From Diphasiastrum complanatum (taxonomy: Eukaryota > Streptophyta > Lycopodiopsida > Lycopodiales > Lycopodiaceae), in contig CM055096.1 in assembly GCA_029204225.1 (NCBI GenBank), positions 38,199,623 through 38,263,622 of the forward strand: DNA of 64,000 nt, given 5' to 3'. The notes under the pieces are model-generated. The model made no database searches. It was not told where the DNA came from and saw nothing but the letters and a program-made list of their open reading frames with translations. The position numbers were made by a program, and so were the translations under genes. Position 1 is the stretch's first letter. Each line of letters starts with the position of its first letter. This document shows positions 1 to 64,000 of this stretch, piece after piece.

Positions 1-355
1 TCTTGATCCATTTACTCGAGTATCAAGTAAATGTCCTTCAAGATCGGCTAATTGTAATGATCCATTGTTAAAGACTTCAACGACCTTATAAGGTCCCATC
101 CATCTTGTGTGCAACTTCCCAGGAAACAACATGTGTTTGTTGTCATACAAAAGCACGTAGTCTCCTCATTTAATTTTTATCTTTTTTATAGATTGATCAA
201 AAATTTCTTTTCATTTATTCTGCACTTGTTCAGTCTCGATTAATGAAAGACGATGATCTTCCTTTAGTTCGTCAAAGCCATCATCTACTCCTGGAGACTA
301 TCGTGTTCATCAATTCATTCCTCATTGCTAATGTAGAATGTTGGGACTTCTAATT

Positions 356-1096
356 CTATTGGTAATATGGGATGCATTCCATACACAAGATAATATGGAG
401 TTTGCCTAGTTGTGATCTTTTCGGCAGTTTTATATGCCCATAAAGGTCCCAATCAAAAGAATGTGCATCTGTCACTTTATTTAGAATTTTGCATAAAATT
501 CCATTTGCTCGCTCAGTAAGTCCATTCGCTTTAGGATTATATAGAGTAGTTTGACGATGTGTAATGGAAAAATATGATAGCACAGCCTCAATAGTCTGGT
601 TAAGGAAGTGGGTTTCCCTGTCACTAATGAGTTCTAAGGGACATCCATAATGTGTGATAATATTTTGGAATAAAAATTTTGCTACAGTCTTAGCATTGTT
701 TTTAACTATGGCTTTGGCCTCTACCATTTTGGTAGCATAGTCCGTTGCAACAAGAATATAATGTCGACAGGTTTTACTAGTGGTCAGTTTGATAGGCCCT
801 ACAAAGTCTATCCCCCACTTCTCAAAAGGTGCTAAGGGAATAATCGATGTAAGTGGCCAATGTGTTGCGAAGCTGGGTTTCCCCATCCTCTGGCATGCAT
901 CACATTTTTGAATAAACAGTTTGATATCTCTATAGACGGTAGGCCACCAATACTTAGCATTAAGGATCTTTCTTGTAGTATTTTTAAGAGCATAGTGACC
1001 CCCCAAATCTTCTTCATGAAGTGCACGTATTACAGTGACGGTTTTGGTGGGTTCTAAACAATGACAAAGATTATCATCGGCTCCTAATTTATACAA
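356..1096 (-). pseudogene. Ty3/gypsy integrase fragment
   Basis: Integrase inserts the retroelement cDNA into chromosomes. The 246-residue ORF shows an N-terminal H2C2 zinc-binding region (His near residues 27 and 34, CDACQ near residue 65). The catalytic core follows, with Asp in GIDFVGP, Asp in SDRETHF and Glu in NGLTERANG. All three catalytic acidic residues are present. The frame is lost soon after the core, and the C-terminal domain continues in other frames to position 1. It is therefore a decayed piece of a polyprotein; the Met at 1096 is only the first Met in the open stretch. Confidence 0.85.
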
Positions 1097-1239
1097 TATT
1101 TCATTTATAATCGTATAAGGTCCTATAAAAAGTTAATAATATCCATGTAAATTGATGATTCCAATTGGATGCGCATTATATGTTCATCCAAAAATTCATC
1201 AAAAATAGGATCAAATTGATTTTTTATTTGGAGGCGTGA

Positions 1240-1573
1240 CATATAATTAGCATTTTCATGATCCTTGTCTCTCTTTAACTCTACTTCAAATTGAATTCAT
1301 CTAATAACAATACCCATCTAGCTACTCTACATGAAAGATCAGGTTTATTCACTAAATGTTTCAATGCATAGTGATCTACATGAAAAACAAAAGGGTATCC
1401 TAAAAATAATGTCCAAATTTCTTAACTGAATAAATCATTCCTAATGCTTTATGCTCTATAGTGGAATAATTCTTTTTTGATGCTGCTAGTTGTCTACCAG
1501 CATAATAAATTGGGTAATCTATATTTTGGTCATCTTTTTGACTAAGTACTACACCTATTGCAAATGATGATGT
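1240..1573 (-). pseudogene. Gypsy RNase H remnant
   Basis: The reverse complement of about 1435-1573 reads SSFAIGVVLSQKDDQN and then YYAGRQLAASKKNYST, the usual RNase H start of Ty3/gypsy pol. Further on, FHVDHYALKHLVNK is readable after a frame change near 1420. The segment has stops and frameshifts, and it is cut off at its 5' side before the first catalytic Asp would be expected. Confidence 0.7.
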
Positions 1574-2342
1574 TGTTGGGGGATGAAGTGATGAGACGAC
1601 GACAACGGAATGAATGAAGTTTCAACCGACAGGAGAAAAATGATGAAACAAAATGATGACTACGATTAACAAGAACGTGGATTCACTACAAGAAAAGGTG
1701 GCAAAAATTGCGGAAATTTTTGTAATTTTTGCCATTTTTTGCCAAAAAAATTGCGGAAACGGATTCCGCAATTTTCTTGGCAAATCCGCAATTTCGGTCC
1801 CGCAATTTTTTTGGCTAATTTTCCACAATATTTACGGCTAAATTAACAATAAAAAAATTGCGGAAACCCACCCACAATTTTTTAACATAATAAATGCGGA
1901 ATCCGTTTCCACAATTTGTTTGGCTGATATTTTTTGCTAGATTTTTTGGACAAAAATTGTCAAAAAAATTGCAAAAATTCATTTCCACAATTGTTGTGGC
2001 AAAAATTGCGAATATTTTTCCGCAATTTTATGTGCAAAAATTGCAAAAAAAAAATGCGAAAATTCATTTTCGTAATTTTTTTCAAAATAGTGTCAAAAAT
2101 TCTGTGGAAAATAAATTCGCAATAGAATATAAATTGCGAATTTATTTTTCGCAATTTTTAACTTTCGTTGTCATTTGTTCACCTGTAAGTGATCGTAAGT
2201 GATAACTTACGAGATTTGATGGTTCCCTACATGTTGCGGTTTGGACTTTACGTGTATTTCTACAAACTGTTTGAGAGAGCGATTTCTTTGAGAGATGAAG
2301 GAGGGCGAAATGAACGAGTAGGAGTAAGATTAAACTCCAACA
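1574..2342 (-). repeat. Putative LTR interrupted by a CACTA end
   Basis: The segment starts TGTTGG and ends CCAACA, an LTR-type inverted terminal pair. On the minus strand it is directly preceded by a polypurine tract (AAGGGAGAG, complement at 2343-2351). It would be the 3' LTR of the old minus-strand copia element whose reverse transcriptase lies at 2510-3108. It is interrupted by CACTA-type sequence from 1684. No full matching partner LTR was found, so the limits are inferred from termini and polypurine tract only. Confidence 0.5.
1684..2160 (+). mobile_element. CACTA (EnSpm) transposon end with subterminal repeats
   Basis: CACTACAAGAAAA at 1684-1696 is the classic terminal inverted repeat of plant CACTA transposons. 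The next about 460 bp are packed with TTGCGGAA and TTCCGCAA motifs in both orientations, which decay toward TTGCGAA. Such reiterated subterminal motifs are the known transposase-binding architecture of the family. No matching opposite end (TTTTCTTGTAGTG) and no transposase were found nearby, so this is one end or a deletion derivative. Short ORFs here are by-products of the repeats. Confidence 0.75.
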
Positions 2343-2509
2343 CTCTCCCTTAAGCTTACTGCTACGAATCTGAATTCAAATTGAGATTTAACAATCCTAC
2401 TAACGTGGAATGTTTTTCTCTTGACAATGATTTTCAACATACTGTCTGTGTGACAGTAACTTAGTACAATATCTTCGTTCCTCAGAATTCATTGCAGAGC
2501 TTTCCAGTG

Positions 2510-3108
2510 CTATAAGCCTGGATTGGACATGTATTGTGAAAATGTGCTCACTATATATGCTAGATCAGGTCGTGTGTAGATCATAGAGTACATTGTAAAA
2601 CCTATGACAGACTGATAAGGATACTTGCACATTTCTTGCTGATCTGCCTGAGTTCTGGGACACATGTCTTTGGACAGCTTGGATCCTGGATCCATAGGTG
2701 TGTCTATGGGCATGCAGTCCTCCATGCCATATCTGCGAAGTACGTTGATTAAGTAGGGCCTTTGGCTTATCATAATCCTTCTGCTTGCGCGATCTTTGTG
2801 AATCTCCATACCGAGTAGATAATGGACTGGGCCTAAATCAGTCATCTCAAATTTTGATGAAAGTAAAAATTTGGTTTCTTGTAATAACTTATTTGAGTTG
2901 TTGATAAGTAAGGAATCATCAGCATATAATGCTATTATAACATGACTTGACCCTTTTCGATTGAGATACACATTGGAGTTTGTGGAGCATAAAGTGAAGT
3001 TATGCTGCAACAAGAAGTGATTTATCCTATCATACTAGGCCCTCGGAGCTTGCTTCAGACCATATAATGCCTTATGCAATTTACATACCAAATGCTCTTT
3101 GCCTTGAG
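2510..3108 (-). pseudogene. Copia reverse transcriptase, C-terminal part
   Basis: Minus-strand translation gives KLHKALYGLKQAP, a stop, and then an open stretch with the polymerase active-site motif YADD (within IALYADDSLL) and downstream LLGMEIH. The N-terminal part of the same domain lies at 7584-7960, on the other side of the inserted element 3114-7578. The stop after QAPRA and truncation of RNase H mark it as dead. Confidence 0.85.
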
Positions 3109-3113
3109 GGACG
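3109..3113 (+). repeat. Target-site duplication GGACG (left)
   Basis: GGACG lies immediately before the LTR start at 3114 and again at 7579-7583 immediately after the right LTR end. The exact 5-bp match fixes the limits of the copia insertion. Confidence 0.9.
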
Positions 3114-4099
3114 TGTTGGGGATGTGTGATGACTGATGAATTTGTCGGATTCGCGAATCAGTCACGACTCTCTTCAGCTCGGATGGAGTTCAAATGCGAT
3201 CGCTGGACACTGCCAACTGAATCACTCCTACAGTCCTCCAGAGTGTAGTTAGTCACTACTGATCTATGTTCATAAAATTAATACAACATTCAACATAGTT
3301 TCAACCAAAGTGCGAAATTCAAATGAACAATAAGAAACTCAGACATGCAATTAACAGCAGAAACATTTGCATTCGAGATCAGACACAACACGAATTGATA
3401 TGGGCGCGAAGGCTACAATATTGTCTATTGATTTTTTTTCTCTGATTCTTTGAGCACTATGTGCATAACCACTCAATGCATTGGCGTGAGAGAAACGCGG
3501 TTCTCTCACGAGTAATCGTCTCGCTTTACTAGCGGACAGTTGGATCTTCTGATCCTAGACAGAATTGTCTTCGCACGCAGGCGGACAAGTATTATGTATT
3601 TTTTGTCTTGATTGCTTACTAGCATCAGACTATAACATTACACTATATGTGTATTTTATTGATCTATATGTCAAGTATCATCCAGTAAGTATGGTCTCTC
3701 TATGTAAATCTAAGATTAGAGTGATTAAGCAACTAGTCAGGGAGTTACAAGAGTGGCAGATTAGCCACAACCTAAAGTGTATCTGTTGACGTCATACCAT
3801 CATATCAGATATATGTACTTATGGGTACTTGCATGATCTTACTTGGTACTCTTTGGAACGTGAGGGAAAAACGAGTTTCGTTTTTGCTCGTATGCCTTTC
3901 TCTCGTACTGGACTACAAAGGAATCTCGTTCATGGATCTTTTGTGTTCGTGAATCGTTCGTCTTTGTCTCCTTTGACTTTCATGTTCGTGAAACCTTTCG
4001 TGCTTTGTGTCTCTAGATCTTTGAGTTCGCGAATGTCTTCGTCGGGCTGAGGACTGAAAGCTAGCAAGGCTTTGTAGTTGGAAACATTTCGTTTCTGTA
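3114..4099 (-). repeat. 3' LTR of the 3114-7578 copia element
   Basis: Starts TGTTGGGG and ends TTTCTGTA. It aligns over its whole length with 6581-7578, apart from an indel of about 14 bp near the left end and substitutions. ORFs on either strand inside it are not genes. A related LTR occurs at about 18286-19378. Confidence 0.88.
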
Positions 4100-4765
4100 G
4101 GAAAGTATTCTGAAATCGTATCTTTGAGAGAAACCCTTCGGTCTTGTCTTGTATTTCGTGATGTTTCCATCTGGTCTGCATTTGAGTTTGAAAACCCATT
4201 TGCATTTGACAGTCTTGCGCTTATGCGGTAATGGCTCCAACGTCCATACCTGGTTCTTCCTCATGGACTCCATCTCTTCGTTCATGGCTTGGATCCATCT
4301 GTCCTCTTTTGGACCTTCAATCGCCTCCTTGAAAGTCTGTGGTTTGCCACTGAATCCGCAAAACTCTTCTGATGTGGAAGCTGAGCTACTTGGCACATAT
4401 CTTGTTGGCGCTCTTCGTGGTCTTGGCGACCTTCTGGGAGATCCTCCTGAAATAGCTATGTCTTTGCCCTTGTCTGCTCTGCTCGGTCCGGAACCATCTT
4501 GGTTTACAGGAACTATCGTGGCAGGTTGTCTCTCGAATTTTTCTTTATCAGATTCGTCGCTTGAATGGGAGATGACTAAAAAATCTTTGTTTTCGTGTTC
4601 GTCTGCTGCTCCCTTTGTCACTAGCGACAAGTCATAGTACTGTCTCTCCAGAACTTTGTAGCTGACAGGATCGTCATTGGCCATTGTCTTGCTCTCATCG
4701 AATCTAACATCTCTCACTATTTTCACAGTGTTCATGTCTGGCATGTAGATTTTGTAGTATGACAA
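4100..4765 (-). pseudogene. Copia integrase C-terminus plus start of reverse transcriptase
   Basis: The reading frame holds the integrase tail, a Ser/Arg/Pro-rich linker, and the conserved opening of the copia reverse transcriptase (EAIEGPKEDRWIQAMNEEME, then WVFKLK near residue 190). The domain stops after about 60 residues, where the LTR begins. No active site (YVDD), RNase H or polypurine tract follows. Confidence 0.85.
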
Positions 4766-4819
4766 ATTGTTGTCATAACCTACTAGACATCTCTGTTCGG
4801 CTTTCTCATCAAGCTTCTT

Positions 4820-5357
4820 TCAAAGCTTATCAGGAATATGTGCATATGCTGCACAGCCAAAGACTCTGATGTGAGACAAGTTGGGCTTTCTACTCCACCA
4901 TAGCTCATGTGGTGTCGTGTGAGGAGCACCAGACTTACTTGTCCTATTCTGGATGTATGCGACTGTAGCTACTGCTTCAGCCCATAGTGCAAAAGTTAGT
5001 GAAGCGATTCGAGATATATTTGCCACCTCGATTTGTTCTAATCTGCTTCACCTTGCTGCCTGTACATCTCTCTGCCCAATTCACATATTCTGTGAATTTA
5101 TCGAGCACTTCAGATTTATTCTGAGTAAAGTACACTCTAGCAAATTTGCTATAATCATCAATGAAGGTTATATAATATTTCGAACCTCCTACTGAGATCA
5201 CGTTGAATGGTCCATAGATGTCAGAATACACTAGCTCCAAAATCTTTGTCGTTCTGTAGGAGTCTTTGACGAATGGAGTGCACGACATCTTGCCTTTCAA
5301 ACATGCATCACAGGTGGTCGAGCTGGTTGCATTCGAGATCTTGACCCCTGTTATCAC
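4820..5357 (-). pseudogene. Copia integrase, mutated core
   Basis: The open stretch 4977-5357 has the zinc-binding CDACLKGK and the first catalytic Asp in YSDIYGP. The position of the second Asp reads RTNRGGKY, so Asp is replaced by Asn. The stretch then jumps to 4820-5026 (FALWAEAVATVAYIQNRT and VFGCAAY), skipping the segment that should hold the catalytic Glu. The enzyme cannot be active. Confidence 0.85.
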
Positions 5358-5372
5358 TCCATGATGACTTGC

Positions 5373-5693
5373 CTAGTAAAGTGCCATTGAGTTCATGTGG
5401 CAGAGTCTTCTATGCCACAAAGTGTCTGGCGAGTCGTCATGAGTCTGATGCACCTGATCTTCAGGTAGGCATACCTTTAGATGATATAGGTTACCTTTCC
5501 TTCTGCCTTGAGCGATGAGAGTACTGGTACTAACGTCAATCACGTTGCATGCTTCATTAGAAAACGTCACACGCATCCCTGCATCTGCTATTCTTACTAC
5601 AGAGAGCAAGTCTTGTTGCAGAGTAGGCACGAACAGAACGTCTTCGAGTTGTCTATCTCTGTCATTGGTGTTGAGCCATAGTGAACATCTCAC
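5373..5693 (-). pseudogene. Copia protease C-terminal half and pre-integrase domain
   Basis: LEDVLFVPTLQQDLLSV is the typical protease C-terminal stretch, and LWHRRLCHMN is the GAG-pre-integrase motif. The protease active site (DSG) is not visible upstream. The adjoining minus-strand frame 5662-5916 is basic and low in recognisable motifs, and no CCHC zinc knuckle was found. Confidence 0.75.
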
Positions 5694-6007
5694 GCAGGTC
5701 TTCTTGTCTATATCTTGTTGTTTCGACTCCCTTTGGTCTTCCAGTTGCTCTTGCTGGGCCCCTCTGCTTGCTGGTCACGATCCTGCCTCTAATTCGACTC
5801 CCTCTTAGGCTTGAATTGTTTCTTGGATTTTTATCTGTTGCCATAGAGGGCTTGGTTAGAACCATCCTTGTGATCAAGGTGTTCTCTGGCCTCGACTTCC
5901 TCTTGAATATCAACAATCACCTTTTTGAGGTTCATGGTAGGATCTTTCGCGAGCAAGGTTCATGTCATCTGGAAAGATCTGGGTAAGGCTCTCAACAGGT
6001 ATGTGAG

Positions 6008-6463
6008 CTACTTCTCAGCTGACACTACATTCTTTGCTCCAGAGTTATGTAGTGATAGAAACAGATCCTTCATCTTTCTTACAAAAGAGGTGAGGCCTTT
6101 TCCATCCCACTGTAGATTTGTCACCTGATCTTCCAGCATCATGATCTTACCTCTTAGTTTTGTCGGAAATCTGGTGAGTAATGCATCCCACATCTCCTTG
6201 GCCTTGGAGAGTGTAGCCAGGTCAAGTGTGAGACTATCTTTGATGGAAGATGATAGCAAGGCTACTGCCTTGTCATTTTTCTCCCTCCATTTGCGTAGCT
6301 CCTTGTCTGTTGTTGTAGGCATTTCTTCTGTGCCATCCACCCAGAGAAAGAGTCCTTCACCCTTGAGTATCAAAGATGTCTTAACTTTCCAGGCTAGAAA
6401 GTTAGATCCTAAAGAATCAAGTATCGTGCAGATCTTGCTTTGCATGCTGCTGATTGAAGCCAT
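6008..6463 (-). pseudogene. Copia gag N-terminal region
   Basis: The 151-residue ORF starts 104 bp downstream of the primer binding site. It has the usual copia capsid layout: FLAWKVKTSLIL near residue 23, AKEMWDALLTRF near residue 87, and MKDLFLSLHNSG near residue 130. Gag forms the virus-like particle. The frame breaks after residue 151. Confidence 0.82.
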
Positions 6464-6567
6464 TGCTTCTTGAAGTCTGTTTCCTTGTTGATGGTTGATT
6501 GTCTAAATGTTTGGCCTCTTGGATCTGATAGCTTTTTTTTTGGCTATGTCAGAATTTGACAGGGTGC

Positions 6568-6579
6568 GCTCTGATACCA
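6568..6579 (-). promoter_or_regulatory. tRNA-Met primer binding site
   Basis: The minus strand reads TGGTATCAGAGC, one base inside the 5' LTR end. It is complementary to the 3' end of plant initiator tRNA-Met, the usual primer of copia elements. Confidence 0.9.
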
Positions 6580-6580
6580 C

Positions 6581-7578
6581 TATTGGAGATGTGTGATGAC
6601 TGATGAATTTGTCGGATTCGTGAAAGTTTTGCGAAGGCGAATCAGTCACGACTCTCTTCAACTCGGATGGAGTTCAGATGCAATCGCTGGACACTACCAA
6701 CTGAATCACTCCTACAGTCCTCCAGAGTGTAGTCACTCACTACTGATCTATGTTCTCAAAATTAATACAACATTCAACATAGTTTCAACCAAAGTGCATA
6801 ACTCAAAATGAACACGAAGAAACTCAGACACGCGATTAACAGCAGAAACATTTGCATTCGAGATCAACACGAATTGATATGTGCACGAAGGCTACAATAT
6901 TGTCTATTGATTTCTTTTCTCTGATTCTTTGAGCACTATGTGCATACCCACACAATGCATTGGCATGAGAGAAATGCGGTTCTCTCACGAGTAATCGTCT
7001 CGCTTTACTAGCGAATAGTTGGATCTTCTAATCCTAGACAGAATTGTCTTCGCACGCAGGCAGACAAGTATTCTGTATTTTTCATCTTGATTACTTACTA
7101 GCATCAGAATATTACATTACACTGTACGTGTATTCTGTTGATCTATATGTCAAGTATCATCCAATAAGTATGGTTGCTCTATGTAAATCTAAGATTAGAG
7201 TGATTAAGCAACTAGTCAAGGAGTTACAAGAGTGGCAGATTAGCCATGACCTAAAGTGTATCTATTGACGCCATACCATCAGATCAGATATCTGTACTTC
7301 TGGGTACTTGCATGATCTTAGCTGGTACTCTTTGGAGCGCAAGGGCAAAACGGATTTTGTTTTTGCTCGTATGCCTTTCTCTCATATTGGACGACAAAGG
7401 AATCTTGTTCATGGATCTTTCGTGTTCACGAATCGTTCGTCTTCGTCTCCTTTGACTTTCGTGTTCGCGAAACCTTTCGTGCTTCGTGTCTCTAGATCTT
7501 TGAGTTCGCGAATGTCTTCATCAAGTTGAGGGCTGAAATCTAGCAAGGCTTTGTAGTTGGAAACATTTTGTTTCTTCA
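6581..7578 (-). repeat. 5' LTR of the 3114-7578 copia element
   Basis: Direct partner of 3114-4099, ending TTTCTTCA at 7578 and followed by GGACG. Its left end TATTGGAG is a mutated form of TGTTGGGG in the other copy. Confidence 0.9.
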
Positions 7579-7583
7579 GGACG

Positions 7584-8040
7584 TAACTTTCTGGTTGATA
7601 GATGAATATGTCTTTTTGTATGTCTCCGTGAAGGAATGTTGTCTGGACATCCACCATCTAATGAATATCCATATGCTCTGCAGTAGCTATAGCCAGCAAG
7701 GTGCGAATAGATTGATGCTTTACCACTGGACTAAAGGTCTCAGTATAATCTATTCCATAAACTTGCTCAAATTCTTTAACCACTAGTCGAGCGTTCCATT
7801 TGGATATTGATCCATCCAGCTTAAGCTTTAGCTTGAAGATCCACTTAGAGTCAATAGGCTTTGTACCTGTAAGAGGACTAACAAGACTCCAGATCTTGTT
7901 CTTCATTAGAGAATGATACTCAGCATCCATGGCAGCCTTCCATTTGTCTACATTGGGCATTTACAGTGCTTCTGCTACAGAGGCAGGTTCGTTATGATTG
8001 ATGAACGCCTAAGGGACAAAGCGATCAGGTTGTTGTCGTT
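7584..8040 (-). pseudogene. Copia reverse transcriptase, N-terminal part
   Basis: The minus-strand open stretch 7658-7960 holds KWKAAMDAEYHSLMKN, WIFKLK and TETFSPVVK, the conserved beginning of copia reverse transcriptase. The frame then continues in another register to 7584 (FLHGDIQKDIFI). The codons at 7584 and at 3108 belong to the same ancestral domain. Upstream (7960-8040) the preceding linker is readable. Integrase is missing between here and the gag at 8285. Confidence 0.85.
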
Positions 8041-8284
8041 GTCTTGTAGACCTTCGAACTATAGGTGCTTGAACGGATGATATTCCTTTGGGTGAATGAA
8101 TGGGATCGTTTCAGCTTGTGGTTGAATAGTCGTGGGTCTAGGCCCATCGATGGTAAATGGAGCCGTTGGGACAAACTCTTGCATGTCAATGCCTATCGAT
8201 GGAAAATGGAGCTGCTATCTCTTGTTTTAGCGATATTTTTTGAATTTTTTGTTGCAAGAGATTCTTGAATTGGTTTATGTGATT

Positions 8285-8640
8285 CTACAACAAATCACTA
8301 TTAAACATCTTGAGTGAGAAGAATTTTCTTTTGAGATGCAACTTAGAAGTCATGTACCTCACATCATATAGTGCGCTTAGATTGTCCCATACTTCTTTCA
8401 AAGTTTGAGCTTCAAATACATGGCCATTCTGTGTATCTAATATATGGAGAATGATTAGCATGAAAGCTTTACCATCATGTGATGAGTCTACTATGTCGTC
8501 TTCAAGTTTCACTTTGACACTTGTGACAACATCCCACAAATCATTGGAAATAAGCACGATCTCCATTTTAAATTTCCACAAATGATAATTGGATCCATTT
8601 AGCTTGTCAACTATAATAAAGCTAGCTTTGCTTTGTGAAT
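8285..8640 (-). pseudogene. Copia gag fragment (family A)
   Basis: The ORF 8285-8581 and its upstream continuation to about 8640 give SQSKASF, KLNGSNYHLWKFKME, LWDVVTSV and EVWDNLSALYDVR. This is the gag N-terminus shared with copies at 60563-60890 and 62596-63003. The Trp of HLWKF is intact here but is a stop in the other two. The frame ends after about 110 residues, and the following 8060-8280 is rearranged. Confidence 0.78.
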
Positions 8641-8750
8641 CTATGTAGAAGTTTGTCTATCGATAATCAATGACCTAAGAATGAATAATAGTATCTGATA
8701 ATATCAGGACACTAATACCATGCAATGCTTTGATTGGAAATAACATAAAT

Positions 8751-8762
8751 GCTCTAATACCA
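8751..8762 (-). promoter_or_regulatory. Primer binding site (TGGTATTAGAGC)
   Basis: The minus strand reads TGGTATTAGAGC, directly abutting an LTR end (TGTTGGAAG from 8763). It belongs to the gag at 8285-8640. Confidence 0.75.
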
Positions 8763-9137
8763 TGTTGGAAGACGGAAAGAATGCCTAGACAGTGAAGAAC
8801 TACATTTGATAGATGCAACTATCGAACTTTGTAGAATAATCCTTTCTTCAATGTATGACTACATCTATAAAATTTGGACAATAGTATCGCGACAGTTTCC
8901 ATGTTTGATGTGAAGAATTTCAGATCATTTAAGATCCAAAATCATCCCTTGATCTTTGGTTAATAAAGACAACACAATACCATTTGCACTATAGAAAATC
9001 AGCATATACTCAATGAAAGAGATACAAAAGCCATAAGATCTTGATCAAACATCAAACATATGACAAAATGAAGCTGTTATCCATAAAATAATAGTACCTT
9101 ATTGGATCCAAAAATAACAAAATATGAGCATTCTACA
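8763..9137 (-). repeat. 5' LTR region of family A copia element
   Basis: Starts TGTTGGAAG next to the primer binding site. The right end could not be fixed, because no partner LTR with the same termini was found. Nothing else was recognised in this stretch. Confidence 0.5.
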
Positions 9138-9212
9138 CACAAGATTGCAAGATATCATCAAGATAGTGCACCAATGGATAGATGAACCCAAGAGAACTCA
9201 TGTATAAGCATG

Positions 9213-9770
<558 letters not shown>

Positions 9771-11105
9771 TCAAGATGTGACTAGAACATGAAGAACCAA
9801 ATAGAATGTAAATGAAATGATTCCTCCATATTTCAAAAATTTAACTCTCTGCAAAATTTCAGCAACCAGACAATAAATGTGAGTAATGACCATTTGCTTG
9901 CTTGTCTCCTCCAAATTTGTCCTTTCTTGATATGTCTCCACCGTAAAACTCCATGAGAGAGACTCCATCTCCATCTTGCCATAAGATATCATCAACACTT
10001 GATGACTTGGCCATGAATGAGTGACATAATGAACCTCCAATAGTTTCATTTCCATCAGCAAAACTAGCTAAGAATGCTAGTACAACTCCAACATCAAAAT
10101 GATGCAAACCAATGTACCTAGTTTTACCATATCTTGACAATTTGCACACGTCCACATGAAATAACTCAAACATGAGATAGAAGAAGTAAAATAAACTTGA
10201 ACAAAAATTTCTTGCTGCTCTTTTGACCTTACTTGAGTCTTCATACACCTACAAAAACAAATCCAAAACATCTTTGCCAAATGGCCCTCCTTTGATGCTC
10301 TTGACTAGAGCTCCAAATTGCCAGCTTTCCTTTTGTGTTGTTGAGGCCCTTTGAGATTAACCTCTTGATCTTCCACTTGACCATCAACGCCATTGACTAA
10401 GAACTCTTTCCAAAATCCATTAGTTTTCATAAAACCATGAGAACCAATATCCACTTGCATAGCATCATCTACGCAAGAAGATTCTCCAAAACATGTGAGT
10501 AAAGCAAAGTGTGTCACTTCCACTTGCTTACCTTTCTCTTGAACAAAAAAGATATCAAAGATATGAATATTTTTAGACTTGAAACTCTAGAAATACTCCC
10601 TCTCAAACATATGATCTAGATCCAACAAGATCTCATCAATGCTTGATCTCGAATTTCCACAAAGGTTAGTGAAAATAATGCCACCATCATAAATCAAAAA
10701 ATAGACTCCAAACTTTCCATCCAACATGAAGCAGAGTAGGTGAAGATGAGTATGAAACCTAATATATCCAACCTTCCTAATCTCATAACAACCCTCAAAA
10801 AGCTCACCAATGAGATCTCCCTTTCCTCGAAGAAATTGCCTCTCAATTTGCTCCATGTAGTCTTCTCCAGCCAACCTTTTGCCATTTCGATCTCTTTCCT
10901 TACCTTTTGCATGCTTGCACTTGCGATGAAGAACCATTGAAGAACCACCATTATCCTTAGCACAAAGATGAACATCTCCAAGAAGCATATTATATCTTGA
11001 CCTAGATCTAGCATAAGGAAGCTTGTTAGACTTTGCTTTAGATCCACCAATCTTATTGATGCTAAAAGGGAACTTTGGAAAGTTGAGACCAATCTCCTTT
11101 TCCAT
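9771..11105 (-). mobile_element. Internal region of a non-autonomous LTR element, coding content unrecognised
   Basis: The 3' flank (polypurine tract near 9595) makes this internal retroelement DNA on the minus strand. The longest frame is 10587-11105 (172 residues, from MEKEIGLNFPKF, with a basic middle and a hydrophobic stretch LLCFMLDGKFGVYFLIYDGG). Frames at 9771-10523 also read Gly/Asp/Glu-rich peptides. None shows gag, protease, integrase or reverse transcriptase motifs. It may be a carrier element with non-pol cargo or simply decayed DNA. Confidence 0.45.
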
Positions 11106-11780
11106 TCCTTTGACTAGAATCTATGAAATTGCCATTTGGCACCATTTTCTTGTATGTAGCTAGCACTTCCATGTGAATGACACATGCTAAGATGTTGTTC
11201 ACACATGTGAAGCTGGTTGTACCTTATCACGTGTACATATTCTCCTAGATCCTATTTTGTAAGGAAGATTCCTATTTTCAAGGAGACTAGTAGTTGGATT
11301 CTAGCTAGTAGCATAAGTCAACTTTGTGACATGGGAATAACTTGCTCCCATTGGTGGATATAAATGATGTGGCACTCTTCACATGTGCCAAACCTGCTAA
11401 ATCAACATATAGGTCATGCTTGTACTTGATCTACAAATAGATCCCTTTGATCAATGAGAAGTTGATGAGGCATTGAGATCTTATGCATTTTTCTTGTGAT
11501 TTCACCAATAGAATTGTGATTTTATGCTTTGTAAGCTATCATTAAGTATTGTACTTTGCTCTCTGCTCAAAGTCTATATAGGGACTATTTTCCACACGCA
11601 TGAGGCCGCTCTTGATGTTTCTTGATGATTACACATGCTGATCTTGCTAAATAATTAAGGATCTACATCTAGATCTTGATCTAATCAATAGAACTTGTTA
11701 GATCACTTGATTTGGCAATCAACACCTCTTGAAGATTGATTGTACTAATCAATCATTGTCCAAAAATCAGAAAATCGACA
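11106..11780 (+). repeat. Putative 5' LTR of a plus-strand copia element
   Basis: The stretch ends AAAATCGACA directly before a primer binding site, as an LTR should. It contains no gene. It does not match the LTR at the 3' end of the downstream coding region (15851 on), which suggests the two ends come from different elements. Confidence 0.5.
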
Positions 11781-11792
11781 TGGTATTAGAGC
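11781..11792 (+). promoter_or_regulatory. Primer binding site (TGGTATTAGAGC)
   Basis: TGGTATTAGAGC follows the LTR end. The gag ORF begins about 550 bp downstream. Confidence 0.75.
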
Positions 11793-12345
11793 TTGGTACA
11801 AGAGGCATGTAAATGAATCATTGATCATATCAAAATTATTGCAATTTTGTGTTTTTTGATCTAATCTTGAGTGGGCGAGCTTAAAGAGAGAGATAGCATC
11901 ATTAGTTTTGGATCAAATCGAGTTGTGGGCTATAGGTCTACTATCTCCACATGTGAGGCCATACAGTACTTGTGTGCAGGAGTTCCATCTTTGAATTTGT
12001 CCAAAATCTTGCATACTTATCCAAATTTCATGCTTTTTAGTGCATTATCTAGATCTAGGTTCAATCTATCAAATGCTAATGATGAAATAGAGGTTTGAAT
12101 CATTGATGCATTTATTTTGAAGCATTAGATCAGATCATCAAGGCTGATTTGTTCGGATCTTGAGAGGGTGAACTTAATTCAAGCAAGAGAGTGCTAAAAT
12201 CAATTTTTGATGGAGTGAATTGCTAGGAATTTTGAGTGAATTATTATACCATCATCCAAGCTTGGGCTAGGTTGATTGTGCCAAGACTAAAAGCTTCTTA
12301 GTGACTAGAAGTCTATCTTAGATCATTCATTCTCAAAAAATCTTT

Positions 12346-13155
12346 GTGTATTTCATAAGAAACTCATTCATTATGTCATTTATGGGTGGATTCTCGTTAG
12401 AATCTTGTGAGAGACTAACATCCACAAATTATTCCATATGGAAAGTGAGGATGGAATCACTAATGGTGATCCATGACCTCTATGATATTGTTCTTGGAGA
12501 GGAGGTAGAACTTCAAGGAGGTCGAGAACAAGTAAAATACAAGAAGAAGGCTAGATTGGCCTTGTATTGTTTAAAAATGAATGTAAGCAATGACCTCTTG
12601 AAGGAGATAGCTTCTTGTGTGTCGGCCAAAGAGGCTTGGAATTCACTAAAAGGCATTTATGAATCCAACAACACTTCTAGGATACTCATGCTAAGGAATC
12701 AAGTGCTCCAAAGCATGAAGGGAAGTGTAGAGAGTGCACAAGAATATGTGCTAAGGATTAAATCTTTAAACAAAGAATTGGCTTCAATTGGAGATAAAAT
12801 CCAAGATAATGAATTGGTACAAGTCATTTTGAATGGACTTGGTGATGATTTCACCAATCTTGTTCAATCATTTGCCATTCAAGACCAACTTCCTACAATT
12901 GACAAGTTACATAATGTACTTGTGGCTGAGGAGAGTAGAATGCTACATCTCAAAGCAAGGATGGGATCTATGTCACTACAAGGTGGTGTTCCAATCATCC
13001 AAGAAGCACCAAGGCAAGGAGGCCGAGGGCAAAGATGGTGGATCAACCTCCAAAGGAAAGTACAAGAACAAAGCAAAGTTAAAGTGTTTCTTTTGTGGAA
13101 AGAAAGGACACTTTGCCTTCAAATACTTTTAAAAGAAGAATGCTCAAGGGAATGA
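12346..13155 (+). pseudogene. Copia gag with frameshift before the zinc knuckle
   Basis: The ORF has the copia capsid pattern: RLTSTNYSIWKVRMESLM near residue 23, AKEAWNSLKGIYES near residue 93, and ELVQVILNGL near residue 160. About residue 220 the true frame shifts to the 12833-13132 frame, which holds CFFCGKKGHFAFKYF. This is a CCHC zinc knuckle whose last Cys has become Tyr. The Met at 12373 (MSFMGGFSL) is a likelier start than the one at 12346. Confidence 0.85.
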
Positions 13156-13213
13156 AGATCATGGCAACCTTGCACATGAGGAGGAGGAAGAGGATGGTTT
13201 CAACACATCCTGG

Positions 13214-13594
13214 ATGGTAGCATCAAATCCAACTTCAAGCAAAGACATATGGTGGATTGATAGTGGGGCTAGTTCCCACATGTCATTCAACAAGGACTTT
13301 TTCTCTACTTTGCTTTCTTGTAATGATTCTAATAAATCTATATACACTGCTAGTGATCAAGAATGTAAAATAGATGGTATTGGATCTATTCCATTGTGCT
13401 TAGGATCATCTAAGAGGATAGATCTAGATAATTTCTTGTATATTCCATCCATTACTAAAAATTTGCTTAGTGTTGGACAATTGATGGATAATGGACTAGA
13501 TGTACATTTCAAGAATGGAGTTTGTTACTTCTTGAAAAATGATAAGTGCATAGCTAGTGGCATTAATCAAGGAACATGGTTAGGGAGGAGATGA
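13214..13594 (+). pseudogene. Copia aspartic protease
   Basis: WWIDSGASSHMS near residue 13 is the active-site motif, and NFLYIPSITKNLLSVGQL is the conserved C-terminal stretch. Retroviral-type protease cleaves the polyprotein. It is separated from gag by stops and a frameshift, and it breaks at 13594. Confidence 0.85.
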
Positions 13595-13599
13595 CTCAA

Positions 13600-14040
13600 G
13601 TGAAGTTATGGCATAAAATATTAGGCCATCCTAATCTTCAAACAATGGAATCCATGGTCTCCAAGGAGCTTGCTCTCGACCTCTCCAAATAATTCTCAAG
13701 ATGTGGCAGGATATGTGCTACAAGTCTCATAAGACATCCTTGACAATATCTACCTCTCCTTTAGATCTATCTACTTGGATAGATTATTGCTAAAGAAGAG
13801 TCTTGTATATGAAGCTTTTGTAAAGTTTAAATCTCTTGTTGAGCAGCAACTTAGTTCTAACATCAAAGTACCAAGATGTGATAATGGAGGAGAATATATC
13901 TTCAATAGAATGAGAGATTTTTATGAGAGTAATGGCATAAGAAGAGATTTCACATGTTCCTACACCCCCAACAAAATGGGGTGGCAGAGAGGAAAAATAG
14001 ATCTCTATGTGAATGTGAAAAATCTTTGAGATTAGATGCA
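13600..14040 (+). pseudogene. Copia integrase fragment, first copy
   Basis: LWHKILGHPNLQTM (13609 on) is the pre-integrase motif. The frame 13775-14029 carries the region of the second catalytic Asp (PRCDNGGEY) and the segment around YTPNKMGWQRGK, where the Glu-bearing NGVAE motif is corrupted. The first Asp region is missing. It is followed directly by a second gag end. Confidence 0.75.
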
Positions 14041-14049
14041 TCTCTACCC

Positions 14050-14340
14050 AAGAAAGGCCATTATGCCACTAATTGTTTCAAGAAGAAGAACCAATTCAAG
14101 TAAGACATCTTTAATGAGGGAGAAAGTGATGTAATTGAAGGTGATGAGAAGGCTCTCTTATGGTGTCAAGCTTTGCCTTATGAAGGATTCAAGAAATCAA
14201 ATATACATTGCAAATGATCGTGAATGAAAAATTGGAGTAGGGAGTGTTCCCTTGAAAGTTGCATCTTCAAAAGTTCTATCTCTCAATAATGTGCTCTTTG
14301 TTCCAAAGCTCACTAAGAATCTTATAAGTGTTGGCCAATT
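14050..14340 (+). pseudogene. Second gag zinc knuckle and protease remnant
   Basis: KKGHYATNCFKKKNQ at about 14055-14100 is the end of a gag zinc knuckle. NNVLFVPKLTKNLISVGQL at about 14285-14345 is a protease C-terminus. These duplicate the domains at 13115 and 13440, so two related elements are joined head to tail here. Confidence 0.7.
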
Positions 14341-14798
14341 GCATGATAATGGCCTATGATGTCAAATTTCATATTGACACTTGTGTAATCAAGAAAGATG
14401 ATGAGATTCTTGCTTGTGGATCTCAATTTGGAGACATCTACAAATTGGATCCAAGAGAGAGTGCAAACTCTTGTGATAATGCATATGTGACCAAGCTTTC
14501 CAAAGAAAAATTATGGCATAGAAGATTGGGCCATCCCAACTTCAAATTTATGTATTCTATGGTCAAAGAAGTCAAAGTTATTGGCTTACCAAAGACACTA
14601 TACAAGGAGATCAAGCCATGTGAAGCATGTGCTATTGCCAAGTCACACAAGAAGCCATATCCAAGATCTTTTATCAAGACTTCACATCCTTTGGAGTTGT
14701 TGCACTCGGATGTGCATTTCTCATCCAGAAAAAGCAAGGGAGGAGCCACTTGTTTTGTCACCTTTATTGATGACTACACAAGATTTACATGGTTGTAA
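14328..14798 (+). pseudogene. Copia pre-integrase and integrase start, second copy
   Basis: LWHRRLGHPNFKFMYSMV near residue 62, the zinc-binding CEACAIAKSHK and the first catalytic Asp in LLHSDVHFSS are visible, followed by TFIDDYTRFTWL, where the frame ends. About 130 bp of rearranged DNA follow before the integrase resumes at 14930. Confidence 0.82.
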
Positions 14799-14929
14799 TT
14801 TGGTATCAGTAACTTTAACACTAATCAACTCGACAATTTTGATTGTTCAATCATTGAGTGCCGCACTTAATTCTATCTTCAAAATCCATGGTGTTTGATT
14901 ATTTCCTCAAGCTTAAATTTTATGTTGAG

Positions 14930-15430
14930 AAGCAATTCTCTTTGAAGATCAAAGCTTTGATGGTGGTGGAGATACATCTCCAACAAGTTTCATGATTTTT
15001 GTGAGCAAGAAGGAATCAAAAGAGAGTTCTCTTGTGCCTATTCCCCTTCTCAAAATGGGGTGGACGAGAGGAAGATTAGATACTTACATGCATGTGCCAA
15101 AGCTTTGAGAATTGAAGCATCCTTGCCAAAGGATTTTTTGGGACATGCCATCAATTATGCCAATTATCTTTGCAATAGACTCCATCATCTTGCTCTTGGA
15201 GGAAATATACCTTATGAGATGCTATATAAGAAGAAGCCTAATGTTGATTTCCTTAGAATCTTCGGATGTATTTGCTTTGCACATATGCCTTTGGAGACTA
15301 GAAATAAAGATGATCCTAGGTCAAGCAAAGGAGTTATGGTGGGATATTGATCCACCAAGAAGGCTTGTAGAGTCTACATACTCTCTACTTCCAACATTAT
15401 TGAAAGTAGAGATGTCACTTTTCATGAAAA
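14930..15430 (+). pseudogene. Copia integrase end, second copy
   Basis: The frame 15060-15350 has ALRIEASLPKDFLGHAINYA, RLHHLALGGNIPYEMLY and FLRIFGCICFAHMP, the C-terminal side of copia integrase. The remaining tail is out of frame up to about 15430. The DNA then goes to the element's 3' end with no reverse transcriptase or RNase H. Confidence 0.8.
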
Positions 15431-15589
15431 CCAAAAGATTACCTTGGATGGGGCCAAGATCAAGACATCTCATGATGCATCTTCTATTATCTCTATTGAT
15501 AACAAAAGTGAAATATGGAGAAGACATGCAAGCAAGCATTCATCACTTTTATTTGTTACATATTTGTTGTTGTTTTATAGAGATTTCAA

Positions 15590-16310
15590 AGGTGGAAACA
15601 TGGAGAATCATTCCATTCCCATTCTATATTATTCTTCATGTACTAGTTTCATCTTGAAATGTAAAATTGATGTAAGAAATAGTGAAACATCCAATATGGA
15701 CACTATTATCTATATCAATTATGAAGTTTATTGTTTTGTACATATTTAGGATCATTGAGAGGAGATCTATCCTTAATATGGAAATCATTCTTATGTTAGA
15801 TCAAAGTAGTGTTGTAAAACTAGCAAGTAAAGTTGAAGAGGGAGTGTGAAAATTGTCAACATTTCCTAGCTAGTTTTAGGCCAAATTTGGTATTTTTGGC
15901 ACATAGTTTCGGATTTAGCCATTCACACATGCGAAAGAGGCCTATATACTTTTATTTTAGTATATAATTCATATTGAAGAAGTCTCAAACTTCAGGACCT
16001 TCAAAATGACACCAAAATCATGTTATTTGGACATGTAGGCCAAAATTGGCTATTTTAGGCTACTGGTGTCCTAAGTTTTAGAGAGAGGAGAGAGACTCAT
16101 CTCTCTCACCTATATTAGGCTGAAATTCATGGAGAACAGGTTGGAGAAACCTATTGTATGATTCATTGAGATCAATAGATCATTGTCATTGTTTCTTCCT
16201 CCATTGAGAGCATTGTCTTGTGTATTGTCTTCAAGCTTTTGTGTACGATCTTAAGAGGTTTCCAAAAGCGGTAGGCTACTATTGGACATCCTATTTGTTG
16301 TTATTTTTGG
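15590..16310 (+). repeat. 3' end, polypurine tract and LTR of a copia-like element
   Basis: The stretch 15590-15850 matches the reverse complement of 9600-9860. GAAGAGGGAGTG at about 15835-15847 is the polypurine tract, and TGAAAATTGTCAAC begins the LTR. The LTR's right end is not certain (about 16310). No gene lies in 15750-16390. Confidence 0.6.
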
Positions 16311-16395
16311 CTGCCATCAGTACCTTTTATTAGTTTCTTTTGTCTCTTGAATTCTTTGTCAAGTTCATGTGTATCAAAGGTAGCATTAGGATGCT

Positions 16396-17205
16396 TTGCC
16401 ATTTCTAGCTTTTGTAGCTTGTTGTACAAAGATCTTAGCCAAGTATTTTGGGAGTTTGGATCCATTCAAGATCCATTTTTTTCACACTAAGTTCCTCTAT
16501 GAGCACATTATTGTTAGGTTTTTATCTCTAATCAAGATCTTAAGCGATTGTGGAACACACTTTGTAAATGAAACGATAAAGTGTATGGTGGAAGACTTTT
16601 TCGTTATTCATCGGTTTAGTACTCCGTATTATTTGAGGGGTAATGGCCAAGTTGAATCTTCCAATAAGATTCTCTGCAACATTATAACAAAAACGGTGGA
16701 AGCAAGTCATTTGGATTGGGAAGATAAATTGCATACAACATATGGGCATTCTGAACATCTTACAAAGGTAGTACGAATCAAACACCATTCCAGCTTTCTA
16801 TGGTCAAGATGCAATGATGCCGATTGAATTCTTGATACCATCCTTATGCATAGCGGCAACGGAACGGTTGGATGATGTGAAATCCTTACAACTGCATCAT
16901 GAAGCTTTGCAAAAACTTTGTGAGATGGCAGTTCATGCATTAGCAACAGAGAAACCTCGTCGTAAGACATGGCACGATCACCGATTACACAAAAAAGATC
17001 TGAATGAAGGAAATTAATGTATAAGATGAAACTGATTAAAGACAAATTGAAGTTTACAAGTGAAGGACTGTACAAGGTCAAAGAGATATTGAACTATGGA
17101 GTAGTTATTTTAGAACACTTGGATGGAAAACGATTTGATACTCTAGTGATTGGCAGCCAACTACGCAAGTTTTGGCAGCCAGTTCAACCAATTCAACCAG
17201 CTTGA
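16396..17205 (+). pseudogene. Ty3/gypsy integrase remnant
   Basis: Frame 16396-16827 shows the second catalytic Asp (SDCGTHF) and the Glu motif (GNGQVESSN) and then breaks near residue 118. Frame 16814-17017 (MPIEFLIPSL, LHHEALQKL) and 17017-17205 (EGLYKVKEILNYG, LVIGSQLRKFW) give the C-terminal domain. The first Asp region is lost. The family is the same as the minus-strand copy at 1-1096. No polypurine tract or LTR could be fixed after it. Confidence 0.8.
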
Positions 17206-18042
17206 TCCAACACCCTGTCAGTTTTACTTTTGTTATTTTACAATTTTTTGTTTTTCACTACTTGATTGATTTTTCTTTTTTTCTAAAAAGACAGTAAAAA
17301 AAACAAAACAAAAAAAACAAAAAAAATGAAAAAGAATGATGAGCAAAAGTCAAAAAAAGTCATTAGATCTAGAAAAAGTTGAAGGAAAGTATTTTCAGAA
17401 ATTACTTTTTTTTTTTTTATGGAAAAATGCCTTAGAAAATCACTTTTTGCACATACAGTTTTAGAAACTTTTGTTTAGTTGCCAGATCACACATCCATCT
17501 CAGATTTATCTATCCTGAGGTGGGCGAAGGTTTTCTAGTACATTTATTACATGTTTTGAAGTCAGGTGCCATTTTGAGAACCTTCGCCGAGTACCTTACA
17601 GTCATTAATAACCATCGTCGACCTGACAGATGGATTTAGAATGCTAGAATCAGGTTGGACATAGGTTCAAATTCTAAATTTTTTTACTATCTACAGTACC
17701 TAGGCGAAAGATGTTCTTAGGCGAATGATGAACCTTTGCCAGATTTTCAGAACCTTCTTCGGATCAATTTAGATATTCATAAACCTTTGCTAAGATTTTT
17801 GGAAGCTAATTTCACAGTATAGAGCATGCTTGCAAATTTTTGTCCAGAACTGGACAGCCAAACTAGTACTTTGTCTAACGGACCCTCCAAATTCACCTAT
17901 AAATGGACTGAATTTGATTTCATTTCTCACTTGTGCTAGTGAAGCTCTTGCCAATTTTCCAGTGACTAGAACTTTTCGAAACTTCCTTCCAGTCTTTTGA
18001 TACACTGCTACGCTCTTATTCTCAGTACTTGTCTATTCTCAT
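17206..18042 (+). other. Non-coding stretch with A-rich tract and a promoter-like end
   Basis: After an A-rich tract (17290-17340), the sequence carries several GGCGAAGG / CCTTCGCC motifs (17523, 17580, 17703), also seen in the array at 48660-50210. CTATAAATGG at about 17898-17907, 140 bp before an ATG with a pyrimidine-rich leader, looks like a TATA box. It may be part of a gypsy LTR or leader. Confidence 0.4.
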
Positions 18043-18285
18043 CATGTCTTCTACTAATATTTCTCAGTCTTCTACCGATACTTCTTAGTCTTCTAACGAT
18101 ACTTCTCAATCTCCCCAATATGTCATTCATTGTGATGTTCCAACCAAGACGGACATCATGATACTTCATAGCACAAGCATGGTGGCTCAATGGATGAACC
18201 TTGTTGAGCCTTTGCTCACAACAATGGGAATTCACGATGATGGAAAGTGCAAATTTAAAATTCCAGTAAAATTCTGGTAACGAAC

Positions 18286-19378
18286 TGATAGGAGTCTCTC
18301 GAACGATTCGCGAACATTTTGCGAAACTGTTTTGATCACGAATAATTTCTGCTTGAGAAGAATTCGTGATCCAATCAAGCTCTGTAACGAAATGAAACAA
18401 AATGAAATGAAGCAAAATTAGACGAAAGAGAAGAATTCACGAAAAAAATCAATCAGGCTTTGTAACAAAACGAAACGAAACTAGACGAAACGAAACGAAG
18501 CAAAACGAAACTTGAATGAGCTCTGAAATTGATTTATGCTGAAAGCCAAGTGATCGCGAAGCGAAACACGAAGCAAAAACATTCACAAATAAAATTAGTT
18601 CATGTGGAATTCACATATGATTGTTGGTCACTGCCGACTATATCATTCCTACAATCCTCCAGAATGTAGACAGACACTGCTGATCTATGTTATAGTTTAA
18701 TGTGGCATTCAACAAAATCAAACCAATGTGCGGAATTGAATAAACAAGTGAATCAGATACACGAATAGTAGTAGACAAATATTCATTCGAGATCATACAA
18801 TCATTCAGAATAATATGTGCATAACAGCTACAATATTATCTATTGATCTTCTGATTTCAAGCATTGTGTGACAGATCCACACAGTGCATTGACGTGAGAG
18901 AAATACAATTCTCTCATGAATAGTGTCTCGCTTACTAGCGGACTTCTAGATCTATTGATCCTCTTACAAAATTGTCTCGCTCACAGGCGGACATATATTC
19001 TGTACATTTTTGTCTTACAATTTTATGCATCAAGCATAAAGTATATATTTCGCGAACTTTTTTGTGTCGTGTCGTGTAACTTCCATATCAGAAAGATTAA
19101 ACATCTACAACCAATCATGGACTACAAGAGTGGCAGATTAGCCATGTTCTAGAGTACTTCTCCTGAGGTCATGATATCTGATCAAATACTTGTACCCCAT
19201 GGTACTTGACTGATCTTCTTGGTCCTTTGTGGAGCACAAATGATTTTGTGTCGCAAAACAATTTTGTGTTGTGTGTCACAAAATTGTTCACGAACATTTT
19301 TGTTTCGTGTGTCTTTTCTATCAAAATCAGGGTGGAAAGCTAGCAAAGCTTTGGCAATAAAAACATTTTGTTTCTTCA
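18286..19378 (-). repeat. Solo or partial LTR related to the 3114-7578 element
   Basis: Shares blocks with both LTRs of that element: CATTCCTACA.TCCTCCAGA near 18643-18662, CTGCTGATCTATGTT near 18678, GAGTGGCAGATTAGCCA near 19128, and the end AACATTTTGTTTCTTCA at 19362-19378. A region of ACGAA-type pentamers lies at 18390-18512. No target duplication was found, so its left limit is approximate. Confidence 0.72.
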
Positions 19379-20841
19379 CATGAGCGCACCTTTTCTGAAA
19401 AATTTAATATGGAATTCATAACGATGGCCTTTAGCACTTGGACCGAGAAAAATCCAAGTCTTACATCACCTACCAGGGGGTTACCCACAAGGTGCGCGCC
19501 AATGAAGCTGTCTTTGAAGCCATAGGCATTTTGCTAGGCACCCAGTCCTCACCAAACCATAAGCATGTCAAGAACATCATTAAGCCTTTCATTGACACGT
19601 CCAATGAGTTGTATTGGACTAATGATGGCTATTTATTAGAGTCTATCCGAGATCCCACCATCCATGCGGCTGAACAACTTCCTAATGGTTGGCAACCTCA
19701 GGAAGGAGCGAATTTCTTCACAAATCCTGCACCGCATAGTTGAGTCAAACTACAAGTTTGACAAGAAACCATTGGAGCCTTACAATTGGTTTAAGACGAT
19801 TTTTGGTGAACCAAAGTGAGCCATCAAGGATAATACCAAGCAACAATTTGCTGCTGGTTCTCTTTTGTCCACCATTTCCATTTTTTACTTGGTGAATGAG
19901 ATTCATGGGTTTGTTCCAGAGTCAGTCTTGTCTACGAAGACGTGGCACCTACTGAATCTTCCAAACAAGCATCTAGTTGCCGACGGGTACGCAGCGAGGT
20001 CGTAATTCCTGACTTGCCTTCCATGTCACGTCGTCGCACTAGGCAACCAACGCCAATTGAGCTACCACTCGCTCTGCACTTCCTATTCCCCCATCTACTG
20101 ATGCTTCCCTAGCCTCCACTTCCTCACAGAGTCAGTCTGTGACCGTTGGATCCACAATTCCAATCACAGCTGCCCAAGCCGCCTCTCCCCTAGACACTCA
20201 AGCTACTTCCCTGAACACGTTGACTTTCATGGATATTTCGATGATTCCGATCCTTTGGGGGCAAATGAAATTTTTGTGATGTCTCATAGCCCTGGACCCT
20301 TTGAACCTCAATCCCCTAGAAAAATGATTCGAACAAGTCCATGATAGCGCTGATGTTTTTTATCCATCTTTTCAGGTTGATCACCAAGATCAAGCAGATC
20401 AGGCACCAGACACTATTCAGGTCGTCCATGCGATTAAATCACCAAAGTAGTTCGACACCACGGTGCTTGTTCATTACGAAGAAGAAGACCTCTTTGAGAA
20501 AGAAGAGCCACCAGCAAAATCGCAATGCCAAAGAGCACAATACCTGCAGTTCATGTTTCTGTTGCTACTACTGCTACAACTGCAACACAAGTGGATTCTG
20601 GTGACACACTAGGTTTAGTCAATAGCCTTACGCGTGTGATCCATGTTGGACGAGAAGAAGGACATGGACAAGAGAATCTCCGAGCTAGGATCCAAGAACA
20701 CCTTGATCAGCCAGAAGGTGATCCAGCTGAAAGATTGCCAAGCAACATGAAGCCAAGTCAGAGAAGGAGATGAAGAAAGCATAGAAGTCAGTCGAAACAT
20801 TGGAAGACTACGTGGGAACTCTTTAGAATTCCCTCACTACT

Positions 20842-21228
20842 GTGCAAGATCAAGTGGACAAAGCCGTCCAAGATGCCAAACAACATGTGTTGCTACTTCA
20901 GGGACAATTGGATATGGCTGCGCTTGATCAAGAGCACCTTCAAAGTGAATTGGATGCGATCACCCTTGAAAGAGACACTTACCTGCAGACACAAGTACCT
21001 GATCGTCATGTCTCACCGAACGAGATCCGTTATTTGTTCAAGAAGGTTGAAACCTACCGAACCTCATTGGTAGAGTTTCAAGTTAAACTTGATGAATTCA
21101 AAAGTATGACATCGACTGAGCTGGCCAAGGCAAAAACAACTATTAAAGATTATGAAAGGGCCACCGCTCAAATGTTAGAGTTGAATCCCCAGATTCAAGT
21201 TTCGGTTATGCCACAGTTCTTGCCTTAG
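20842..21228 (+). pseudogene. Coiled-coil segment of the unrecognised coding region
   Basis: The 128 residues have clear heptad character (QDQVDKAVQDAKQH, LQSELDAITLERD, VETYRTSLVEFQVKLDEFKS, LAKAKTTIKDYERA). No catalytic motif is visible. It ends at a stop and a new Met-initiated frame starts 19 bp later (21247-21717, acidic then basic), probably the same ancestral protein. Confidence 0.45.
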
Positions 21229-22209
21229 CCACAAGATCAAGGAGGATTGGATACAAGCATGGATCAAGGGGGAGATGCCGCTATGGGAGACATATTACCA
21301 GATGCACAGGCCACGGAGGAAGGTCCATCTACTTCCAGGGCCAAGCCTTTATTTCAGAAGTCGATCACCATCAAGGACCAAATCCAAGCTTTTCTGCAGC
21401 AACATCCGCATGAGTACTTGAGGGGTGGACGGGTAATAAAGTTTAAGACCTCCGAGATCGAGGCTGGCAAAGAAATTGACAACAACCAGCATTGGGAGAG
21501 CAACCAGCCTGGCGGAAGACAACAATCTTTGAAAAAGTTCAGATTCCATCGTGAGCTATGTCGCCAACCCTCACCAATTGCTAGTAGATCCATATTATGT
21601 GCCAATGCCATGACAAAACAAATGAAAAGATTTGGGGATTCTAGTGGGACAAGTCACCATCCACACCCCAAATTGGCCCATAACCTACCAAAAATACAAC
21701 TGGAACATCTCAGTTGACTTCCTCGGGCCCTACATTTTTATGCTATGGAGTACCGAAATTTGTCAAATCCAACTGTTAGGCAATCTACACTTTTTGCAAA
21801 CAACTTGACAATGTTGGCATCTATATCGCCAAGATGGGATGATTGCCTTCCAGCTTTGGCTTTCAATCCAAATCTCCCGTTGGTGTTCGACAAAGTCCAG
21901 GATCAGTTGCCATTGGCTAGATTATACTATCGAACTGTGATACTGGGCGGAGCATGGGAGTCCAGACTTACAGCTTGAACAACCTCCAATTGGATTGCAG
22001 GGGCAAATAAGTGCTTTTTACCGCACAAAAAGGATTTCAACACCGAGCACCTGGAATTCATAGAGAAGGTGCAATACCACCTGATAAAGGTGCGAAGAGA
22101 GGCCAACTAGAGCCCAAAATAAGTAATCTCGCAAGGTGTCGTGGGACCGCCACTAGTTTTGGTGGAAAAATACTATTGGAGGGTCTGGAGATTCCAAGGC
22201 AACCCTAAC

Positions 22210-22960
22210 CCTAGTTAATAAGTGACAGGGATTTGGCACCCTGTGTGTGTAAGTCCAACCTGATGATCACATATGGATTTGATTAATTAGAAAGCCAATA
22301 AAAGGACTTTAGGCCTATTATGCGAGACTTTTAATGTTGTAGGGCCTAAAAGTCAAGTTAGTGAATAAAGTAGGGGTTCCCACCAAAATTCATTTTTCAA
22401 GTTGGATCCTCCAATTAATAAATGGGTTCCCTCCACTATTTGAATTCTTAGGTTTAGATTAGCCAATAGGAATTGGGGTGCCTATCTCCTCAATTTCCTA
22501 TATAAGAGGCAATTTTGAATCATTGTATATGTTCTCTTTTCATTTCAATACAAGCAGATTGGCTCTCTATGGAATGGATGTGGAATGTCCTTGCTCTTTA
22601 TCTCTTTTCCTCCATCTCTCATGCTTTCTTCGGTGTTGTTATTTGTTGGATGTGATTATTATTGGATTTGCTAATTCTTATGCTTTTTGTGAGAGAAAAA
22701 CTAGGGAGAGAGAGAAGGGTAACCTATCATCATTGTGGATCTAGGGTTAGTGGTTGTAGTGTTAATTGATAGTGTTAATGGATCTTAGTGTTAATTGTGG
22801 ATCACTCCCTAGGTTCTTTGCTAGGCTAGTGAAAACGTCAAGTGGTGGTGAATTATATCCATCACTCCGTTTATTGAGCGACGATATTTCTCATTCTTCG
22901 GTTCTAGTTGTTTCGCCAGATAGTTTCGAAAAGTGCATGTCTACTTTGCGACATAAGTAG
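22210..22960 (+). repeat. LTR-like non-coding sequence with TATA box
   Basis: No gene is seen. CCTATATAAGAGG at about 22497-22509, followed by a transcribed-looking leader and a GA-rich patch near 22693-22720, resembles an LTR promoter region. No second copy or target duplication was found. Confidence 0.35.
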
Positions 22961-25594
22961 AACAACATATGGTAGTCGTATTTGGTGGGCTGCCCGCTCT
23001 GGTGTTTCACAGAGGTCGGGCCCGTTTAATACATGCACAAACAGTACCCATATACAATGAATATGAAAACGATTTCAACTTGATGCTTCAACTAGCTAGA
23101 CAACTGCATACTAGCCCAAAATGGAAAAAGATGATTCTGGATTGCAAAAGAAAAGGACAAGTACAGAGTGAATTACTAGTGTACAAGACAAAGTACACAA
23201 TACTTTATGACAACTAGCATTCTATCATTGCAATTATTACGAACTCTTACTTCAGTGTGGAGATTATGGCAAGAACTGCAGATATGCTATGTATAACATA
23301 CAATACTGCATAGCAATTAATCTTTTATAATCATTTCAAGCACATCGAACAAATCTTTTGAACAACCATGATTCACAATCAATTCACTAATACACTACAA
23401 AATTCATTAACTCATTGTGATAGAAACTAGTTCGGAATTCAAGCACACGATTTTCAATTGATGGCAAGTGCTTATGAACAATAAAGACTACATAAAACAA
23501 CAAAGATGAAGCGAATAGAGGTGAGGTAAAGCCATACCTCAGTATGTGATTAGGTAGCCGAAAATTGATAAAACTCAAGTAATGAATGCTGCAACTTGAG
23601 GTGAGGTCCATTGGTCTTTATGGCATCAAACCTCATATTTTCAATGAGCTTCGTAGTAGAATATCAGACCCAGGAACGTTGATGCAATTCTGACCACTGT
23701 CCACATGTCGAATCAAGTTGATATAAGAAGAGAAAATGAAGAAAATTATATTTTTCAGAATGTAAGCGATGCGATTGACAAGTTAGCGGTTCAGTTGAGA
23801 GGAAACTGAGATGTAATTTTGTTAAAAAAAAACAAGCTAGAAATCAAATGGCTAAAAAAATAGCACCTTATCAATCAACTCTCATGTTTAGTCAATCAAA
23901 ACATCACACAAGCAACTCATTCAACCTCTAGCGTTCTCATATTCTCCATCCAAATGCAATACTTCAAGCAACCAAAAATTCAAAGCAAACAAACCATGAG
24001 CTCTAGCATACTATGAGTCACTCACAACCAAGCATGAACAACACACAACCATTCTTCCAACATACCTTCCAACATTCAAAAAACTAAGCACATTCCATTA
24101 ACTCCCTTCATCATGCAATCAAGGAAGTGATACAAAACACAATCTTCCTCTATCTACCATAGCAAAGGCATATACCAAGCACCATCACCCCAAAGAATCA
24201 TCTAACACTTTTACGAATAATAACACTCAACCAAGACAAGGCAACAAGTAAACATGATGACACGAAGGTAACCATCAATACTACATGCAAACATCAAGCA
24301 AACTGTAACTATTTGCATATCACTATCATTCTTCAACCAAGAAGTAAGCATGCTAGTGAGGCAACCCTCAATCAAGAATCATCACTCCAAAAGCAAAACA
24401 CACTACTCATTATGCAACTCATACCATCAAAACAACTCACAAACCAAAAGCAAAACTCAAGCACTCACAAAGAAGTCATATGAATCTCTCCACTCATATG
24501 AAACAATATAACAAGAATCCAAAATCTACTAACTCCGAAAAATACAAAGGGTCCTTCAAGATGGAGATTTTCCAATCTTCATGAACCACATGTCCTTCAA
24601 GCCCTTCTTGCCACATGTCCATCCCTCTTTGAAAGGTTGCCCAAGTTGGACGTCTTCCAAGTTGGCTTCCATTTTAATAGCATGTGCTTTGTGGGTTCTT
24701 GACGGTTTTATATACAAGCATATATACCTTTTTATGAGGAAAAGTCTTCAAAAAATCGAGAAGTTATCTAAAATGTAGGTTTTTTGAGGATAACTCCGAG
24801 AAGGTTTCTCGAGCATTGCTTCCAAAAGTCCAAAAACTAGTCGAGAATGAGTTTTAATGGAATATCATTAACACATGTCCACCACTTGAAATAGTAAAAG
24901 AGTTGTTTTGCCCTTTTATTGGCAAGGTGAGAGGCAACATGTCAATGGGAGGTGGAGAGATATTAAAGCTTGGAACCCAAACATGTGGCAACCTAGCCAA
25001 AATGTGCCAAAAAAGGAAACCTAGGCTCATGCTAACAACCTAGACGAGTGCCGACCAATCCAACATGTGAAACCAAAACCTTGCTAACTGTCATTATGCA
25101 TGGGACCTAATTTTCACATATGGGTTTCAATTTTTCCATTTCTTCTAAGTTGAGTTTCTATAAATTCGAGTATCTCCACGACGAGGAAGTGCATTCTAGG
25201 CAATGCTCAGAAAAACTAGCAAGGTACAGGAATGAAATCAGCATTTTTTCTCAAAAACCAATATCATAGAATATTTGACAATTTTTTATGCAAGCATATA
25301 AATTCTTTTATGAGTGATAGTGTTCGATAGTGTTCAAATACTCAAAAGCTTTAGAAAATGCAGGTTTTTGAAGATAACTTAAAAGAGATTTCGCGAGCAT
25401 TGAATCTTGATGATTCTAGTTGAGAGGATCCAAGCTTGACCAGGCCTACTAACATAAGCACCTTAAACTCTTCTTCTTCAAGGCAAAGACCAATACAAAG
25501 GCCAAAAAGGAAGGAAGGAAGGAAGGAAGGGAGGGAGAGAGAGAGAGAGAGAGAGAAATAGAGAGAGCGCGAGCGAGCGAGATAGGGGAGAGAT
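22961..25594. other. Intergenic DNA, mostly AT-rich and low complexity
   Basis: No convincing gene. A short plus frame at 22969-23217 (82 residues, YNEYENDFNLMLQLARQL) is unrecognised. About 23870-24560 is strongly depleted of G on the plus strand (A/C-rich). Two diverged direct repeats occur at about 24711-24822 and 25286-25402. Confidence 0.5.
25509..25557. repeat. GGAA and GA microsatellite in a gene leader
   Basis: Five or so GGAA units at 25509-25530 grade into GA units at 25535-25556, 38 bp upstream of the ATP17-like start codon, followed by CGAGCGAGCGAG. It probably lies in the promoter or 5' untranslated region. Confidence 0.9.
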
Positions 25595-25855
25595 ATGGCG
25601 CTACAGTGGGTGAAGGGATTGTCGCAGTTGAAGGTGAAGCAGGTGCCTCCATATCTCAAGTCCACGCTCACCAGGGACAACATCGTCTCAGGCACTCGCT
25701 CCTGGCTCGACAATTACAACACCAAGTACGTGCAAACGGGTAGCATCAAGCCCCTCAACGATGTTCTCATTTCGGTTTTCTTGCTCTCATATGCCGTCGG
25801 CTGGCCCACTGAGATCCGTCACCTGCGTCATCAGGAGCACGAGAAGCATCACTGA
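25595..25855 (+). CDS. Mitochondrial ATP synthase small membrane subunit, ATP17/f-like
   Basis: The complete 86-residue ORF is recognisable as the small plant protein family annotated as ATP17 or ATP synthase subunit f-like (also 'fiber protein Fb15'). It is a membrane-sector subunit of the mitochondrial F1Fo ATP synthase. The family hallmarks seen are QLKVKQVPPYLKST near residue 11, NTKYVQTGSIKPL near residue 41, one hydrophobic helix (about residues 52-68, LISVFLLSYAVGW) and the His-rich tail RHLRHQEHEKHH. Length is close to the family's roughly 90 residues. The ATG follows a GA-rich leader, and upstream in-frame extension is not supported. It is the only clear housekeeping gene in the window, isolated among repeats. 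Assignment is from remembered family pattern, not a search. Confidence 0.75.
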   Translation: MALQWVKGLSQLKVKQVPPYLKSTLTRDNIVSGTRSWLDNYNTKYVQTGSIKPLNDVLISVFLLSYAVGWPTEIRHLRHQEHEKHH

Positions 25856-27217
25856 TGCAACCAACATTGCAACCCTTTCCATTCATGTGAGTGCCATACT
25901 CAGATTTGCATATGTATCTTTCAATCCAAAAGGATAAACCCTATTTTGCTAGGAATGGGATGCTGGATGGTTATTTATATTCCATTGCTGTGGCTTAGTG
26001 GGAGTTTCTGGCTGCCCCCTTTTGTTCTTTCACGCTTTACACCCGCAAATCCTGGGATTAAAATGCTCGGAGTTTATTTTAATTGGAGCAATGGATCTGA
26101 AAATTCCATTCACAAACTTATTTATTATTAAATGTCAAAAACAGCAAGGGTTCTAAAAGGACTACCGGCTTGTGGCTCTTATGTTTTCTGACAATTTTGA
26201 TGGAAGCATTAATTGTGTGGATTCCCTTGAATTGGCCTTAATGACACTGATAAAGCTATGCTATGTATTCCATTCTCTTCTTTCTCTCACATCATTCCCT
26301 CTTCGTTCCACTCTCATCTATCTAGATGGCGCAGAATGTGGTAATTTTGTAATTTAATTTTAGCACATATATTGCAGCAAATATTGCAGTTCACTTCTTG
26401 CAAACCTCTCAACAAGCTAGCCTCTGGTGAAAATGAAGCTCCTCCCTGCCTTAGACCGCCATTTATGTATGCTACCCACCCGCAACCTAGGTAATTGGCT
26501 ACACTTCAGACTCAATTTTGATCAGGTGTTGACTGGTTGTCTCTGACCCACCCACAATGGTGTAACACTAATAGCAATCACCCATGTGCCTCAGCATGGC
26601 ACCATTATCAGTGAGGATACCTCGGGGACTTGCTGGCTACCTTATAATCTCATTGTGGCAAAATTCAGCACCAACTGCTTGGTCTGTGATGATGATCTTC
26701 AGCTGTACTTCTGATAACTTGTCATATGTTCTTTCCTGGTCACCACTTGCAACATCCTGACTCAGCTGGGGCCAAATACCTAGTGTGCATATAGCCCGTC
26801 ACCATAGCTTACAATGATTGGCCCTTTGGTAGCTTCAACACTCTCAACATTCCTGACCCAGCTTGGGCGAATTACCTAGTCATGCTTATAGCCTGTCACC
26901 GTAGCTTATACCTAGCTTTCATTCAAATCCTAATATTTTTGGTTTTGTTTTCTTAGTTATTTTGAGATCTCTCAATGGAAATCTTCAAACCTGTTCTTAC
27001 CAATAATGCAAGTTTGGTGTTACAAAAAACTTTTCATATCAATCCTGGTTTTCCAAATCCAATGTCTTTGCTCACCTCCAAAAAAATTGCAGCCAATCTA
27101 GCCATTATGGCAATTGAACAAACTTAAGGACCTTAAAATGTGCAGATCCTTCACATACGTGTCATGTACTTATAGTACATCAGGCTTATAGTGCAATATA
27201 ATATCCAGTGTAACCTT
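25856..27217 (+). other. 3' flank of the ATP17-like gene, possible 3'-UTR intron
   Basis: Thirty bases after the stop, CAT|GTGAGT at about 25889 is a good splice donor, and TATATTGCAG near 26374 a good acceptor, so the 3' untranslated region may be split by an intron of about 485 bp. Beyond that no gene is seen. A diverged direct duplication lies at 26757-26908. Confidence 0.4.
26757..26908. repeat. Diverged tandem duplication, about 96-bp period
   Basis: CCTGACTCAGCTGGGGCC...ATAGCCCGTCACCATAGCTTA at 26757-26812 recurs as CCTGACCCAGCTTGGGCG...ATAGCCTGTCACCGTAGCTTA at 26853-26908. Confidence 0.8.
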
Positions 27218-27706
27218 TGTTAGGCCCAAAAGGAGTTATTAGCCTTAAGAATAAGGTGGTTCTTTCTTTAGGCCCTCCAAAGTACTTAAATAAAGATAAG
27301 AGGCCAACAAGGGCCCAAAATAGACAATAGACTTTATAAAATTTAACAAGGGCTAATTATCCCTCAAGATAAGTATGTTTAGTTAAGTTAGGGGATCGTC
27401 TATAAATAGACAAGGGACATCATTTTGAAGAATCTTTTGGCTCATTTGTAAAAATGAGAGCTTAGCTTCCTCTTTGCGAATGTGAGCCTTGGGAATAGAG
27501 CTTGCTAGGTCTCATGTGCTCAATGCACATGAATCTCATCCCCATTTTGTATTTATTTTTTTCATCCCTCAATTTTATTGATGATTCCATGGAGCTCTAT
27601 TTGTGACTTGTGTTTTATGGCTATATCAACATAAATGTTTTGTTATTCTCTTGATTGTGGCTTTACTTTCATTACTATTGCTATTTGATTGGGTTTGGCA
27701 CATGAC
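27218..27706 (+). repeat. Solo LTR, family R1, copy 1
   Basis: Starts TGTTAGGCCC and ends near TGACA. It aligns over its whole length with 42900-43368. TATAAATAG at about 27401-27409 is the TATA box. No target duplication was found at this copy, so the right end is uncertain by about ten bases. Confidence 0.8.
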
Positions 27707-28408
27707 ATTTTGCTACGATCACTTGACTCAAATAACTAACCATTAAAAAAATTTGCCGTCAAAATTATAAAATTTTCACGGTCTCTTTCTTTCTTTGACG
27801 AGCACCTCAATGCTTTATAGAAACAACCATAAAAAAAACTTACTGACAATTTTCAGATTTTTGAAGGTCTTAAATTTTTTTTACGAGCAAATGTTTCACG
27901 AAACCAAATTCTTTTTTTTATCAAGGTTGTTTTCTAAGTTGTTTATTTTGTTTCATTTTTTCTTATTTCTTCATAACTTCTTCATTTTAGCTCAAAATTT
28001 GACATTATAAAATGCAGAAGTGATCAATATGTCGAGCTTGACATAGTGCAATTATTTGTACTTTTGTAATCATTACTTAAATTTTTTTTAAGTAACCTTT
28101 TTTCTAAGTCAATTCCTTTTTAGTTTTCTTCTTTCGAAGCTCTATATAGTATAACTTCTTTGTTTGAATTCGGATTGAATGTTGTAAAAAGCAAAAGTGC
28201 CCACGGTGATCTGATCTACAAGTTGGGCACAATTATTGTACATTTTATATTTTCCGTTTACATCCACTATAAGGATTTGACAATCAATTACTTCTTCAAG
28301 GACTCGGAACTTTAAGTGGGTGGAGAAACTCTTAACGGCCTATCAAATTCCATTGTGAAAATTTTTTAGTTGCTGAACTCATAGTCCATAGATCTTCATC
28401 GGTCATTA

Positions 28409-28840
28409 GTGATGGATTACGGGTATAGTAAAAACGTTCAACAATCTAAACTCACATTGTATAACCTTGGTTTTGATGGACAACCAAGTTCAATCAATAT
28501 TGAAGATTGGGTGATTAAATTGGAATCTTATTTTCGTCATCACCATTATCTTGATGAGGATAAAGTCTACTTCGAATCGTTATGTCTTCAAAGACAAGTT
28601 TGAGCATGGTGGGATACTCAAGCATATTCGATCTTGAAGCTTTGGAGTAAATTCAAGATTGCGTGTTTTGATAGTGTTACAATTTTCTACATCAAATCAT
28701 TCGAATCTCTCAAACAGACTAGATCTGTACAACAACTCAATCACCAATTTTGCTTCATTAGGTTTCCAAGGACGTGTTTAGTCATGGTGGAACATCGTTC
28801 AAGACTGTCTTCATGTGAATTGGAGTAATTTTAAAGTAGT
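28409..28840 (+). pseudogene. Retroelement gag-like remnant
   Basis: WVIKLESYFRHHHYLDEDK near residue 31 and, after a stop, AWWDTQAYS follow the gypsy gag pattern (paired aromatic residues around a short linker). A second frame 28634-28828 continues without clear motifs. Stops make it a pseudogene. Confidence 0.55.
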
Positions 28841-29162
28841 TTGTAGACAAGTTTTCCATTGATCTTATTTCATCCAATGGTGTTCTTTGAACCAAACATC
28901 CATTGTTGCAGAGTACAATAAAAACTTTTAGCAGATGATTCCAATATTCGACTATGGAGAAGTATATCTTATATGTTGCTATATATATGGTTTACGGACT
29001 CAGTATCGGAGCGTTGTAGAAAGTTGCCTGCAAACTACTTCTCTACAGTTTGGTTTTCAATTAAGGGAAATAATGGAATATGCATTAGGGTACGAGCAAT
29101 GAGAACAAAGGCTAAAACGGGCAGCCAAAGGGAAAGAAAAACAATCTAAATGGTTTGAAGAA

Positions 29163-29899
29163 ATGAGGATGCTGGTGCAGAAATCGATTGATCAAAATAA
29201 AACATCAGTGGATCGCCAACCGAAAAAGGAGCACAAAAGTGAAGACTGTTCTGAAGATGAAGACGATTTCAACAATGAAGCGGATGAGCAAACCGACGAC
29301 GAAAGTCAAGTTTTGGATCCAGAAACAGTTGCAGACAACAAAAGTCCTATTCAGGATTCAGATCAAGATGCAATGACAGATGGCGAAAATTTGGACTCAG
29401 ATCAAGAAGCATTCACAGATAGCGAAAGTCCTAACCAAGACAAAGAGGATCAGAGTTCATTTGAGGATGCATAATTTGATCAAGGAGATGATATTGCTAA
29501 AGCAAATGATGGTCAATTGGAAGGACAAATTGAGATGCAGATGATGGTCAATTGGACGAGTCAACCTCTAATCAAGAGAAAAATCAAAAATCATATGATC
29601 ATCCTTGGCAATCAGAGCAATTTCACTGTGAGGACAAGCAAGTTCACACAATTGAAGATCTGGAGACCGGAAAACGTGGGGATAATAGTCAAGATTTTCT
29701 ACATGGAAAACTGGTCAATAGCCAAGTGCAGAACTTGTGTCAAGAACCTAATCTGCAATGTCAAACTGATGGTATTGACCGCCAATTCAGTGATCAAGTT
29801 GATGTTGCATATGATTTCGAACAACAGTCGTTTTCCAACCGGACGTTTCAGATAAAGTCCAACAAATATTATATTGCATTGATAAGCTTGATGTACTAA
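29163..29899 (+). pseudogene. Acidic Asp/Glu/Ser-rich coding remnant
   Basis: Frame 29163-29474 (103 residues) is strongly acidic (EDCSEDEDDFNNEADEQTDD) with an imperfect internal repeat around SDQDAMTDGEN / SDQEAFTDSES. Frames 29517-29855 and 29552-29899 continue with Gln/Asn/Asp-rich sequence. It follows the gag-like remnant on the same strand and may be its downstream half. No zinc knuckle, protease or polymerase motif is visible. Function unknown. Confidence 0.4.
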
Positions 29900-30217
29900 A
29901 AGTACATGACACTCCTCCTAATTAAATAGTTTTGTCGTAAAAAATGAATGACACTTGTCTGATCAGCTTGATCACCTCATTTAAGTAGTCATGATTGAGG
30001 ATGTCATGTCCAAAACTTGTTGCATCATTATAGATCCAAGCTATTGAATTGAATCCATTTGTTAGCTTAAGTCTGTAACCCATGTTCCCATGAAGAAAAA
30101 ATTATGGTCAAAGAAGAGATTGATCTTCTTGGCAACTAATCTGCATGGACTGTCTAAGTGTATCACCGCAATATCCTCTTTTGTCTGCTTCCTTGACATC
30201 ATACCAACTTGGATGCT

Positions 30218-31110
30218 TCATTCAATTCCCTTGGATTCGTGTTTTTGCATTACATATGGTTCTTCTATCGCACTGGGCAATCCATGTTGTTTGATCAATT
30301 TGATGAAGAAAATTAGAATTGATCTATTAACAATGGTAATCATGAGTTGTTGTTCAAATACAAATGCTCCATGTGAGGTAACCGCCATCAGAAATATCAC
30401 TCGAATGTATGTGAGGCCTTTGGGCATACTGTTGACCAAAATATATTTCTTCAAATTTGGTCAATACTTCATTCATGGTTGGCCATGAAAAATTGATCTG
30501 ATTGACATCGAAAATTGACTTTCGTTTAATAGTATAATATCTATAGTTGCACATAGATGTGGTTGAAGCATCAATTCCAAGTAGTGAAAATATATTCCAA
30601 AGTTGAATCAGGGACTTGATGTTTCGATTATTTGAATTAGCCATTAATTAAAAATCATGGTTGACACAGCTTGATATTAGACCTAGTACATTTAACTTTG
30701 TAGAGCAATGTAAACCTTCCCAAAGAAACTGATACAAATTGTTGGCATATTTTAAAATCGGCTTCCTATAGAGTGTTGGTTGACTGAGAAAATATCCCCA
30801 ATTGTTATTCTTGTCTATGCATTCTAAATATGCACGTGAAATAGATATTGGTAGTTTAGTTTTAGAGAATCCATAGGAATAAGATTCTCCATGAAAGGCC
30901 ACTTTAAGCTCTTGTGAAATGGATCCATGAGGCACGTCGAACAATAATCTTGAATATTGATATTGGTAGGATCTCTATGGAATAATTAAGTCTCTTCATT
31001 GCTAACAATATCCACGTTAAATACTTCGTACTCCATTGGATCATTGTCAATAATAAAAACATTCTTGAGAGCTCTCAAACCAAATTGAAATGATTCACAG
31101 ATCGGATCCT
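30218..31110 (-). pseudogene. Unrecognised minus-strand reading-frame remnants
   Basis: From high to low coordinates: a frame near 31000-31110 (FQFGLRALKNVFIIDNDPME), frame 30648-30944 (SISRAYLECIDKNNNWGYFL), frame 30354-30644 (INFSWPTMNEVLTKFEEIYF) and frame 30218-30454. The consecutive frames with only a few breaks suggest one decayed gene of about 290 residues, AT-rich. I do not recognise the family, and no retroelement motif is present. Confidence 0.35.
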
Positions 31111-31260
31111 TAAGTTAGCCATTCAATTCCAAGTTATGGAACGTCGGTGCCAAATAGTCTCATTTCGAAAGATTGATGAATGCCTTGATTCACTTTCTTT
31201 GAGCATAACAAACTCCTCGATTTGACGGCCCATAGTTGCTTGTCCATTGATCACATTAAG

Positions 31261-31729
31261 TGTTACAACTCCCTAAGATCTCCGACTGCCTTGAAGGTTA
31301 TCGCACACCCCATACTAGTGACAACGCACCATATCCGCCCATCCGTACGGTCACAACTGACCCACTCCCATGCACTGGAGCTATCGACATACTCATGCCT
31401 AGTCAAGCCTTCTGCGATAACTGGCGTCCCATACCACCAGCCATCGCCCTTGGCTCTCCCTAGCACACATCTCTTGGCCTGGAGAGACATCTTGGCTAAT
31501 GCACGTGCTCTCCATCCACCAATTCCCAGGTAGACTGAGTGAATGGCAAAAGGGAAACCCCACCACTATATAGGCATAGCATAGTGGGTCCCCTCAAGCA
31601 CTCTCCTGTCGGCGACATGTGACCACCTAGGAGGTGACGCGTGGCACCAAAACATGTCGATAATGCCAGACCTGCGTCATGCCCCTTGCGAGGCCGTCAC
31701 TGGAGGGCGTACCATTATGGTACATAACA
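31261..31729 (-). repeat. 3' LTR of chromovirus 1
   Basis: Ends TGTTA...TAACA, 469 bp, directly downstream (minus strand) of the polypurine-rich ATGGGAGAGGAA. The minus strand carries a TATA box (CTATATAG, complement about 31565-31572). It is GC-richer than its surroundings. The 5' LTR of this element is not in the window. Confidence 0.75.
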
Positions 31730-31753
31730 TTCCTCTCCCATAAAAACTTCCTT

Positions 31754-32891
31754 CTATGGGAAAACACCAGGGAATTTAAGTCTCAAATCGTCGTCCTTCT
31801 CCCAGGTGTCCTCATCATCTGACTTACTTTTCCAACGAATCAGATGTTCAGAAATCAAACGATTTCTCAGCTGATGACGTCGAGTATCCATGATCCTGTT
31901 TGGTTCATGGGGTACAAAAGCAGTCAAATCCTCCAATTGATCTAATGCTTTCCCTAGCCACCTGCAACATTTCTTGCATATCATGCAAGAAATCCGCTGT
32001 TGCTTGTACCTTGAGACCTTTGAGTCCAACGGAGATAGGCGAACGAGGCTGAAAGTCGTACAAGAGCATAAAAGGACTAAAATAAGTGCCAGAATGCTTC
32101 ATACTATTATATGTGATCTCAACCATTGGGAGGTACTTTTCCCAATCTGATTGTTGCTTGGAAACATATGCGCGAAGCATATCTTCCATCGACTGGTTGA
32201 CACGTTCGGTCTGACCATCGGTTTCTAGGTGATCCGTAGACGAAAGGCTTAAGGTAGTTTCCAGTCTCTCAAAGACTGCCAACCAAAATTTGCCAGTGAA
32301 CTTGGAATCACGATCACTAACAATATCGTAAGGCAAACCATACAACCTGAACAACTTTTCAATGAGGAGTTGAGCAAGTTCTGAAGCTTTGACAATGATT
32401 TTTGTTGGAATAAATTGCTCCATTTTGGTAAGCCTGTCAACTACTACCCAAATGGCATCGTGATCCTTCCTAGACTTGGGAAGTCCAACCACAAAATCCA
32501 TGGAAATACTTTCCCACTTCTTGTTGGGAATTTCCAACGGATGTAACAGATTGAGTCTTTCCGCTTTGTTCACTTGGCATTGTTCACACTTTTGAACATA
32601 AGCCTTGACATGACCTTTCATTTTTGGCCAATAAAATTCTCTCTTAACAAGGTCAAGTGTCCTCCTGTATACCAGGGTGTCCCGCACTGGGGCTATCGTG
32701 GCACTCATGCAGGATTTGGGCCCTAATGTCTGCAATAGAAACTTTTCCTCTACTGAAAAGTAACCATTCCGAATGGAATATTCATGAAGTATCTTCTCTT
32801 CACGAGACTTCTTGGAATCGTGCTTTCCAAGATTATTTCTCACAATAGAGCTTCCTACCAGGACTTCTTGCCAAATACGACGGTTCGACAA
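31754..32891 (-). pseudogene. Chromovirus 1 integrase with chromodomain
   Basis: Frame 31905-32891 holds the zinc-binding CEQCQVNK near residue 112 and the catalytic residues in SMDFVVGLP, SDRDSKF and TDGQTERVNQ. Frame 31754-32029 holds the C-terminal chromodomain (EPNRIMDTRRHQLRNR, LIRWKSKSDDEDTWEKDDDL), the domain by which chromoviruses target heterochromatin. A frameshift near 31930 separates the two, so the copy is defective. All three catalytic acidic residues remain. Confidence 0.9.
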
Positions 32892-32991
32892 AGGTCTCGC
32901 AGAGAAAGATACAACTCGGATTGGAAACTAATTAACCTCTCCAATCCGGCTCAAAGCATCAACGACACAGTTTGACGTACCCCGACGGTAC

Positions 32992-33194
32992 TTAATGTCG
33001 AATTTCGAACTCCTGTATGAGTTTCGACCAACAGGCCTTACGACCCCTAAGGTCCGAGGCATCACAAATATACTTAAGAGACTTGTGATCCGTCATAACC
33101 ATGAATTTAGATCCGTATGAATAATATCTCCAGATCTTTAATACATGGATGACAGCAAAAAGTTCCTTCTCATAAGTAGAATGGATATCTACTT
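32992..33194 (-). pseudogene. Chromovirus 1 RNase H, C-terminal half
   Basis: STYEKELFAVIHVLKIWRYY and TDHKSLKYI are RNase H motifs. The domain is cut at 33199 by the copia insertion, and its first half lies at 42071-42180. The target duplication TGAGT lies within this domain. Confidence 0.88.
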
Positions 33195-33199
33195 TGAGT

Positions 33200-33252
33200 T
33201 GTAGGAATCCAGAATCAAGACTATTCATTAACACAAAGTATTCTCAAAGAGA
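33200..33252 (-). repeat. Inverted copy of the copia LTR end
   Basis: These 53 bp are the exact reverse complement of 42018-42070 by eye, including the GATTCTGGATTCCTACA end. Together with 33276-33319 they form a long hairpin. Confidence 0.95.
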
Positions 33253-33319
33253 GTCATCTAACCATCTCTCTCTTCTCTTTGAGAATACTTTGTGTTAATG
33301 AATAGTCTTGATTCCTACA
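33248..33319 (+). repeat. Truncated 5' LTR (about the last 72 bp only)
   Basis: Matches 41992-42070 except for a 7-bp deletion in GATTCTGGATTC. The upstream promoter part of the LTR is missing on this side. Confidence 0.9.
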
Positions 33320-33332
33320 TGGTATTAGAGCC
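33320..33332 (+). promoter_or_regulatory. Primer binding site (TGGTATTAGAGCC)
   Basis: Directly abuts the LTR end CCTACA. It is a variant of the initiator tRNA-Met complement. Confidence 0.88.
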
Positions 33333-33943
33333 ATTTTTCAGAATTGATTGCTTGCTGGAGGGCACCCAATAGGTAGCCACATTTCTCCTCTTTTGGTTCA
33401 TAAAAATCAGAATTTTTCTGATTTTTGTGGAGAGAGAACTGTTCGGCTTCTTGTTTTTTGTGCAGGAAATTGTAGGGAAAAGCTTGGAACCTCCACTCAT
33501 TTGGGAGCCAGTAGTAGGGTGCCCATGCTCAACTAGTTTTCATGTGATTGAAATCAGATTACATGCATCAAATTTTAGATTTTCTTCTTGGAGGAGGGCG
33601 CCCATCTACCTTGAAGACAAATGTGTTTTTGACACATTTTTAGTGGCTGAAATTTTTCTGTTTTTGAGCTTGGAAGAAGGTTCTACCATCTGCTCCATTA
33701 GCACATTGAGTGCACACCATTTTACTTCTGGTTGTGGTTTTGGCTTCATTGGAAGCTTGCATATTAGTTAGTATTCTGTTATTTCAGTAGAATACAGCCA
33801 CCTATATCTTCTTGTGAATGAGCTATTGCATGTGGTGTATTGCAATCTACAGTGCTCATTAATTCAGCTTTGATCTGCTGATTTTTAGTAGATTTTGGCC
33901 TGGAATCTGTTTTTCCCATCTACTATTAGCTGAATTTTCAGAA

Positions 33944-34381
33944 ATGGCTAAAGAATCTGAATCTATAGGTTCTTTGTTCAATGAAGATAGGTTGGATGGA
34001 ACTAATTTCTCCTTGTGGTGCTACATGATCAAAAACCTCCTTATTGCTAAAGGTTTGTTTGAAGTTGTAAGTGGTGATGAAGAGAGGCCACCTAGTTTGG
34101 CACCTACTACACCGTCAAGAGCTACTTCTTCAACATATGTGGAGGTGTCTTCCGAAGAACAAAAGAAGTGGGATCGACGTGACGCACAAGCACATTCGGT
34201 CATAGCGCTATCCGTGAAGAGATCAATCCTACCTCACATTCGATCATGCAAGACTTCCAAGAGTGCTTGGGAAGTACTTGCCAAGATGTTCCAAGTGAAG
34301 AATACGGTGAAAGTGCTTTTTCTACGTAATCAACTCTCAACATTGAAGATGCAACAGGGTGATACGCTTTCAATCACTTAA
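33944..34381 (+). pseudogene. Copia gag, N-terminal part
   Basis: GTNFSLWCYMIKNLLIAKGL near residue 19 and SKSAWEVLAKMFQ near residue 107 are the copia capsid motifs. The frame ends at a stop near 34381 and the capsid continues in a different frame from 34381, so one frameshift separates the two halves. Confidence 0.85.
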
Positions 34382-36021
34382 TGAAGATCAAAGATCTTCG
34401 TGAAGAGCTTCTTAGCATTGACGAAATTGTCGAGAACTCTCAATTTGTTTCAATTACTCTTAATTCACTTCCTCATTCCTATCTTCCATTTGTGTCTACT
34501 TTAAGCATATCTCTTAGGGGACAACAAATCTCCTTTGAAGAGCTTGTTGGCTTACTTCTCCAAGAAGAGCAAACAAGGATTAATTTTGGTGAACAAGAAA
34601 ATCAAGCCTTCTTCACCAAAGGCAAAGGCAAGGGCAAGTGGAAAGGTAAGCCTTTTTCTTCCAAGGATCAAAAATCCAAGGAAGGCCAAGATCAAGGATC
34701 CAAACAGAAGGGTAAGTGCCGTTATTGTAAAAAGTTTGGGCATCACATAAAGGAATGTAGGAAGAAGCTTACTAAGGATAAAGCGAAAGGTATTGATACA
34801 AATACAACCATGATTTCATTAGAACAAAAGGAGAATGATTCTTTCAATGGTGATTTTGCTTTTGTCACTAACAATCTCATTTCTAATCAAAATGAGATTT
34901 CTAGCACTTATCGACTTGCTGGTTTTCCAGCAAAAAACAGCACTACTTCAGCTTTGCAGGTTGCTATTTTTTCTTCCATTGATTGGGTGATTGATAGTGG
35001 AGCTACACGCCATATGACTCACCATAGAGACGTCTTCACAAAGCTTATGAAAATCAAAGATGGAAGCAAGGTTGAAGGTGTTGACAACACCTCCTATCCA
35101 ATTGAAGGCATTGGATCTATATCCCTCATTCTTCCCAATGGAGAAGAAAAGTACATTCGAAATGTACTTTATGTTCCTAAGATTAAGAAAAATCTCATTT
35201 CGGTCTCTACAATTATGATTGTAGAATTTAAAGAAGACAAATGTCTTATAAAAGACCCAAAGAGATCACTTTTAATTGTTGCTTCGGGAACATTGCGAGG
35301 AGGTTTGTTTTTGTTGGATATTTATGAACCTAAAGCTTTGACATCGTTTGGTCTTGTTGCTACTAATTCACATGCATTGGAGTTGGCTAAACTATGGCAT
35401 GCGAGGTACGGGCACCTCAATTTTGGAAGTTTGAATATGTTGAAGAAATTCAACATGGTAGAAGGCATTCCAAATATGGAGCATCCCGAAGGACATGTAT
35501 GCGAAGGATGCATACTTGCTATGATAGAAAATCAATTTGGGCATACTTTGAAGATACTACGTACCGACCGACGAGGGGAATACATTAAAAGTACGTTCGG
35601 CACGTTTCTTCAAAGCAAAGGCATTCTACATCAAATGACTACACCTTACACACCGCAACAAAATGGTGTTGCCGAGAGAAAAAATCGCACAATCATGGAG
35701 ATGGCTCGTTGCATGCTTAAGGCAAAGGGCGGTCCCCACAAGTTTTGGGCTGAAGCGGTTATTACGGCGGCATACATTAGTAATCGGTGTCCGACTAAAG
35801 CCTTGAAGATTTTGACTCCTTATGAAGTTTGGTATGGTAAGAAGCCATCGGTTTCTCACTTTCGCACTTTTGGTTGCACGACTTATGCGTTTATTCCCGA
35901 TAAGCTAAGATCCAAACTAGATGATAAAGGAGTAAAATGCATTTTTATGGGCTATAGTAGTTATGGACTCGGCTCATTACATTCGCCATGTCCATTTACA
36001 TTTACTTTACTTTATGCATAG
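34381..36021 (+). pseudogene. Copia gag end, zinc knuckle, protease and truncated integrase
   Basis: In order: capsid C-terminus (ITLNSLPHSY, residue 26), basic linker, zinc knuckle CRYCKKFGHHIKEC (residues about 112-125), protease WVIDSGATRHMT (about 201), pre-integrase LWHARYGHLN (about 339) and a Cys pair CEGC (about 379). Then comes a deletion that removes the first catalytic Asp. The second Asp is in TDRRGEY and the Glu in NGVAERKN (about 432). The frame enters the inserted chromovirus 2 LTR at 35959, so the last about 20 residues are not its own. Confidence 0.9.
35954..35958 (+). repeat. Target-site duplication ATAGT (left)
   Basis: ATAGT lies here and again at 41004-41008, flanking chromovirus 2. 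Confidence 0.88.
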
Positions 36022-36408
36022 GCAGGCTTTGGGCCCTTTTTTATTCATTATTTGACATTTAGACTATATGGTTGGCCTTGGGCCCTATTATTGACGTTTA
36101 GACCATATTATTGGCCTTGGGCCCTATGATTCACTATATCAGTTATTTGGTCATATTACTGAGAGTGGGGGCGTTCTTAGAGGGCGCACTATTTTCCCTC
36201 TCAGTTTGGCCCTAGCCACTGGAAGCTTCCTTTTAGGACTTCCTCTTGGCTATAAGTAGGGATTCTGTGTCATTTGTTACTTGGCTTATGAATGATCTCC
36301 TTCTTTAGTCTCTTTAAGCTTTCCCTCTCCTGCTTTCTAGGGTTAAGTCTTGCTTATGTGATGCTTTCATAGACTAAATCTAGATCAGCCGTGGCTACGT
36401 TCATAACT
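35959..36408 (+). repeat. 5' LTR of chromovirus 2
   Basis: 450 bp, bounded by the duplication ATAGT and by the primer binding site TGGTATCAGAGC at 36409-36420 without a gap. Its ends form the 7-bp inverted pair AGTTATG/CATAACT. Confidence 0.9.
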
Positions 36409-36420
36409 TGGTATCAGAGC
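36409..36420 (+). promoter_or_regulatory. Primer binding site (TGGTATCAGAGC)
   Basis: Complement of initiator tRNA-Met 3' end, directly at the LTR boundary. Confidence 0.9.
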
Positions 36421-37117
36421 ACTTTTTTGAGCATCTCCATTGAGCAGATTTTTCTCTCACAGGAGGGCGCCCATCTTCAGCTTGGATCTTCACCATTTTT
36501 CAGCCGGATCTTCACCATTTCTCCACACTTGTCTTGCAGATTTTCACGACGGATCGGAGGAGGACAGGCGCCCACTTGCTGCCCATTTCTAGCGCCCTCT
36601 TGCTGGCTGCCTACTGCTGCATTTTCAGCCTTTTTCCTCCCCTATTTTGGGCGCCCTACTGCCTCCTATTTGCTGCCCTATTGGGCGCCCTCATGCTTGT
36701 TGACCAGCGCCCTACTGCTCCTTCCTTTGCTGAAAATTTCCGCTTTTTGCTGCCCCTATTCGCCACCTTCCATCAGCCACTCCTAGCGCCCTACCAACCC
36801 ATCTTTTTGATCCAATTTTTTTTTTGCCGTTTACTACCTCTCTTGGACGCCCACACTCCACCATAGCTGGCGTCCTACATCCGCCTCAATTTCAGCTCAT
36901 CCTCCTACACTGCTGTCTGTGTTCGCAACCCTACCCCGGACAATACAAACACGCCTAGGGCACTACCCCAGATGAGTCCGATATCTACATTCATATATCT
37001 GATGAGCCTGATCTATCTCCTGAGCCTTCTACTGATTTACTTCCTGCTACTTGCCATGCTCAGCTTGCTTATGCTACCTGGACAGGGTGCCCCGGTCCTC
37101 GCTCCATTCGGCTACGT
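36421..37117 (+). other. Leader of chromovirus 2, Pro/Leu-rich frames, no gag
   Basis: Two overlapping frames (36391-36786 and 36534-36866) read Pro/Leu/Phe-rich peptides with no capsid or zinc-knuckle motif. Several GGGCGCCC-type words recur. Gag appears to be deleted. Confidence 0.55.
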
Positions 37118-37885
37118 GTGCGCATTACTGGTCGTGAGTATATTGCTTTAGTTGATACCGGCAACACTCATTCCTTTATCAGCAGTTATGTTCTCAGCCG
37201 GATACGCGCTTCACCTATTCCTGCTCCACAGCCTCTCACAGTCGAGGTTGCCAGTTCTCACTCATTTCCTAGTTCTCAGATGTTTCAGGGATTATCCTAC
37301 CGCATTGGTGATTTTTTTGGACAGGCAGATCTTTATATCATTCCTCTGGAGCGCTATGACCTTATCCTTGGTGCTGATTGGTTTGCTTCATTGGGAGCGG
37401 TTACTTTGGACCTGGCTCAGCAGACATTGACATTTGTTCATGATGCAGTGACCCACTCACTTGCTGGTATTGATTCTCAGGCAGATTTCCAGCTGATCAG
37501 CGGGAAGCAGTTTATCCGCAGCCTACCTAAGGCTCATTGTGCAGCTTTATTATGTGTTCAGCGTGCTGCAGCAGATTCTCCAGTGACTACCTCTCCTCCA
37601 GCAGCTGTTCCTCAGGTGATCTCTAACTTATTACATCAGTATGCATTTGTCTTTTCAGAACCTACGACGCTACCACCATTACGTGATGTGAACCACCATA
37701 TTGATTTGCGTCCTGGTTCTGCTCCTCCCTCCCGGCCTCCTTACCGTATGTCTAAGTTTGAGCGTGATGAGGTTGAGCTTCAGATTACTGCTTTACTAGA
37801 TCAGGGCCTTATTGTTCCTAGTCACAGTCCTTTTGGTGCCCCTGTTCTCCTTGTCAGTAAGAAAAATTTATCGTGCCCTCAATAA
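37118..37885 (+). pseudogene. Chromovirus 2 protease and start of reverse transcriptase
   Basis: The aspartic protease active site is LVDTGNTHSF near residue 11, with LILGADWF near residue 82. The reverse transcriptase leader follows (PYRMSKFERDEVE near residue 207, SPFGAPVLLVSKK near residue 236). The frame ends at 37885 because about 25 bp encoding the conserved segment after VSKK are missing, which shifts the frame. Confidence 0.9.
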
Positions 37886-38858
37886 GTTGACCATCTGTAG
37901 CCAGTATCCTATTCCTCAAATGGATGATCTCTTTGACCAGTTAGGCACCTCTCATCTTTTCTCTAAGATAGACTTACGTTCCGGCTATCACCAGATTAGG
38001 ATGCATCCTTCGGACGAACACAAGACTGCGTTTCGTACCCATCTTGGTTTGTATGAGTTTCGTGTTCTTCCTTTTGGTGTTACTAATGGTCCACCTACGT
38101 TCCAGAATGTGATGAATAACATCATGCGTCCTCTCCTTGGTTGTTATGTTTTAGTTTATTTTGATGATATTCTTGTTTTTAGTAAGACTCTTGATGAGCA
38201 TGTGTTACATCTTTCATCTGTTTTTCAATTGCTTGTTCATCACCAGTTGTTTGCTAAACTTTCTAAATGTTCCTTTGCTGTTGTTGAGATTGAGTTTTTA
38301 GGATTTCTCATTTGTGATGGTCGTATTCGTTTGGACCCTCATATGGTTCGGGCAATCGCTGATTGGCCTGTTCCCACAGATGTCCACCATGTTCGTATGT
38401 TTCTTGGTCTTGCTACTCACCTTCGTCGTCCTGTTCCTCACTTTGCCACTGTGGCTGCCCCTCTTCATGCCCTTTTGAAGAAGTCTAGTGCTTTTGTTTG
38501 GACTTCTGATTCTCAGTTCGCCTTTGACACTCTTCGTCGTGCTGTTGTGGAGGCCTCTGTCTTGTGTTTACCACAGTTTGATCAGAAATTTATTGTTGAG
38601 ACCGATGCTAGTAATGTTGGTTTGGGTGCCTTGCTTCGTCAGTCTCAGTGTATTATTGCTTATGAGTCGCATCGTTTACGCTCTTATGAGCAACGTTATT
38701 CTGTCCATGAGAAAGAGCTTCTTGACATTATCTATGCTCTTAAGAAGTGGCGCCATTACCTGTACCGTATTCCTTTTGATATCATTACTGATCATCAGTC
38801 CTTACGTTATCTCTTCTCCCAGCGTGATCTTAGTGATCGTCAGTTTCGTTGGTTGTAG
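37812..38858 (+). pseudogene. Chromovirus 2 reverse transcriptase and RNase H
   Basis: True coding starts near 37866 (YRALNKLTI). FSKIDLRSGYHQIRMHPSDE, RVLPFGVTNGPPTFQ and the active site YFDDILVFS are the reverse transcriptase. VETDASNVGLGA and HEKELLDIIYALKKWRHYL are RNase H. A TAG at 38856-38858 interrupts the RNase H end, which continues from 38886. Confidence 0.93.
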
Positions 38859-38885
38859 TTTTTACAATCTTTTGATTTTTCTATT

Positions 38886-40508
38886 TTGTATCGTCCTGGT
38901 CGTGCTAACACTGCTGCTGACGCATTGTCTAGACTTCCTGCTTTATTGAATACCCTTGTTGCCATGATCCCTTCCTGGTTTGATGATCTTCCATCTGCTT
39001 ATCTTACATGTTCTGATTTTCGTGATGTTTATAGTTCTGCACCACCTATGTCGTCTTCACCTCATCAGGCTTATTCCATTGTTGACCACCGTCTTTATCA
39101 TTATGGTTCTCTTTGTATTCCTAGTTCTTTGGGTATCCGTTCTCAGTTGTTGTCGGATGCTCATTCGTCCCCAGTTGGGGGTCATTTTGGATTTCAGAAG
39201 TCTTATGCTCGTCTTAAGGATCATTTCTATTGGCCATCCCTTAGGAAAGAGCTTGTTGTACTTATTCGTACCTGTCCTTTCTGCTTACGTAATAAGTACT
39301 CCCGTGCTAAGTCCGCTGGTTTGCTTCAGAGTTGGCCTATTCCTCACCACCAGTGGACTGATATTTCTATGGACTTCATCATTGGCCTTCCCCGCACCCG
39401 TCGTGGTCACGATTCATGTATGGTGGTAGTTGACAGGTTCTCGAAACAGGCACATTTCATACTCGTCCGCAGTACTATCACAGCAGAGCAGTGTGCACGC
39501 TTGTTCCTTTCAGAGATATTTCGCCTACATGGGTTTCCTCGTACTATCCTTTCTGATCGGGATAGTAAGTTTACATCATTGTTCTGGACAGAGCTTATGC
39601 GTATATTGGATGTACAGCTTTTTATGGGGTTTGCTTATCATTCTACTTCTGATGGGCAGTCTGAGGTCCTTAACAGGATCCTTGAGAATTATTTGCGCCA
39701 TTTTGTTACTCCTTCAGGGAAGGATTGGGATCAGCACTTATGTTTGGCAGAGTATAGCTATAACAGCTCTGTTAGTACCAGCACCGACGTTGCACCATCT
39801 TTATTATCTCATGGTTATGCACCTCTTTTACCTGGTATTCCTCTTCCTCTCGAGGATACACCTGTGACACTGTCTTCATTTCTATCAGGTGCTCGCGAGC
39901 TTATTCTCCAGGCCAGTTCCCATTTGCAGCAGGTCCAGCAGCGTTATCAGGCTTCAGTTGATCGTCATCGACGTCATGTTGAGTTTCATGTTGGTGATAT
40001 GGTATATCTACGCCTACGGTTTGCACGTCATCATTTTCTTCAGGGCCATGCTTCTACTGAGAAGCTTGCACCACGTTATTATGGGCCTTATTGTATATTG
40101 GAGGTTCTTAGTCCAGTTACATATCGTCTTCAGCTTCCTGCTTCCACACATGCCTGTGATATATTCCATGTCAGTTTATTACGTGCTGCTATTGAGGATG
40201 ATGCTCCTCGTGATGCTGAGTTTCCTACTGCACCGGATCTCTTTCCTTTATTACCTGCTGCTATCCTTCAGGTGCGTTTGCATCATAGTCGACGCCGCCG
40301 GCAGATTCAGTTCCTAGTCTAGTGGGATGGTCGTCCTGTTGAGGAGGCCACATGGGAGCCTATTGATGTCTTTTATCATACACCGTCACTTGTGGATCAG
40401 GCTCGTGCTCTTGCCGCACTTGTTGATTCCTCTACATCAGCTGTTGCTCCAGTTGTTACTACACCAGATGCTGTTCTAGTTGATCCTCCAGGGCTTGCTG
40501 TTACTTGA
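38886..40508 (+). pseudogene. Chromovirus 2 RNase H end, integrase and chromodomain
   Basis: YRPGRANTAADALSRLP ends RNase H. The integrase has H2C2 zinc binding (HSSPVGGHFG, CPFCLRNK), catalytic Asp in SMDFIIGLP and SDRDSKF, and Glu in SDGQSEVLN. A GPYCILEVLSPVTYRLQLP region follows. A TAG at 40320-40322 splits the C-terminal chromodomain, and in-frame reading continues (WDGRPVEEATWEPIDVF) to a stop near 40508. Apart from that stop the integrase frame is intact. Confidence 0.92.
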
Positions 40509-40552
40509 TCCAGTCCTTTATGGCAGTTGGGTCTTATTTTTGTGTCGGGGAG

Positions 40553-41003
40553 AGTTATGGACTCGGCTCATTACATTCGCCATGTCCATTTACATTTACT
40601 TTACTTTATGCATAGGCAGGCTTTGGGCCCTTTTTTATTCATTATTTGACATTTAGACTATATGGTTGGCCTTGGGCCCTATTATTGACATTTAGACCAT
40701 ATTATTGGCCTTGGGCCCTATGATTCACTATATTGGTTATTTGGTCATATTACTGAGAGTGGGGGCCTTCTTGGAGGGCGCACTATTTTTCCTCTCAGTT
40801 TGGCCCTAGCCACTGGAAGCTTCCTTTTAGGGCTTCCTCTTGGCTATAAGTAGGGATTCTGTGTCATTTGTTACTTGGCTTATGATATGATCTCCTTCTT
40901 TAGTCTCTTTAAGCTTTCTCTCTCCTGCTTTCTAGGGTTAAGTCTTGCTTATGTGATGCTTTCATAGACTAAATCTAGATCAGCCGTGGCTACGTTCATA
41001 ACT
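40553..41003 (+). repeat. 3' LTR of chromovirus 2
   Basis: 451 bp, preceded by the polypurine tract CGGGGAGAG and followed by ATAGT. It is a near-identical partner of 35959-36408. Confidence 0.92.
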
Positions 41004-41008
41004 ATAGT

Positions 41009-41687
41009 AGTGAAAGTAAAGGCTATAGATTGTTTAATGTGGATACTAACAAAATCATAGTGAGTCGTGATGTTCATTTTGATGAGAAGAACTCCTATGA
41101 TCTTACGCCCATTCATGTCAGGGGACATCCCCCAAGATGACTATGTTGAAGTGTTTCCAGATTTGGTATCACCATCTAATGTTGAAGAGGAGGGACTGCC
41201 ATCATCCTCTAATGGACAGCCCATTGATTCTTCAAGCGAACAGCCCATAATTCATCAAGAGGAGCATAAATCAAGCAAGAAGCAGCCCATCGTTGCTACA
41301 TCCTCAAGTGAAGCAGAATATAGAGCAACGTTTTCAGCCACTACGGAGTGTATATGGCTGAGACAATTACTTGTCGATATGAAGCATGGCCAGCCCTCAG
41401 CTACTCTCCTATTTACGGATAGTCAAAGTGTGCACGAAATCCAGTATTTCATGCAAGAACAAAGCATATCGAGATCCACTATCACTTTGTTCGGGAGAGG
41501 CTTCATAATGGCGACATCACGCTTGAATATTGTCCCACGGAGGATAATATTGCAGATGTGTTCACTAAGGCATTGCCTAGAGTTCGATTTGAAGCTCTTT
41601 GTGAAGCTTTAAATTTAAAGCAACATGCTGATTTTCTTACTTAGTGAATACATGTCATTTCTACATGTCATTTTCATTTAAGGAGGG
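41009..41687 (+). pseudogene. Copia integrase tail fused to RNase H end, no reverse transcriptase
   Basis: The integrase tail continues after the chromovirus 2 insertion (KIIVSRDVHFDE region), then a linker (frame 41067-41612). RNase H motifs follow directly: KKQPIVATSSSEAEYRA, ECIWLRQLLVD and TDSQSV. The terminal part is frameshifted near 41450. The whole reverse transcriptase between them is deleted. The polypurine tract AAGGAGGG precedes the LTR at 41688. Confidence 0.88.
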
Positions 41688-42070
41688 TGTTAGAATAATA
41701 AATGTAAATGATGTAGAAGCCATAGGTTACTATGACCCAAAAGGTCGAGGGACTCGTGGGTCCACTAGGGGCCTATACATGTGAATTAAGTACCTAACTT
41801 GTTATTTGGGGTACGTAATTATTTTATGTAACTTATGGTAGCTAGATAGCCATTAGTCAAGTTATTGGACAGCCAATAGTCATGAAGGTAGATAGCCATC
41901 TTGGACTACTTATATGTAGCCATTCATTTGTATGAGACACACTTTTATTAAGCAATCTATTGTTCATATTGGCTGTCCACAAGTTTCTACAAGAGAGTCA
42001 TCTAACCATCTCTCTCTTCTCTTTGAGAATACTTTGTGTTAATGAATAGTCTTGATTCTGGATTCCTACA
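41688..42070 (+). repeat. 3' LTR of the 33200-42070 copia element
   Basis: 383 bp, TGTTAG...CCTACA, between the polypurine tract and the target duplication TGAGT. Confidence 0.92.
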
Positions 42071-42840
42071 TGAGTTGGGTCCAACTTCTTGCTTTCGAAA
42101 GCCACAGGTTTACCATCCTGGTAAAAGACTGCACCCACCGCATAGTCACTAGCATCCGTTTCCACCAGGAAAGGTCTGCTAGGGTCCACTATGTGTAAGA
42201 TAGGGGCTGTAGACACTAGCATCTTCAAAGCTTCAAAGCTTTGATTAAGTTCATTGGTCCAAGTAACATGTGGACTGATTTTCGAACGCCTTCTTGCTTT
42301 CTTCTTATTACCCTTTTTAGTTTTTCTTTTGGCTTTCTTCACTCCCTTAAGAAGATTCGTTAGAGGCAATGCAATTAAGGCATAGTCGTTAATGAATTTA
42401 TGGAAAAACTTTGTGAAACCCAAAAAGGATTTAACTTCCCTCATGGTCTTTAGGATAGGCCAATCACAAACTTTTTGGACCTTATCATAATCGATCTCAA
42501 GACCTCGATCGGAAACGATATGTCCCAAGTACTTGAGTCTTGTCTGAAAGAACTCACACTTAGACTCCTTAGCATAAAGCTTTAACTGCCTTAAAATATC
42601 TAAGATCGTACGCAAATGTGCCTCATGCTCCTCAAGAGTCCTACTATAATTCAAGATGTCATCCAAAAATACCATGAGAAACTTCCCTAGATATGGACGT
42701 TCATCATCTGTTGGAAGGTTGCCAGGGCATTAGTTAGACCACTGGGTAAAACTAAAAATTCGTAATGGCCATGCCTAGAACGAAAACCAGTTTTGGAAAC
42801 ATCCCCCTTGTTGACATTAAGGCATTGATGTAGGTCTTGT
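42071..42840 (-). pseudogene. Chromovirus 1 reverse transcriptase and RNase H, N-terminal part
   Basis: Frame 41998-42675 reads FLDDILNYSRT (active site, Tyr replaced by Phe), KYLGHIVSDRG, VKSFLGFTKFF and then RNase H VETDASDYAVGAVF up to the insertion at 42071. The last about 24 residues encoded below 42071 belong to the copia LTR. Frame 42687-42911 holds the preceding VNKGDVSKTGFRSRHGHYEF and PSGLTNALATFQQMMN. Homology stops near 42840. A Lys/Arg-rich insertion (KKAKRKTKKGNKKKARRR) before RNase H is unusual. Confidence 0.9.
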
Positions 42841-42899
42841 TTTGGACTTTGATAGTTGAAGTGAGACTGGAAATGATGTTTTTGAACTTTGTTAGGCCC

Positions 42900-43368
42900 A
42901 AAAGGAGCCATTAGCCTTAAAAATAAGGCAGCTCCCTCTTTAGGCCCTCCAAAGTACTTAAATAAGGATAATAGGTCAACAAGGGCCCAAAGTAGACTTA
43001 ATAAGAGGGCTAATTATCCCTCAAGATAGTTATGTCCAGTTAAGTTAGGGGATTATCTATAAGTAGGCAAGAGATATCATTTTGAAGAATCTTTTGGCAT
43101 TTGCAAATGAGATAGCTTAGCTTCCTCTTTGTGAATAAGAGCCTTGAGATTAGAGCTTGCTAGGTCTCATGTGCCCAATCCACATGAATCCCATCCCCAA
43201 TTGTATTGATTTCCTTCCATCTCTCAATTCTATTGATGATTCCATGGAGCTCTATTTGTGACTTGTGTTTTATGGCTATATTTACATGAATGTTTTGTTA
43301 TTCTCTTGATTGTGGCTTTAGTTTCATTACTATTGCTATTTGATTGGGTTTGGCACGTGACAATGTCA
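42900..43368 (+). repeat. Solo LTR, family R1, copy 2
   Basis: 469 bp, TGTTAGGCCC...ATGTCA, flanked by AACTT at 42895-42899 and 43369-43373. It aligns end to end with 27218-27706. No internal sequence remains, so it is a solo LTR from recombination. Confidence 0.9.
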
Positions 43369-43373
43369 AACTT

Positions 43374-44212
43374 AGCGTGCAAATGACCACATAAGTTGTA
43401 TGAAATAAAGAGACAAGAATATTGCCAATTGCCACTGTCATCGAGCAAATAGTTCTTTGATTCCTCTATGCCCACATTTTATTTCACTCCTGGCAATTTG
43501 ATCCCCTTTCAGAGTTTAATATTCTATTCACGTAATTTCTATAAAAATGCTAAAAGAGACAAGTTTGTTTGGGTGCAAACCACTGAATTTGAACTTTGAG
43601 GGGAAACTTCTTTCTCTTGTAATTTATAAGATGTCTAAGTTACTTTGTATGAACATTTTGACAAACGAATTTTATAAGGCTATGAATCTTGATTTTGACG
43701 TGTTGCAAGACTCTGATGATTAGTTTTGATCTTGAAATTTCATTTGAACCCTACTCATGTTTATTTAATTTGTAAAAATCCAGGTTATAAAAAAAAAAGG
43801 GGTTGGGAAGTTTATGGACAGTCCTGTCTTGTGAAGTGACTCTTAGGATCCTTAATTACAGAGATAAACTTTCTGATCACAGAAGTCATTTTTCATAATA
43901 GTGCTTCTGTAGCTCTATTCTCTTTCTTTGATACCATATAGGGTGGTGGCTGAGATGCTACATGCTGCATGCTGCAGGGTTGAGCCCTTTGCCAACCTGT
44001 GATAGCATGAAGGCAAGGGGCAAGACCCTGCAGGAGTTTCATGTTGGGTCACAATCACTTCGTATCATAAAAGGTGTCCTACTACGTTTTTTTAATATTC
44101 GTGTGTGACTGGCAGTTGCCGACCAACCTCTAGAGAATAACACTTGGGCCTTGTGTTTGTCCCACGAGCAAGTCTGAATGAATCTGACCTCATATAAGGT
44201 TGGTTGCACAAC

Positions 44213-44214
<2 letters not shown>
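43374..44214. other. Intergenic, possible tRNA-derived SINE fragment
   Basis: No gene. At about 43945-43990, TGGCTGAGATGC and GGGTTGAGCCC have the spacing of RNA polymerase III A and B boxes, but the match to the B-box consensus is imperfect. Confidence 0.3.

Positions 44215-44264
<50 letters not shown>
44215..44264. repeat. (GA)n microsatellite, 50 bp
   Basis: Uninterrupted GA units. Ser-Leu frames across it are artefacts. Confidence 0.97.
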
Positions 44265-44265
<1 letters not shown>

Positions 44266-44267
<2 letters not shown>

Positions 44268-44500
44268 TACAATTCGGTTTGGTTGTGCTTTCATTGTCAA
44301 GAGACAAAAATGTAATTTCTTCTACATCAAAATGATATTTTGTAATGTCATTATAGGATTATGCTATTAAATCTATCCCTAGGAGAGTACAATTCGGTTT
44401 GGTTGTGCTTTCATTGTCAAGAGACAAAAATGTATTTTATTCTACATCAAAATGATAGTTTGTAATGTCATTATAGGATTATACTATTAAATCTATCTGC
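44266..44500. repeat. Tandem duplication, 120-bp period
   Basis: AGTACAATTCGGTTTGG at 44266 recurs at 44386. The two units differ at only a few positions by eye. Confidence 0.93.
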
Positions 44501-45379
44501 TAGGGATAGTTGCCCTGGCCACATGGCAGAAAGCCATTGGCCCAGGGCCATAAATAGGTCCTCAGCCTTTACCTGAAGATAATCTGAGGTTTCAGGTCAG
44601 CAGCTAGCCTCTGGTCAAGTGAAGTTCATATTGTTCAAAACAATTTTGATTCTTTGAACATGCAAGTTCTTGGTTCATGAACGTAAGAATAACCTTTGAT
44701 GGAAGCTGGACAGTCAGAAGGGGCAAAATTTGCTGTAGATTTGACCCTCAGTGTTTTGATGTTTTTGCAGGCGTCAATGGCAATCTTCTCAACATGTTGA
44801 ACTACTTTTTGTGGAAATAGAATAACACATGTAATGTCCTCTTGATAAGTTGGAGCAATGCCACTTACTGTCTGAGCCTTTTGAAGATGCTGATTCAGCA
44901 GCCTTTTATAGCCAATCATTCAAAAAACTCAGTTCCAATCTGCAACTTTAAATGATTTGATTCAACTAAATCATTTGTTTGGTTATTGCTTTAACAAGAA
45001 TTCTTGGCGTTATCATTATAAGAATTTTATGAGAAATGTGTGTTTGGTGAATTAAAATGCTTGTCTGGTTTTCTCGACTCTTTACTAATTAGCTTGTAGA
45101 ATAAGGTAATTCTTATATTCATGTTATTGGTAGAAACGTCCATTTCTAGCTTTTAGAAGGAAAGAATATATGTAAACTTGAGAAATGCAAAATTCAGCTA
45201 TTTCTTTGATTCTTGAACTTAGTGTCGTTGTGTTTTTTTGTCACCCCTTTTAGGCTGCTTAAAAGTGCTATTTGGAGTTGAAATTGTCAATTTGTTCTAG
45301 CAAAATGAGTTTGGGACTTAACTTATTCTTGAGGCTTGTGTGTTATATTGCTATCTAAATTTAAAATTTGTTTTTATGA
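44501..45379. other. Intergenic, one unrecognised minus frame
   Basis: The minus frame 44635-44919 (94 residues, VVQHVEKIAIDACKNIKTL) has no recognised motif. Nothing else was seen. Confidence 0.3.
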
Positions 45380-45472
45380 TGAAGATAGCGACGTTTATAG
45401 AGATACTTGTGCAAGTTGTATCTGTCGCTAAGATATGCATACACGTCGCTATGTGTCATTGGTGTGGTAGTG
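45380..45472 (+). repeat. Degenerate CACTA-like end with GTCGCTA motifs
   Basis: ATAGCGACG, CTGTCGCTAAG and ACGTCGCTATG are followed by GGTGTGGTAGTGG. The arrangement resembles 53815-53848 (CGTCGCTAT...TTTTTTGTAGTAGTG). Such motifs are typical of CACTA subterminal regions. No partner end was found. Confidence 0.35.
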
Positions 45473-48400
45473 GATGGTGGAGCAGCGGATGATTCCTCGG
45501 TGCATGCACTATGCCTATCAAATCGAATCGGGATGGTGAGTCGAATGACTCAACTAATTCTACTTGATTCTAACTTCGAAGTCATTAGAATCGATGGTGT
45601 CGATTACATAGAGAAACACAAAGAAAGTCTTATGACTGATATACGGAAGCGAAAAGCAAACAATTTAGAATAAACGATAAGAAAAATAAGACAGAATAAT
45701 TAAGGAAATGTTACATACATGTTGACGACAATTTGAATGCAATAAGTTTGATTCAGAAAGAATATGAAAATATAGGCCAGTCGATGTTGGAGCACAAGAC
45801 AATTGCGGGCGAAACCGTGTGCTCAAAACGATCTTAATTTTGTAATAGCTATGAGCTTATTCTGACTCTCAATCTGAAAACAAGAAATCAATGCATGAAA
45901 GCATCTATAGTGTCTGTCTTTTTCAAAATCGTCATCTCTCTTGTAATGTATATTTGTATAGATATAGACAAAATGCCATAGAGTCATTGTTGTGCCGTCT
46001 GAAAATAGATCGTGGTTGTTGTCATTGTCAAAACAATTGCACAATGGCAGGAGTGGGCGAGTGATATGATGTCAGCAACCGAGTTTAGCTTAGTCGATTC
46101 GTGAGGTGAAGCGTGACAAGAGTTCTATTGTTTGATCCGATAGTGTGTCGAATCAAATGGTCGAGTATTTGTTGATAGTCGATGGACGATACTCCTTCGA
46201 TAATCCGACTTAGCTCGATTGTTTGATTGCCTTCAACAGTTTGATTGTCGTGTCGATACATGTCTTCGATACTAGAGTATTTTTACAGATTGTGCAACAA
46301 TGCGTGTAAAATTGTAGCAATATGAATGGAACTAGATTAACATGGGATTTAAGAGAGTAGAGGGCTAAATCCAACAAGCTAGTGTCCACATCTGTGGATG
46401 TTGGTATATGGGAGTTCGAAAAAATAGATAGATAACAATGTTGCACGAGAGGGGGGTTTCTTTTAAGGTTACAAAAAATTTGACAGACTATTTCTCTGTT
46501 GTTTTGATTTGTTTTTGTTAGCCATTATTTACAAGGGTAGTGGGTTAGGTTTTTTTTTTAAACTATAACTTCAATTTGAAGGGCACGTAAAATGTTTACA
46601 AAGGAAAAAAACCTTAAAAATGAAGAGTTAAAGTGCTTATTTCCTAAAAATCCAACCAAAGCTAAAATTAAACCTCTCACAAGAAGTTACATAACTTTGT
46701 CATTTTTTCACCGAATTTGCTGAAAATTGACTCAAATTCAAACTAAGATAGAGATCTACATATTTATAAATTTACAAGCAAGAAATTTTGCCAACACCCA
46801 AGAATAGACAACAAGAATTTTGGCTCACTAAAATTGGAATCGTTTCACTAAAATGGCCATAATTGGGTCATGATAGCTCCAAATCAAGAGAAATTAGTAC
46901 CTCCTAGAAGCTAAGAGAAAGGGCTATTGATCTAAAACAAGAAATCACACAAGAAATAAAGTTCAATAGGTCAAAAATTGAATCAAATAGTTTTGGAAAT
47001 TTAAAAATCAAGAAAACTAGTGAATAGAAACCTAACCAAAGTTAAGGAAAACAATCAAATCTGATGGGAAAAGGAAATGCTCTGATATCAAAATTGTCAT
47101 GTGTCAATCCTAGCATGAAAAAATCTCATTCATTCTTGAACATCAAATTAGCATGGGAAAACAAGAAATCAAGAAAGTCATCAATAAATCAAAAAATTAA
47201 ATCAAATTAGCAAACCTTCCCAAATTAGACAAAGAAGGTAGTAATATTCACCATTATTGTTCATTCGATACATTGGGCCTAAAATTGGAGCATGATCAAA
47301 GCTCTCATGCTATTTTTGAACCACCAATGACATCAAGAAAGCTCTCAAAGAGAAGCTTCAAGACCACAGAGAGTTCAAAAATCACAGAAGTAGAATAGCC
47401 TCCAAATTTAGCACGATATCAACAACTATAGTAGTCATTTGTGCCTCTGGTATGATTTTGGGATCTTAATTAGCTAAACTGGGCCTTAGAACCATTACTA
47501 CAATCTTGCTATTTACAAATATAGCACAGTTGGTCAAGCCAACTTATTAACTATCCTATTGACTGATTCTAGTCTAATTTAGCTCCATGGCCATACTTAG
47601 CATTACAATTATTGAGCACATGGGCTATTACATGCAGTACATGACATCACTTGTAGTTGAATCACTACCAATTTTCTCTCTAGAAATTGTAAAAAATGAG
47701 TGCTTATTACTGTTTGCAAAAAAATAGTCACAAAAAGGATTTATGTTTTTACAAATGATTCTCACTCTCTGATTACCAGCTGAAAGTATTGTTTGTTAGT
47801 TACCTTCCCTAGGGACGCCCTAGCCTCAGTAAACTCTATAAGAAGCCATGCATGCTAACTCACTAGCTTTTGAGTGTAGTACTTACTTTTATTAGAGAAA
47901 GTTTTACTTTTTTCACACTAAAATTCACAGACTTTGCATACTTTGTACTCTCAAACCACTGAACTCTTGTTGAATGGTTTCACAAAACTTTCATGATGTC
48001 ATGTAGGTATTTTTGAAGCTTCACTCCATTGAGATTGGTCAAGAAACGAATGAAAACAACTCATCCAAAGTTTGATAGTTGAAAATGCGGAGTGATCTAC
48101 TCTCTTCTTCAAGATAAGATTCTCCATAATGATAGCATCTTGACATATTTTGTGGCAATGAAGTGTAGGATGCAAACTTCCTCATACCAGATTTGATCTT
48201 GTCGAGTAATCCGATATAGTAGTTTTGCATTATGGTCTCTGGGCTCAGTAGATCAATACCTTTTACCAGATCGAATATTCGTATGGTGTGTTGTTGAACT
48301 GTCTCATCAGGAAACTAATCTCACAAACTTGGTAATCATGGCTGGAATGCAGTATTATCGTGATGTACGTAATTGCTTCAAAGGTTATACAACTGTGGTG

Positions 48401-48650
48401 TCCCACTGATTTTTTTCTTTTTCAAGTGAACAAGAGAAGAAAAGAAGTAGACCAAAGATTGAAACCAAGGACAATCAAAAGGACAGGAGGGAGGTGTGTG
48501 AATAAATGGTAATAGATGGTTGTTATCTTAGGATATTGATGGAGGAAAAGATAGATGCATGTAATGATATGAAAAAGGACGAAGGTTGAGCTGATGGAGA
48601 TGGAGATGAATACACAGATAGAGATGATATAAAAAATGATTTTTTTTTTC
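45473..48650. other. Intergenic, no recognisable gene
   Basis: About 45530-46260 is unusually rich in TCGA words. Near 47080 the minus strand reads TGATATCAGAGC, which may be a decayed primer binding site next to an LTR-like TGTCATG. Short frames (45407-45673, 45823-46044, 48039-48230, 48422-48655) have no motifs. Confidence 0.35.
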
Positions 48651-48659
48651 AACAAGGCT

Positions 48660-50210
48660 GGGAATTAACTTTTGCCCCCATCACAGTAGTTGAATCAAGA
48701 TCTGATGAAACTTCTCTGAGACTTGCGAGGGTTAGTTTTGAGCCGGCTATCAAAAATTGAAGATATTTGTTAAAATCTAGCACTTTTTAGGACTGTTTCT
48801 CTAAGATTTCAAGATATGAGTGTTTGTTTTATACCAAAATTTGATAATAGTTGAAAACTGGTATAATCCAGCTATTACCAATATGGAGTGAGTTTCAAAC
48901 TGTCAGATTAAGAAAAATTAAGAGAACAGGGTCATTTTTAGTGTATTTTTGCCCATTTTTAGCGGTTATTTGTGGTTTTTCTGATATTTCTTCAGATCGG
49001 AGGAGATTTAACCTTTTTGCTTCACAATCTAGCTGGATCTAGACTAGATCTAGGTAGTATGAGGTTTGCAAAGGTTCTTGATGGACGGTTTTTTTGCATA
49101 ATTTTGAGAAAACTCAGTTTTTGAGCACTTTTCAGCACGTTTTCTTAGATCTTTCTAGATTTGTCCATTGGATCTTCACAAGAATTTCACAGAAGCCAGA
49201 TCGGGGTCAGATATAACTAGAAAAATCTCACAGAAGGTTAACTCAGAGCAAATGTCAAAAAATCAAGAAAAAAGTGTATTTTTTTGGGTGTTTTTTGCTA
49301 TTTTTGAAAGTTTTCTATCAAATCCTAGAGAGATAACCTTCTCCAAGATGAAATTAGCCTTCTTTAATACAGATTAAGCTAAATTCAGGTAGGCAAAGGT
49401 TATTTCCCAGGGGATAGAGAGAAAATACAAATTTTATGGCTTTTTTTGCTATTTCTGGCAGTTTTCTCTCAGATCCTAGAGAGAGAACGTTCATCGAGAT
49501 GATAGTAGCCTTTTCTGATACAGATTAGCTAAATCTAGATGGGCAAAGGTTATTTCCCAGGGGATGGAGAGAAAATACAAATTTCATGGCTTTTTTGCTA
49601 TTTTTGGAAGTTTTCTCTGAGATCCTAGAGAGAGAACGTTCGACGAGCTGATAGTAGCCTCTTTTGATACGGGTTAAGCTAAATCCAGGTGGGCAAAGGT
49701 TGATTCCCAGGGGATGGAGAGAAAATGCAATTTTTATGGGTTTTTTCACTATTTTTGGCGGTTTTCTCTCATATCCTAGAGAGATAACCGTTGCCGAGCT
49801 GACAGTAGCTTCCTCTGATACAGATTTAGCTAAATCCTGGTGGGCGAAGGTTATTTCCCAGGGGATGGAGAGAAAATACAATTGTTATGGGTCTTTTTCA
49901 CTATTTTTGGCAGTTTTCTCTCAGATCCTAGAGAGATAACCTTTGCCGAGCTGGCAGTAGCTTTCTATGATACAAATTTAGCTAAATCCTGGTGGGCGAA
50001 GGTTATTTCCCAGGGGATGGAGAGAAAATACAATTTTTATGTGTTTTTTGGCAATGTATTCCGGTTTTTTCAAAAAACGGTTGGGAATTAACCTTCGCCG
50101 ACTTTCATGTAGGTTTTGAACAGTGTTCAAAAGGTACTGTCAAAGGGGCGAAGGTTAGTTGTGGAGCAGTACAAAGTTATTGCCTCTAATATGTTTTTCC
50201 CGCCTATTTT
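48660..50210. repeat. Satellite-like tandem array, 150-152-bp period
   Basis: The word AAGGTTATTTCCCAGGGGAT and its variants recur with the GG of AAGGT at 49236, 49398, 49548, 49698, 49849, 50001 and 50153. Steps are 162, 150, 150, 151, 152 and 152 bp. Weaker copies extend to about 48660. The central five units are similar to each other. Overlapping plus frames (49664-49939, 49840-50091, 49992-50189) repeat WAKVISQGMERKYN-like peptides and are by-products. Confidence 0.9.
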
Positions 50211-50633
50211 TCCACCAAAAACAAATTTTTCATGGTTTTATGATTTTTTTGTTTGTTTTTTTTTTTTTTTAGAGCAAGGGTTGTTCTAATCTACAGTTCT
50301 AACACTAATTCACACCCCACTAACTCTAATCCACACTAACAGCCACTAACAAGCTAAAAAATTTGATTTTTTGTGATGAAAAATGAAGGAAAAAGAAGAG
50401 AGAAGAGTGAGAGAAGGAGAAGAAAAGTGATGTCTATGCCGGCTAAGGCAAGCGTTGGGGCTCCCCGGCGACGGCGCCACTGTAGTGTAGGTTGTAGTAT
50501 GGGGTTCGTCATTGGGAGCACAACCTCGCCTTCACCTGCATAGCACACAAAGAGAGAGAAGAAAGAGAAAATGCCTAGGTTGAGAGAGGCTTTGGAGGCC
50601 CGAGCACCTTCCCAAAGCTATTCACACCCAACC

Positions 50634-51314
<681 letters not shown>

Positions 51315-52115
51315 CTATACAATATGTTTGGACAATGATTTGTACTTTAGCAGCTCCTCATCTCCATTAGGACTATACTTTTTGCTAATGCAGTAGATGT
51401 ACTGCTCCGGGAAGTGTCCAATGTAGTGCGCCAAGGAAGTATCCTTGGAGTCACTCTCTCTAGCTTTTCTCACTCTCTTTGCTCTAGCTGCATAAGCATC
51501 AATTTCAATGGCGTCCTGTGTCCCATCATCGGCTTCTGCAGTGTCACTTAGGTTAATGCTTCCTTGTGTCCCCTCCAGTTGAGTGAAATTGTACTCTTGT
51601 GGCTCATGGTGAGTCACCTCAGGAGGGTGGCCGATGTTTCGGAGCTCTGTCAAGATTCTTGCCAATGTCATTTCGCATGTGGCGTCCTCATTATTCAGAC
51701 ACAACTTTTGGAATGTATCATTAATCCTTGTGTGATCGTAGGTATTGGCTCCATTCTGCATTTTTATTAGAGCACTTAAGAGTTTTCCCTCTCGCAAATG
51801 GAGAATATGTTGTAGATCATGAAAAAAATTGTACTCTTTGCCATTGATGATGATTGGAGAGAGGCTCCTGATTTGCAGCATTGTCTCGTTTGCCTCACTG
51901 GTTTCTAGAGATGACTTAGAGAATTGCTGCAAGGAGAGTGTTCTTTCTTCTTTTTCATTTATTGGTTGCTCCTCCTCAATGTCGTTCATTTCATAGCATA
52001 GAATGGCCTCCTGTGAGTCAACAGGCATTGGAATAGTTGTATGTTCAAAAAGCAAGAATACAAAGACCATCTCACCTGAAATGATCTTTGAACCTATGTT
52101 CAACAAATTGTTCAT
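51315..52115 (-). CDS. Unrecognised 266-residue protein, divergent to the H3-like gene
   Basis: An intact ORF from ATG at 52115. Features seen are a hydrophobic N-terminal patch (MVFVFLLFEHTTI near residue 16), an acidic segment (NDIEEEQPINEKEE near residue 44), a region HDLQHILHLREGKLLSALIK near residue 98, and a basic cluster RAKRVRKAR near residue 210 that could be a nuclear localisation signal. I do not recognise the family. It carries no gag, pol or transposase motif. It faces the H3-like gene across a 528-bp intergenic region. It is one of the few long intact ORFs in the window. Confidence 0.5.
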   Translation of the reverse strand: MNNLLNIGSKIISGEMVFVFLLFEHTTIPMPVDSQEAILCYEMNDIEEEQPINEKEERTLSLQQFSKSSLETSEANETMLQIRSLSPIIINGKEYNFFHDLQHILHLREGKLLSALIKMQNGANTYDHTRINDTFQKLCLNNEDATCEMTLARILTELRNIGHPPEVTHHEPQEYNFTQLEGTQGSINLSDTAEADDGTQDAIEIDAYAARAKRVRKARESDSKDTSLAHYIGHFPEQYIYCISKKYSPNGDEELLKYKSLSKHIV

Positions 52116-52257
52116 ATTTATAGTGTTTTATTTTTATTTTTTTTGAACTATATTTTGAAACAATGGTTTACATAAATACATACTCATATCGGTTGAGTGC
52201 GCATTTTGGCACAATGAGAGGCATGAATTAAAAGCGTACGCACATATTCAATATATG

Positions 52258-52460
52258 GACACGTGACATGTGCCTATTAGTTGACAATTCATTCAGTTTC
52301 TGACACGTGTCAGAATCCTAAATGATGATGGTCACTAACGTGTCAGAGGTCAAAATAATATGATGTCACTTGTCCATGCATTTACTTTTACCAATAAAAA
52401 TTCAACACGTGGATTTCAAGTTTGACTCCACACGTGTGGGATAGCATATTTTGTATATAA
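52258..52460 (+). promoter_or_regulatory. Shared promoter with four CACGTG cores and a TATA box
   Basis: CACGTG occurs at 52260, 52304 (inside the 14-bp palindrome CTGACACGTGTCAG, 52300-52313), 52406 and 52431 (inside CCACACGTGTGG, 52428-52439). AACGTGTCAG lies at 52337. TATATAA is at 52455-52460, about 190 bp before the H3-like ATG. G-box/ABRE cores bind bZIP or bHLH factors in plants. Clustered copies suggest stress or hormone control, which is inference. Confidence 0.65.
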
Positions 52461-52643
52461 ATTTCATTGAACCCAATCATGACACTTTCTTTTTTTAGTT
52501 TTCGCATATCTGATTAGTGCGCACCTGTAGACGCCCATAAGGTACCTATTTACTATTTGTGCATAAGTCCAATATCCCATTTCATACACTTTAAATTTTT
52601 TAGCTTCATCACCATCTTTTTGTGCCTTTGTCAGATCCTTGTT

Positions 52644-53291
52644 ATGGCTAGAGCGAAGCAAACAACCAGGACTGATCAGCATCGCAATCCAGTTCAAGGT
52701 GAAGTTTCGAGCCTCAGGCCACCCGATACTGGTAGGAGAACATCGATGAGAAGAAGCCATTGGATGAGAGAGATAAAAAAATATCAAAGGTCAACGGAGC
52801 TTATGATTCCAAAGGCTCTATTCTATCGTTTGGTACGTGAAATCACCAGAGAGAATCTGGGCATGTATAATCGTTTTACAGTTTCAGCTATTATGGTCCT
52901 TCAAGAAGCCTATGAAGATCTTCAAGCTCAATTTTTTGAGGATTCCTTTCTGCTTGCCATCCATGCAAAGCGTGTCACCATTATGCCCAAAGATTTTCAA
53001 CTTTTATCTAGATTAAGAGATAGAAGTTCTGGTCTTCACATGGGTGAGGCCTCTACGACTCGTCCACCTCCAATGTATAGAACAAACCTTCCCACACAGA
53101 CGACTCGCAAGCAAGCAAAACCAAAGCGATCCCAAGACCCCGAGGAACTCATGAGGAAGGGAATACATAGTAAAAGGGCAAAGAAACATAATACTAATAA
53201 TAATGAAACTCTTAAATCTGATAGCGGATCAAGTATAGATGCAGAGGAATGCATTTTAGAAAATGTTTTCTGTATTTTCACTAATTTCTGA
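52644..53291 (+). CDS. Divergent histone H3-fold protein (H3/CENH3-like) with C-terminal extension
   Basis: The ATG at 52644 gives 215 residues; the upstream in-frame ATG at 52557 would add an unlikely hydrophobic leader. The N-terminus MARAKQTTR mirrors the H3 tail, but Lys9 is absent and the tail is short. The fold region (about residues 38-126) contains REIKKYQRSTELMI, FYRLVREI, VLQEAYEDL and the near-invariant AIHAKRVTIMPKDFQL. The RPGTVAL segment before the N-helix is missing. LIPxxxF and KDF are CENH3-like, and loop 1 (between VREI and RF) is nine residues, one more than canonical H3. A Lys/Arg-rich tail of about 90 residues follows. No intron lies in the fold. It would be a nucleosomal or centromeric variant, or a captured copy. 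Confidence 0.8.
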   Translation: MARAKQTTRTDQHRNPVQGEVSSLRPPDTGRRTSMRRSHWMREIKKYQRSTELMIPKALFYRLVREITRENLGMYNRFTVSAIMVLQEAYEDLQAQFFEDSFLLAIHAKRVTIMPKDFQLLSRLRDRSSGLHMGEASTTRPPPMYRTNLPTQTTRKQAKPKRSQDPEELMRKGIHSKRAKKHNTNNNETLKSDSGSSIDAEECILENVFCIFTNF

Positions 53292-53736
53292 TCAGGATGT
53301 ATCACAATTGCATGAGAATACCATAAATAAATTGAATGTTCTTGTACGTACTCCTTATGATCCTACTCAAGGATTTTTTGAATCTGATTACTATAATGAA
53401 TACGAGAAAATTATTAGTAAGAAAATTGATGGACTCAATGGTTACTTTTCTGTAGCTATTCCAGAGATTGATTATATAGTACGATTTCATGATTTTGATT
53501 GTAACGTTCTTAGGAAAAAAAAAGAATATGTAACAGATGTTATAATCGATGGTAGGCTGGTGCTACTGCAATACACCATTAGTCAAGATTCAAGAAAAGA
53601 AATTTTCATCGTCACTGGTCTATGCGTGGAACAATATCTAATGCACAACGATGAAGCATTGGAACTTTTGAAAAGGATTTTTATACAATGCAGTCCAACT
53701 GCAAAACTATTCGTGGTTCCTTATGCATCCAAGTAA
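53263..53736 (+). CDS. Unrecognised ORF overlapping the end of the H3-like gene
   Basis: The 157-residue ORF in the +1 frame relative to the H3-like ORF overlaps it by 29 bp. Content: DVSQLHENTINKLNVLV, YYNEYEKIISKKIDGLNGYF, IVRFHDFDCNVLRKKKEYV and LELLKRIFIQCSPTAKL. I do not recognise it. There is no signal peptide or membrane helix. Removing 53265-53295, which starts GT and ends CAG after CACTAAT, would put it in frame with the H3-like ORF, but 31 nt is below known plant intron sizes. AATAAA near 53781 follows its stop, so both ORFs may share a transcript. Confidence 0.45.
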   Translation: MFSVFSLISDQDVSQLHENTINKLNVLVRTPYDPTQGFFESDYYNEYEKIISKKIDGLNGYFSVAIPEIDYIVRFHDFDCNVLRKKKEYVTDVIIDGRLVLLQYTISQDSRKEIFIVTGLCVEQYLMHNDEALELLKRIFIQCSPTAKLFVVPYASK

Positions 53737-53814
53737 GTATAGTATTGAGACTTATTTGATGTACTGCTAAAAACTGATTAATAAAAATGAAATTTGTATA
53801 AATAAATGTCACAA

Positions 53815-53848
53815 ACTCTCGTCGCTATACACATTTTTTGTAGTAGTG
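53815..53848 (-). mobile_element. Possible CACTA-type transposon terminus
   Basis: CGTCGCTATACACATTTTTTGTAGTAGTG ends with the reverse complement of CACTACTACAAAAAA, a CACTA-like terminal repeat. It ends 27 bp before another element's primer binding site. No matching left end was found between 50886 and 52560. Confidence 0.4.
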
Positions 53849-53875
53849 ATCCCAGCGGTGTCTAGATTCCCAACA

Positions 53876-53887
53876 TGGTATTAGAGC
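53876..53887 (+). promoter_or_regulatory. Primer binding site of a further copia remnant
   Basis: TGGTATTAGAGC follows TTCCCAACA, an LTR end. The remnant is cut off at 54000 by the next LTR. Confidence 0.65.
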
Positions 53888-53999
53888 TATGCTATCAAAG
53901 CCTAATATGACATTAGAGCTATTTTCATAGTTCTAAAACTTCCCACATAACTTGATCCTTTGAGTCGATAAGATTATTGTTTTCTTGTTCTATAAATAG

Positions 54000-54269
54000 T
54001 TAGAATTAAAGTAGAATCACTGTGTTACTGTACTGTGGGTCCTATCAGTGGATAAGGATCAGTTGGCCTAGCCACGAGGCAAGTCGATGGGACACGCGTC
54101 CCGCCAACGACAACCTGGGTCATGCATGAGTTGCTTGAGTGAACAACTATATGGACAGTGTAATTTCATTTTGAGAAATACAGTTGCTATGTGAGCTTGT
54201 TGTGGAGAGTGTTTTCTGTCTGTGTTACTGTGTAGCATGATCTGTGTTCCTGTGCAAAGCAAATTCTAA
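54000..54269 (+). repeat. 5' LTR, copia family R2
   Basis: 270 bp with ends TTAGAATT...AATTCTAA, followed by a primer binding site TGGCATCAGAGCC at 54272-54284. It matches 63075-63343 in inverted orientation. Confidence 0.82.
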
Positions 54270-54284
54270 GTTGGCATCAGAGCC

Positions 54285-54953
54285 GTACAGTATAGGGAGT
54301 GTACACAGTACAACATCGCCGTTGAAGAGAGCTTTGGGAGAATTGTCTTCTGAGAGTTCAGGGTTTACGGCGGGTTGAAGACGGAAAGAGAAGCACTGGT
54401 GCATGGTTTCTAGTTTATAGAGACTTGCTAAGCTCAGCAGAGGATTATTAGCCTGTGCATAGCATAAGACAGGGAAAAATTTGGTGAAAAATTGACAATT
54501 TTGAAGCCAGCTGAAATTTGAAACCGGGTTTGGGGTTACGATTTTTATACATAACTGGTGATTTTTTTGCTGTTTTTGCACCGTTTTGGATGTCGTAAGG
54601 ACAGGAAGGAAGCTAATCACATTGTCAACCAACCATGGAGAGATTCTGAGGTTTATGTCAGAGATTTGTCTCTAGACAGTTAACCTAGCAGATTTGTGGT
54701 AAAAGGTGAAAAAAGCCACTTTGTCAAGTTGAGCTAAAATCACCGTTTCTCCATGGAATTTCTTGAGGGAACACTCTACAGTCTTGGAATCCATAGGGCG
54801 ACTCTGCTCCGGGCCTCAGATCGTGCTCAAATCAATTCACAGACGAGTTAGATCAAGCAAATTTGAGTGTGGGGAGGCGCGGCCGCAGACTGGGAGGTCG
54901 CGGGCAGTTCGCGTGTGGAACCAGGGTGAGAGCATAGCGTTTCGAGGTGGACA
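54285..54953 (+). other. Leader of the R2 copia element, no gag
   Basis: Non-coding between the primer binding site and the protease remnant. No capsid motif was found in any frame, so gag seems deleted. Confidence 0.5.
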
Positions 54954-55373
54954 GTGTCTACAAGACTCTCCATTGGTGCACAGAAGTGCTTAGGTGAGGT
55001 GTGCAAGATCAAGGGGATAGGCACCGTTTCAATCCAACTACCTGATGGCAAAAGTAGGATGATCAGGGAGGTACTTTACGTACCAGGTTTGAAGAAAAAT
55101 CTACTTTCTGTTGGAGTCATTACTGATCAAAAGTTGAAAGTAGAATTCGCCCATGATCGTTGCTTTGTGAAGGATGTGAACCAAAAGTTCAAAGTTATTG
55201 CGGATGGAGTAAGAGAGCCCAATACAAAATTGTACAGGTTGAATGCTACAATTACGGGGCAACACAGACTTGTATCGTCCATTCCATCGCAAACTGAGTT
55301 GTGGCATAAGAGGCTTGGTCACTTGAACTTGGGAAGCCTCAGTTTGATGAGAAAATTGGAGATGGTAACATGA
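54954..55373 (+). pseudogene. Copia protease C-terminus and pre-integrase domain
   Basis: IREVLYVPGLKKNLLSVGV near residue 37 ends the protease. LWHKRLGHLNLGSLSLM near residue 119 is the pre-integrase motif. The active-site DSG part is missing. A stop at 55371-55373 separates it from integrase in the same frame. Confidence 0.85.
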
Positions 55374-56435
55374 TTGCCTACCATAGAAGATCACTTGAAA
55401 TCGATGTGCGAATCTTGTGTATATGGGAAGCAGCATCGAGAGAAGTTCAATAAAGGGGGTGTTACAAGAGCAAAGAACATCCTGGATTTAATCCACACAG
55501 ATTTATGCGGGCCTATGAGGACCATATCCTTAGGTAAAGCCTTCTATTTCATGACCTTTATTGATGATATGTCACATAAGATGTGGATCTACTTCTTGAA
55601 GAAGAAATCAGATGTATTTGACAACTTCAAGAGCTTCAAAGCATTGGTAAAAAATCAGACAGGTAGGAAGATCAAAGACCTAAGATCAGATAGTGGAGGT
55701 GAGTACAAGTCTAATGACTTCAATGATCTTTGTGATCAATGTGGGATTAAAGGACAATTTACGCAAGCTCATACTCCTGCTCTCAATGGTGTAGCTGAGT
55801 GCAAAAATCGTACGATTGTGGAAAGTGCCAGATCTATGCTAGCTGAGATGAAACTACCAAAAGATTTTTAGTCAGAAGCATGTAGCACGGAAAATAAGAG
55901 TCCTACCATTGCCATACCAAAGATAACACCTGAGGAAGCATTTACGAAGAAGAAGCCAAATGTGAACCACTTGCGAATCTTTGGATGTAAGGCCTTTGTA
56001 CACATTCCTAAGGAAGAGAGACGTAAACTTGATGTAAAAGCTATCAAGTGCATATTCCTAGGATATGATGATCGTGTGAAGGGCTATAGATGTTTTGATC
56101 CAGTCGAAAACAAAATCCATATAAGCCGTGATGTTATCTTTGATGAATCCAAGATGTATGAAGACGAGGATGCTGAGAAGATAGACACATCCACTGGGAA
56201 AGATGGTATATTGAGGATACCACCTGATGATGATCCATTCATTGACCTTCCGAGTGATGAACATGAGGATACATCTCAAGATACTACTACTCAACCTCAA
56301 GAGACAGGTTGGAGAGGTAGGGACAAACCTTTTGGTGCAAGAAGGATTGAAGTTGCAGGTGTATTTCCAGTAAAATCCTATGGTGAATTATATTCAAAAG
56401 ATCAGACTAGTACGGTTTCACATACTAGTAAATGA
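55374..56435 (+). pseudogene. Copia integrase, one stop inside
   Basis: CESCVYGKQH (zinc binding), catalytic Asp in IHTDLCGPM and RSDSGGEY, and Glu in NGVAECKN are all present in 55374-55871. After a stop at 55869-55871 the same frame resumes (LRIFGCKAFVHIP, IKCIFLGYDD, DVIFDESK) with an acidic Asp/Glu/Thr-rich tail to 56435. The element then ends with no reverse transcriptase. Confidence 0.88.
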
Positions 56436-59400
56436 TTTTTGATATATCAGATATTCAGCCCAGGTATAGGACATAAATGAAATTGTTTTAGACTTTTTTC
56501 TACAATAATTAGTTTTTAAACATTTACTAATGTCATTACGTCTTCTTGGTACCTGAGCTGAAATAGATTTTCAGGGAACTGAATCTGATACGTGGATTAT
56601 ATTGGATCTGTTAGTTGACAGAAGCTTGTCCCTAGATTTGATACATCAGTAGGTGTTTGAAGCTTATCGTTAACCAGAAAGGATCAGGATGTAATATTTA
56701 ACCATGTTAATTCTACTGTTTCTATCACAAGATCAGATGTGGATTCGTAGTATCCATCTGATAGGCATGCCAGTCATCCAAATAAATGGATTCTCCAGTG
56801 TTTTGGAAATAAGAGATAATATCCTATAGTGATTATAGAACAACAGATGATCAGTGGATCACTAGGATATCAGATAAGACGGTTAAGGGTTTTCTGAAAA
56901 AAAAAGCTGATGGCATGGGACATCAGTAATTTTGGAAGTGGAATTCTAGGGTTGTAAAGACTTGATGATCAATGGTGTGTTTTAGTACCTAGTCACGAAA
57001 GAAAACCATTCAATAAAATGTGGGGTATTTTGAAAATTTTTGAGGTTTAATCTAGATCCCAATGTGGTATCTCATTATTTACAAAATCAGAGGCCCTCAA
57101 ATCTATATCTCACTTTCTTAATTAATCCTTTACTTCTTAGTAATTTCTCGAATATAGATATCAGACTGATTTATATGATTCTTTCCAGCATGAAATTATT
57201 CTTTTGAAAGATTGTTATGTCATATAAATTACTATTTGTGTTAATAGACTTGGAATTCAAATAAATTCTAAGGTTAAAATGTTTCAAGAAATAGTAACTT
57301 CTATCACTCAGATTGAAAATATTTGAAGGAGAAGTCCTGTTTGTAATAGGGTGAATCCTTTAATGGAAACACTTATTACTAACTTTTCTTGGATTTAGAT
57401 ATTTTCATATATCATCTTTCTAGTTAACTTTTACTGAAATTGATTAATTTCTTTAAAGGAGGAGTGAAGTGGTAGGATAAATTTCTATTTGGGTATGGTT
57501 TGCGTAGTTTTCGGAAAAGAACCAGCTGTGGTATAGAAATGAGATTTGATCTGAAAGGAATTTCGAATAGATTCAGAGTAAGATGTCTAATTGGAACTTT
57601 TCCAATAAGAGGAATTCTCTAGGACTTGTGTGGACAATCTGGAACTAGAACATGTTTGGAATTTGAATCATTATCTATAAGTAGTACAGTAAAAGGTCAA
57701 AGGTTACTAATTCCATTTTGATTGGAATAGAAGTAAGTTTGATCATAAATTAAGTCTGGGAGTTCTATATTCGGTCAATCTAATATTAGTTTAAGTACTG
57801 GGATCAGAGAGAGGTTGATTGAGTGGAAGAAATTATGTAATTATAGGTAAGTTGGATTGGAAAACTGTTGAGATTGAATTCGGCTCAAAGATTTCCCGGA
57901 TATGTTATTTACTCATGAGAAATAGAAAATATTTTGTAGCTAAGTTACAAGATCGTAGTGAGATATGTGAGTTTATGTACTGGGTCATAGTGAGATTATT
58001 CTCATATGTGCACGATTAATCTTGTGTGAATCTACTGTGTAATCCTAGTTACTAAGGTTATCTGGTGCTTTTAACCTAGTCGGTGAACATGAATATATGA
58101 TCAAGTATTGTTTGGACAGATACTTGCAGAGTTAACAAATCTTTGTATGGAAGACTTATGGATTAATTTATTTATGATTTGGGTAAGGATCTAAATGTGG
58201 TATCATACTAGTATAATTGAATTCTTCACCTAGACATTTGAGATTTCTGAATCATTGGCAATTAACTTGAGTAGTTGATTACTCTAGGATGAAGTTAATT
58301 GGTAAAGCGATCAGTGTGATGTGGATTCACCGAAAACTGATGGTTTTTTAATTATATTGCTTGTAAGACGCATGATTAGTAAATCATTTGGGTTCATCAG
58401 TTAAAATTGTGTGCATTGGATATACAGTATTCTTGGGATAGAGTATTCCTTAGTTAAGGAAGGGACTCAACTCATTAGTGATTGTATCCTAGAGAGCTCA
58501 ATTAGATAACCAAGAATAATAATTGAATTGATATTCAACAGGATTTTGGGTATCTAGATGTGATTCTGGATTGTAATCTAAAGTTTTTGTAGTTGAAGAT
58601 GATTGTCATTTTGGTATGTGTTCAGTCTTTAATTACCAGTTGTTTATAGAACTTGAATCTTGCACTTTAGTTAAAGAATCATGTTTTGAAAGTATTCCTA
58701 AATCCAGTATTTTCTTAATGGAAAGATTTTTGGAATGACTCTTACTTTTCTTGAGTTATGTTAGACATATACTCCAGTATCCTGTAAATGATTAAGTATG
58801 ATTTGGATTTCAGAAAATTATGATTGACGAATCATATGAATTTAAATATTTATGGTTGATAAATCATAAATAGATACTTGATTATTGTCAGAGGATTATA
58901 AGGAATTGTAATGATTCTTAAGTGTGATGATTAATTCTTGATCTATTATTTGAGTAAGAATTCAGATCAATGTTTTGAATCTCTCTACTCCAGTATTTTA
59001 TTTGAGAACCTATGGATCTCACAGACATTCTCACAAGATAAGTACTTGTGGAGAATTTAATTTATCTAGCGGATGTTATTCTGCTACAGCTTATAGTCTG
59101 CAGATGCTTGAGTACAATATTTCTTCATTGATTGAATCTCCAGTTATCTTAGAAGGTAGACAAGTCTATTAAGATGAATGAATATTATTTTCTTGCATTT
59201 GGTGCTAGAAACAGGAGCATTTAACTCAAAAGAGTATCTGGGGTACTCAGATTTGAGTTTAATCATTCTATATCTTAATGATTCTCCTAGAGATTCTAGC
59301 TAAATGAGTTATAATATCTTAGAATCTAGATTCTAAGGATATTTGTACTTGAAAGCTTATGAATTATCTGTCAAAGTTGTGGATAATTTCAGACTGTAAT

Positions 59401-59620
59401 TATAATTATTTTATTATTTCTTTAACTTTAGTCTCCTAAGTTAGGTTATTTCACCCAGTGTTTTACATAAAGGTGATGTTATTAACTTGTGTTGAGTGTA
59501 ACCCTGTTGAGAAAATATATCTCTTACTGTACTTTTCAAACTAGAGTTTGTACTCCATAGTAGAGATTAATGATTGGAAATAGGTTTATCTCTGACAAAG
59601 GTTTTCAAAGCTTGACTAGA
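56436..59620. other. 3.2 kb AT-rich stretch without recognisable genes
   Basis: No frame longer than about 66 residues and no motif on either strand. The base pattern is uniform, rich in GAT and TAG words. Boundaries coincide with the end of the R2 integrase and the start of the minus-strand protease remnant, so it is probably a very old or unrecognised insertion. Confidence 0.4.
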
Positions 59621-61071
59621 ATCAGAATAACAATGTGCCAATCTATATAATTATCCATGCCCCTTGCCGAGCGCAAGGATCTTATTACTGCTATCGATAA
59701 TTCTGCATTGATCAGACTCAAACTCCTCCTTATAATCTAAATCTGTAATTCTACTTACTGATAACATATTTGTAGAGAGTTTAGGAACATACAAGACTTT
59801 TGATAGTAGTTTGAATTGATCATGCTAGAACCTCAATCTTACAATACTTTCACCTTTGATAGTGTGAGTGCTATCATCACCAAGATGAACATACTTCTTT
59901 TACAATGCTATAAGACGTATAGAAATGGAAAATCTCACAATGATTGGTCATGTGTTGAGTAGCTCCAGAATCCAGAAACCACGAATCGTTAATCGAATTC
60001 GCAGTTTTTCTTTGACCATAAAAGTGCCTTCGTCCATTTCAACTTCAAGAGATGTTGTATTTGTATTTGATTGTTGATCAGGTTGCTTGATTGCATTCTT
60101 TACTTTGGAAATTTGGCAATCCTAGATCTCATGGTTATTGCGCTTGCAATACCTGCAAAACATCTTCTTCTTTGACGAATGTGGATTTGATGATTGTTCT
60201 TGACTTTGAGTCTGTTTCTGATTCGATGTAGACTGCTTGGAGCTTTTCTGCTTCTGTCGTTTCGAGCCCTTGTTGACATACAGATCATGAGATGAAGAGG
60301 TAGACGAAGTGTCTTGACTTTTTCGATTATCTTCTTGCAACAACATAGTGATAACTCTGGTAAGAATTAAATCTGAGTGTGTTGTGATGATCATTACCTA
60401 GTTCTCATATGTAGAGGGCAGGCTTGAAAACAATGTCATAATTGTGTCTTGATCGTCTATGATTGATCCGACAACGGCCATCTGTTGCAAGAAATTCTTA
60501 AATTGGTTAATATGATTTTGAAGAGAATCATTATTTGACATCTTGAGTGTGAAGGATTTCCTTCAAAGATGTAACTTAGTAGTTATGTCTCTCACATCAT
60601 ATAGTGATCTCAGGATGTCCCAAACTTCTTTTGAAGTTCTGGCTTCAGCTACGTGGCCAATCTGAGTATCTGATATATTGAGGATAATATGCACAAAAGC
60701 TTTGCAATCCTTTGACTTCCATTTCAAGTCGACTGTGTCGTTTTCAGGCTTCACTTCAATACCTGTAACAACATCCCACAACTCGTAGGCAATTAGCAAG
60801 GTCTTCATCCTAAAATTTCATAAATGATAATTGGATCCATTTAGCTTGTTTGCGATAAGATCAGCTTTACTTTGAGAATTCATCTGGAACTTTAGACTGT
60901 CGATGATTCGATTGTTGTTAAGAGAAAGATACAATGCTGTGGAAATCAATTCTCTGATACCGAAACAAATTGATTCGAACTGAAGAATAATTTCATATCA
61001 CGAAAGATACCAAGCGTAAGAGCTTATGCTCTAATAGTATTAGGCCTTGAAGAATCAATGATCTAATACCA
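59620..61071 (-). mobile_element. Copia family A element, copy B: gag and protease
   Basis: On the minus strand: primer binding site TGGTATTAGAT (complement 61061-61071); gag with N-terminus near 60890 (MNSQSKADLIANKL, a stop at the conserved Trp, then frame 60563-60808); a basic Ser/Gln-rich linker; the zinc knuckle CRYCKRNNHEI with a stop inside (about 60135); protease DSGATQHM near 59965; and LYVPKLSTNMLSV near 59780. It is truncated near 59620. No integrase or polymerase remains. Confidence 0.82.
60563..60890 (-). pseudogene. Copia gag, copy B
   Basis: LWDVVTGIEVKPENDTV and EVWDILRSLYDVRD are the family motifs. NGSNYHL is followed by TGA where copy A has TGG (Trp). Confidence 0.82.
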
Positions 61072-61812
61072 TGTTGGAAAGAGGTGTGTGACAAATAGGT
61101 CGAACTCGAAAAGAAAAGAATTCAAATGACAAGAAAGAAAACTTATCATGCGCAGCAGAATAAACTATCTTCCTCTTTCTTTATGCATAACTACGCGAAC
61201 AAAACAATAGTGATAGAAAACATGTTCGATCTTATAGTAACTAACTTTGAAATCACTAGTACTAAAGTGATTATGTAGCCAAACATTAAGCATTGAAACA
61301 TCAGACAAATAATTTGTCGCAAAACATTAGACAAACAATTAGTTGCAAAACATCAGACAAATAATTAGGTGCGAAGAACTACAGAAACGCATACATTCTG
61401 AGACGAGGCTGAACGCAATAGAAGATAGTATTGATTTAGTTTGAAAGCAAAATAGATGTAAATGAGTACAACAAGTTGCGGATCGGAGCCACGTACTCTA
61501 AGCTATCTCTGAGCGGCTAAAATGTAATTCTGAATTAAGCATAACTACTGATAAGTAGTAAGTGCAATAGCAATCTCTAATCAACCCAGAAGAACTGAGC
61601 TAGAATACTCAAGAGTGTACAAGCTCGTAGGCTTGAGAGAGAGAGAGAGAGAGCTAACTATTCAATACTTGATCCTCTTCTTAATCATAAGATGTTGAAA
61701 TATGAATAGCTTTATATACTAAGCAATTAGGTCGTCAAAAGCGTCATCCAGTTGGCTGTGATGTGCTGGCATCCATCCAGTTAGGACTTCTCAGAAACTA
61801 CTTGTTGATGGA
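61072..61812 (-). repeat. 5' LTR of copy B
   Basis: Begins TGTTGGAAAG next to the primer binding site. The minus strand has TATATAAAG (complement near 61707-61715) and a short GA tract at 61635-61653. The right limit is approximate, set by the start of copy C coding sequence. Confidence 0.6.
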
Positions 61813-63003
61813 TTAATGCAAGTCGGTGGCTTTGGTCATAAAAAACAGTCTATTTGCAAAAATGAACGTAAACTTTTTCTTGAGTCGTTTCGAGTAGTTA
61901 TGCAGACTGTGTAAAAACATGAAGAAAACTACAAGTCTGGATAAAAGTTGGATGAAGATTAAAATGTCAATTAGTCGGTAATCCAATACTATTGTCGCCA
62001 AGGTGAATATATTTCTTGGTACTGTAAGACGTATAGGACTCAAAACAACCGATATGGCCGAACATGTGCTGAGTGGCTCCGAAAGCGAGAAACAAGAGCT
62101 GTCATCCAATGCTTTCTGATGATTTGTCATGAATGCATCATGATCCACTTTTTGACCGAGGTGAGATGCCTCTGGAGCTGCATTTGCCTATTGATTCGAT
62201 TGCCATCTGTTGTTGTTCTTGGCCTTTAGTATTTGACAATCATGAATCTCATGGTTAGTTCGTTTGCAGTATCTGCAAAACAACTTCTTCTTTTTCGGAG
62301 GATTCGACTACTCTTGATATTGGGTCGACTTCTGATTCAACTTCTATTTCGGGACTTTCTTCTTCTTCTTACTTGAGCTCTTGTTTGTGTATAGGTCATG
62401 AGAGTCGACATAATTCGAGGAACTGAAGGACTCGCTCTTCCGATTTTCTTCCTACATCAACATTGCAATGACTCTCGACAGAGTCAGATCTGGGTGTGTC
62501 ATGATGACCATCACCCAGCTTTCTTATGAGCTTGGGAGGCTTGAAAGCAGCGTCATTACTATGTCTTGATCGTCGATGATAGATCAAGACAACGGTCATT
62601 TGTTGCAGTAGCTTCTTAAACTAGTTGATGTGATTGTATAATGGATCACCATTGGCCATCTTGGGGAGAAAAAAAAAATTCTGAGATGTGGCTTGGAAGC
62701 TACATCCCACACATCATGTAGTGTGCTCAAGCTATCCCAGACTTCTTTCGAGGTCTGAGCTTCAAACACATGGCTGATTTCTGTATTTGAGATGTTGAGA
62801 ATGATCAACGCGAATGTCTTGCCATCCTTCAGCTTCCATCGGGATATTGTCGCATCGTCTGCTTCGGGTCTTGCGTCGATACCCGTGACAACGTCATACG
62901 ATTCCTTAACCATTAGCATAGTTTTCATCTTAAATTTTCACATGTGATAATTGGATCCATCGAGCTTGTCCACAACGCGACCAACCTTGCTTTGGGAATC
63001 CAT
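61813..63003 (-). pseudogene. Copia family A element, copy C: gag to protease
   Basis: The gag start MDSQSKVGRVVDKLDG lies at 63001-63003 downward. A TGA replaces the Trp of the HMWKF motif, and then comes frame 62596-62928 (VVTGIDARPE, EVWDSLSTLHDVWD). The zinc knuckle CRYCKRTNHEIHDC, intact, is near 62250-62290. The protease region GATQHMFGHIGCFE is near 62040-62080. The frames are broken. Copy B's LTR truncates it at 61812. Confidence 0.8.
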
Positions 63004-63074
63004 GTGGAAGTTAGTCTAAGTGATAGTAGTGATCACTATCAATGACTTAAAAAAGAAAATTAGTATTATTTAAC

Positions 63075-63343
63075 TTAGAATTTGCTTTGCACAGGAAAAC
63101 AGATCATGCTACACAGTAACACAAACAGAAAACACTGTCCACAACAAGCTCACATAGCAACTGTATTCTCAAAATGAAATTACACTATACATATAGTTGT
63201 TCACTTAGGCAACCCATGCATGACCCAGGTTGCCGTTGGCGGGACACGTGTCCCGTCTACTTGCCTCGTGGTGAGGCCAACTGATCCTTATCCACTGATA
63301 GGACCCACAGTTCTGTAACACAGTGATTCTACTTTAATTCTAA
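63075..63343 (-). repeat. 3' LTR, copia family R2
   Basis: 269 bp, inverted partner of 54000-54269, preceded on the minus strand by the polypurine tract AAGGGAGAGAG. It is inserted just upstream of the copy C gag. The matching 5' LTR lies beyond the window. Confidence 0.83.
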
Positions 63344-63359
63344 CTCTCTCCCTTAAAGT

Positions 63360-63979
63360 AGATTCTACTTTTTATACAGTCATATGCATAGCTTTAAAGT
63401 CAACAAACTTTAAGTACAGAAAGCTTTGATCTAAACTTATCAAACTTTTCTCCAGTAAGTGGCTTAGTGAAAATATCAGCTAGTTGTTCTTCTGTGCGAC
63501 AATGAACAACATGAATTTCACGACTCCGCAGCCTCTCACGTATAAAGTGATACTGAATCTCAATGTGTTTAGTTCTCGCATGGAACACTGATTCTTTGCT
63601 AGCTGAATGCCGCTCTGACTGTCGCTATGTAAAGTCGTGGGATTTTTCTGCTTCATGCCAATTCTTCCAAGATTTGTCTCAACCATATAGCTTCCTGTGC
63701 TGCACTACACATTGCCTTATACTCTGCTTCTGTGGTGGAAAGAGCAATTGCACTTTGCTTCTTACTGGACCAAGAAAAAGCAACTACCACAAAACTGGAA
63801 TACATACCCTGTGGTGGATCTACGATCATCATAGTCACCTCCCCAATCCGCATCCACATAGCTACACAACTCAGTAAACCGTCATGCTTCCTGTAAATCA
63901 AGCCATACTCTGAAGTGCCTTTCACATAACGCAACATGCGTTTAGCTGCCTTCCAATGCATTTCTGTAAGTGCTACCAT
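63360..63979 (-). pseudogene. Copia RNase H end of an R2 element
   Basis: Frame 63653-63979 has RMLRYVKGTSEYGL and then SKKQSAIALSTTEAEYKA and AIWLRQILEEL. Frame 63480-63686 has SDSQSGIQLAKN, and frame 63400-63588 has RTKHIEIQYHFIRE and LADIFTKPL. Two frameshifts separate these, so the copy is dead. The rest of the element is outside the window. Confidence 0.88.
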
Positions 63980-64000
63980 AAACTGACTTACAATGCCAAC

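Follow-up and report, generated by a model that had tools for sequence, protein, structure and literature searches.

A Diverged Histone H3-Like Reading Frame in a Clubmoss Genome as the Probable Remnant of a Multi-Gene DNA Transposon

The histone H3-like reading frame analyzed here lies in a 64-kb stretch of clubmoss DNA (hereafter, the window, meaning the whole stretch that was analyzed) and is very probably a dead copy of one gene, gene C, of a DNA transposon that carries several genes. From its copies, gene C is predicted to encode a single protein in which a basic linker joins an H3-like fold to a unique C-terminal domain. We read this product as a chromatin protein owned by the element, a function suggested by its sequence. 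The initial annotation had proposed, among other origins, a histone gene captured by a mobile element, and inverted repeats, linked genes and the fusion in one reading frame all support this proposal.

The genome searched was a 1.74-Gb assembly of 5176 contigs, about 23 of which look chromosomal because contig size falls from 42.5 Mb (C23) to 10.9 Mb (C24). Throughout, family 1 denotes the close relatives of the window copy, family 2 the copies resembling locus L072, and family 3 a distant element located to the left of L073.

Results

Remnant of the Element in the Window

The feature proved wider than initially annotated, as the element includes, besides the histone reading frame, the interval 52116-52643 and a remnant of a second gene, gene B. 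The surviving parts are the following:

51229-53797 (+): all surviving element sequence in the window; homology to other copies begins near 51229 and stops at 53797
about 51249-52115 (-): what is left of the divergent gene B (open ORF 51315-52115); a piece of gene B from family 2 detects it by tblastn (E 4.3e-8)
52111-52112 (no strand): junction at which about 470 bp of the relatives are absent from the window (e.g., L017 492 to 964, L020 488 to 967)
52116-52643 (no strand): stretch separating genes B and C; contains four CACGTG G-boxes and, at about 52454, a TATA motif
52644-53288 (+): N-terminal portion of gene C, comprising the H3-like histone and the basic linker; 215 aa with the stop at 53289-53291 (Pfam)
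52752-53021 (+): histone-fold core, residues 37-126, with a nine-residue loop 1, LIPKALFYRLVREIT and KDF (alignments)
53022-53268 (+): basic linker from the histone fold to the second domain; a single open frame runs across this junction in relatives
53263-53733 (+): second domain of gene C, a 157-aa ORF in a different frame, alignable to family 2
53266-53272 (+): point at which a net 17 nt has been lost, breaking the fused frame in two (compared with L011, L013, L020 and L023)

Neither genes A and D nor terminal repeats were found in the 64-kb window, and the window copy is, judged from its sequence, truncated on both sides, frameshifted and dead. Family 1, to which it belongs, has the neighboring genes B, C and D in common with family 2.

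The G-boxes of the B–C interval are located at 52260, 52304, 52406 and 52431, and these are four of the nine CACGTG motifs in the entire 64 kb. The same interval contains three or four in each of the family 1 loci L020 (the same genomic place as L070), L019 and L027, six in L072 and one in family 3, which suggests a shared divergent promoter under the control of plant bZIP or bHLH factors.

With regard to the surroundings of the remnant, a retroelement lies immediately to its right, with copia-like ORFs (54954-56435) enclosed by inverted arms of about 275 bp that are 93-97% alike (53998-54272 and 63072-63345); its left arm is also present in L010. Further, a tandem repeat of about 150 bp in five copies (49291-50129) is adjoined by an AG microsatellite (around 50635-50772).

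The Histone Fold and the Second Domain

The ORF at 52644-53288 is a divergent member of the histone H3 superfamily. Its residues 5-125 matched the Pfam family PF00125 (Histone) with an E value of 2.5e-26 and 92.7 bits against a cut-off of 26.4, and solved H3 chains in the PDB matched across residues 1-126, far beyond chance. In line with the initial annotation, its translation contains AIHAKRVTIMPKD, LIPxxxF and KDF, and alignment confirmed that RPGTVAL and Lys9 are absent, while Lys4 is retained. The nine-residue loop 1 also held up, compared to eight residues in the genome's own H3; this count was made by eye on the alignment, and a regular expression delimited the loop differently between rows.

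Canonical H3 is represented in the genome by at least 13 matches (E about 1e-45), and the rows aligned (L001, L002, L004, L006 and L007) were clearly unlike the window ORF. Gene C has in common with the canonical loci L001-L008 the histone fold, the KQT tail motif with Lys4, and AIHAKRVTIMPKD. It differs from them in the identity of its core (49/85 positions in the window copy), in the absence of Lys9 and RPGTVAL, in one additional residue in loop 1 and in the fused second domain; gene C has none of RPGTVAL, Lys9, an eight-residue loop 1 and an end right after the fold, the traits of canonical H3.

A basic stretch does follow the fold, as initially described, but it is a linker to the second domain rather than the C-terminus of the protein. 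The second ORF (53263-53733) overlaps the end of the first in another frame, also as described, whereas its supposed position before the first AATAAA was wrong, as this motif (53326-53331) sits within the ORF. Neither Pfam nor the PDB gave a match to this 157-aa ORF, with profile searches returning chance-level hits only.

Relative to L011, L013, L020 and L023, a net 17 nt is missing from the window near position 53269, and it is because of this loss that one reading frame appears there as two ORFs. L013, L020, L023 and L027 each have a single open frame that extends from the fold across the linker and takes in most of the second domain; in L072 and L078, which are divergent, this frame covers the entire domain. 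The suggestion that the two ORFs form one fused protein is therefore supported, as relatives read both halves in a single frame. For the same reason, the second ORF was rejected as an independent gene and set aside as a spliced exon of the window copy.

Copy Number and Decay of Gene C

Searches for further copies, which the initial annotation had proposed, returned over a hundred scored matches per query. The window histone ORF had at least 152 matches in its own genome (the best 150 of 7118 loose candidates were scored), the second ORF at least 150 (best 150 of 4227 scored) and the 331-aa fusion of L072 at least 121 (121 of 9963 candidates scored). Each of the 121 listed L072 matches spans at least 314 of the 331 residues in a single frame; 24 are free of stops and 97 contain them.

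One copy, at C5:64.41 Mb on the same contig as the window, showed 100% protein identity, while the remaining listed matches of the window protein were at most 89% identical. As this locus is 99.3% identical over 3645 aligned positions and the identity extends into the adjacent retroelement, it looks like a duplicated segment.

The stop codons in the 121 listed copies, which are related and hence not independent events, comprised 161 TAG, 14 TGA and 16 TAA. Recoding of TAG was set aside, since C-to-T change on the codon set of the L072 gene (11 CAG, 1 CAA, 0 CGA and 1 TGG) yields mostly TAG. The excess is what C-to-T change acting on CAG, which in plants is a CHG methylation context, would be expected to give.

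Neighboring Genes and Ends of the Element

The L072 copy contains gene A (+), gene B (-), gene C (+, the histone fusion) and gene D (-). By tblastn, the arrangement of A (+) and B (-) with an H3-like ORF (+) was also observed in the divergent family 3, in which the second domain of gene C was not detected. This third H3-like ORF (L073:3212-3745, +) is strongly diverged and adjoins its own gene A and B fragments. With the same method, genes B and C were found paired in the window and in L070, and genes C and D in L071, while gene A was not found in the family 1 loci L069, L070 and L071.

A gene A exon was located 3.1-3.7 kb upstream of gene C, on the same strand, in at least 20 of the 121 listed family 2 copies. 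This is a lower bound because each list contains just the best of thousands of candidates (for the exon, the best 150 of 8661 were scored), and some of the 20 are evident duplicated segments. On large contigs, 17 linked A–C pairs were counted, whereas 2000 shuffles averaged 0.0055 and never gave more than 1.

Pfam and profile searches gave no convincing family match for genes A and B, nor did Pfam alone for gene D, and no family match of gene A names a transposase. By eye, gene A has GT-AG introns and, in this order, the motifs D (KLDESEI), D (LAGDLK) followed by HPCLYC, and E (QGMEKSH); LARDLK, HPCFYC and QGMEKSH are kept in gene A of family 3, where the comparison covers the last two motif sites. 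We read gene A as a candidate DDE-type transposase with a zinc knuckle. In the end-to-end L072 copy, it contains one in-frame stop.

Comparison of L072 and L074 with L073 and L075 showed sharp common ends, which are exact 35-bp inverted repeats beginning CATTAGAGGAG. They delimit an end-to-end family 2 copy of 8681 bp (L072; C7:71809545-71818225). With up to three mismatches, the repeat occurred 1154 times in forward and 1224 times in reverse orientation genome-wide, while the reversed-pattern control gave 0 and 0. In two of the three listed family 2 gene C copies (of 121) that lie on C1 and on C2 to 38.6 Mb, an exact repeat was present 2.3 and 2.8 kb beyond gene C; in L072 itself this distance is 2.8 kb. 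Family 2 thus has the inverted repeats at both ends and the many dispersed copies of a TIR DNA transposon; inverted repeats were seen for this family only, and the ends of family 1 were not found. As regards a target-site duplication, among three copies with flanks read on both sides, the flanks of one share 3 bp (TCA) and those of the other two share nothing.

Exact copies of the repeat are dense in two zones of C1 (about 65.0-66.7 Mb and 95.0-100.7 Mb), where several same-strand pairs are spaced about 28-33 kb apart. No listed C1 match to H3 lies inside these zones and there is one listed gene A match, at 97.15 Mb; they may be tandem large repeats or nonautonomous copies.

Selection on Gene C

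The initial annotation had taken intact frames as a sign of recent origin or selection. This fails for the window copy, which is truncated and frameshifted; constraint is observed at the level of the families. The sample is biased, as the ORFs were picked for open frames, and it includes some near-duplicate rows. For the fold, the median dN/dS was 0.63 over 55 pairs from family 1, 0.30 over 3 pairs from family 2 and 0.19 over 33 pairs that span the two families, where a mean dS of 1.8 is near saturation. The linker gave 0.96 in family 1 (53 pairs) and 0.28 in comparisons between families (27 pairs, 2 of them saturated), and family 2 had zero synonymous change in this segment. For the second domain, the 15 pairs from family 1 gave 0.54 and the 3 pairs from family 2, which contain few changes, gave 1.14; between families, the value was 0.43 (18 pairs; median without 7 saturated pairs). 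This pattern fits a working protein in an active lineage together with the decay of dead copies, and we read the element histone as being under partial purifying selection. A histone pseudogene decaying inside ordinary H3, with dN/dS near 1, had also been considered, and the fold medians of 0.19 between families and 0.63 in family 1 speak against it.

These values also bear on an explanation that we consider unlikely, namely transduplication of a host H3 gene that the element then multiplied but did not use, as with hAT elements in fungi. Such passenger genes have a fungal precedent in hundreds of copies (PMC6710886), and both the stops in 97 of the 121 scored family 2 copies and the near-neutral linker within family 1 are what a passenger would show. 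However, the fold has diverged to the point that four family 1 and 2 rows have 46-49 of 85 core positions in common with host H3; it is fused to a second domain, gene C stands beside gene B in three families, and the between-family median of 0.19 for the fold argues for constraint.

Ancestry of the Histone and Remaining Alternatives

Whether the element histone derives from H3 or from CENH3 was addressed with sequences of Arabidopsis and maize CENH3 as references. Like plant CENH3, gene C has LIPxA, a T after EI, a loop 1 longer than that of H3 (nine vs. eight residues, by eye) and the KDF of Arabidopsis CENH3; unlike it, gene C has no RPGTVAL, its tail starts with ARAKQTTR, the fused copies continue for about 200 residues beyond the fold and many copies exist within a transposon. 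At 22 columns in which H3 is invariant but unlike both plant CENH3 references, the window copy agreed with H3 at 6, with a plant CENH3 at 8 and with neither at 8, and L072 at 4, 9 and 9, respectively, compared to 10, 5 and 7 for human CENP-A and 10, 3 and 9 for Cse4. Families 1 and 2 are closer to H3 when counted against single CENH3 sequences. Overall identity is also slightly higher to H3, the window copy having 49/85 positions in common with H3 vs. 42/87 with Arabidopsis CENH3.

Trees were calculated with 18 and 22 rows, both leaving out three of the five host H3 rows as near-duplicates and the former also leaving out the family 3 row and the family 1 rows L011, L019 and L027. In the 18-row tree, families 1 and 2 grouped together (99/95), and a weakly supported branch of the best tree (77/95) set the elements, plant CENH3 and a further lineage, g, apart from human CENP-A and Cse4, which fell on the opposite side together with H3. 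A group of the elements and plant CENH3 alone was not rejected (p-AU 0.245). The 22-row tree, which is dominated by the long branch of the family 3 row, did not place the elements clearly with either H3 or CENH3. The earlier idea of a CENH3 relative is favored by the shared side of the branch, while the slightly higher overall identity to H3 points the other way; descent of the element histone from CENH3 is possible.

Lineage g, which is not canonical H3, consists of two near-identical copies on C156 and C17 (L076:689-1111, -, and L077:3-410, +). These are H3-like, end right after the fold and have long N-terminal open frames of 417 and 394 aa.

A stronger version of CENH3 descent, which we regard as rather improbable, is that the element histone came from plant CENH3 and makes centromere-like or otherwise privileged chromatin, with which the transposon would steer its own insertion or segregation. 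If true, this would be a selfish element with its own centromere-type histone.

We disfavor, as very unlikely, the view that a host family of CENH3 or H3-variant genes has merely been hit by transposons. The CENH3-like residues (LIPxA, T, D and S), the longer loop 1 and the end of lineage g (L076/L077) right after the fold are in line with a host family, but over a hundred scored copies per query with thousands of loose candidates, gene A at a fixed distance, and inverted repeats that enclose the gene in the L072 copy are not. Equally slight is the chance of an endogenous virus or retroelement with a histone: several genes on both strands would suit it, and some large DNA viruses encode histones, but the inverted repeats are short, introns are present, and none of the 17 ORFs scanned matched a reverse transcriptase or capsid. 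Searches of IMG/VR, one of them reaching close relatives only, gave no relative of the gene A exon or the second domain.

Discussion

The evidence presented here favors a multi-gene DNA transposon, of which the window retains a dead remnant, and in its sequence gene C looks like a protein that the element has kept for its own use. The simplest function is probably that of a nucleosome subunit owned by the element, directed by the second domain, which resists silencing or marks integration sites. The histone fold of H3 pairs with H4, and as the fold of gene C is complete, pairing of its protein with host H4 is likely. The protein may then enter nucleosomes or H3-H4-like complexes, where the C-terminal domain would guide it to the DNA of the element itself or to further proteins that the element encodes, and a variant without Lys9 and RPGTVAL could give rise to chromatin that the host silences poorly or that favors integration. 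We put forward this entire sequence of steps, from H4 pairing and nucleosome entry to domain-led targeting and weak silencing or favored integration, as the likeliest mechanism, but a tentative one that may well fail in one step or another.

The closest precedent is provided by fungal hAT elements with captured H3: hAT DNA transposons of this kind have been described in Dothideomycete fungi, including the amplification of H3 in Pyrenophora (PMC6710886). As in the clubmoss, a DNA transposon carries an H3 coding sequence in tens or hundreds of copies; in the fungi, however, the captured H3 is copied from the host and has either been inactivated by RIP or just been multiplied (PMC6710886). The clubmoss H3, by contrast, is strongly diverged, fused to a second domain and constrained, and its neighbors are kept across families; the gene A pieces of the element gave no Pfam match that would assign it to hAT or to the KDZ, CMCT or PHIS superfamilies. 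A second parallel is found in fungal DNA transposons that encode a TET/JBP dioxygenase, for which an escape from silencing has been proposed (PMC12730594). Here too, a chromatin-related accessory gene travels aboard a transposon, although it encodes a DNA-methylation enzyme rather than a histone, and in fungi with other transposases (PMC12730594). In a limited search of titles and abstract openings of open-licence PMC articles, no plant transposon with its own histone was described, and the word "histone" is absent from the main text of a review of gene capture in plants (PMC13317346).

To our knowledge, a histone is rarely retained among the genes of a mobile element. Transposon silencing in plants proceeds largely via H3 marks, Lys9 above all; an element that carries its own H3 variant, devoid of Lys9 and joined to a private domain, and that seems to have kept it for a long time, would be countering the host within the nucleosome itself. 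For annotation, the element is a warning, since the H3-like copies scored in this genome that differ from canonical H3 genes number well over a hundred, with loose candidates in the thousands. For biology, it may offer a natural system in which to ask whether a parasite can alter its own chromatin or pick its insertion sites through a histone.
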